Assembly: GCF_002891535.1 (NCBI RefSeq)
Contig: NZ_PDZR01000032.1
Location: 1-38,921 of the forward strand
Length of the DNA stretch: 38,921 nt
Origin: Methylocella silvestris
GTDB lineage: Bacteria > Pseudomonadota > Alphaproteobacteria > Rhizobiales > Beijerinckiaceae
Direction of reading: 5' to 3'
How positions within the stretch are numbered: the first letter of the stretch is position 1; each line of letters starts with the position of its first letter. The notes below the pieces were generated by a model. The model did no database searches and was not told where the DNA came from. It saw only the letters and a list, made by a program, of their open reading frames with translations. A program made the position numbers and the translations under genes. Below are positions 1-38,921 of the stretch, one piece after another.

Positions 1-127
1 GAGCCGTCCTCACACGTCTCTTGGCTGGCTGACGCCGGTCGAATATGCTGCTGTCACGGCCGCTCAAGCGGCCGAATGAACGCCGGATACTCTCCATCAG
101 CCTGGATCAGAAATCGGGGGACCCTCA
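1..127 (+). mobile_element. IS3-family insertion sequence, right end (partial)
   Basis: The window opens inside an IS3-type element. The last 25 codons of its transposase are readable at 2-79, followed by about 45 bp of non-coding end. The end probably falls near 127, where the sequence reads TCA (TGA on the other strand) and the integrase reading frame stops abruptly. The terminal bases, read inward on the minus strand (TGAGGGTCCCCCGATTTCTG), have the C-rich look of IS3-family inverted repeats. The left end lies outside the window, so a target duplication cannot be checked. Confidence 0.6.
2..79 (+). CDS. IS3-family transposase OrfB, C-terminal fragment
   Basis: In the frame starting at base 2 the sequence translates as SRPHTSLGWLTPVEY followed by an Ala-rich tail and a TGA stop at 77-79. 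The RPHTSLGWLTPVEY stretch matches the well-known C-terminal end of IS3-family OrfB transposases (usually R-x-H-x-S-L-G-x-x-T-P-x-x-Y/F), just after the DDE integrase core. Only about 25 codons are inside the window, so the catalytic DDE residues are not seen. Whether the copy is intact upstream is unknown. Confidence 0.6.
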   Translation, partial: SRPHTSLGWLTPVEYAAVTAAQAAE

Positions 128-1172
128 GGCCTTGGCAAGCGGCCGCTGCTGGTGGCTTTGCGCCCAGGGTGCGCCGTCATCTCTCAGGAAAATCAACGCT
201 TGCTGCGGCCTTTCTAGAATTCGTTCTTCAAAGAAGCGGCGGCCCTCGTCGGCGAGGACGACATGACGTGGTTTCCCCGATTTTGAAATCTTGACCGCCA
301 GCGTTCCATTGGGGGCGTCAAAATCCGCAACCCGAAGTCGAATCAGCTCACCATATCGACATCCGGTGAAAAGCGCGCCGCGAATCAAGTCGCGAAAGCC
401 GCCATGCGTCGCGTCTATGAGATGCTGGCGCTCTTCGCCGTTAAGATAATGGACTCCGCGGCATCTGCCTCACGAAATGGTTTGACCTTGCGCCAGGCCT
501 CATCCGTGGTGGCTTTCCCGTCTTGATACGCATGGTTCAGCCCTGCCTTTAGGACCGTCAGCACGCGATTCGCCGTTGAGCGGCGACGGCGCCCCCCTCT
601 TGGTTACCGTCCGCGAAAGAATTCGTCGCCTGCTCTGCAGCTCCTTTGCGTGTCCTGACGAATTTGGCCGAGGACGCCAATTGCTCGTGCCAATCCCGAA
701 TTCGCTTGGTCGTAAGTTTTGAGATCTCGATCGCCCCGAGCTCTGGGATGATCCTGGCCTTCGCGGCGTAGCTGTCCGCTCGCACGCCTTTAGACCCTCT
801 TCGCTCTCGTGCTTGGAGATAGTCCAGCAGGGCCGCCTCGACAGTGTAACGCCCGGCATGCGGCTCGCCCTCGCCCGCGAGTTCTCGTGTTTTTTGCCCA
901 AAAAAGCTCCGGGCTCGTTCCTTAGCCTGAGCAAAGGAAAAGCAATTCAGCCCGTCAGCATCCCCCGCATCATCCGCCGCGCCGATCGATTTATAAATTT
1001 GTTTGCCTTCGTCCGAGCGCAGGCGCGCGATCCATGTGCCGCCGTTGCTTCCCCGGCGATATCCGATCGCACAGCCGGCCGATATGACAGTCCAATAGGG
1101 CTCACGCCGCTCGACGAGTTTCAGCCGCGCGTTTCGCGTGTCCATTTTGGGATTGCGAATGGATCTCGGCAT
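125..1172 (-). pseudogene. Phage-type tyrosine integrase, frameshifted and truncated
   Basis: Three minus-strand frames together read as one P4/phage-type tyrosine recombinase. The N-terminal arm and core-binding region lies at about 1172-620 (MPRSIRNPKMDTRN start; LDYLQARERRG; ITTKRIRDWHEQLA-like region). A middle piece (STANRVLTVLKAGLNHAYQD) lies near 590-440. The start of the catalytic domain lies at about 450-125 (RGALFTGCRYGELIRLRVADF), which contains the first catalytic Arg. At least two frameshifts separate the pieces. The frame stops at 125-127, where an IS end abuts, so the H-x-x-R box and the nucleophile Tyr are missing. The gene cannot make an active recombinase. Its 5' end faces the tRNA fragment at 1326-1355, as expected for a tRNA-targeting element. 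Confidence 0.8.
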
Positions 1173-1325
1173 GGCATTTATCCGTACGGAATTTGTACGG
1201 AAAAGGTGCAAGCGAACCGCCGCGAACTAGCAAGTACTTATCTGTAGTATTATCAACTAGTTATATGAGGCGCGGCCATTCCTTGTCATGCGCGGAAATG
1301 CATGTTACGCCTCTCTCACGGCGAA

Positions 1326-1355
1326 ACAGTGGTTCGATTCCCCTAGGGAGCGCCA
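1326..1355 (+). other. tRNA 3'-end fragment, candidate attachment-site remnant
   Basis: The bases GGTTCGATTC at 1331-1340 are a canonical T-loop and part of the T-stem. They are followed by an acceptor strand ending GGGAGCGCCA at 1346-1355, including an encoded CCA. No matching 5' acceptor strand (CGCTCCC) or anticodon arm is visible upstream, so this is only a tRNA 3' end. The integrase wreck begins about 150 bp away. Integrases of this type recombine at tRNA 3' ends and leave such duplicated fragments, so it probably marks an att site. The tRNA isotype is not determined. Confidence 0.55.
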
Positions 1356-1562
1356 AGCAAATCAAGTCGTTAGCTCTCGCTTTCGACGCGACCCGCTTGA
1401 TCATGCCGACGCTGCCTGGGCGAGCGACCCTCCCTTAACCGCCTCACCCTAGCCACATGAGCATGGACATTCTTCGATTCCCAAGATGCGTCGGCGAGGC
1501 GCCGCTCCGATTGCTAAAGATGCGTTCCCCCAATTCTTCAGGCGCGGCCGAAGGAATTGCTC

Positions 1563-1967
1563 ATGGACAAGTGCAAAGTGCTTTTGACGTTGAACGATTT
1601 GCTCCAGACGTCGACGGGAGGAGAACGCCGGTTCCGGACATGCGCCCAAAGCGCCGCAAACGTTGACGTCAAACGCATTCTTGAGGCCGCGGCAGATGGA
1701 TGCGCCGTGGGCGCCCGGCAACTGACAACGAAAATCCGCAGCCTGGGCGGCCAACCGCGTTCCGCCGGATCCGTAAATGGCGCAGTCGGCATGGACGATC
1801 GCTCCATCCTCGATGAATGCGAGCGTCACCAGCAAATAGCAAAGCACGGCTACGAAGCAGCGCTCGACGTGGATTTGCCTCTTGATGTGAAGGCGATACT
1901 TGAACGGCACTATAAGGTCGTTTCAGAAAATCACGACCGCATCCGCAATCTTCAAGACGCAGCGTAA
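1563..1967 (+). CDS. DUF2383 (PA2169-type) ferritin-like four-helix protein
   Basis: A 134-residue cytoplasmic protein with the layout of the DUF2383/PA2169 family: LNDLLQTSTGGERRFRTCA at the N-terminus, a central RQLTTKIRSLGGQP segment, then SILDECERHQQIAKHGYEAAL and a final helix around HYKVVSENHDRIRNL. The family is predicted to form a ferritin-like helical bundle and is often linked to stress conditions, but no enzymatic role is established. The ATG at 1563 is preferred over an in-frame TTG at 1557 because AAGGA at 1551-1555 is well spaced from it. The gene is monocistronic here. It lies between the integrase debris and an unrelated permease, and its start is about 200 bp from the tRNA fragment, so it may be the first gene outside the old element. 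Confidence 0.8.
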   Translation: MDKCKVLLTLNDLLQTSTGGERRFRTCAQSAANVDVKRILEAAADGCAVGARQLTTKIRSLGGQPRSAGSVNGAVGMDDRSILDECERHQQIAKHGYEAALDVDLPLDVKAILERHYKVVSENHDRIRNLQDAA

Positions 1968-2438
1968 TTTGCTGGACATCGTCAAGCCAGCCGCCTCGCC
2001 AGCTAGCACGCTCTTTCGGCACGAAGCATAGCGATACTACTCTGACCTTGCGTATCCGATAAGACTCGCTCCCGGCGCTGCCGCGCATCGTCGGTATCCT
2101 GCAAGGCGAGTTGGCGCAGACGGCGGACGCTATGATCGTACTCAACATCAGATTACCACACACGCTTCTCGGCTTCCGATGATCGCAGCGCGAATGCCCA
2201 CCCGCTCGTAGTGCGAAGGCGGTCGGCGCGCGCCCTGCTCTTGGGGCCAGGCCTCGATCACCGCCTCGCCGGGATTCCCTGCCGAACTGGTCCGGCGCTT
2301 CCCAAACGGGTCCGGATGCCGGGCCGAGAGCGGGTGCGTGCACGAGAGCTTCACGATACGATGGCTTGGTCGGAGCGACGCGAAGGACCTCCTTGCGATC
2401 GCGCCTTTCGTCCACGCCTGCGAAAATGGAATGAACTG
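1968..2438 (+). other. Intergenic region, nothing recognised
   Basis: About 470 bp between the DUF2383 gene and the AEC permease. Open frames exist on both strands but none gives a protein I recognise or has a convincing start. The permease frame stays open back to about 2211, but that leader is Arg-rich and lacks family features. Confidence 0.4.
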
Positions 2439-3383
2439 ATGGCGGCGACCATTATTCTCGTGCTTGCGCCAAATTTCTTCGTGCTGGCCGGCGGCTACTG
2501 CGCTGGCCGGCTGCGCGTGGTGGACAACGGCAACGTCGACAGTCTCAACGTGCTGGTCATGAACTTCGCTCTGCCTGCGGCGCTGTTTGTGGCGACTGCG
2601 TCGGCTCCGCGCGAAGAACTGCTCGCGCAGGCCCCTCTGTTCGCCATCCTGGGCCTCGTCATGCTGACCGTTCACCTCGCCTGGTACGTCCTCGCGCGTT
2701 GGCTCTGGCAGGCCACCAGGGCTGACGCTTCGCTACAGGCGCTCACCATTTCGTTTCCCAATCTGGCGGGGGTCGGCCTGCCGATCGCAGCGTCGTTGCT
2801 TGGGCCATCGGGAATGGTTCCCGTGGCTGTCGCGCTGGCGTCCGGCTCGATCATCGTCAGTCCATTGAGCCTGCTCATCGTCGAGATGAGCGGCGGCCAG
2901 AAGAACCCCGCCGAGAAGCCCATTGCGCGTACGCTCAGAGCGTTGCGCCGGGCGATGACCAAGCCCATCGTTTTGGCGCCGGCTCTCGGCATCGTCTTTG
3001 CTTTATCCGGGTTCAAGCTCGACGCGGTCGCAAAGGAATGCCTCATGCTGATCGGCCGCGCCGCCCCGGGCGTTGCGCTTTTCCTTACTGGGCTCGTCCT
3101 ATCGTCGCAACCCTTCCGCCTGGACTGGAAAATCATCGCGGCGACTTTCGTGGCCGATATCGTTCGGCCGCTGCTGACGGTCGCGGTCGTCTTTGCCCTT
3201 CCGGTCGCTCCAGAGACAGCCAAGATCGCGATCCTGATGGCTGCCGTGCCGTCCGGTTTTTTCGGCATCCTGTTTGCGGTCAGCTACCGCCTCGACTCCG
3301 CGGCGATCGGATCGATGGTGTTCGCCAGCACCGTGTTCAGCATCGTGACGATGGCGATCGCAATCGCGGTCCTCTATCCTTGA
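2439..3383 (+). CDS. AEC-family (auxin efflux carrier-type) permease
   Basis: A 314-residue integral membrane protein of the AEC transporter family, which exports or imports organic anions such as malonate in bacteria. It has about ten hydrophobic segments in two halves. The N-terminal half contains LVMNFALPAALFVATAS, and a re-entrant-like segment SFPNLAGVGLPIAASLLG has the Asn and Pro typical of AEC proteins. The C-terminal half ends with PSGFFGILFAVSYRLD and a last helix VFSIVTMAIAIAVLY. The start at 2439 (MAATIILVLAPNFF) places the first membrane segment at the N-terminus as usual; the frame is open further upstream but that part is not membrane-like. The substrate cannot be told from sequence. 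There is no co-directional partner within 480 bp. Confidence 0.85.
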   Translation: MAATIILVLAPNFFVLAGGYCAGRLRVVDNGNVDSLNVLVMNFALPAALFVATASAPREELLAQAPLFAILGLVMLTVHLAWYVLARWLWQATRADASLQALTISFPNLAGVGLPIAASLLGPSGMVPVAVALASGSIIVSPLSLLIVEMSGGQKNPAEKPIARTLRALRRAMTKPIVLAPALGIVFALSGFKLDAVAKECLMLIGRAAPGVALFLTGLVLSSQPFRLDWKIIAATFVADIVRPLLTVAVVFALPVAPETAKIAILMAAVPSGFFGILFAVSYRLDSAAIGSMVFASTVFSIVTMAIAIAVLYP

Positions 3384-3870
3384 CGCTCTTCGAAGAGCAT
3401 TGCGATCCACTGTTGTGGCCATGGACTGCGGCACGAAGTTTCGTCGATCCGTGATGTGTTTGGCGGCGCGCCGATGTTGCGCCTGGCGATGATAGCGCCG
3501 CGCTGGAAGCGGCGAATCCGGCGGCGCGCCCGATCAGATCAATCGATCAAAGCCTATGTCCCGTTCGCGCGCTCCGCCAACGCCGTCGCGCGCCTGGCGA
3601 AGCCCTGCCGGCCGCAGGCAAGGCCTCATACTTTCGTATTCTCGACTTCGCCTCGAAAGCGCGCCAACGTCGCCAAGTGGATGTTCTGCAACAGAGCGTC
3701 CACGACCTCGTGGTTCATTCCACCTGATGTTCGGGGACAGCTATTCAGCTGTCGCGCTACGAGGATGCTTTTCAGATCCAGATGCGGTTTCGTATCGAAT
3801 TCAGGATCAAACAAAGCCTTGAGGCACCTCCCCGGTCGCGCGATCCGACTGGGCCAGAAGGGAGCATTCC
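3384..3870 (+). other. Intergenic region upstream of the RND operon
   Basis: About 490 bp with no recognisable gene. GCTCTTCGAAGAGC at 3385-3398 is a short perfect palindrome directly after the AEC stop codon. It could be a weak terminator stem but lacks a T-run. The promoter of the RND operon should lie near the right end; AGAAGGGAG just before 3871 is the ribosome binding site of the adaptor gene. Confidence 0.35.
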
Positions 3871-5100
3871 ATGTCCACGGCCAATCCTTCCGCTGGCGGT
3901 CCGCAAAAGGCGGCATCTGGAAGCGCCGGCCGCTGGTCGAAAGCAAAAGCGTTGCTGGCCGTTGCGGGATTTGGCGGCGCGTTCCTTGGGCTCGCGGCCG
4001 CCGTGCATTTTGCTATTGCGCCGAAGCCCCGGGCGGCGGCGGCCCCAGCGCCGGTCCCGGTCGTCACCGCCCTTGTGCAGCGGCAGGACGCGCCCGTCAT
4101 CCTGACCGGCCTTGGCATTGTCCAAGCTTTCAACACGGCGACGATCCGCAGCCAGGTCACGGGCGTGCTGGAGAGCGTCGGCTTTATCGAGGGCCAATCG
4201 GTCAAACGCGGCGATGTGCTGGCGCAGATCGATCCGCGCCTGTTTCAGGCCCGGCTCGATCAGGCCGAGGCGCAGCTTGGCCGCGATCAGGCGCAGCTTG
4301 CCAATACGCAAACGAATCTCGGGCGCGACGAACCGCTGCTGCAGCGTGGCTTTGCCACCAATCAGGCGGTCACGGATCTGTCGGCCAGGGTCAGCCAGCT
4401 GCAAAGCACGCTGAAAGCGGATCAGGCGGCGGTCGAGGCGGCCGGGATCGAACTCGATTACGCCACCCTGCGCGCGCCCTTCGATGGCGTGACAGGCGTG
4501 CGGATGATCGATATCGGCAATGTCATTCATCCGGCGGACCCGACTGGAATCGTGACGCTGACGCAAGTCCAGCCGATCAGCGTGCTGTTTACGCTGCCTG
4601 TTGAAGATATTCCCGCGGTCCAGACCGCGCTTGCCCGCGGGCCGGTGACCGCGACCGTTTACAATCAGAGCGGTACAAAGCGGCTTGATGCCGGAACATT
4701 GCTGCTCATCAACAATGTCGCCGCGCCCAACTCCGGCACGGTCCAAATGAAGGCGACTTTTCCAAACGCGCAGCGGCAGCTCTGGCCCGGCGCCTTCGTC
4801 AACGCCGAGATCACGACATCGATTGTGAAGGACGCGCTGACGATCCCGACCGACGCCATCCAGCAGAATGACCAGGGCGCGTTCGTCTATGTCGTCGGCC
4901 CGGATCGCAAGGTCTCGATCCAGCCCGTCGAACTCGGCCAGCGGGTGCGCGGCGTCGCGCTGATCACGAAGGGACTTTCCGCCGGCCAGAGCGTCGTGGT
5001 TCAGGGCCAGTATCGGCTGCTGCCTGGAGCCGAGGTCACGCCATCGGCGCCGGGAGAGGTTCAAAACGCCTCGACGGCGAGCGCTGGAATGCTGCCATGA
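3871..5100 (+). CDS. RND efflux periplasmic adaptor (MdtA/AcrA type)
   Basis: A 409-residue membrane-fusion protein that links an inner-membrane RND pump to an outer-membrane channel. One N-terminal membrane anchor (about residues 27-50, LLAVAGFGGAFLGLAAAVHF) is followed by the first lipoyl half (IRSQVTGVLESVGFIEGQSVKRGDVLAQID), an alpha-helical hairpin rich in Gln and Ala, the second lipoyl half (YATLRAPFDGVTGVRMID), and beta-barrel and membrane-proximal domains ending in SAGQSVVVQGQYRLLPGAEV. This is the complete MdtA-like layout. GAAGGGAG precedes the ATG. The stop overlaps the start of the permease by four bases (ATGA), which indicates translational coupling. No outer-membrane factor gene is nearby, so a TolC-type partner must be encoded elsewhere. 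Confidence 0.92.
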   Translation: MSTANPSAGGPQKAASGSAGRWSKAKALLAVAGFGGAFLGLAAAVHFAIAPKPRAAAAPAPVPVVTALVQRQDAPVILTGLGIVQAFNTATIRSQVTGVLESVGFIEGQSVKRGDVLAQIDPRLFQARLDQAEAQLGRDQAQLANTQTNLGRDEPLLQRGFATNQAVTDLSARVSQLQSTLKADQAAVEAAGIELDYATLRAPFDGVTGVRMIDIGNVIHPADPTGIVTLTQVQPISVLFTLPVEDIPAVQTALARGPVTATVYNQSGTKRLDAGTLLLINNVAAPNSGTVQMKATFPNAQRQLWPGAFVNAEITTSIVKDALTIPTDAIQQNDQGAFVYVVGPDRKVSIQPVELGQRVRGVALITKGLSAGQSVVVQGQYRLLPGAEVTPSAPGEVQNASTASAGMLP

Positions 5101-8100
5101 ATCTTTCCTCCGGCTTCATCAGACGTCCAATTGCGACCACGCTCCTGATGGTCGCCATCGTCGCCCTCGGCGCAATCGGCTATGTCCTGCTGCCGGTTGC
5201 GGCGCTCCCGAATATCGACTCTCCGACGATTCAGGTCACCGCCCAATTGCCCGGCGCGGACCCCGGCACGATGGCGTCCTCGGTCGCGACCCAGCTCGAG
5301 CGGCAGTTCGGCCAGATTGCCGGCGTCAGCCAGATGACCTCAAGCAGCGGCGCCGGCCTGACGCAGGTGACGCTTCAATTCGATCGCAGCCGCAGCATCG
5401 ACGCCGCAGCGACCGACGTACAGGCGGCCATTTCGGCGACGCAGGGGCTGCTGCCCGCGACGCTTCTCAGCACGCCGACCTATCGCAAGATCAATCCCGC
5501 CGATACGCCGATCCTGCTGATCGCACTGACCTCTGACGTCCTGCCGATCATGACCGTCAGCGACTACGCCAATTCCATTCTGGCGCAAAAACTGTCGCAA
5601 GTCCCCGGGGTGGGTCTTGTCGGCGTCGGCGGCCTCGTCAATCCGGCGATCCGCATTCAGGTCAATCCGGCCCAGCTCGCCGCGGCCAATCTCGATTTCG
5701 AGTCCGTCCGGACGGCGCTTGCCGCCGTCACCGTGGACCAGGCCAAGGGCCAGCTTTACGGCGGCCAGCAGGCGGTGGCGCTACAGACCAACGACCAGCT
5801 GACCACAGCGGAAGGTTTCGCCGACACGATTGTGGCCTACCGCGATGGCGCGCCGATCCGCGTGCGCGACATCGGGCGCGCGATCAAGGCGCCGCAGGAC
5901 ACGACGCTGGCTGGCTGGCTGAACGAAAAGCCCGCCGTTCTGCTCGCCGTGCAGCGCGAGCCCGGCGCCAATGTCATGGCGACCGTCGAGGCGATCAAGA
6001 AAAGCCTGCCGCGGCTGCAGGCTTCGCTGCCGCCCTCGATCGACGTGAAAATCGTCTCCGACCGCACACAGACCATCGCGGCGAGCATCAACGACGTTCG
6101 CTTCACGCTTTTGCTTACCATCGGCCTTGTGGTCATGGTCATTGCGGTGTTTTTGCGCAGGCTCTGGGCGACCGTCATTCCCGCAATTTCTGTTCCTATC
6201 TCCATCGTCGGCACATTTGCTGTGATGTATGTGCTGGGCTTCAGCCTCGACAATCTCTCGCTCATGGCGCTCACCATCGCCGTCGGCTTCGTCGTCGACG
6301 ACGCCATCGTGATGGTCGAGAACATCGTGCGCCACATCGAGGGGGGCGCCTCGCCGATGCAGGCGGCCCTCGACGGCGCCGGCGAGATCGGCTTCACGAT
6401 CCTGTCGATCTCGATCTCGCTTGTGGCGGTGTTCATTCCGCTATTTTTGATGGGCGGCGTCGTCGGCCTGCTGTTTCGCGAATTTGCGGTGACGGTCGCC
6501 GTGTCGATCCTTGTGTCGGTGGCCGTTTCTCTGACGCTGACGCCCATGCTCTGCGCAAGCCTCCTGCCGGCCGCCGCTGCGGCAAAAGAAAATTGGGCGT
6601 CGCGCGGACTTGAACATTTCTTCGTCTGGCTGAATGCGGTCTACGATCGCGCCCTTGTGGTCGCCTTACGCCATCGTCGCGTCACCCTCGCTGTGATGCT
6701 TGCAACGGTGGCTGCTACAGTGGCGCTGTTCATTGTCATCCCGAAAGGCTTCTTCCCGCAACAGGACACGGGGTTGATCATTGGCGTCAGCGAAGGCGCG
6801 CAGGATGTCTCGCCCGATGGCATGAAGCAGAGGCTGAAAGCCATTCTGGAGATTGCCGCCAGCGATTCCGCCGTGGCCTCGGCCGTCGGCTACATCGGGC
6901 CGGGCGGGCCGACCGTGACCGAGAATGACGGACGCGTCTTCATCACCCTGAAGCCCAAAGGCGAACGGGACGTGACAGCCGACCAGATCATTGCCCGGCT
7001 AAGCGTGGCGATGCAGCAGGTTCAGGGCATGGTTCTCTACATGCAGGCGGCTCAGGACATCAACATCGGCGGACGTATTTCAAAGACGCAATACCAGTAC
7101 ACGCTGACCGGCGTCGACAGCGACGAGCTGACCCGCTACGCGCCGCTGCTCTTTGAAAGATTGAAGACGCTTCCCGAACTGGCGTCGGTCGCGACCGATC
7201 AGCAATCCGCTGGCCGGACGCTGAATGTCGAGATAGACCGCACCGCGGCCGCGCGCCTTGGCATCGATCCGGCGACGGTGGATTCGACGCTCTACGACGC
7301 TTTCGGCCAGCGGCATGTGGCGCGCATTTATACCGCGCTGAACCAATATTATGTCATTCTTGAAGTCGATCCGCGCTATCAGCTCGGGCCAAACGCGCTG
7401 GAGCGAATCTACATCCGCACGCAGAATAATACGATGACGCCGCTGCGCCAGATCGCGCGCCTGACCTCAGGCGTCGCGCCGATCGCCATCAATCATCAAA
7501 ATCAGTTCCCTTCAGTGACGCTCAGCTTCAACCTGGCGCCGGGCGCGACGATCGGCGCTGCGGTTGCGGCGGTTGAGGCGGCAAACGCCGCGCTTCACAT
7601 GCCCCGCTCGATTGCGGCCGGCTTTTCCGGCAATGCGCAAGCGTTCCAGAACTCGCTGGGAAGCACGCCGCCGCTGATCCTCGCTGCGCTCTTTGCCGTC
7701 TATATCATCCTTGGCATGCTCTATGAGAGCGCTATCCATCCCCTGACTATCCTTTCGACCTTGCCGTCGGCTGGCCTTGGCGCGCTCGCCACATTGGCGC
7801 TGGTCGGCCGCCCGCTCGACGTCATCGGCATCATCGGCATCATGCTTCTCATCGGCATTGTGAAAAAGAACGGCATCATGCTGGTTGATGTCGCGCTCGA
7901 AGCGCAGCGCACGCGCGGCCTTTCCGCCGAAGACGCCGCCCATGAGGCCGCCCGCCTGCGCTTCCGGCCGATCCTGATGACGACCATGTGCGCGCTTTTA
8001 GGCGGCATCCCGCTGATGCTCGGGACGGGCACAGGCTCCGAAATCCGCCAGCCGCTTGGCTATGCCATCGTCGGCGGGCTTCTCGTGTCACAGGCTCTGA

Positions 8101-8270
8101 CGCTCTTCACGACGCCTGTCGTCTACATCTACATGGACAAGCTCGGCGCGGCGCTGAGTCGTGGGAGGAAGGGCCGCGCTGACCCCGCGGCCGCAAGCAA
8201 ACAAGACCCCAGGCCGCCCACAGCTTCGTCGCGAGCGGCGAATGCCGCGCCCGGAGGACAAGCCAGTTGA
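5097..8270 (+). CDS. RND multidrug efflux permease (HAE1 family, MdtB/MdtC-like)
   Basis: A 1057-residue inner-membrane proton/drug antiporter of normal length for the HAE1 family. It starts with the typical [15 protein letters not shown] first helix. The TM4 proton-relay pair is present in [15 protein letters not shown], and the TM10 lysine is kept in [14 protein letters not shown], so the relay looks intact. Two large periplasmic loops follow TM1 and TM7. The hydrophilic C-terminal tail of about 40 residues is cytoplasmic. It is coupled to the upstream adaptor by an ATGA overlap, and together they form two parts of a tripartite pump. The substrate range is not predictable; sequence flavour ([33 protein letters not shown]) is closest to the MdtBC/MexF-like group. 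Confidence 0.93.
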
Positions 8271-8405
8271 ATTTCTTCAGGCCTGTCCTGATTGTTTGTC
8301 GAGCGGTTTGTTGCAATTGGCATCCGCGGCATGGCGCCAACGCCAAACCTGGAGATGATCCATGAAACTCAGCGCGGGCCCGAGCGGCGGAGCCAATTAA
8401 TAGCG

Positions 8406-9389
8406 TCAGCGCGCAGACTCCATCACGGGCGCGCTAGCAGTGCCAGCGTCAGGACGGGGCTGCGCAAGCACATGCACCGTCGCGGTCATGCCGGCTGCAA
8501 GATGCACGCCCTTCGGCGCCGCGTCGAAGGTGATGCGGACCGGAATGCGCTGGGCAAGACGCACCCAGGTGAACACGGGATTGACCGCCGGCAGACCGGC
8601 GACGCCCGGCGTGGCGTTCGGATCCATGATGCCGCGGGCGAGGCTCTCGACACGCCCCTCAATGGGTTGATCGGGAAAGCCCATGAGGATGATTTCGGCC
8701 GGATCACCGGGGCGGATGCGCGCAATCTGGGTCTCCTCGAAATAGCCCGAGACCCAGTAGCTGTCTGAATCGACGAGCGTCATCGCCGCCTGTCCGATCG
8801 TCGCATAGGTTCCGGTCTGCAGGAGCAGATTGGTCACATAGCCATTGACGGGCGAACGAACCTCGACGCGGTTCAGATTTAGCCTCGCATTGTCGAGATC
8901 GACCATCGCGCTGTCATAGGCGGCCTTGGCGATCTCTGCTTCGCTCTCGAATGTCTGGCGGACCTCTGGACTGACGGCGGCGTCGCTGAGCTCATCGCGC
9001 CGCGCCGCCTCAGCCTGACTGTTGACCATCTGGGCCTGCGCCCGAGCAAGCGCTGTCTCGGCGCGGCGCGCCGCGATGAGATAGTCGCGATCATCGATGC
9101 GAAACAGCAGATCGCCTTTTTTGATCCTCTGGTTATCGCCGACGAGCACCGCCGTGACCTGGCCAGATACCTGTGGCGCCACTTGCGCCGTATAGACGCG
9201 TACGGTCGCGTCGCGCGTCCATGGCGTATCGAAATAATAGCGCCAGGCGAGCCAGCCCAGCACGACTGCCCCAGCCAGCACGACAAAAACAGTGAACAGG
9301 CCAAAGGCGGAGGGGGTGGCCGGGACGGGCGACGCCGCGCTTTGAGCGCTTGTCGGCGTAGCGATGTTTTTTGGCGGGATTTCCGACAT
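8406..9389 (-). CDS. HlyD-family adaptor, AaeA-like (aromatic acid efflux)
   Basis: A 327-residue single-anchor periplasmic adaptor. A membrane segment (about residues 28-50, FGLFTVFVVLAGAVVLGWLAW) is followed by a lipoyl motif (APQVSGQVTAVLVGDNQRIKKGDLLFRID), a helical hairpin, the second lipoyl half (VEVRSPVNGYVTNLLLQTGTY) and a beta-barrel region. The order and the phrase GYFEETQIARIRPGDPAEI match the AaeA/EmrA-like branch that works with FUSC-type pumps. The ATG at 9389 gives the usual short cytoplasmic tail; the longer open frame upstream overlaps the DUF1656 gene and is not credible. It is the third gene of a tight minus-strand operon, FUSC-DUF1656-adaptor, with 2 bp between DUF1656 and this gene. 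Confidence 0.88.
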   Translation of the reverse strand: MSEIPPKNIATPTSAQSAASPVPATPSAFGLFTVFVVLAGAVVLGWLAWRYYFDTPWTRDATVRVYTAQVAPQVSGQVTAVLVGDNQRIKKGDLLFRIDDRDYLIAARRAETALARAQAQMVNSQAEAARRDELSDAAVSPEVRQTFESEAEIAKAAYDSAMVDLDNARLNLNRVEVRSPVNGYVTNLLLQTGTYATIGQAAMTLVDSDSYWVSGYFEETQIARIRPGDPAEIILMGFPDQPIEGRVESLARGIMDPNATPGVAGLPAVNPVFTWVRLAQRIPVRITFDAAPKGVHLAAGMTATVHVLAQPRPDAGTASAPVMESAR

Positions 9390-9391
9390 GG

Positions 9392-9604
9392 CTAGATGCG
9401 CCCAAGCAGGAGAACGAGCCCCGACAGGAGCCCTATGAACACGGCAAGCTCCATCGCCGGCGAGCGCGCCAGAAGAGCTACGCCGCGCGTGCGATGAACA
9501 ATGGCAAGCGCCCCGAGCGTGGCGACAAAGGCGATCGGCAGACAAAGCGCAAAGGGGGATATGAACACGCCCATCACGTCGATCTCGCGCAGCGGAAATA
9601 TCAT
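9392..9604 (-). CDS. DUF1656 small membrane protein, AaeX-like
   Basis: A 70-residue protein with two hydrophobic segments (about residues 10-35 and 48-68) and the typical DUF1656 opening REIDVMGVFISPFA. AaeX-type proteins almost always sit between a FUSC pump and a HlyD adaptor, as here; their exact function is unknown but they are taken as accessory parts of hydroxybenzoate-type efflux systems. The start codon overlaps the FUSC stop by four bases (ATGA), so translation is probably coupled. Confidence 0.85.
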   Translation of the reverse strand: MIFPLREIDVMGVFISPFALCLPIAFVATLGALAIVHRTRGVALLARSPAMELAVFIGLLSGLVLLLGRI

Positions 9605-10659
9605 CGGGCGGCCCTCCAGATGCGCTCGGGGAGCACGATGCGATAGGCCGCCATGCCGAAAGCGATGCCGGCGAAGATCGCGGCGGCCTCGTTGAGCGAG
9701 GCGGCGAGGTCATATTGCATCGGATTGGCGGGATCGACCGCAAGCAGGAAGGACAGATTATAGCCGACCGCCGTCCCGGCCGTACGCTGATCGGTCATCC
9801 CGACCGCGCCAATAAAGAGGAAGGGAGCGAGGATCGCCGCGAGCAGCCCGAACGAAGAGGGCGCGTTGAGCAACGCATATTTGACGAAGATGCCGAGGAA
9901 CTGTCCCAGGATGACGCCCCAGAGATAGTCCGCCGAGCGACGGTCGGGATCCGGCAATGTGCCAAGGAAAAGCGCGACGACGCCGGCAAAAACCGCAAAA
10001 AGCCCGCCTGAAGGCCAGGCGGTGGCCATCCATATGAACCAGGCGAGGCCCACCGCCACAAAGACGCGTACGGTGTTGCCTGCAACCTGCGCCAGATTCG
10101 GGGCTGGGGCAGGCCTGGCTGCGGTTGCAGGTCGAGGGCCCTGCAGCATCTCGGCGAAGGCGCTCGCAACATAGGCGCAGGCGAGACCAAGTAGAATATC
10201 GGCGGCGCGCGCGACGGAGATGTTGAAGATCGTTAGCGGACTGGCCTCGCTCAGCACCACCACAAGGCCGGTGGTGAGCCCGGATAGAGCAGCGCCATAG
10301 GCGGCGAAGCCAGGAAGGCGGCCGCCCACATAGGCGTTGAACGCGAACCATGCCGCGAGGAAAAGACCCATGGCGATCGCGCTCTGGGAGAAGATCGCGA
10401 CGCCGGCCAGGCCTGCCGCCAGGCCGAGGATGGTGCCGCCTGCCCGCCACATTCCCTTTGTCGCGACGAGACCGCGCGTCGGCAAGGCGAGCGCCATCGC
10501 GGTCCAGGCTGCCCAGCGCGGCGTGTCGAACTGCAGCCACATGCCAAGCCAGAGCGCCGCCAGAGCCGCCGCCGTCGTGCGCAGACCAAAAAGCGCGCCC
10601 GAGGCGCCAAATTGCGCCGCTAATGTCGGCTTTTCAGCGATGTTCGATCCTCTCGTCAA
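9601..10659 (-). CDS. FUSC-family efflux protein (AaeB-like, single module)
   Basis: A 352-residue polytopic inner-membrane protein of the fusaric acid resistance / aromatic acid exporter family. The first half begins LFGLRTTAAALAALWLGMWLQFDTPRWAAWTAM, the characteristic FUSC opening, and a second hydrophobic cluster runs from about residue 200 (FVAVGLAWFIWMATAWPSG) to 345. Classical AaeB proteins are about 650 residues with long cytoplasmic domains; this one is about half that length. The apparent start is TTG at 10659, supported by AGAGGA eight bases upstream; the next in-frame ATG would remove the first helix. It heads the operon with DUF1656 and the AaeA-like adaptor, so the set probably exports aromatic acids or similar weak acids. 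The substrate is an inference from the family. Confidence 0.85.
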   Translation of the reverse strand: MTRGSNIAEKPTLAAQFGASGALFGLRTTAAALAALWLGMWLQFDTPRWAAWTAMALALPTRGLVATKGMWRAGGTILGLAAGLAGVAIFSQSAIAMGLFLAAWFAFNAYVGGRLPGFAAYGAALSGLTTGLVVVLSEASPLTIFNISVARAADILLGLACAYVASAFAEMLQGPRPATAARPAPAPNLAQVAGNTVRVFVAVGLAWFIWMATAWPSGGLFAVFAGVVALFLGTLPDPDRRSADYLWGVILGQFLGIFVKYALLNAPSSFGLLAAILAPFLFIGAVGMTDQRTAGTAVGYNLSFLLAVDPANPMQYDLAASLNEAAAIFAGIAFGMAAYRIVLPERIWRAAR

Positions 10660-11174
10660 GCCGATCCTCTGATAACGGCCCGCACCGCTGGAGCTTTGGC
10701 CAAACTTAGGCGCCGCATTACGAGATGAAAGCGAAGAGCGCTTCGCGTCAATAGTGCGATGCTTGGATCAACTCCTCTTAGGCATGCATTGTCTCGATCT
10801 CGGCATGATTGCCGCAGCGTCGAGGATGGCGTCAGCTTGGCAGGAAGTCTTCGCCAGCGGTTGCCGGGAATAGTCGAGCGGCACTTTCCCCGGGTCGCCT
10901 CCGCATCTCTGGTGCGGAGGATGGAACAAGGCGATGGCGAACTGCTCTGATAGGTCCGTGCGCGCGGAATCGAAGGCCGCGACGTCCACATCGAATACAT
11001 TCCGCATCGACTCCATTTGGCTCGCCAATGGAATCCCGCGGTCATTCATTCGATCCCTGGGGCGTTCAAAGATCCTGTCGCAGGGATTGACGGAGGCAAG
11101 CGGCGTTGCCCCCGATCCGTCTGCGTGTGATCGGCGGCGCGGGCCTTGGCTATGGCTCCGCCGGGGTCAGCCGC
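10660..11174. other. Intergenic region upstream of the FUSC operon
   Basis: About 515 bp. It should carry the promoter of the FUSC operon near 10700-10760. A minus-strand open frame at 10768-11049 (starting MNDRGIPLASQMESMRN) could encode 93 residues, but I recognise no domain and see no convincing ribosome binding site, so it is not called as a gene. No regulator gene for the efflux operon is adjacent. Confidence 0.35.
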
Positions 11175-11540
11175 TCAGTCTGAGAAGTTGCCGGGACCTT
11201 CGGGGTGGGCGGGATCCGCGCCAAGGCCCATACGACCGCGAGTTCCGGATTCATCGAAGGCCTTGCGGTCGCAATCGTCGCGGGAAAAGCAGGGCCGCAG
11301 ATGGGGCGGCGTTTCCGCCCAGCGATTGGCGTCCAGCGGATCGTTGCAGGCCCGAAGATGGCGCCCGCAGGCGACCGCGCCATTCCGTTGCAGGCCGCTA
11401 GCCTGTGTCTCGCCCGAGCAAAGCGCAGCTGCGATCGCCGTGAGCCATGCCGCAAGAAACGCGGATCGCAAGCCGAACGCCCCCCGTTTTGCAGGGGCCG
11501 CGAAAAGCGGCTGCGCGCGCGCGCCTTTGTCTGCGGCCAT
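11175..11540 (-). CDS. Small exported protein with GTRGR-GLG-PEGPGN-SD tail (paralogue A)
   Basis: A predicted 121-residue protein. A basic N-terminus and a hydrophobic segment (about residues 24-42, LRSAFLAAWLTAIAAAL) followed by SGETQASG look like a Sec signal peptide. The mature part has four Cys (ACGRHLRAC, RPCFSRDDC) and ends GTRGRMGLGADPAHPEGPGN plus FSD. The same tail closes the product of the gene at 12023-12343, so the two are paralogues at the C-terminus. The start at 11540 is the first ATG that gives a signal peptide; no strong ribosome binding site is seen, so the start is uncertain. The function is unknown. It is third in a minus-strand row of small exported proteins downstream of the RND-regulator genes. 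Confidence 0.6.
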   Translation of the reverse strand: MAADKGARAQPLFAAPAKRGAFGLRSAFLAAWLTAIAAALCSGETQASGLQRNGAVACGRHLRACNDPLDANRWAETPPHLRPCFSRDDCDRKAFDESGTRGRMGLGADPAHPEGPGNFSD

Positions 11541-11598
11541 GCTCGCAAGCGTGATCCACAACTTTGATGCGCAGTGTTTCCCCGCCATTCTTCGCAAA

Positions 11599-11868
11599 CT
11601 ATGGAAGCTGATTCGCGGGGTTTCTACCCTCGAGCATCGCGCCGAGGCTGCCGCTGGCGCCGCCTTTGATCTCGCCATATTGAACCGTCCAGTCGGGCGC
11701 CGCTGGCGTGGGCGGCCGCCGTGCCGAAAGGGTTTCGCGACCGACGCTATTTCGGCGCCAGCGCGCGCTGTGACTGTGCGTGGTCTGACATGCCGCCGCC
11801 GGCTGGATGCTCGTGCAAAGCGCGGCGCAAAGCAGAGTGGCGCCCGCGCGGTTGAACATCTTCGGCAT
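11599..11868 (-). CDS. Small exported protein, unknown
   Basis: A predicted 89-residue protein with a signal-peptide-like N-terminus (NRAGATLLCAALCTSIQPAAA, residues about 5-26). A short mature domain follows containing THSHSARWRR, DWTVQYGEIKGGASGSLGAM and the C-terminal EGRNPANQLP. The GGASGSLG stretch resembles GGAGASLS in the product of the next upstream gene, a weak hint of common origin. It lies between the two genes with the conserved PEGPGN tail, all on the minus strand, which suggests a small operon. ATGs at 11868 and 11859 are both possible starts; neither has a strong ribosome binding site. I recognise no known family. Confidence 0.45.
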   Translation of the reverse strand: MPKMFNRAGATLLCAALCTSIQPAAACQTTHSHSARWRRNSVGRETLSARRPPTPAAPDWTVQYGEIKGGASGSLGAMLEGRNPANQLP

Positions 11869-12022
11869 GGGAATATTCCGGTCATGCGCCGCGTGCAGCA
11901 ACGCAAGCGTTGTTTAAGGCTTGTGTATGCGGGGGCGCCAGGCGATCTCATCGGAGGGCGAGACCGCCTGGCATGGAGCGCGCGGGGGGCCAACAGCGCG
12001 CGCCCCAAAGACCGAGGTTTCG

Positions 12023-12343
12023 TTAGTCGCTCACATTGCCCGGGCCTTCAGGGTAGAAAGGACTCTCTCCGAGACCTTCTCTTCCCCGTGTTCCCGAATG
12101 GTCATAATTGGCGCGGTCAATCCGTGAGAGGCTGGCTCCCGCCCCACCTGAGTCGACGCCGCTTGAGGCAAGGCCGTACCATTCATTCGGTTTGATCGAT
12201 TGGGCTGTATGGTGGCGCGCCTTCGCCGCGTGATGGCCGTCGGCTTCGGTAGCGCCTGCCGAGCCCGCGACGCCAACGACCAGGGCGATCACGGCCGCGC
12301 ACAAGGCCCCGCCGCGAAGGCGGCGCGCATTGAGACTATGCAT
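12023..12343 (-). CDS. Small exported protein with GTRGR-GLG-PEGPGN-SD tail (paralogue C)
   Basis: A 106-residue predicted periplasmic or secreted protein. The ATG at 12343 is preceded by AAAGGAG at optimal spacing, the best ribosome binding site of the three small genes. A signal peptide (ALCAAVIALVVGVAGSAGA, about residues 13-31) is followed by a His-rich stretch (DGHHAAKARHHTAQ), a Gly/Ser region (GVDSGGAGASLSRID) and the tail GTRGREGLGESPFYPEGPGN plus VSD. The His cluster could bind metal, but that is speculation. The gene leads the row of three small exported proteins, and its AT-rich upstream region (12400-12490) separates it from the OmpR-type regulator gene by 190 bp. The function is unknown. 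Confidence 0.72.
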   Translation of the reverse strand: MHSLNARRLRGGALCAAVIALVVGVAGSAGATEADGHHAAKARHHTAQSIKPNEWYGLASSGVDSGGAGASLSRIDRANYDHSGTRGREGLGESPFYPEGPGNVSD

Positions 12344-12535
12344 GGAATGCTCCTTTAACGACCCGCTCAAGGATATCTTTCCCGCGGTTCTGAATGCTTT
12401 GAATATAGATCTGACAGTCTGCTTTTAAAACAAGTATAGTATAAACGATGATTTAGAATCTGCGCAGCCGGATTAAATACTAATTTAAAATGCCTTCTCT
12501 CCGCTCCGCCGACGCAAAGATTGCGCTTTCCGCGA

Positions 12536-13264
12536 CTACTGACGACATTGCAGCGTGAACCCCGCGCCGCGCACGCTGTGAATGAGCGGCGTCTCGCCAT
12601 CGGCGTCGATTTTGCGGCGCAGCTTTCCGATGTGCACGTCGATGAGATTGGTGTTGGGAAGCGAACGGTAACCCCAGACGTCCTCGAGCAGCATGGCGCG
12701 CGTGAGGACCTGACCGACGTGACGCATCATATATTCAAGCAGCTTGAATTCGGCCGGCAGAAGCGCGATAGCCCGCGCGCCCCGCTGCGCCATGCGTGTA
12801 ATTCGATCGAGTGAGAGCGGCCCGACAACGAGCGCCCTCTCCTGCACGCTCTGGCTCCGGCGCAGCAACGCTTCGACGCGGGCGGCGAGTTCTCCGAGGG
12901 CGAAAGGCTTCGTCATATAATCATCGCCGCCCGCCTTGAGCGCGCGAATGCGCTCGTCGACCGCAGTGAGCCCGCTCACGAAAAGGACAGGCAGATGGGC
13001 GTCGTCTCGCCGCAGCCGTTCGATTATCGAGACGCTATCGACGCCTGCCAACATGCGATCCGCGATAATCAACATCGGGTCCAGCGCGCGCGCCGCCTCA
13101 AACCCGTCCTCGGCTGTGCTGACAGAGACGGCCTCATAACCGTTCGCCCGGAGTTCGTCCTCAATAGCCTTGGCGACAAAGGATTCGTCCTCGACGATCA
13201 GTATGGGCCTTTGCCGGCGCGCCGGATTTTCTGAGGGCGCTTCAGCCTTGATTTCCGTCTCCAT
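12536..13264 (-). CDS. OmpR/PhoB-family response regulator
   Basis: A 242-residue DNA-binding response regulator. The receiver domain starts at about residue 20 (PILIVEDESFVAKAIEDEL). The phospho-acceptor is Asp69 in MLIIADRMLAG, the conserved Thr/Ser is in VLFVSGLT, and the Lys is in DDYMTKPFALGEL. A winged-helix Trans_Reg_C domain fills the C-terminus (LSLDRITRMAQRGARAI, LTRAMLLEDVWGYRSLPNTN, VDVHIGKLRRKID-like region, HSVRGAGFTL). The ATG at 13264 is chosen; a GTG 12 bases upstream is possible. It lies downstream of the RND fusion gene on the same strand (gap about 235 bp). The HAMP/HisKA kinase that reads outward from the other side of the fusion gene is its likely partner. It probably regulates the pump genes. 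Confidence 0.9.
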   Translation of the reverse strand: METEIKAEAPSENPARRQRPILIVEDESFVAKAIEDELRANGYEAVSVSTAEDGFEAARALDPMLIIADRMLAGVDSVSIIERLRRDDAHLPVLFVSGLTAVDERIRALKAGGDDYMTKPFALGELAARVEALLRRSQSVQERALVVGPLSLDRITRMAQRGARAIALLPAEFKLLEYMMRHVGQVLTRAMLLEDVWGYRSLPNTNLIDVHIGKLRRKIDADGETPLIHSVRGAGFTLQCRQ

Positions 13265-13499
13265 GCCTCTTTCCACTTTCTCTCAACTCTCCGCATGAGC
13301 GAGACCCGCGTTGTCGAGATCGGCCTTCTTGCCGCCGCTAAGATTGCCAGCCGTGGTTAGGCGCCCGATTTCACGCATCGCCGCACATTCACTGATCCGT
13401 CACATTGGGCCGATTTGAGGCCCGCTGAAGTAAAAATCGCTTGAGCGAGGCTGTGCGAAGCGCCGCGCCGATGGCTCCTCGAGGCGCCGTCCTTGCCGT

Positions 13500-16400
13500 T
13501 CATAATCTCCCCTCACGCACCAAAGAGTCGGACGGGGCGATCTTCAAGCTGTTCGCGTCAGGCCGCGCGGGAGACGCATCGGCAGTTTCTACAGGGCGAA
13601 CAAGGTCGCCCGCGACGAGCGTCTCCTGCGGACTGTCGATGATCCGGTCGGAAGGGCCAATTCCCGATCTCACCTCGACGTCTTCGCCGAGATTGCGGCC
13701 AAGTTGCACCGGCTTGATCACGACCTTTTCATCTGGTCCGGCGGTGGCGACGCTCATTCCGTGCGGGCCGAAGATGAGCGCCGTCGCCGGCACGCGCAGG
13801 GCGCGGGGATCGCCCGGCAGATGAAAATGAGCCTCGACGAAGGCGCCCGGCCAAAGCTTGCCGTCAGGGTTTGGCGCTTCAAGCTCGACAAGCGCGGTGC
13901 GGGAGCTTTTCGTGATTGCGTCCGAGGTTGAAACGAGGCGCGCCTCGAATGTTTGCTGCCGCCCCGGCAGGTCGAGGGTCGCTTTAAGCCCCGCCTCCAT
14001 GACGCCGATATAGGCCTGCGGCACTTTGACATAGATGCGCATCGCATGGATGTCCGAGACCTTGAACAAGGGCTGGCCGGATTTCTGGCCGGAGTCGACA
14101 AGATCGCCTATCTCGACAGCGCGCGCCGTCACGACGCCGTCGAACGGCGCCTCGAGCTGCTCGAAGGAGGCCAGCGCCTCGAGCCGCGCGACGTTCGCCT
14201 GCGCGGCTTCGACGGCCGCATTCCTGGCGGCGAGCGCGCCCTGCTTTTCGTCGTCCGCCTGCTTCGACACGATGTTGCGGCCAACGAGGCTGCTCCACCT
14301 TTCGGAAGTGACCTTGGCGAGCCTGGCGTCGGCCTCCGCGCTGACGAGGACGGCGCGCGCCTGAACGAGCTGCTGGTCGACCTCTGGCGAATCGATCGTT
14401 GCGAGGACGTCGCCCTTTTTGACGCGGTCACCGATATCCTTCTTCCAGGAGGTTACGTAACCGCTGGCGCGGGCGTAGATCGAACCCGTGTTGAAGGCGG
14501 CGACGTCGCCCGGCAGCGTCAGCTCGGTCTCCTTTGGACCGCGCGTCGGCGTCACAAGGCGCACGCGGGGGACAGCGAGCTCCTCCGTGCGCGCGGCGAT
14601 TTCCTGCTCGCCTTTCGCCCGCACCATCACGCCTGACACAGCGACCGCCACAATGGCGAGCGCAAAGCCAAGGACCAAAATCCGCAAACGTCTCGAGGAC
14701 GGCGGAGCGACGGCAAAAGACGGCATTGGATCTCCTTCAAGAAGGCGGAACGCGTCCGAGGCTGCGCTCGCGACCATTGTGGCCGAGGAAGAGCGAGGGG
14801 CGCGCAAAAGGGCGAAGAGGACAGGCGCGAACACAAGCGTCGCGCAGGTCGCGAGCATCAGTCCGCCTATGACGGCGCGCCCAAGCGGCATGTTCTGGCC
14901 GGGCTCGATCGCCATCGGCGTCATGCCAATGATCATGGCGAGAGCCGTCATCAGAACCGGGCGAAATCGCGCGGCTCCGGCCGCAAGCGCAGCCGCCGCC
15001 GGCTCGACGCCGCGCGCAAGCTCCTCACGGGCGAAGCTGATGACGAGAATGCTGTTGGCGGTGGCGACGCCCATGCACATGATGGCCCCGGTCAGCGCCG
15101 GCGCGGACAGGGGCGTCCGCGTGATGAACAACATCCAGACGATGCCCGCGAGCGCTGCCGGGAGGGAGAGAATGATGACCAGCGAATCGAGCCAGGATTG
15201 GAAGTTGACGACGATCAGCAGGTAGATCAGCAAAATCGAGAAGCCGAGGCCGAACAACAGTTGCCGATAGGCGCTCGTCATCGTGGCTGCCTCGCCGCGG
15301 ATCACGACGGTTGCGCCCTTTGGCGCCTCGGCGCGGGTTTCCGAGACGATCTTTTCGACATCCGCTCTAACGGCGCCGAGATCGCGGCCTTCGGCCGAGG
15401 CGTAAATGTCGATCGTCGGCTGGATATTGTAATGGGTGACGACGCTTGGCGTCGGCTCCGGAGTGATAGTCGCGACGGCGCCGAGGAGTTGCGAGTCGGT
15501 CGGTCCCGAGACAAGCACGTTTTGAAGGCCGGGCAATGTGTCGATCGCATACTGCGGCGTCTGGATCGAAACCGGATAGGAGACGCCGTTCTTGGGGTTA
15601 AGCCAGTAGATGGGCGTGCTCTGACTGCTGCCGGACAGGGTATCCTGCAGGCTGGTCGATGCGTCATGCTCGGTCAGCCCGACGACTCCGGCGAGATCGC
15701 GGTTGAAATCGACCTTAAGCGCCGGCGCCTCGAAGACTTGCTGAACGCGCGCGTCCACCGCGCCGGGCACATGATTGATGCGCGCGAAGAGCTTTTCCGC
15801 ATAGGCCCTGTCGGCTGCGGCGTCGAATCCGGCGATCTGCACGTCGATCGGAGCGGGGGCGCCGAAATTCAGAATCTGCGTCACCATGTCGCCCGGCAGA
15901 AACGCGAAGGACACGCCGGGAAAGGCGTCGCGCAACCGCTGTCGCAAAGCGGTCTGATAGGTCGCAACCATTTCCTCGCCGGGGGCGAGCGTGACCAGTA
16001 TGTCCGCATCGCTCACGCCGATCGTGCCCGAGTTTGCATAGGACAGATTGATGCCGCTGTTCGGCAGGCCGATGTTGTCTACGATGGTCTCAAGCCGGTC
16101 CTTTGGTATCGTTTGGCGGATTTCCTGTTCGACCTCGCTGGCGATGCGCGCGGTTTCCTCGATCCGTGTTCCCGCATGCGCGCGCATATGAATGCGCAGG
16201 ATTCCGGCGTCGACGGCCGGGAAGAACTCCTGGCCGAGAAAAGGAATGAGAAGCAGGGAGACGGCGCAAAAGCACAGGAAGCCGGCGACGAACGCCTTGC
16301 GATTGACGAGCGCCCAGCTTAGCAGCGCGGCGTAGCGCGATTGCACGGCCTCGAAAACATGCTCGAACCGGGCGTGGGCGCGCGCGAACCGCGATTGCGG

Positions 16401-17909
16401 CGCTCCGTCTCCATGCGCGGACGCCGCATGGCTCAGCAGCGCGCGCGCCATCGTCGGCGTCAGCGTGTAGGTGAGGACATAGGAGGCGACCATCGCCGAG
16501 ACGACGGCGAGCGCGAGCGGCCGGAACAGATAGCCGGCGACGCCGCCAAGCGAGAGCAGCGGGACGAAAGCGATGCAGATGCAAAGCAGGGACACCGTAG
16601 CGGGCGGCATGATCTCCCGCGCGCCCTCGACGATGGCCGTCTCGATGTCATCGCCACGATGAAGATGCCGGTTGATGTTTTCGATGGTGACCGTCGCGTC
16701 GTCGACGAGAATGCCGACGGCGAGGGCGAGACCGCCGAGAGTCATCACGTTGATCGTCTGGCCTGTCAGCGACAGGAAGACGAGGGAGCTCAAGATCGCG
16801 AGAGGGATCGAGATGGTGATGATCAGCGTCGACCGCCAGCTGCCGAGAAAGACGAGGATCATGAGGCCGGTGAGGCTCGCCGCGATAACGCCCTCCCTCA
16901 CGACATTCGTCACGGAGGATTTGACGAAGGCGGACTGGTCGTTGACGAGCTTGAGCCGGACGCCTGGAGGAAGCGAGGCTTCAATTGCGGGAAGCGCCTT
17001 CTTGACCCCGTCGATGATGTCGAGGGTGGATGCCGACCCGTTCTTGACGACCGAGATGAGCACGCCCTTCGCGCCGTCCATCTGCACGATATTGGTCTGC
17101 GGCGGCGAGCCGTCGTGAACGAAGGCGACGTCGCGCATGAAGACGACGGCGCCATTTACCACCTTGATCGGAATGTCGTTGAATTCCCGGAGCCGCTTCG
17201 GCGAATCGTTGAGGTCGATCGTATATTCGTAGCGGCCGATCTTCTGGGTTCCAACCGGCGTGATGATGTTTTGCCGCACCAGCGCGTCGACGATGTCCTG
17301 GGCCGAAAGATTATGCGCGCGCAGCGCCTTCTGATCGAGGTCGATCTGCGCCTGCCGCGCCGCGCCGCCATAGGGCGAGGGCATTTGTGCGCCGGGAATG
17401 CTCGCAAGCTGTGGGCGGATGAAATTGGCCGCCAGATCATTCAGCCGCGCCTCCGGCAGGGAATCGCTCGACAACGCGAGCTGAATGATCGGCACGCTCG
17501 AGGCGTTGTAGACGAGGATCTGCGGCGGGTTGATGCCCGCCGGAAGCTGCTTCAGGATCGTCTGCGAAATGGCCGTGACCTGCGCCTGCGCCGCGCTGAC
17601 GTCGACCGTCGGCTGGAAGTAGATTTTCACCAGCCCGTAGGTGACGAAGGATTGCGACTCGATATGCTCGATGTCGTTGACCGTCGTCGACACCGCCCGC
17701 TCATAGCTCGAGATGATGCGGCCGGCCATGTCGTCGGGCGGCAGACCGTTATAGGTCCAGATGACACTGACGACCGGGATGCCGATATTCGGAAAAATAT
17801 CCGTCGGGGTCTTCAATATGGCGAGCGCCCCGTATATCGCGATCAAGATCGCCATCACCACGAACGTCAAAAGACGCGACAGCGCCAGCCTTACAATTCC
17901 GATCATCAT
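13500..17909 (-). CDS. RND efflux permease fused in frame to its periplasmic adaptor
   Basis: One uninterrupted frame of 1469 codons. Residues 1 to about 1040 form a complete 12-helix RND permease (VRLALSRLLTFVVMAILIAIYG first helix region; TM4 pair in AVGILVDDATVTIENI; last helices near PLGRAVIGGLMLATCATLVF). Residues about 1062-1469 form a complete membrane-fusion protein: its own anchor (LRILVLGFALAIVAVAVSGV), lipoyl halves (ARASGYVTSWKKDIGDRVKK; FEQLEAPFDGVVTARAVEIG), a helical hairpin and the C-terminal barrel (SGIGPSDRIIDSPQETLVAG). Normally these are two genes with the adaptor first; here the order is reversed and no stop separates them. AAGGAG five bases before Met1062 could also start a free adaptor. 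The TM10 lysine of HAE1 pumps is replaced (GVATANSILVISFA), which may be typical of this subfamily. An OmpR-type regulator and a divergent kinase flank the gene. Confidence 0.9.
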   Translation of the reverse strand: MMIGIVRLALSRLLTFVVMAILIAIYGALAILKTPTDIFPNIGIPVVSVIWTYNGLPPDDMAGRIISSYERAVSTTVNDIEHIESQSFVTYGLVKIYFQPTVDVSAAQAQVTAISQTILKQLPAGINPPQILVYNASSVPIIQLALSSDSLPEARLNDLAANFIRPQLASIPGAQMPSPYGGAARQAQIDLDQKALRAHNLSAQDIVDALVRQNIITPVGTQKIGRYEYTIDLNDSPKRLREFNDIPIKVVNGAVVFMRDVAFVHDGSPPQTNIVQMDGAKGVLISVVKNGSASTLDIIDGVKKALPAIEASLPPGVRLKLVNDQSAFVKSSVTNVVREGVIAASLTGLMILVFLGSWRSTLIITISIPLAILSSLVFLSLTGQTINVMTLGGLALAVGILVDDATVTIENINRHLHRGDDIETAIVEGAREIMPPATVSLLCICIAFVPLLSLGGVAGYLFRPLALAVVSAMVASYVLTYTLTPTMARALLSHAASAHGDGAPQSRFARAHARFEHVFEAVQSRYAALLSWALVNRKAFVAGFLCFCAVSLLLIPFLGQEFFPAVDAGILRIHMRAHAGTRIEETARIASEVEQEIRQTIPKDRLETIVDNIGLPNSGINLSYANSGTIGVSDADILVTLAPGEEMVATYQTALRQRLRDAFPGVSFAFLPGDMVTQILNFGAPAPIDVQIAGFDAAADRAYAEKLFARINHVPGAVDARVQQVFEAPALKVDFNRDLAGVVGLTEHDASTSLQDTLSGSSQSTPIYWLNPKNGVSYPVSIQTPQYAIDTLPGLQNVLVSGPTDSQLLGAVATITPEPTPSVVTHYNIQPTIDIYASAEGRDLGAVRADVEKIVSETRAEAPKGATVVIRGEAATMTSAYRQLLFGLGFSILLIYLLIVVNFQSWLDSLVIILSLPAALAGIVWMLFITRTPLSAPALTGAIMCMGVATANSILVISFAREELARGVEPAAAALAAGAARFRPVLMTALAMIIGMTPMAIEPGQNMPLGRAVIGGLMLATCATLVFAPVLFALLRAPRSSSATMVASAASDAFRLLEGDPMPSFAVAPPSSRRLRILVLGFALAIVAVAVSGVMVRAKGEQEIAARTEELAVPRVRLVTPTRGPKETELTLPGDVAAFNTGSIYARASGYVTSWKKDIGDRVKKGDVLATIDSPEVDQQLVQARAVLVSAEADARLAKVTSERWSSLVGRNIVSKQADDEKQGALAARNAAVEAAQANVARLEALASFEQLEAPFDGVVTARAVEIGDLVDSGQKSGQPLFKVSDIHAMRIYVKVPQAYIGVMEAGLKATLDLPGRQQTFEARLVSTSDAITKSSRTALVELEAPNPDGKLWPGAFVEAHFHLPGDPRALRVPATALIFGPHGMSVATAGPDEKVVIKPVQLGRNLGEDVEVRSGIGPSDRIIDSPQETLVAGDLVRPVETADASPARPDANSLKIAPSDSLVREGRL
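14724..14737 (-). promoter_or_regulatory. Internal ribosome binding site and ATG at the permease-adaptor junction
   Basis: On the minus strand the fusion frame contains AAGGAG (14737-14732), five bases, then ATG (14726-14724), in frame at codon 1062. The Met begins MPSFAVAPPSSRRLRIL, exactly where a free-standing adaptor would begin, just before its membrane anchor. This is a near-ideal initiation site inside a coding region. It suggests either a former gene boundary that lost its stop codon, or present-day production of both a fusion and a free adaptor. Confidence 0.6.
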
Positions 17910-18730
17910 GTTTTGAAACGCAACCCCTTATAGCAAACGCTGCCGGCGGAGCTCTCCGAACCCATCCTTTCGTAACATTAGCGAAGCGCTCTCAACAGTA
18001 ACTTATGTTTTAGCTCCGGGATCTGCATGCGACTTGGACGCCGCGTATCAAAATAAACTCTAAAACATCATTTATGATAAATAAAAATTGTTTTAAGCTT
18101 ATATTTTTTCGCGAAAAGCTAGGCTATGCATAAAGAGCGGCCAGACCGGGTAGCTCTTTCGTTCGAAAATCACAACAACTTCCGGCGGCTGCACCGCGGT
18201 TGGGACAATGGCGGCGACGCTTCCCGGCACGTCTACAATTTTTCGCCCCCTCGCGGCTCCCTGTTCAACTCCCTCAACGCCATCTCGCTCAATCACATGC
18301 CGGACATCATGGGAAAAGCCGCCTGGGACACTGCGGTTTTTTGATTTGCCAGCTCACCGGCGGCTTCTGGCAAAGGATCTATCAAGGGTCCTTCGGCCAG
18401 TTGCGCGGTGACTGCAATATTCCTTCACGCAGAAGTATTCGTTCCAGAAGATCGGGGGCCGCGCCAAGACGCAGGAGAATATGGGACTCTTTAGTGTTCG
18501 CTACTACCCGTTCTGACCGGGCGAGAGAGACGAACCCACGGATCTTGGGAGCAGCGGGCCTCACGACGCTCTGGTCCGCCGCTCCCTCCCCTTCACCGCT
18601 AGCTCTTTACCAGAGTCATCATATCATGCTCCAAACCATCAGTCCGGCTCACGAAGGAGCCGGCGAGACAGGCCCCGCGTGGAGTTCCCTCCCTCCCCGC
18701 GAGCCGAACGCGGATGGAACGGTAACGCCG
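17910..18730. other. Divergent regulatory region between the RND fusion and the histidine kinase
   Basis: About 820 bp, with an AT-rich core at roughly 18045-18115 that is the best place for the divergent promoters. The kinase frame stays open back to 18200 and has an ATG at 18626, but that upstream part shows no signal peptide or domain. I see no other gene here. Confidence 0.4.
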
Positions 18731-20095
18731 ATGCGCATTTCGGATCTCTTCCGCACGGCGTCCTTCCGGCTCGCGGTGCTCTTTGCCTTTGCCGTCACCG
18801 CCGCCACAACCGTCATCTTCGTCTTCATCTACTGGCATGTCGCGACCTTCGATGTCCGCAGGGTCGGCGTGCGGCTTTCAGACGAGGTCGCCCGCGCTGC
18901 CGCGGAGCCGGATGATCAACTGCGGCGCCAGCTGCGGCGCCGCCTTGCGAGCGATCTGCGAAAGCTCGACTATGTCGGGCTTTTCGACGCGCGGGGAAAG
19001 TCCGTCTTTGGCAATGTCGCTGCGTTGCCGGAGGGGCTTCCGATCGATGGCGCGCCGCATCCGATCGAAGTCGCGCCGCTCGGCGGCGGTTCGGGCACCG
19101 AGCCGGCGCTTCTCGCTGCGCGACAGCGCCCGAACGGGGGCGTCGTCCTGATCGGCCGCAGCCTTTATGAGGTCTACGCCCTGCGGCGGCTCGTCATTCG
19201 CGCCCTCGCGCTCGGCGTCGCGCCGACGATTCTGTCGGCGTTGATCATCGGTCTGATCTTCAGCCTCCGCACGGTGAAACGCCTTCGCAGCATCAACGAG
19301 GCGATCCTTCGGATTATCCAGGGCGATCTGCAGGACAGGCTTCCGGTCGGCCCATGGAAGGATGACGTCGACAACATCGCGAGCGGCGTCAATCTGATGC
19401 TCGACGAAATCGTCCGCCTCCTCGATCAGATCAAAAGCGTCAGCGACAACATTGCGCATGATCTGCGCGCGCCGCTCTCGATCACACGGATGAGCCTCGA
19501 ACGCGGACTCGCGGCGCCGGCTGAAAAGGATCTGCGCGCGGCGGCAAACCGCGCCCTCGCCGAACTCGATCGAGCGCTGACGACCGTGACCGCGTTGTTG
19601 CGGATTTCAGAAATAGAGCTCGGGCGCCGACGGCACGAATTTGTCCCGGTCGATCTCGCCGAGGTCTGCGCGACGGCTTTCGAGCTCTATGAGCCGCTCG
19701 CGGAGGCAAAATCAATCTCCTTCACGCTAGACGCAGGGCGTCCCGTGCCGCTCTCGGGCGATCACGATCTACTCGTTGAAGCCGTCGCCAATCTCATCGA
19801 CAATGCGTTGAAATTCGGCCCGGAGAACGGCGTTGTGTGCGTCTCGGCGTCTGTCGTTTCGGGGCGCGCCGAGGTCGCCGTTTGCGACAATGGGCCGGGC
19901 GTCGATCCAAGCGAGAGCGGCGAAATCTTCAAGCGCTTCTACCGTTCGAAATCGGCCCGCTCCATTCCCGGAACCGGCCTAGGCCTCAACCTCGCGGCGA
20001 CGATCTTCAGCCTGCACGGGCTTGATCTCAAGGTCGCGGACAATCACCCCGGCGCCCGCTTTGTAGCTTCGCAGCGTCTGCCGGCTTCGTCATGA
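18731..20095 (+). CDS. Sensor histidine kinase (HAMP-HisKA-HATPase, OmpR-partner type)
   Basis: A 454-residue inner-membrane kinase. TM1 is at about 12-36 (FRLAVLFAFAVTAATTVIFVF) and a periplasmic sensor of about 110 residues follows. TM2 is at about 157-178 (IRALALGVAPTILSALIIGL), then a HAMP linker. The HisKA phospho-site is His243 in SDNIAHDLRAPLS, with the N-box NLIDNALKFGP, the G1 box VCDNGPGVD and the G2 box GTGLGLNLAATIF. All catalytic boxes are intact. The start at 18731 is chosen because TM1 follows directly and GGAACGG lies upstream; ATG 18626 is the alternative. The kinase is divergent from the RND fusion gene, and the OmpR-type regulator on the far side of that gene is its likely partner. 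The periplasmic stimulus is unknown. Confidence 0.9.
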   Translation: MRISDLFRTASFRLAVLFAFAVTAATTVIFVFIYWHVATFDVRRVGVRLSDEVARAAAEPDDQLRRQLRRRLASDLRKLDYVGLFDARGKSVFGNVAALPEGLPIDGAPHPIEVAPLGGGSGTEPALLAARQRPNGGVVLIGRSLYEVYALRRLVIRALALGVAPTILSALIIGLIFSLRTVKRLRSINEAILRIIQGDLQDRLPVGPWKDDVDNIASGVNLMLDEIVRLLDQIKSVSDNIAHDLRAPLSITRMSLERGLAAPAEKDLRAAANRALAELDRALTTVTALLRISEIELGRRRHEFVPVDLAEVCATAFELYEPLAEAKSISFTLDAGRPVPLSGDHDLLVEAVANLIDNALKFGPENGVVCVSASVVSGRAEVAVCDNGPGVDPSESGEIFKRFYRSKSARSIPGTGLGLNLAATIFSLHGLDLKVADNHPGARFVASQRLPASS

Positions 20096-20537
20096 TCCGC
20101 GTGACGGCTTGACGGCCTTGCTAGGCGGCGGCGCAGACGCAGCGAGCGAACCCTTGGGGCCCCGACATCATGGGGGAATCCGCCGAACGCCACACGTCAG
20201 GCCGCGACCGCTCACATGGGAATTATCCTGATTGAGAGACAATAGTTCATTCAATTGATGTAGATATATTCCCGCGTAAACTCTTCAAACCAGCTAAAAT
20301 AGAGCTTCAGTAAATCCGAAGGCGTCGCAACTTGAACTATTAGCTGCCGTCGCTAATATCGTATGCATTGTCGTAATTGCAGGCGTGGCCGGTCTTATCT
20401 CTCCGAAGATAAGGGACGCCGACCTGGCCCCGGCGCCTCAAGGATACTGGCATGTTTGTTAGTCGTCATTTCCCTGGTCGAAGTCATCGGGCGGAGTTCG
20501 CTCGCTTGACGACCCGTGACAATCGCGTGCTCCAGCG
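20096..20537 (+). other. Intergenic region upstream of the NarL-type regulator
   Basis: About 440 bp. The part from 20225 to 20360 is AT-rich and probably carries the regulator promoter. ATATTCCCGC at 20266-20275 is identical to a 10-mer upstream of xoxF (27963-27972). No gene is seen. Confidence 0.4.
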
Positions 20538-21158
20538 ATGAAGATGCTGCTTGTAGATGATCACATTGTCGTCCGTGAAGGCGTGCGGCGCTTGCTGTCG
20601 GTCTTTGTTGAGTCTGTCGAGCTGCTCGAAGCTGGAACGGCGCTCGAAGCCTTGTCGATTTATCGCTCCACGCATCCCGATATAGTCATTCTCGATCTGA
20701 ATCTTCCGGGAACCGGCGGGCTCGAGCTTCTGAAACGGCTGTTGATCGAGGATCCAAGGGCGCGCGTGCTCATCTTCTCAATGCACTCCGTGACCCTCTA
20801 CGTTGCGCGCGCGCTGCAGTCCGGCGCGAAAGGCTATATCAGCAAAGGCGCCAGCGCCGAGGAATTCGTCGAAGCGATTCACCAAGTGATGGGCGGCGGC
20901 CGCTATATCGAACGCGAACTTGCGGCCGATCTCGCACTCAATGTTTTTGGCTCACAAGACCCCGCCAAATCGCTTTCAGCGCGTGAACTTGACATCATGC
21001 GGCTTCTCGCCAAAGGCAAAAGCCTTTCCGCAATCGCCGACACGCTTGGCGTCTCCTACAAGACCATCGCCAACACTTGCACGGCGATGAAGCACAAGCT
21101 TCTCGTTCAGCGCACCAGCGATTTGATCCGCCTCGCCGTTGAGATGCACGCCTCTTAG
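20538..21158 (+). CDS. NarL/LuxR-family response regulator (MxaB-like)
   Basis: A 206-residue regulator. The receiver domain has the acidic pair Asp7-Asp8 (LLVDDHIVVREGVRRLL), phospho-acceptor Asp53 in IVILDLNLPG, and Lys103 in GYISKGASAEEF. The C-terminal LuxR helix-turn-helix spans about residues 145-200 (LSARELDIMRLLAKGKSLSAIADTLGVSYKTI). NarL-type regulators such as MxaB control methanol dehydrogenase genes in methylotrophs; the same job is inferred here from position, because the gene ends about 65 bp beyond the 3' end of the convergent xox operon. Its partner is probably the HisKA_3-type kinase at 30936-32297, the only kinase of the matching class in the window. No kinase gene is directly adjacent. 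No strong ribosome binding site is visible at the ATG; a second ATG lies two codons later. Confidence 0.87.
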   Translation: MKMLLVDDHIVVREGVRRLLSVFVESVELLEAGTALEALSIYRSTHPDIVILDLNLPGTGGLELLKRLLIEDPRARVLIFSMHSVTLYVARALQSGAKGYISKGASAEEFVEAIHQVMGGGRYIERELAADLALNVFGSQDPAKSLSARELDIMRLLAKGKSLSAIADTLGVSYKTIANTCTAMKHKLLVQRTSDLIRLAVEMHAS

Positions 21159-21222
21159 CTAATGGTCTCGCGCAGGGTGAAGCGGCTCCTTTCAGACGCA
21201 TCCCATCCGTCCCCGGGTCGCT

Positions 21223-22206
21223 TCAGGGGCTGATCGCGATGCCCCAGGGCAAACGACCGACCGGCACGGATCGTGTCACCTTCAGATTATCGACGTCGAT
21301 CACCGAAAGATCATTGGTCAGCCCGTTTGCAGCATAAAGCGTCTTGCCGTCCTGGCTCAGCGCAAGCTGCCAGACGCGGTCGCCGACCAGCAGATACTTC
21401 AACACCTTTAAACTCGCCACGTCGATCACAGCAACCCGGTTGGCCCGGCCGAGCGCGACGAAAGCAAGCTTGCCGTCAAGACTAAACCGAAGGCCTACGG
21501 GCGAGATCAACTCCTTCCGTATGCCAGCCACTTCGAAGTTGATCTTGTGCTTGACCACATGCTTGTCAGAATCAATGATCGCGACCGTTCCGCCGACCTC
21601 CGATGTCACCCACACCTCTTTGCCGTCGTGGGTATATTCTGCAACGCGCGGCCGTGTATCGACAAGGACGTTGGCGACGACCCTGCGGGCCGACGCGTCG
21701 ATGAAATGCGCCATGCTGGTCGATTCGGAGACATCGACAATAGTCTTGCCGTCGGCGCTGACAGAGAGGCCTTCGGGTTCGATGCCGACCGGAACCTTCG
21801 CCAGAACCTTTCCGCTCGCGCGCTCGAGCATTGTCACCATGGAATCATCTTCATTGGAGACGTAAATAATGTCTCCCTTTGGCGACAGCGCCAGCGTTTC
21901 GGGATCGGGGCCGGCATCGATTGTGCGCGTAACTTCGAGCTTATCCACGTCAATGACCACTATGTCGCCGGAGTCGCCATTACAGACAAGAACTTCGCTC
22001 CCGTCTGGCGTCGTGACGATGCCGCGCGGACGTTGTCCGACAGGAATGGTCTTGATCGTCGACAGGCTCGCGCCATCAAGGACGGTAACCGTATTATCGC
22101 GCTCGTTGCTCACGAAGATCCGGCTGGCCGAGGCTGCGCCGGTTGCCGCCAGCAGGCATACAAAGGCGCCTATGACGCCAAGAGGCCTTATTGAGCAAAG
22201 CGGCAT
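21223..22206 (-). CDS. PQQ-dependent catabolism-associated YVTN beta-propeller protein
   Basis: A 327-residue exported protein. After a signal peptide (IGAFVCLLAATGAASA, to about residue 27) it consists of repeated beta-propeller blades with YVTN-type motifs: RIFVSNERDNTVTVLDGASL, IYVSNEDDSMVTMLERASG, VWVTSEVGGTVAIIDSDKH, LAFVALGRANRVAVIDVASL, LYAANGLTNDLSVIDVDNL. It matches the family of beta-propellers found next to PQQ-dependent alcohol dehydrogenase systems; its biochemical role is not established. Its ATG overlaps the end of the preceding binding-protein gene by 19 bp, so the two are probably co-translated. It is the last gene of the xoxF-xoxJ-xoxG minus-strand cluster. Confidence 0.88.
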   Translation of the reverse strand: MPLCSIRPLGVIGAFVCLLAATGAASASRIFVSNERDNTVTVLDGASLSTIKTIPVGQRPRGIVTTPDGSEVLVCNGDSGDIVVIDVDKLEVTRTIDAGPDPETLALSPKGDIIYVSNEDDSMVTMLERASGKVLAKVPVGIEPEGLSVSADGKTIVDVSESTSMAHFIDASARRVVANVLVDTRPRVAEYTHDGKEVWVTSEVGGTVAIIDSDKHVVKHKINFEVAGIRKELISPVGLRFSLDGKLAFVALGRANRVAVIDVASLKVLKYLLVGDRVWQLALSQDGKTLYAANGLTNDLSVIDVDNLKVTRSVPVGRLPWGIAISP

Positions 22207-23420
22207 TTCGTCTCCGGCTCGTCATAACCGAGGGTGTCGGTGAAGAATTTCGGATGCAGGAAGCCATCCTGTGGCGACATCGTGACGACCATCAAAGCGC
22301 TTGCCAGAAGGACCGGCTGCCGCAGCTGCTGATCCCAGCGACGGAAGGTTAGAGCCTGCCCCTTGAAACCTGCGACGCCGAACGCGTCCGAGCGCATGAA
22401 CTCCGCCAGATCGATCGGGCTTGTTTTTCCAGAGCGAATGACCGCCTCGCCGATGGCGCGAACCGCAAGCCACGCGGCATAGTCGCGCTCGCTCATTTTG
22501 CGATGCGCCACGAGTTCAAAGCGGTGCTGCATTTGCAACGCCGAATATTCCTGAAACGCCGGATGCCAGGCGACCGGAGATAGACCCTGCGTGCCAACGA
22601 TCGGCCGCGGCTCAAATGTGTTGTAAGGAAGATAGTCGCCAAAGAGATTCTTCGTGTCGGCGACAATCACCACGTCATGAGCCGGGGCGCCTTCGGTCGC
22701 GAGCGGCATTTGCGTCGCGATCTGTTGGTAACCGGTGTCAACGCGGCGTGATCCCGCATCATAATTATAGGCCCGAGCCTCGACGATCTTGCCGCCGAAG
22801 CGGGACGCCGCGCGATGAATGTCGGTGGCAAAGGCGGCGTCCTCGACGCTGGGGCCTTGCAGAACAAACCATCGCCGCCAGCCCTTCTTCGCCAGATATT
22901 GCCCCAGGGCGTCGGCGCGCATCGCCGTGCTTGGCAGTATGTGAAAGACATTCCGGGCGCACCTTTCCTGCCGCAAGTCGTCGTCGCTGGTGCGGATGTC
23001 GAAGATAAGCGAGCGCCTAGCGGCCGGCGCATTCGCCAGCGCCAAAAGGTCTGGCGCGTTGAGATCGGCGACCAAGACGCTATCCCTGTCAAGACTCTGC
23101 TTTGCCACCGCCACGACATCGGCGCCCCGTTTGAGGGCGATAAAGTCCATCGCAAACGAAAATCCGATGAATTTTCCCGTGATATTGATCTCATCGAGCG
23201 CCAAAAGGGCGCCCGCCTTGCCGTCGTCGTCGGGTTGGCTCTGCAACAGCGACAGATATTCAGCCTTCGGATAATCGCCCGCGATGTAGAGGATTTTCAA
23301 CTCTCTCAAAGCAGGCGACGCCGCAGGGCTTTCCGACCCATCGAGCGCAAAGGCGGGTCCAGCTGCAACCAAGAGGCAAAGAATACACCGGCATAGCGCG
23401 CCCGCGACGGCGTATTCCAT
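22188..23420 (-). CDS. ABC-type periplasmic binding protein of PQQ-dependent alcohol dehydrogenase systems
   Basis: A 410-residue exported protein of the branched-chain-amino-acid-binding-like fold. The signal peptide is at about residues 1-26 (VAGALCRCILCLLVAAGPAFA). The mature start is LKILYIAGDYPKAEYLSLLQ-like, with ALLALDEINITGKFIGFSF, VLVADLNAPDLLALANAPAA, RNVFHILPSTAMRADALGQY and GWRRWFVLQGPSVEDAAFA. This fits the binding-protein family that accompanies PQQ-dependent alcohol dehydrogenases. ATG 23420 gives the cleanest signal peptide; TTG 23444 and GTG 23441 overlap the xoxG stop and are alternatives. The ATPase and permease that usually go with it are not in the window. It may act as a periplasmic binding or chaperone-like protein rather than in transport; this is unknown. 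Confidence 0.83.
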   Translation of the reverse strand: MEYAVAGALCRCILCLLVAAGPAFALDGSESPAASPALRELKILYIAGDYPKAEYLSLLQSQPDDDGKAGALLALDEINITGKFIGFSFAMDFIALKRGADVVAVAKQSLDRDSVLVADLNAPDLLALANAPAARRSLIFDIRTSDDDLRQERCARNVFHILPSTAMRADALGQYLAKKGWRRWFVLQGPSVEDAAFATDIHRAASRFGGKIVEARAYNYDAGSRRVDTGYQQIATQMPLATEGAPAHDVVIVADTKNLFGDYLPYNTFEPRPIVGTQGLSPVAWHPAFQEYSALQMQHRFELVAHRKMSERDYAAWLAVRAIGEAVIRSGKTSPIDLAEFMRSDAFGVAGFKGQALTFRRWDQQLRQPVLLASALMVVTMSPQDGFLHPKFFTDTLGYDEPETKCRFAQ

Positions 23421-23437
23421 ACTCCGGCTCCAAAGCC

Positions 23438-24010
23438 TCACCAATTCACCCTTTTCGCCGACCCTCTGTAAAGCGTGCGAAGATAGGCCAGTAACTCGTA
23501 GAGTTGCTCGTCGCTCTGGATGAGCGCGCCGAACGCCGGCATCGGACCGACGATGTTCTCCATGCCGATGCGGATGAAGCCATTTTTCTGCAATCCATCA
23601 GAACCCAGCGTGATCAGACGAAACAGAGTGTCATCGTCGCTTCCGTAAACCCAGGTTTCGTTTGTCAGGGGCGGACACATGCCGCCGCCGCCGTTTCCGC
23701 CGTGACAACCTGGGCAGCCCATGCCCTGGAACACGGCCTTACCGGCTTCTATCTTGTCGGGCTGCCCGGTATATGGATTATTGATGGTAGCTAAGGGCGC
23801 CGCCGTGACGACCTCAATCGGCGTTTTGCCCGTAACCTCGGATTTAGGAAGCAGCGCTGAAGGGCTTTTCTCAGGATCCGAGAGAGACGGCTGACGCTGG
23901 TTTGTCGGTCCTGCAGGCGCAGCCTCGCTTGCCGGCGCCGCTGGGTCGGCGGCGGCCGTCCCGCAAGCGAACGCCAATGACGCGACAATAAGCAACAGCT
24001 GCTTCATCAT
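23438..24010 (-). CDS. xoxG: Periplasmic c-type cytochrome XoxG, electron acceptor of XoxF
   Basis: A 190-residue exported monohaem cytochrome. The signal peptide is at residues 1-21 (MMKQLLLIVASLAFACGTAAA), followed by a Pro/Ala-rich linker to about residue 60. The haem motif CPGCH is at Cys99-Cys102-His103, and the likely axial Met157 is in GPMPAFGALI. The C-terminal helix is DEQLYELLAYLRTLY. It sits directly after the XoxJ gene in the xoxF operon, the normal place for the cytochrome that takes electrons from the PQQ dehydrogenase; the assignment as XoxG rests on this context plus the cytochrome features. AAGGGAAG lies upstream of two consecutive ATGs at 24010 and 24007. The Gly-rich insertion after the haem site (HGGNGGGGMCPP, with a further Cys) is a visible peculiarity. 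Confidence 0.87.
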   Translation of the reverse strand: MMKQLLLIVASLAFACGTAAADPAAPASEAAPAGPTNQRQPSLSDPEKSPSALLPKSEVTGKTPIEVVTAAPLATINNPYTGQPDKIEAGKAVFQGMGCPGCHGGNGGGGMCPPLTNETWVYGSDDDTLFRLITLGSDGLQKNGFIRIGMENIVGPMPAFGALIQSDEQLYELLAYLRTLYRGSAKRVNW

Positions 24011-24080
24011 GTGTAATCTTCCCTTTCCTGTGAATTTGGCGCGGCGACGTTGCTTTGCGCCGCGCCGATGCGCCGACATC

Positions 24081-25826
24081 TCATTTTGTCGAGGTTTTCG
24101 CGAAGAGATCGAGCATCCGCGTGGCGGATGTCCCGCCATTCTTGGCGGCGATGTCACGCGCCGTTTCGCCATCCGCGCTTTGCATGTCAGCGGCGGCCGA
24201 GGCCTGGATGAGAAGCCCTATCATCGGCGCGTTGTCGCGCGCGGCCGCGATCATAAGCGCCGTCACGCCTTCGGCGCTGGTCGCGTTTACGTTCGCCCCT
24301 TTGGCAAGAAGCGCCCGGGCGATTTCAACCGAATTCAAAGACTGCGTCAGTTTCTGAACGCGGCTTTCCGGCGGCGGCTCGCTCGAAGCAATCATCAAAG
24401 GCGTTATCTTCTTGGCCCCGACCGGTTCATCGACTCTGGCGCCGCTGTCGATCAGCGCCTTGGCCGCGTCGTATTTCTTTTCCTCGATCGCTATGGAAAG
24501 CGGCGTGAATCCGCCGGGCGCAGGCGTCTCCACATTTGCTCCACGGGATAGAAGCAATTGAATCCCAGCTACGTCGTTCCGCAGGATCGCGTGCAATAAA
24601 GGCGTCCATCCGTCGCTGTCAGCCGCCTCGACGTCTGCCCTGTGATCCAGAAGGAATTGCGTCGTCGAAAGCGCGCCGAGGCGAACGGCGGCGGTCAGCG
24701 GCGTGTAGCCTTGAGGATCCTTCTTGTTTATGCCGGCGCCCTTGCCGAGTAGATATTCCAGGCGATTATTGTCGGACGCCAGCACCGCATTATTGAACTC
24801 GCCATCGACGTCGGCTCCATCCGCCAGCCATTCGTCGAGCTGCTCGCGCGTGATCGCGGGCCTCTCCCGGCGCAGCTTCTCCAACTCCTCCGCGGAAACC
24901 ATTGGCGCGGTATAAATTCCATGCGCCTTTATCGGTCCTGGCACGAGGCAATCCGAGCATTCAACGAGAGGCACGCCATAGTCCTGAAGGATTTTTCGGA
25001 TTTCGTCCCTGTGCGCATTGAGGGCGTTTTCAATGGCGTATTTGGTGATCGCATCGGTTTTACGAACGCCAATGGCGATATCGAATTCCATGGGAATGAC
25101 GTTATCCATCAGATTGGTTGGCTGGATCGTCAACGGCGCGCCCTGCGCGAGCGCCCAGCCCGCGAACGGTCCCCAGACGGCCGCGACGTCGAGCTTGCCG
25201 TCGGCGACCTCCTGCACCTGGCGCCAAGGTTGATGCTCGGGCGCCAGATCGCCGTCATGAGAAACCTCATGGACATGGACATTCTTGACGACGCCATGAT
25301 CGGCGAGCGACTGACGCACCGCCGAAAGTTCGTAGACGCCGATCTGGAGCGACTTCAGTCGCGGATCGGAAAGGCCTTTGAAATCGTAGCCCCGATCCGT
25401 GCGCGAAGCGAAGACATAAGTGCTGCGATAAAGCGGAAAGGTCGTGAGCGCCGACTCATAACCTGCCGGCACATTCATCAATATATCGCAGTCATTCGTC
25501 TCGAAGGTTTGGCGTGTCATGCCGCGTTCGATGTAGGGCCGCCAGAAATAGGTCGCCCTCACGCCAAGCGCCTTTGCGATGACGTTTGCGATCTTATTCT
25601 CGAATCCTTCTTCCGCGATATTCGAGAACGGCATGTTCCCGGGGTCGCCGCAGACGCGAAACGAGGAAAAATGCGCCTTGCGCGCGGCGGCTTTCGCTGC
25701 GTCGCGCTCGATCTGGCTGAATTCTTCGAAGGGTTTGTTGTTGGGCGCCGCCTGAGCGAGCGCGTGGGACGCAGGCAAGCTCCCAGACAACACGCAAAGA
25801 AGGGGGAGGAAGGAGACAGTTTTCAT
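24081..25826 (-). CDS. xoxJ: XoxJ-like periplasmic binding protein fused to ankyrin repeats
   Basis: A 581-residue exported protein. Signal peptide: residues 1-26 (MKTVSFLPLLCVLSGSLPAS...AQA). Residues about 50-290 form the MxaJ/XoxJ-type solute-binding fold (FRVCGDPGNMPFSNIAEEGF, KIANVIAKALGV, NDCDILMNVPAGYESAL, LQIGVYELSAVRQSLADHGV, VAAVWGPFAGWALAQGAPL). MxaJ/XoxJ proteins of about 280 residues help mature or activate the methanol dehydrogenase. After a Cys-containing linker (LVECSDCLVPGP), residues about 340-575 are six or seven ankyrin repeats (GYTPLTAAVRLGALSTTQFL, GWTPLLHAILRNDVAGIQLL, GVTALMIAAARDNAPMIGLL). Ankyrin repeats in a protein exported to the periplasm are unusual. ATG 25826 is chosen for the signal peptide; an upstream TTG at 25874 lies inside a terminator stem. 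Confidence 0.88.
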   Translation of the reverse strand: MKTVSFLPLLCVLSGSLPASHALAQAAPNNKPFEEFSQIERDAAKAAARKAHFSSFRVCGDPGNMPFSNIAEEGFENKIANVIAKALGVRATYFWRPYIERGMTRQTFETNDCDILMNVPAGYESALTTFPLYRSTYVFASRTDRGYDFKGLSDPRLKSLQIGVYELSAVRQSLADHGVVKNVHVHEVSHDGDLAPEHQPWRQVQEVADGKLDVAAVWGPFAGWALAQGAPLTIQPTNLMDNVIPMEFDIAIGVRKTDAITKYAIENALNAHRDEIRKILQDYGVPLVECSDCLVPGPIKAHGIYTAPMVSAEELEKLRRERPAITREQLDEWLADGADVDGEFNNAVLASDNNRLEYLLGKGAGINKKDPQGYTPLTAAVRLGALSTTQFLLDHRADVEAADSDGWTPLLHAILRNDVAGIQLLLSRGANVETPAPGGFTPLSIAIEEKKYDAAKALIDSGARVDEPVGAKKITPLMIASSEPPPESRVQKLTQSLNSVEIARALLAKGANVNATSAEGVTALMIAAARDNAPMIGLLIQASAAADMQSADGETARDIAAKNGGTSATRMLDLFAKTSTK

Positions 25827-25851
25827 TGCGAAGAGAACCGTTCGCCGCTTG

Positions 25852-25897
25852 AAAAGAAAAAACACCCTGCTCAATGCTCGGGGACCGAGCAGGGTGT
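25852..25897 (-). terminator. Intrinsic terminator between xoxF and xoxJ
   Basis: Read on the minus strand, ACACCCTGCTC (25897-25887) pairs perfectly with GAGCAGGGTGT (25872-25862) as an 11-bp stem with a 14-base loop. It is followed by a T-rich tract (TTTTTTCTTTT). This is a textbook intrinsic terminator about 25 bp after the xoxF stop. It lies inside the operon, so downstream genes would depend on readthrough. The loop region can also form a competing 7-bp hairpin (TGCTCGG with CCGAGCA). Confidence 0.85.
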
Positions 25898-25922
25898 CCG
25901 GAGGAAGAGGAACGGATGTCTG

Positions 25923-27818
25923 CTAGGGGGCTTTGGCCTCCTTGTCCGGCACTCGGAACGTATAGAGAGCGCCGCCTTGCGGGATCTTGTTCAGTCCGAT
26001 GACCTTGGTCAGAGCCGTCGAACCGATCGCGCCGAACTTGTCTTCAAGATCGAGACCCGCGACCGCCGGCAAGCCGATCCAGCCGCCAATGCCCGCGAAC
26101 ACGGAGACGTATTCATGGCCCTTGATCTTGTAAGCGATCGGGTTGCCGATGATGCCGGAGCCAAGCTTGCGCTGCCAAAGCAACTTGCCGGTATCGCGGT
26201 CGATGGCGCGGAAGTCGCCGTTAAGGCTGCCATAGAAAACAAGGCCGCCGGCGGTGTTCAGCGTGCCGCTCCAGTTCGGATAGGCGTCCGGCACTTCCCA
26301 GGCGGTCTTGCCTGTCAGCACGTCGAACTTCTTCAGCTTGCCCGTCACCCCCGGCTTTTCCGGATACATATAGACATTGGCGAAGACATAGACTGTGCCC
26401 TGTTGCGTATGCGTGCGGGCCTGTGGCTCATCCTCCATGCACCAATTGTTGGTCGGGACATAGAAATTAGTCGGATCCTTGGGATCGACCGAGGCTGGCT
26501 GCTGATCCTTGCCGCCCATCGCCGAGGGACAGGCCTGCGTATTGACGCCGATCTTGAAAGGTGAGTGCTCTGGCACCTTGACGGGACGTCCCGTCTTCAG
26601 ATCGACCTTTTCGGCCCAGTTTACGGTGACGAATTTGTGGGCCCGCAAGAGATTGCCGTCTGTCCTGTCGAGAACATAGGCGAAGCCGTTGCGGTCGAAG
26701 TGCACGAGCGCCTTGACGGGCTTGCCGTCGACATTCGGCATGTCCACAAGGATGTTCTCGTTGACGCCGTCATAGTCCCATTGATCGAAGGGCGTCATCT
26801 GATAGGCCCAGACCACCTCGCCCGTGTCGACCTTGCGGGCGAAGATCGTCATCGACCATTTGTTGTCCCACTTGCCGGAATTGCACGCCTCATGGGTGTC
26901 TTCGCCGCAGCGCGTCGTCGGGCTCCAATTGCCGGGATTGCCGGTCGAAGCGTAAACGAGTCCGAGCTCGGGATCGTAGCTGTACCACGCCCAGGGCGAA
27001 CCGCCGCCGCGCTTCCACTCGTCGCCGGGATAGCTGGAGAGGCCGATATCGTGACCATAAGTCCCGTGTTCGGGATGCGCCTTGTTGGTGTCGGGGGTCA
27101 GGCAGACGTCCTTGTCAGTGCCATTGCTCTGGCACCGCCAGGCGAGGTCGCCCGTCGCGAGGTCATAGGCCTCGAGCCGTCCACGCGCAGCGAATTCGTC
27201 GCCGCCGAATCCGACGATCACCTTGTCCTTGGCGATCAATGGCGCGCTCGTCACCGTTTCGCCATGCTCGGGAAAGGCGTGCTTGACCACCCACAGTTCC
27301 TGGCCGGTCTTGGCGTCGAGTGCAATGAGGAAGCCGTCCAGCGTATTGAACAGCAGCTTTCCGTCTGCGTAGTTCACGCCGCGATTGACCACGTCGCAGC
27401 AAGCGCGCGGCACCGCCGACACATCGCGATCCGTGCCCTTGTTATAGGACCAGACCTGGACCGGATTGTCGGGGTCAGAAAGATCAAGCGCCTGCACGAT
27501 GTTTGGCCAGGCGCTGACAAAGAACATCATCGGCTTTCCGCCGACATCGACGACGACAGGCTGCCCTTCGTGTCCGCGCAGAGCTCCCGAGGACTGCGAC
27601 CAGGACATCTGGAGATTGCCGACGTTGTCCTTGTTGATGTCCTTCAGTTCGCTGTGACGCTGAAGGGCGAGATTCTGCCCCATCCCAGGCCAGAGATCGG
27701 GATTCTTGCTGTTCTTTATGATCTCGTCATCTGAGCCGGCCCAAGCTACGCTCGATAGCGACGCCATCGCCAAACCGGCGAACGCCGCGCGCCAAGGTAA
27801 ACATTCCCGCAAATTCAT
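25923..27818 (-). CDS. xoxF: Lanthanide-dependent PQQ methanol dehydrogenase XoxF
   Basis: A 631-residue periplasmic quinoprotein oxidising methanol to formaldehyde or formate and passing electrons to XoxG. The signal peptide spans residues about 1-28 (AAFAGLAMASLSSVAWAG). An eight-bladed propeller carries tryptophan-docking motifs. The vicinal disulfide is Cys140-Cys141 (RACCDVVNRG). Metal ligands are Glu208 (GGDEFAARGR) and Asn294 (STGNPGNW). The catalytic Asp348 is followed two residues later by Asp350 in DQWDYDGVNE; this second Asp distinguishes lanthanide-using XoxF from calcium-using MxaF, which has Ala there. The ATG at 27818 is chosen because GGGAGGAG sits four bases upstream; an earlier frame start at 27839 lacks support. 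The sequence flavour (WPGMGQNLALQRHSELKDIN) suggests a XoxF1-like clade rather than the common XoxF5, which needs a tree. It is the first gene of the cluster. Confidence 0.96.
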   Translation of the reverse strand: MNLRECLPWRAAFAGLAMASLSSVAWAGSDDEIIKNSKNPDLWPGMGQNLALQRHSELKDINKDNVGNLQMSWSQSSGALRGHEGQPVVVDVGGKPMMFFVSAWPNIVQALDLSDPDNPVQVWSYNKGTDRDVSAVPRACCDVVNRGVNYADGKLLFNTLDGFLIALDAKTGQELWVVKHAFPEHGETVTSAPLIAKDKVIVGFGGDEFAARGRLEAYDLATGDLAWRCQSNGTDKDVCLTPDTNKAHPEHGTYGHDIGLSSYPGDEWKRGGGSPWAWYSYDPELGLVYASTGNPGNWSPTTRCGEDTHEACNSGKWDNKWSMTIFARKVDTGEVVWAYQMTPFDQWDYDGVNENILVDMPNVDGKPVKALVHFDRNGFAYVLDRTDGNLLRAHKFVTVNWAEKVDLKTGRPVKVPEHSPFKIGVNTQACPSAMGGKDQQPASVDPKDPTNFYVPTNNWCMEDEPQARTHTQQGTVYVFANVYMYPEKPGVTGKLKKFDVLTGKTAWEVPDAYPNWSGTLNTAGGLVFYGSLNGDFRAIDRDTGKLLWQRKLGSGIIGNPIAYKIKGHEYVSVFAGIGGWIGLPAVAGLDLEDKFGAIGSTALTKVIGLNKIPQGGALYTFRVPDKEAKAP

Positions 27819-27941
27819 TAGCTCCTCCCAAGGCGTCACGAAATCATTGGCATTGTTTTATCAAAGCGGCCCTTCCGCTTCGCTGCCCTCGATCCGAACG
27901 ACCGGAACAGTAGCGAAATCCAACATGGGCGATAGAGCCGG

Positions 27942-27972
27942 TTTTCCCGAAAAATCGGGAAAATATTCCCGC
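27942..27972. promoter_or_regulatory. Inverted repeat and TATTCCCG element upstream of xoxF
   Basis: TTTTCCCGA (27942-27950) and its exact complement TCGGGAAAA (27955-27963) are separated by four A. ATATTCCCGC follows at 27963-27972, so three copies of the TTCCCG core (one inverted) lie within 31 bp, about 125-155 bp upstream of the xoxF start. The arrangement looks like a regulator binding site. The 10-mer ATATTCCCGC recurs upstream of the NarL-type regulator gene at 20266-20275. Confidence 0.5.
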
Positions 27973-28011
27973 TTCAGAATCGGCGCCGCTGTTGTGGCGG
28001 GCGCCGCGCTC

Positions 28012-28057
28012 AGCTCCACGCGGAGAAAGCAAAAATGGGTTAGCTCCACACCGGAGC
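28012..28057. repeat. Two CTCC/GGAG dyads at 30-bp spacing
   Basis: AGCTCCAC occurs at 28012-28019 and again at 28042-28049. Each copy is followed by the opposite half: CTCC-N4-GGAG at 28014-28025 and GCTCC-N5-GGAGC at 28043-28057. The two dyads are 30 bp apart, close to three helical turns, as expected for tandem binding of one dimeric regulator on one DNA face. The role is not known. Confidence 0.4.
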
Positions 28058-28383
28058 GCAATGGATCCGACTCAAGGCGACGACTGAAAATCAATGTCAA
28101 TCCACAATGGACTCAGCCCAAACAGATTAGATTTATTCCCGATATTGAGGGACTTTTCTCTTTCTTCAAAGCCAGCATCATCGGGAGAAATGACATATAG
28201 CCCAAGATTACATTTTGATCGTGATATAATGGCAACGCTCTTAAGCCAGAATAGAACTTCATCTTTTTCCGCGTTGCGCGGAGAACGTGCTGGCTTAATG
28301 TTCCATAGCCCATTTGGAGCACCTTAGTCGAAAGTCCGCTTTCATGGCGCGGGGGGCTCGAACGAAACCGGAGGGAATGTCTC

Positions 28384-30819
28384 ATGGACGCCAGAACAGC
28401 TAGGTCGTTCATTGTCGCCTCGGCGGTTGGCGGCGCCGCGATCGTCGGCGCTGCTCAAGCTCAGGACGCCAACACAAACAACAACGCCAGCACGGTCGTG
28501 TTGCCGGACGTTATTGTAGTGTCGCCGACGCCGGTGCCGGGCGCAAGCAGTATCGACAAGGACAAGGTTCCCGCTTTTGTATCGACTGTGACCTCGCAGC
28601 AATTCGAGGACAAGAAATCTCCCGCTGTCGCGGACGCGATAACGGCCCATGTGCCCGCCGCGATCGGGATTAACGTCGACGGGACCGACCTCTCCCCTGA
28701 TCTGTTTTATCGCGGCTTCGACACATCCCGCATCTCGGGGACGGCGCAGGGACTTGCGGTTTATCAGAACGGCGTGCGCATCAACGAGGCGTTCGGCGAC
28801 AGCACCAACCTCGATCTTATCTCCCCGATCGCCATCGACCGCGTCGACGTCTTCACAAACAATCCGATCTTCGGATTGAACGCGCTCGGCGGCGCCATCA
28901 ATTTCACGATGAAGAACGGCTTCACCTATCAGGGTGGCGAGGCTCAGGTTCTCGGCGGTTCATACGGGCGTCTTTACGGCAGCGTGCAATATGGCAAGCA
29001 GGTTGGCGACTACAGTATTTATTTCGCCACCGACGCTTTGCGGGACGACGGCTATCGTCCCTACGGGGCGCAAAACCTGCAACGCGTTTACGCCGATATT
29101 GGCTACCGTACGCAGGATTCCGAATTTCACGCGATCGGCGCCTTCAGCCGCACGTGGCTTGGCGTTCAGGGCACCACTCCCATGGTGCTCGTGGAACAGC
29201 AGTACAACTCCGTTTTCACGACCCCGCAGACGACCAATAATCAGGCCGGCCTGGCGCAGATAACCGGTCGCTTCGACCTGACCCCGACGTGGTCCCTGGC
29301 GAGCAATTTCTATTACCGCCAGTTCGATCAATATCACGTCGACGGCAACGACGCCGATATCGCCAACTGCGGCGATCAGGGGGGCACGGACGGCAACGCT
29401 TGCCTTTCCAACGACGGCGCGTTCCACGGCCACAATCCGAATGATTATCAATTCACAAATCATGGCCAGCCCATCCCGTACCTCGGTGATGACTTCGCTT
29501 ATGGAACGACGGCCTTCACCGCCACCCACACGCAAACGTTTGGCGCTCAGGAGCAGTTGACAAGCAAGGATAAAATCCTCGATCACGCCAACTACTTCGT
29601 CGTCGGCGGCAGCGTCGATCAGAGCTATACGCATTTCTCGTCGACGACGACGCTCGGCCAGCTTGATTCGAACTTCCAAAATACGTTCACGGGCTTTCCT
29701 GGCTCGCAAGCCATTCTTCAGACCGAGGGCAATGTCGGCTTCGCTCCGGTCTGGGTGCATGGGTCCGCGACCTATTTCGGCCTTTTTGCCCTCGACACGC
29801 TGAACATCACAAACGAATTCGCAGTAACTGCGGGAGCAAGGTTCAACGTCGCCAATATCGGCCTTTCGGACGTCAGCGGCCAATCTCCCGACCTCAACTC
29901 CAGCGCCAGCTATAATCGCATTAACCCGGTCGTCGGCTTCACCTACACCGCTTCGCCCGCTTTGACCTTCTACGGCGGTTACTCTGAAGCAAACAGGGCG
30001 CCGACTCCGCTCGAAAACCAGTGCTCCAACCCGGCGCTGCCCTGCGTTCTCGAGACCGCGCTTGTATCCGACCCGCCGCTGCAACAGGTGGTCTCCCACA
30101 CTTTCGAGGGCGGCGCCCGTGGTGTGCTCACGATACCCAATGGCTACGGCACACTCGTTTATAACGCCGGCGTGTTTCACATCACGAGCACCAACGACAT
30201 CGTCAATGAGGCGAGTGAAATCTCGGGACAGGGATACTTTACCAACGTTCCGGAAACCTTGCGGCAGGGCGCCGAACTTGGCCTCCAGTATAACTACGGC
30301 CCCGTAAGCCTTTATGCCAACTACGCCCACGTCGACGCGACCTATCAATTCAGCGGCACCTTTTCATCGCCGAATAATCCTTTCGCGGACGAAAATGGCA
30401 ATATTTTCGTCCGGCCAGGCGATCGCATTCCGGGCATTCCGAGCAATCTAGGCAAGTTTGGCATTACCTATGCGGTGACCCCGCAATTCAAGGTGACGGC
30501 GGAGGCGGTCGTCGTCGGAGACCAGTATTACGTCGGCGACGATTCCAACCTCAACCCGAAACTTCCCGCCTACTATTACGTGAATCTGCGGGCCACCTAT
30601 CAGGCGACCGAGCAAATCCAGCTGTTCGGCCTGATCAACAATGTCACCAATCACAAATACGCGACATACGGAACGTTTTACGGAACCGACACGAGCGGCG
30701 GGAACGTCAACGCCACTCTTTTCAACAACAATCCCGAGAATGGCGGCATCGGCGACGCCAGGGCGGTGACTGTGGCGCAACCTCTCTCCGTCTACGGCGG
30801 ATTCAAAGTCACTTTTTGA
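28384..30819 (+). CDS. TonB-dependent outer-membrane receptor, candidate metal/lanthanide uptake
   Basis: An 811-residue outer-membrane receptor. The signal peptide ends near residue 27 (AAIVGAAQAQ). A TonB-box-like segment (VVLPDVIVVSPTPV) is followed by the plug domain (SPAVADAITAHVPAAIGINV, LFYRGFDTSRISGTAQGLAV, IDRVDVFTNNPIFGLNALGG) and a 22-strand-type barrel ending in the aromatic terminus VYGGFKVTF. GGAGGGAA precedes the ATG. It is divergent from xoxF and shares its promoter region. In methylotrophs TonB receptors next to lanthanide genes (LutH-type) import lanthanide complexes, so a similar role is likely but inferred. Iron, cobalamin or another chelate are alternatives. No TonB/ExbBD or ABC uptake genes are nearby. 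A histidine kinase gene follows after 116 bp. Confidence 0.88.
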   Translation: MDARTARSFIVASAVGGAAIVGAAQAQDANTNNNASTVVLPDVIVVSPTPVPGASSIDKDKVPAFVSTVTSQQFEDKKSPAVADAITAHVPAAIGINVDGTDLSPDLFYRGFDTSRISGTAQGLAVYQNGVRINEAFGDSTNLDLISPIAIDRVDVFTNNPIFGLNALGGAINFTMKNGFTYQGGEAQVLGGSYGRLYGSVQYGKQVGDYSIYFATDALRDDGYRPYGAQNLQRVYADIGYRTQDSEFHAIGAFSRTWLGVQGTTPMVLVEQQYNSVFTTPQTTNNQAGLAQITGRFDLTPTWSLASNFYYRQFDQYHVDGNDADIANCGDQGGTDGNACLSNDGAFHGHNPNDYQFTNHGQPIPYLGDDFAYGTTAFTATHTQTFGAQEQLTSKDKILDHANYFVVGGSVDQSYTHFSSTTTLGQLDSNFQNTFTGFPGSQAILQTEGNVGFAPVWVHGSATYFGLFALDTLNITNEFAVTAGARFNVANIGLSDVSGQSPDLNSSASYNRINPVVGFTYTASPALTFYGGYSEANRAPTPLENQCSNPALPCVLETALVSDPPLQQVVSHTFEGGARGVLTIPNGYGTLVYNAGVFHITSTNDIVNEASEISGQGYFTNVPETLRQGAELGLQYNYGPVSLYANYAHVDATYQFSGTFSSPNNPFADENGNIFVRPGDRIPGIPSNLGKFGITYAVTPQFKVTAEAVVVGDQYYVGDDSNLNPKLPAYYYVNLRATYQATEQIQLFGLINNVTNHKYATYGTFYGTDTSGGNVNATLFNNNPENGGIGDARAVTVAQPLSVYGGFKVTF

Positions 30820-30829
30820 TCCTGGTCTG

Positions 30830-30855
30830 CGGCGCGGCTCATTCGGGCCGCGTCG
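30830..30855 (+). terminator. Possible stem-loop after the receptor gene
   Basis: CGGCGCGGC (30830-30838) pairs with GCCGCGTCG (30847-30855), nine pairs including one G-T, around an eight-base loop, 11 bp after the receptor stop. There is no clear T-run, so it may only attenuate transcription into the kinase gene. Confidence 0.4.
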
Positions 30856-30935
30856 CCATTGCCGCTTTAAGAGTTCTGCGCTTAGATCGGCGTTTGTGAT
30901 GTGCTGCGATTGCCTGGCCCGCTCCGAGGCTTCCC

Positions 30936-32297
30936 ATGTCGATCCAAAGCCGCCTCGTCGTTTCCCTTACCGTCGTCCTGATTCTGAGCCTCGCCTTTGG
31001 CTCTGTGCTCACCTATGAGCATGTTCTGGATAAGATTCGCACGGAGATGCAAGCCGCGATGTCGGTCGGGTTGCATACGGCTGGCAACGCCGTTGACGAT
31101 CGTGAAGAGGCGATCGATCCGGCGAAGCGGCTGCGGCTCGTTGTCGATGATTTCAACGGCGACCGGCATCTGCGCGCGACGCTTTTCGGACCTCATGGCG
31201 AGATCCTCGCGCATTCGCAATTGCAACTCCCGGATGACCCGGCGCCAAGCTGGTTTTACCGTCTCGTCACAGCGGCGCCGCCGCTGCGGACTCAGCTCGA
31301 CCTGCCGCCTGCGTTTCATTCCATCGGCGGCATGACGCTCGAGGCCGACGCCCATAATGAAGTCGCCGAGGCCTGGAGCGATTTCCGTCTCACCCTGATT
31401 ATCATGGCCGTTTTCTTTGCTCTGGTTCTTGCGTTGGCGTTCTGGACCATCCGAACCGCGCTGAGTCCATTGCGCAACGTATGCGACGCCTTTTCCGGGA
31501 TCGGTGGCGGCAACTATGCGACGCGCGTCGCGCCTTTGGCCTATCGAGAGCTTGAGCCGCTTCGCTACGGATTCAATATCATGGCGGCGCGGCTTGAGGG
31601 GATGACGGCGCAGAACCGCGCTCTGCACGAACAAATTGTCAATGTGCAGGAGGAAGAACGCGCGGAGCTCGCGCGCGACCTGCACGACGAGGTCGCGCCG
31701 TTTCTGTTCTCGGTCGGCGCGGACGCCGCCATGATCCGGCAGTTCCTCCAGACGGGGATGGGCGGTCAGGTCGGCCCCCGCGCGGATGCGATCTCCGACG
31801 CGGTGCGTCATATGCAGAGGCACCTAAGGGACGTTCTGCGCCGCCTTGCCCCCGGCGCTTTGCTGGATCTCGGCCTTGCCGGCGCGATAGACAATCTGAT
31901 TGGTTTTTGGAAAGCGCGGCGCCCTGAATTATCCTTCGGCATAGAGATTACAGAGGAACGAATAGGGCTGCCGCTCGACGCCGTCGCCTTTCGCGTCGTT
32001 CAGGAAAGTCTCAGCAATGCGATACGGCATGGGCAACCCGCGCGGATCGACGTGCGGATCAAACGCCTTGAGCAGCGGATCCAGATCATCGTGGAAGATG
32101 ACGGGATTGGCTTTTCCAAGGATCGGGAGCCGAATGGCTTCGGACTCGCCGGAATGAAGGAGCGCGTCCGTTCTGTCGGCGGAGTCGTGACCATTCGCAA
32201 CCACTCATCCCGCCAAGGCGTGATTGTCGAGGCCGAAATCCCGATTGGCGGCAAACCAATTCTGGAGCGCCCGCAGGCAGCGAGCATTTCGGCGTAG
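30936..32297 (+). CDS. Sensor histidine kinase, NarX/UhpB-like (HisKA_3)
   Basis: A 453-residue membrane kinase. TM1 is at about 7-25 (LVVSLTVVLILSLAFGSVLT) and a periplasmic region runs to about residue 150. TM2 is at about 152-172 (LTLIIMAVFFALVLALAFW), followed by HAMP (LSPLRNVCDAFSGIGGGNYA). The HisKA_3 dimerisation domain has His250 in ERAELARDLHDEVAPFLFSV, and the HATPase domain shows VVQESLSNAIRHG, VEDDGIGF and GFGLAGMKERV. This kinase class pairs with NarL-type regulators, and the only such regulator in the window is at 20538-21158 on the other side of the xox genes. It follows the TonB receptor on the same strand. A role in sensing methanol or lanthanide status is plausible but unproven. 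Confidence 0.88.
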   Translation: MSIQSRLVVSLTVVLILSLAFGSVLTYEHVLDKIRTEMQAAMSVGLHTAGNAVDDREEAIDPAKRLRLVVDDFNGDRHLRATLFGPHGEILAHSQLQLPDDPAPSWFYRLVTAAPPLRTQLDLPPAFHSIGGMTLEADAHNEVAEAWSDFRLTLIIMAVFFALVLALAFWTIRTALSPLRNVCDAFSGIGGGNYATRVAPLAYRELEPLRYGFNIMAARLEGMTAQNRALHEQIVNVQEEERAELARDLHDEVAPFLFSVGADAAMIRQFLQTGMGGQVGPRADAISDAVRHMQRHLRDVLRRLAPGALLDLGLAGAIDNLIGFWKARRPELSFGIEITEERIGLPLDAVAFRVVQESLSNAIRHGQPARIDVRIKRLEQRIQIIVEDDGIGFSKDREPNGFGLAGMKERVRSVGGVVTIRNHSSRQGVIVEAEIPIGGKPILERPQAASISA

Positions 32298-32601
32298 AGG
32301 CGCTGGAACTGATGAGGGCGCTCGCCGCCAAAATTACGACGAACGATGATCATCCAACTGCTGCCCCGTAATTGACAAGCTTGCTCCTGGCCATAGCAAG
32401 CTTAAGCGATGTCGAAGCAAAATCACGTGCAAAATACAACAAACACGAGCGTATAGCGCAGCGATCAGGTTGAATATTAAATAAAAATGAGATCAATGAA
32501 ATAATAAGGAACCATATTAACTTCTGTGTCATTATGGCGATAGCGCGGCAAAACCGAATTGGTTTTTGAGATATGTATGAAACCCGGGAAGGGCAACTTT
32601 A
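32298..32601 (+). other. Intergenic region, AT-rich
   Basis: About 300 bp. A perfect 9-bp inverted repeat (32377-32403) follows the kinase gene, then an AT-rich part (32460-32560) that probably contains the promoter of the small membrane protein. No gene is seen. Confidence 0.35.
32377..32403 (+). terminator. Perfect stem-loop downstream of the kinase gene
   Basis: AAGCTTGCT (32377-32385) and AGCAAGCTT (32395-32403) form a nine-bp stem with a nine-base loop, 80 bp after the kinase stop. It lacks a T-run on either strand, so it is a possible but not certain terminator. Confidence 0.35.
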
Positions 32602-32886
32602 ATGTATATTCTCTCGGTTGCCGCTTTAGTATTTGGAATTGTCCTTGGCTGTAATTTCAAGGCTTACATCCTCGCTCCCTCTTGTGCAGTCGTAGCATTG
32701 GTCACCGTGATGGCCGCCACATTTGCCGGAGAACGTTTCTTTCACGCTGCATTATACGCAGCTCTCTTTCTGACACTACTGCAGATCGGTTATTTGCTTG
32801 GCGTCATCGGCTGGTCGACCGCGATGAAGCTTCACAGGCGGAGGTCTGGACCGGCCTTGCCCTATCCGAACAAGCCCGCCGTCTAG
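32602..32886 (+). CDS. Small membrane protein, unknown
   Basis: A 94-residue protein with three hydrophobic stretches: residues about 1-18 (YILSVAALVFGIVLGCNF), 24-42 (LAPSCAVVALVTVMAATFAG) and 48-72 (FHAALYAALFLTLLQIGYLLGVI). It ends in a basic, Pro-containing tail (AMKLHRRRSGPALPYPNKPAV) that should be cytoplasmic. GGGAAGGG lies about ten bases before the ATG, and an AT-rich upstream region could be its promoter, so it is probably a real gene. I recognise no family with a known function. It stands alone between the kinase and the convergent PmtA/MnmA genes. Confidence 0.68.
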   Translation: MYILSVAALVFGIVLGCNFKAYILAPSCAVVALVTVMAATFAGERFFHAALYAALFLTLLQIGYLLGVIGWSTAMKLHRRRSGPALPYPNKPAV

Positions 32887-33138
32887 CGCCCACGCCTTTG
32901 GAAGCGGCGTTTCCGATCAATGTCCGCCCCCCATCGATCACCTTGTCCGATCATCCGATGCGACGCCGCAAAGAAATTGCCAGCGCGCGAGGATGAAGCC
33001 GGCGAACTCGGGGCGCACTTTTTATGGCGAGGGTAGCGATAGAGCCCATTGAGATCAGATTGAATTAAACTGATCGAGAAAAATAGGCTTGGCCGGAAAG
33101 CGCTCAGCGGAGCCGGATCATAGAAATTGTGGCGGCTG

Positions 33139-33801
33139 TCACACTCTTTTCAAGCGCGCCAGGGTGAATAGCCCGAACGGCGCCAGCGCGCGGCGCTCCA
33201 GGAGGCGCGCGGCTGGCCGAGCCTCGATCCAACCGCCAAGGACCGCCCATTGGAATTGCGGTCGCCAGCCAAGGTGGGCGCTGCGCGTGCCAAGCCATGC
33301 CTCGAGCTTGGCGATCAGTCCCGTCTCTGCCCCGACATGGTTGACGAGCACGATTTCCCCGCCAGGCTTCACGACGCGCAGCAATTCGTCGAGCATCGCA
33401 TGCGGGTCGGGCACGACGGTCAGCACGTAAGGGGCGACTACCGCGTCAAAGCTCGCATCCGGAAAAGCAAGGCGCGTCGCGTCCATGACGAGAAGGCCGT
33501 CGACATTCTGCAGCGATTTGTCGATCAGACGGCGCTGCGCTTGCCGCAGCATCGGCTCGCAGAGATCGACGCCGACGAGCCGCGTCCGCTGGTCGAACAT
33601 CGGCAATTCAAGGCCTGTGCCGACGCCAACGTCGAGCACGCGCCCCATCGGGCGGTCAGCCGCCGCGACGGCCGCGAGGCGTCCGGCGCGCATGACGAGC
33701 GAAAAAACAAGATCATAGATGGGCGCCCAGCGCGCGTAGGACGATTTGACATGGCCGTTGTCGAGCGTCGCATGGGCGGCGGACGCAGCTCCCGCGCTCA
33801 T
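33139..33801 (-). CDS. pmtA: Phosphatidylethanolamine N-methyltransferase-like protein (PmtA)
   Basis: A 220-residue class I SAM-dependent methyltransferase. The opening SSYARWAPIYDLVFSLVMRAGR and the closing GWRPQFQWAVLGGWIEARP resemble rhizobial-type PmtA, which methylates phosphatidylethanolamine stepwise towards phosphatidylcholine at the membrane. Motif I is RVLDVGVGTGLELPMFD, followed by LVGVDLCEPMLRQAQRRL, LVMDATRLAFPDASFDAVVA and VVKPGGEIVLVNHVGAE. The ATG at 33801 is chosen; an earlier in-frame TTG at 33879 would add 26 residues. It lies 102 bp downstream of mnmA on the same strand, and may be co-transcribed with it. A different small-molecule methyltransferase cannot be excluded from sequence alone. 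Confidence 0.78.
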   Translation of the reverse strand: MSAGAASAAHATLDNGHVKSSYARWAPIYDLVFSLVMRAGRLAAVAAADRPMGRVLDVGVGTGLELPMFDQRTRLVGVDLCEPMLRQAQRRLIDKSLQNVDGLLVMDATRLAFPDASFDAVVAPYVLTVVPDPHAMLDELLRVVKPGGEIVLVNHVGAETGLIAKLEAWLGTRSAHLGWRPQFQWAVLGGWIEARPAARLLERRALAPFGLFTLARLKRV

Positions 33802-33903
33802 CGGGCGGGCGAACTCGGAAAGATTACGACCAGTCAAAAGTGCGATCCTTCGATCGGAGTTTTTGAAGATGCGGCCCAAGTCGAGCCCGGCGCCGGAAGC
33901 GCG

Positions 33904-35151
33904 CTAGACGGGGACCGAGGCAGCTTCAGCGACCCGGTTCGTTGCCGGCCTGACATCGATGGCGGATTCGGTCGAGCTGATGAAGCCGCCGCCGAGAACG
34001 CGGGCGCGCGGCTGATCAGAGGCGTAAAAGACGCAGGCCTGGCCGGGCGAAACGCTGTCCTCGTCATGCACGAAGTCGACATGCGCGCCGCCGTCCCGCA
34101 CATAAAGCCGGCCGGCGACGGGCGGCCGCGTCGAGCGGACCTGCACGAAAATATCGGCGCCTTCGCGGGGGAGATCAGCGAATTCGCCGTCGCCAATCCA
34201 GTTCACGGCGCGCAAATGCGCGCGGCGCGTCGCCAGCGCCTCGCGCGGACCGACGACCACCCGCGCCGCCGCCGCGTCAAGCTTTATAACGAAAAGAGGT
34301 TCGCCGGCATTGGCCTCGCCAAGGCCGAGGCCGCGCCTTTGGCCGATGGTGTAATGAATGACGCCGGCATGGCATCCGAGCACGCGGCCGTCGATATGTA
34401 CGATCTCGCCGGGAACGGCTGCGCCCGGCGACAGTCTTTCGATCAGATCGCTGTACTTGCCCTTCGGCACGAAGCAGATGTCCTGGCTGTCCGCCTTGTC
34501 CGCAACGATGAGGCCGAACCGCCGCGCCAGCGCGCGAACGTCGGTCTTGGTCATGTCGCCGAGGGGAAAGCGGAGCATCTGCAGCTGGCGGCGCGTGGTG
34601 GCGAACAGGAAATAGCTCTGATCGCGGCGGCCGTCGAAAGCGCGATGCAAAACGCGTTCGCCGGCTTCGTCGCTGCGGGTTGAAACATAATGTCCGGTCG
34701 CGAGGACGTCCGCGCCGAGGTCGAGCGCGGTATCGAACAGATCGGCGAATTTGATCTCGCTATTGCAGGAGACGCAGGGGATCGGCGTCTCGCCGGTCGC
34801 ATAGCTATGCGAGAAGGGATTGATGACTTTTTGGCGGAACCGCTCTTCGTAATCGAGCACGTAATGCGGAATTTCGAGCCGGGCGGCGACAAGGCGGGCG
34901 TCCTGAATGTCCTGGCCGGCGCAGCACGCGCCTTTGCGGTGGACCGCCTCGCCATGATCATAAAGCTGCATGGTCACGGCAATTACGTCATAGCCCTGCT
35001 CTTTCATGAGCGCGGCGACGACGGAGGAATCAACTCCTCCGGACATGGCGACAACGACGCGCGTCTCCGCAGGCGGCTTCGGCAGCCCCAGCGAATTCAG
35101 CTCGCGCCTGCCTTCGGCCGCGGCCGGTCCTGGCGAATGATTTGTGCTCAT
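33904..35151 (-). CDS. mnmA: tRNA-specific 2-thiouridylase MnmA
   Basis: A 415-residue cytoplasmic enzyme that thiolates U34 of Lys, Glu and Gln tRNAs using activated sulfur. The PP-loop ATP site is at about residues 33-45 ([20 protein letters not shown]). The catalytic Cys is in [12 protein letters not shown] and the second catalytic Cys is in GQACVFYAS. Other family blocks are [43 protein letters not shown] and [15 protein letters not shown]. The length is slightly above the usual 360-400 because of extra N-terminal residues. An ATG further inside (after PAAAEG) is not available in frame, so 35151 is used. This is a housekeeping gene unrelated to the xox cluster. Confidence 0.95.
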
Positions 35152-35361
35152 GATCGCCGTGGCTTGCTCCGCTCCCGACAGCGCGCCGCGCGCGCCTCAC
35201 TCCCCGCGCCGCAATTTGCCCCAGGGCGGCGGGCCGCCTGACCATAATCGCGACCTGCCAAACCCATGCAGAAGCCACGGCTCCTCTCATGCGTCAACCA
35301 AATATAATGATCGGCGGTCTATGTGCAAAGACCTCGTTTGCCGCGGCGCGAATCGTTTGCT

Positions 35362-35382
35362 CGGCCGCCGCCCCGGCGGCCG
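35362..35382 (+). repeat. GC-rich perfect hairpin
   Basis: CGGCCGCCG (35362-35370) and CGGCGGCCG (35374-35382) are exact complements around a three-base CCC loop. No T-run follows. It could fold in a 5' leader or small RNA, but nothing else supports this. Confidence 0.35.
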
Positions 35383-35516
35383 GGTTCCTCTGCGTCGCTT
35401 GCAAGCGTAAAGGACGGAAGCGTTCCAAGTTGAGACGATCGAAGCAATCTTTGCTAGCTATAACGCGCAAATCAAGGCCAGTAATCAGAAATCATTAATA
35501 AAACAACGCCGTCGGC

Positions 35517-35531
35517 TTAGGCAAATCTTAA
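35517..35531 (+). promoter_or_regulatory. Candidate CtrA-binding site upstream of sciP
   Basis: TTAG, seven bases, TTAA at 35517-35531 differs by one base from the CtrA consensus TTAA-N7-TTAA. It lies 61 bp before the sciP start codon. CtrA controls sciP in Caulobacter, so the position is sensible. No GANTC methylation site is seen nearby. Confidence 0.45.
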
Positions 35532-35592
35532 AACACGCCGCCTATGTTCGGCTCGATCTGATTTGTGATCTGAAGTTCCGTGAGTTGCAGAC

Positions 35593-35868
35593 ATGGCCGA
35601 ACCGAGCCGTCATCGCGCAAAATATGTCATCGGCCCCGATGGAAGTCCTTTGACCTTGGCCGATCTACCGCCGTCCAGCACAAAACGCTGGGTGATCCGA
35701 CGCAAGGCAGAGGTCGTCGCCGCGGTTCGCGGCGGCCTGCTCTCGCTGGAAGAAGCGTGCAATCGCTATACTTTGACCGTCGACGAATTTCTATCCTGGC
35801 AGATGTCGATCGACCAGCACGGACTTGCCGGATTGCGTACGACGCGGATTCAGCAGTACAGGGCCTGA
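35593..35868 (+). CDS. sciP: CtrA inhibitor SciP (DUF1153)
   Basis: A 91-residue cytoplasmic protein that is clearly SciP: KYVIGPDGSPLTLADLPPSS, TKRWVIRRKAEVVAAVRGGL, LSLEEACNRYTLTVDEFLSW and HGLAGLRTTRIQQYR cover the whole family length. In Caulobacter SciP binds CtrA and blocks its transcription activation after division, setting cell-cycle timing. The N-terminal strand plus helix-turn-helix architecture is complete. The ATG at 35593 is the family start. A CtrA-like site lies 61 bp upstream, consistent with the feedback circuit. It is one of the strongest indicators that the host is an alphaproteobacterium. Confidence 0.95.
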   Translation: MAEPSRHRAKYVIGPDGSPLTLADLPPSSTKRWVIRRKAEVVAAVRGGLLSLEEACNRYTLTVDEFLSWQMSIDQHGLAGLRTTRIQQYRA

Positions 35869-35963
35869 ATCACGACGATACGGGACTGGATCAATCCAAA
35901 ATCACGAAAGTGATCGATTCCCCATCAAGTGCAGACTGCCCAGCACGGCGCCGCGCCCTTTCC

Positions 35964-36665
35964 TCAAAAATGCTCGGGGGCTCTGGCCGCTTCTTCTTCG
36001 TCGAGCCGGTTTCGCATGATGAATGGCAGCTGGGCGAAGGTGAATAAAAGCACCAGAACGAACAGCCCGGGGAATTTGAAGGCGACCCAGACGTCGTTCG
36101 ATTGCGTGCGCCAGACGATCTCATTGAGCCCGGCCAGCACGAGGAAAAAACCCGCCCAGCGCCAGGTGAGCAGCCGCCAGCCACGTTCGCTGAGGCTCAT
36201 CGCATTGTCGAACAAGATCGGCAGCACGGGGCGGCCGATCATCATACCGATCAGCAGCGCGGCGCTAAAGCAGATGTAAAGGATCGTCGGCTTCATCTTG
36301 ATGATGGTCGCATCATGCAGATAAAGCGTTAGCCCGCCGAAGGCGATGGCCAGCACCGCGGTGATCAGAGGAACCGCCGGAATGCGCCGCGTCATCGCAT
36401 AGGAAACGGCGAGCGCCGCGAGAACGGCGACGATCAGCACGAAGGTCGCAGTAAAAAGACCCGCTTGCTCGCCCGCCAGCAGCGCGGCCGGCAAAAACGG
36501 CGCGACCAACGGATGAAACAGCTGCGGCCGCGCATTGGCGAAGAAGAACAGAGCCAGTGGGCCGACTTCGAGGCCAAGCTTCAGCAACGGATTTCGTGGC
36601 GCGCCCCGCCCCTGGCCAACGATCGACGGGCGCTGATCGGAAAGCGGCTTCTGCATTTCGTTCAT
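35964..36665 (-). CDS. yciB: Inner-membrane septation protein YciB/IspZ
   Basis: A 233-residue polytopic membrane protein of the YciB/IspZ (septation protein A) family, which affects envelope integrity and cell division. Family features are LLKLGLEVGPLALFFFANAR near the start, then five to six membrane helices (FTATFVLIVAVLAALAVSYA; IPAVPLITAVLAIAFGGLTL). The segments KMKPTILYICFSAALLIGMM and GLNEIVWRTQSNDVWVAFKF are the signature of the family's C-terminal half. The start at 36665 has GGA a few bases upstream; an ATG at 36680 would add five residues. It converges with sciP. Confidence 0.9.
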   Translation of the reverse strand: MNEMQKPLSDQRPSIVGQGRGAPRNPLLKLGLEVGPLALFFFANARPQLFHPLVAPFLPAALLAGEQAGLFTATFVLIVAVLAALAVSYAMTRRIPAVPLITAVLAIAFGGLTLYLHDATIIKMKPTILYICFSAALLIGMMIGRPVLPILFDNAMSLSERGWRLLTWRWAGFFLVLAGLNEIVWRTQSNDVWVAFKFPGLFVLVLLFTFAQLPFIMRNRLDEEEAARAPEHF

Positions 36666-37139
36666 GCGTCCAGGATCCATTGCGTTGCGTATCGGCTCCG
36701 GTTTTAGAGCATTCGCGCAAATAATGGAGCTTTTTCGTACCCGCCCGCTTTTTCGCGTGACGAACCGGCGGAGGCCTCCGGCAAACGGAACGGCATTGCG
36801 GTTTCAGGAAGAAGCGCACGAGCCGCGCGTGTAACTGATCGCAGCTCTCGTCGAGGCCGCATTCGGGGGTTGCGTGCTTCGGCATCCAGATCATCCGCGC
36901 GCTTCTCCGACGAGCCTTGCTCGCCGAGCCGAGACCTCTGTGTCTTTCGTCTGAGGATGGTTGGTTTCGTCTGGCCGGTCGACGCCGCTTTTGCGATGAC
37001 GCATGCCGAACATCAACGTCGCCGATCTTGCTGTCGCACCATTCGCCGAACTGCCTGGATCAGCTGTTCGACAAAGTCGGTGGCGGCCAGCTTGGCTTCG
37101 CGTCAGAGCCTGTGGAGGGCCATCTTGGACGCTGAACGC
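36666..37139. other. Intergenic region, nothing recognised
   Basis: About 470 bp. Several overlapping frames are open in this GC-rich DNA but none shows a known domain, membrane segment or clear start. It may contain decayed coding sequence. Confidence 0.35.
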
Positions 37140-37334
37140 TCATCGCGCCGCAAGGGTGATCTCAGCTGTCTCAGCGCCGGACGCCGACACGACCTCGCGA
37201 AGCAAGATTTGAGCCCGGGAGACGCCCCGAAGACGGCAGAAATCGCGGATGCAGGCGTTAAGCACGCCGTCCCGTGCATCGTCATCAAGCTCTGAGAGGG
37301 GAATAATTATGAGCGTCGGTTGGTTAGACTGCAT
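37140..37334 (-). CDS. Small hypothetical protein
   Basis: A 64-residue predicted protein (MQSNQPTLIIIPLSELDDDA at the N-terminus; ACIRDFCRLRGVSRAQILLR in the middle). The start overlaps the last 11 bases of the preceding gene, an arrangement typical of translational coupling. The composition (acidic first half, basic helix after it) looks like a folded soluble protein, but no family is recognised. The confidence comes from the overlap with a neighbour that has a good ribosome binding site. Confidence 0.5.
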   Translation of the reverse strand: MQSNQPTLIIIPLSELDDDARDGVLNACIRDFCRLRGVSRAQILLREVVSASGAETAEITLAAR

Positions 37335-37641
37335 GGCTACCCTCAGAGGGTGGAACTTGAGCGGCCCGAAACGCGGCCAGCGAAATCACGTTGACGCCCG
37401 CGCCAACCGATTTTGCCTTGCGATTTCTTCTGTTCCGCTTGCGGCATAATGCGGCGACCCAAGCGGTCATGGCGCCGGCGACTTTCCCAGCTTCGGCGTC
37501 GCCATTCTTGGCTTTAACCCCGATGCTGAAGAGCGACTGCCGCCAACCCCGGATCAAATGGGCGTCGAGATAATTCTCCAGATCCGGATCGATCACGAGA
37601 TTGGCCTTGCGCGCAATGAATGGGATCAGATCCTGAGTCAT
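37324..37641 (-). CDS. Small hypothetical protein
   Basis: A 105-residue predicted soluble protein. GGGGGA lies seven bases before the ATG at 37641. The N-terminus (MTQDLIPFIARKANLVIDPD) and middle (LENYLDAHLIRGWRQSLFSI) look helical. The C-terminal half has a strongly basic run (CRKRNRRNRKAKS) that could contact nucleic acid. The segment GDAEAGKVAGAMTAWVAALC separates them. No known family is recognised. It is followed by an overlapping 64-residue gene, so the two form a small minus-strand operon. Confidence 0.55.
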   Translation of the reverse strand: MTQDLIPFIARKANLVIDPDLENYLDAHLIRGWRQSLFSIGVKAKNGDAEAGKVAGAMTAWVAALCRKRNRRNRKAKSVGAGVNVISLAAFRAAQVPPSEGSHAV

Positions 37642-37796
37642 TTAAGTCCCCCTTCGACATGCTCCAACGAGCACGCCAAAGCGCCGTGACGAGCGAGCCG
37701 GTTGATATATGACGAATTAACGCACTTCGTAGTTGTTAGTTGCGCGCATCCGTTTTATTTCTCGCGGCCTGAGAAAAAACTTCGCCTCTCGATGCA

Positions 37797-38051
37797 ATGA
37801 CGACAGCTCTTGCGGTTCAGACTCGAGCCAGGGCGATAGGTGATGAGTTCGCGCAAGTCCTGACGGCGGCGCTATCTGAATGTGTCGGGCAAGAACCTGC
37901 CGATCGCGCCGCCCGTCTCGCGGCGGGTCTTATTGTGGCGACATGGACCGTGGCCTTTATCGAGGCTCACCTGACCTTTCGACCGAGTCGAGGTTCAAGG
38001 GAAGCGAAAGCCGCCTTTCTCGCCTTCGTTGATCAGGAACCATCGGCCTGA
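37797..38051 (+). CDS. TetR-like C-terminal domain remnant or small hypothetical protein
   Basis: An 84-residue open frame. The stretch ADRAARLAAGLIVATWTVAF with IEAHLTFRPSRGSREAKAAF and LAFVDQEP resembles the ligand-binding C-terminal end of TetR-family regulators (usually LATWTVAFIEAHR-like). The helix-turn-helix half that should precede it is absent from all frames upstream of 37797. It is therefore probably the leftover of a truncated regulator rather than a working repressor, although a short gene cannot be excluded. No strong ribosome binding site is seen. Confidence 0.4.
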   Translation: MTTALAVQTRARAIGDEFAQVLTAALSECVGQEPADRAARLAAGLIVATWTVAFIEAHLTFRPSRGSREAKAAFLAFVDQEPSA

Positions 38052-38514
38052 AAGCCGCGCTGGCAGGCGCCTTACGCCTGAGCCATCAACTCCGGCCTGC
38101 TCTCATTGAGCGCCCACAGTCCCGATGCGCATCGGGGAGCTTTCCAAGGGAGCGGGAGATCAACTCATGCATGCGTAATTGCGAGAAGCGCGGCGCCATT
38201 CCCCAAGCTGTCTGTGAGAAAATATTTATCGGCAGGATCCGGACGCGACTGGGGGCTGCTTTATCCGCTACGCAAAATTTGGCGCGAACTAATTAAGGGA
38301 TTCGACCTCCCGGCCCCAAACCTTGCAACAATGAGTTGGCGCACCGGAAAGGATGAAACTGGGCACTCCTATGTCATTGTTTGTGCTTTGTGATTTCTGT
38401 ACACGCGATCTGCGCCAGAGGCGAAACCGTCGCTTAGCCCAAAAGCGCGACAGCGGCGAACCAATCCTGGAGCGATACTCATAGCTCCGTCACTATGACG
38501 CTGTTAGTAACGCG
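38052..38514. other. Intergenic region with a palindrome
   Basis: About 460 bp between the TetR-like remnant and the tiny HTH gene. Apart from the 16-bp palindrome at 38121-38136 I see no recognisable feature. An open frame at 38106-38393 shows no domain. Confidence 0.35.
38121..38136. repeat. Perfect 16-bp palindrome
   Basis: CCCGATGCGCATCGGG is its own reverse complement. It could be an operator for a dimeric regulator or a weak terminator stem 70 bp after the TetR-like frame. There is no T-run. Confidence 0.35.
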
Positions 38515-38673
38515 ATGGATCAGCACGCCGTCGTTCGTCAAATCGCACAGCTGTTAAATGGCGGCGTCACGCGCGGTCGCAGTACAAGGCTGGCGCAGCT
38601 CATGGGATCGAGCGTGGCAACGATCCGGTCGTGGGTGCGGCCGGTTCGAGTGAAGAACGCAAGCGCGCCATGA
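38515..38673 (+). CDS. Tiny HTH protein
   Basis: A 52-residue protein starting MDQHAVVRQIAQLLNGGVTR. RSTRLAQLMGSSVATIRSWV has the pattern of a helix-turn-helix recognition unit of the kind seen in phage and plasmid regulators. It ends RPVRVKNASAP, and its TGA stop overlaps the ATG of the next frame (ATGA), a sign of a real coupled gene pair. No strong ribosome binding site is seen. Its small size and position among insertion-sequence debris suggest an accessory or element-borne gene. The function beyond probable DNA binding is unknown. Confidence 0.5.
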   Translation: MDQHAVVRQIAQLLNGGVTRGRSTRLAQLMGSSVATIRSWVRPVRVKNASAP

Positions 38674-38794
38674 ATCCATCGGCCCGGCGCACGCTTTTCC
38701 TGCCTCTGGCGCTTCATCAGGAGGGCCACGATTTGGATAGGCTTCGTCGCACAGCGTGTCGATTGGAGCGTCACTATTTTGGTAACGAGGATGA
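38670..38794 (+). pseudogene. Unknown gene interrupted by an IS3-like element
   Basis: The frame begins at an ATG that overlaps the stop of the tiny HTH gene and reads MNPSARRTLFLPLALHQEGH, then DLDRLRRTACRLERHYFGNED. After about 41 codons it enters the left end of an insertion sequence near 38795 and continues open into it. The native gene is therefore cut, and what follows is element sequence. No family is recognised from the 41 residues. Confidence 0.45.
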
Positions 38795-38921
38795 TGGACT
38801 TGCCCCGGAAAAATGGAGAGGTTTCCTGAGATTTGAAAGGAAACCGCGATGGGGAAGCAGCAGCGCCGTTTCACGGCGGACTTTGAAAAGGAAGCTGTGC
38901 GGCTGGCGACGACCAGCGGTC
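38795..38921 (+). mobile_element. IS3-like insertion sequence, left end (partial)
   Basis: The element probably begins at TGGACTTGCCCCGGAAAAAT (38795-38814), a C-rich IS3-type terminal repeat, and contains the start of its first transposase gene at 38849. The rest is beyond the window. The terminal sequence differs from the IS end at 1-127, so the two are not copies of one element. Confidence 0.6.
38849..38921 (+). CDS. IS3-family transposase OrfA, N-terminal fragment
   Basis: The first 24 codons read MGKQQRRFTADFEKEAVRLA followed by TTSG, the standard N-terminus of IS3-family OrfA (basic start, R-R-x-F-T-x-x-F-K/E-x-E-A-V-R-L), which forms the helix-turn-helix that binds the element ends. 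GAAAGGAA lies upstream of the ATG. The gene runs off the right edge of the window. Confidence 0.75.
   Translation, partial: MGKQQRRFTADFEKEAVRLATTSG

Follow-up and report, generated by a model that had tools for sequence, protein, structure and literature searches.

Can an RND permease and its membrane-fusion adaptor be made as one chain, and if so, where would the other adaptors of the assembled pump come from? The question is raised by a fused permease-adaptor gene in the stretch of DNA analysed here (the window, 38,921 bases, NZ_PDZR01000032.1 positions 1-38,921), which we compared with other genomes and loci, designated by G and L numbers, G000 being the genome of the window. Positions of the features discussed are collected in Table 1.

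Table 1. Features of the fused gene and its flanking regulatory genes, in window coordinates
Feature	Position	Strand	Remarks
Fused RND permease-adaptor gene	13500..17909	-	1469 codons + stop, ATG start
Permease part, residues 1-1040	14790..17909	-	PF00873 at residues 5-1035; twelve hydrophobic regions
Linker, residues 1041-1061	14727..14789	-	first part weakly conserved between G000 and G004
Adaptor part, residues 1062-1469	13503..14726	-	TIGR01730 above cut-off; PF16576, PF13437
Adaptor anchor, residues 1077-1095, helix 13 of the fusion	14625..14681	-	hydropathy 2.72
Internal Shine-Dalgarno AAGGAG	14737..14732	-	5 nt before ATG of Met1062
In-frame ATG, Met1062, apparent ancestral adaptor start	14726..14724	-	aligns near starts of separate adaptors
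OmpR-type response regulator, downstream of fusion	12536..13276	-	same place in G004; 56% identical to L043 regulator
Divergent HAMP sensor histidine kinase	18731..20095	+	start inferred by alignment, mechanical ORF from 18200; same place in G004

A permease and an adaptor in one reading frame

Read and translated from the DNA, the minus-strand frame at 13500-17909 runs through all 1469 residues with zero internal stops, and profiles of known families recognise both of its halves. In Pfam, the permease half matches ACR_tran (PF00873) at 657 bits (cut-off 28) over residues 5-1035, spanning positions 1-1020 of the 1021 in the profile, and the adaptor half matches HlyD_D23 at residues 1141-1358 and HlyD_3 at 1252-1352. 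In NCBIfam the adaptor half scores 208.5 bits with RND_mfp (TIGR01730, cut-off 94.9) over residues 1118-1439, and none of the permease models shown (RND_permease_2, 2A0601, 2A0602 and others) reaches its own cut-off, the best scoring 539.3 against 1250. The open frame and these matches bear out the claim of an earlier note on this DNA that a single frame holds a full-length permease and a full-length adaptor. Both halves are members of known families and the fused form is a new variant; the fusion is demonstrated at the level of sequence, from which we infer both protein products.

Hydropathy was calculated in overlapping 19-residue windows and the permease regions were grouped by eye, which gave twelve hydrophobic regions before residue 1040, the number of transmembrane segments expected of an RND permease, and a thirteenth at residues 1077-1095. 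As the C-terminus of an RND permease is cytoplasmic (known for AcrB), the adaptor anchor, as helix 13, would insert into the membrane from the cytoplasm and deliver the adaptor to the periplasm. The topology put forward in the earlier note, with the anchor as a 13th helix, is workable; one further hydrophobic segment follows the twelve.

Conservation in a second genome

The window's genome is a draft of 79 contigs, and a stop codon might have been removed by a sequencing or assembly error. However, the same unbroken frame is present in another genome of the genus, G004 (1463 aa, no stops, 92% protein and 89% DNA identity), where one contig of 4,305,430 bases makes up the assembly and holds it; a sequencing artefact is hardly the cause of the fusion because of this second copy, and we assign such an error next to no probability. 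Of 1469 aligned codon columns, 435 differ between the two genes, including a seven-codon gap. Low dN/dS in both the permease part (dN 0.024, dS 0.369) and the adaptor part (dN 0.075, dS 0.420) indicates that both have been kept under purifying selection since the species split. The linker, compared over the 15 codons before the internal start site described below, has a dN of 0.32, a dS of 0.64 and 69% DNA identity; its lack of stop codons was considered as a sign of selection and dropped, as only 16% of simulated neutral linkers gained a stop. Besides its fused copy (L010), G004 holds an unfused paralogue (L024) that is 66% identical to the window's protein, which offers a natural side-by-side comparison.

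The earlier note had proposed a search for the same architecture in relatives, and had held that two separate genes in all close relatives would refute the fusion. One close relative, G004, shares the architecture, which is also present in Caulobacter endophyticus 774; the great majority of the other relatives examined have two genes.

Rarity, gene order and phylogeny

Among 163 distinct loci with this kind of permease (44-100% identical, at least 850 bits), 151 carry a separate adaptor, three are fused (those of the window, of G004 and of Caulobacter endophyticus 774) and nine have no adaptor in view, a group that may include some loci cut by contig ends. The pump is thus of a known kind, and its fused form is real but rare. 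An adaptor was counted if it was encoded on the permease's strand, no more than 800 bases downstream; 78 loci were those that best matched the fused protein as a whole, and another 85 came from genome searches, loci of later searches lying outside the count. We removed re-fetched duplicates (L139, L141, L168, L193, L194), six loci with an identical permease (L075, L118, L123, L131, L132, L133), and permease matches below 850 bits or spanning fewer than 900 residues. By this definition the adaptor follows the permease in 154 of the 163 loci; the earlier note was wrong to call this order the reverse of the usual one, since permease-then-adaptor is the rule in the subfamily, and we rejected reversed gene order as a special trait. 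On plasmids, two annotated genes were found wherever both features were named among the 60 records listed of 389 that matched.

Frames open through the adaptor occurred, among the matches listed, only in G000, G004 and G626 (the Caulobacter endophyticus case). The genome searches covered this permease and its close kin rather than distant RND families. In the genus of the window, all 15 of 15 genomes matched at E 0.001, a threshold passed by mostly any RND permease, and the fusions are those among the matches listed; one further single-genome search gave a match in 1 of 1. The genus Caulobacter (24 of 75 genomes with a match, up to seven candidates scored per genome) yielded no further run-through frame among the matches listed, the fusion occurring in one genome only. 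Samples of the family, order, class and phylum, with two candidates scored per genome and sets that overlap, gave matches, each at the threshold of its own search, in 90 of 248, 35 of 397, 23 of 385 and 41 of 398 genomes, respectively, with no further fusion among the matches listed. Several candidates were rejected: the adaptor of L140 (G000:C43) is a separate gene upstream, and G082:C13, G114:C313 and G1278:C66 have a stop after the permease in the DNA, their frames measuring 1131, 1159 and 1085 there versus 1509, 1614 and 1498 in the genome-search output.

A tree of 39 permeases, built by a quick method under a simple model with SH-aLRT support, placed the window and G004 as sisters (support 100) on a long stem branch (0.33) within a clade of five rows (98), which also holds the separate genes of G013 and G014 and the unfused second copy of G004. 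The Caulobacter endophyticus fusion falls in another clade, and two independent fusion events are for this reason the simplest reading of the tree.

Origin of the fusion

Two-gene loci of the same subfamily, such as L011-L018, L039 and L043, have the same domains in the same order as the fusion, and differ from it by a stop or a frame change between the genes; a more distant two-gene pair (46% identical) lies on plasmid p1 of Methylocella tundrae T4 (NZ_CP139088). In L011, L012, L013, L024 and L039 the adaptor is in the frame of the permease, and its ATG is preceded by a TGA and a few codons. As several of the nearest two-gene relatives are already in frame, loss of one stop would suffice to join the genes. 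The same frame is shared in nine of the 17 separate loci whose permease is at least 66% identical, and in 38 of all 151 separate loci; the other eight of the 17, including L014 (71%), are in a different frame, and loss of one stop does not fit there. The genes could instead have been joined by a small insertion or deletion. In the window a TGA in another frame still lies directly against the Shine-Dalgarno sequence.

A probable internal start at the adaptor boundary

The sequence directly 5′ of the adaptor is CTTCTTGAAGGAGATCCAATG. At the Met1062 site the calculated duplex with the 16S end has an energy of -8.1, the strongest of the 85 in-frame ATG, GTG and TTG codons of the window's gene, a ranking made without upstream sequence for the first two codons. 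The energy at the true start is -6.8; the Met1062 site is third of 78 in G004, and the internal site of the Caulobacter endophyticus fusion is weaker (-4.7). For comparison, the median energy was -2.6 at 3809 control ATGs, in frame within the permeases of relatives, and -6.05 at 140 separate adaptor starts, the latter biased by the choice of each start for its best site. An energy of -8.05 was reached at five of the 140 adaptor starts and 135 of the 3809 controls (about 3.5% each), and we therefore dropped Shine-Dalgarno strength alone as the mark of a real start. Given this equal share, the argument is carried more by where the site stands than by how strong it is, and we slightly lowered our confidence in readings that involve an internal start because sites this strong are at least as frequent among internal ATGs as among real starts. 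Ten codons around the internal start are identical between the window's genome and G004; this identity of 30 nt was also dropped as evidence, 79 of 1460 such windows being identical.

The earlier note had pointed out that a covalent one-to-one link would conflict with the usual two adaptors per permease unless free adaptor is made as well. The apparent adaptor-start Shine-Dalgarno and ATG at Met1062, which that note overlooked, offer a concrete source for it, and internal initiation at this codon probably still makes free adaptor.

Proton relay and adaptor hairpin

Aligned to solved permeases, the window permease departs from the full AcrB-type (HAE-1) proton-relay set, which we take to be Asp407, Asp408, Lys940 and Thr978 of AcrB: both Asp and the Thr are present, and the Lys940 column holds Ala (residue 951, 15057-15059, minus strand). 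Of 154 aligned subfamily sequences, 152 have Ala in this column, and practically all keep the first Asp, the Arg and the Thr. Judged by alignment, the missing Lys940 characterises the subfamily rather than the fusion, and proton coupling in the subfamily may differ from that of AcrB.

The adaptor hairpin (after ARAVLV and AAQAN of the window's protein) carries a seven-residue insert in both arms in 14 of 49 sequences, in neither in 35 and in one arm in none. Since the insert is found in both arms or neither, the two arms lengthen or shorten together, each by one heptad.

Neighbourhood and outer-membrane factor

The regulator and kinase that flank the fusion share 56% identity with the pair that adjoins a two-gene relative; two-component genes lie beside the two-gene locus L043, and a kinase beside the pair on Methylocella tundrae T4 plasmid p1. 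The fusion operon is probably under the control of this neighbouring two-component system, as the shared gene context suggests. Scans for regulatory motifs gave counts near expectation, with one promoter-like site against 1.0 expected and six terminator-like sites against 4.9. No outer-membrane factor gene lies beside the fusion or on its contig, and the 12 OEP matches of the genome fall at six places on other contigs; pumps can borrow an outer-membrane factor.

The window also holds a second, ordinary RND pair at 3871-8270 (plus strand), in AcrA-AcrB-like order, with an adaptor at 3871-5100 and a permease at 5097-8270, whose best NCBIfam matches are MdtA and MdtB, both below cut-off. At 8406-10659 (minus strand) an HlyD-type adaptor adjoins a FUSC-family protein of 352 residues, short against the 660 positions of the family model.

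Comparison with known systems

The fusion shares the RND permease family and the RND_mfp adaptor with AcrB-AcrA and MexB-MexA, in which the adaptor gene comes first and the proteins are separate; it differs from both in the Ala at the AcrB Lys940 column and in the lack of an outer-membrane factor gene on its contig. Laboratory AcrB-AcrA fusions, with the permease first in one chain, are reportedly active, as Hayashi and colleagues are said to have described in J Bacteriol in 2016. Those are engineered constructs, whereas the fusion in the window is natural. The literature we searched took in few subscription papers and included the accessible parts of PMC8277102, PMC4446572 and PMC2448597, and within it we found no natural RND permease-adaptor fusion. 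One gene with two nested products is described in type III secretion, where, according to the accessible part of PMC4295842, SctQ/YscQ is made both at full length and as an internally started C-terminal product, both of which are needed for assembly. SctQ/YscQ is an unrelated protein, and its internal product is proven, whereas the products of the fusion are predicted from its sequence.

Proposed products and alternative explanations

In the reading that we favour, an ancestral two-gene RND operon (permease, then adaptor) would have lost its intergenic stop in an ancestor shared by two species of the genus. Translation would then continue beyond the permease, across a short cytoplasmic linker and on through the adaptor, and make a 13-helix protein, presumably stable, functional and regulated by the neighbouring two-component system, whose adaptor domain would reach the periplasm already tethered to the pump; the old ribosome-binding site and ATG of the adaptor, now within the gene, would yield free adaptor. 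In the trimer, three tethered adaptors could recruit three free ones, which would give the usual two adaptors per permease. With modest confidence, we believe on balance that the reading as a whole, from stop loss to a 13-helix permease-adaptor plus free adaptor by internal initiation at Met1062, is correct. That one mRNA sets the stoichiometry of the pump, with three tethered and three free adaptors per trimer, and that this arrangement arose at least twice, is a more tentative proposal, to which we give somewhat less than an even chance.

Alternatively, the 1469-residue fusion might be the only protein made, the pump working with one adaptor per permease and the internal Shine-Dalgarno being an unused relic; the frame is open and both domains are kept, 135 of the 3809 internal ATGs have a site of this strength too, and the engineered one-to-one AcrB-AcrA fusions are reportedly active. 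Nevertheless, the Met1062 site outranks all others of the 85 in the gene, stands at the expected beginning of the adaptor and is identical in both genomes. In the accessible part of PMC4446572, 3:6:3 models are said to dominate a debate that is not fully settled; a combination of tethered and free adaptor would fit 3:6:3, and fusion alone would force 1:1. We consider a fusion-only pump unlikely. Cleavage of the fusion in its cytoplasmic linker, which would release ordinary separate subunits into a working pump, is consistent with a linker that is short and without strong conservation (dN 0.32 and dS 0.64 over 15 codons), and we regard it as distinctly improbable, more so than a pump made of fusion only.

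The fusion could also be a neutral or slightly harmful accident, tolerated thanks to other RND pumps, an explanation compatible with internal initiation and with the rest of the preferred reading. Its rarity (3 of 163 loci), the 15 stretches above the RND permease cut-off in the window's genome and the long stem (0.33) before the two fused sequences all fit such an accident, but dN/dS has been low in both parts since the split, the fusion has been kept in two species and the Asp pair of the permease is intact. An accident seems to us about as unlikely as a fusion-only pump.

Implications for RND pumps

The number and equivalence of adaptors per RND pump are debated, as set out in the accessible part of PMC4446572. 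A natural fusion fixes one adaptor to the permease, and a purified complex would show which of the adaptor positions tolerates a tether and whether the pump still needs free adaptor. The locus in the window is, moreover, a clear example of fused genes that seemingly keep an internal start.
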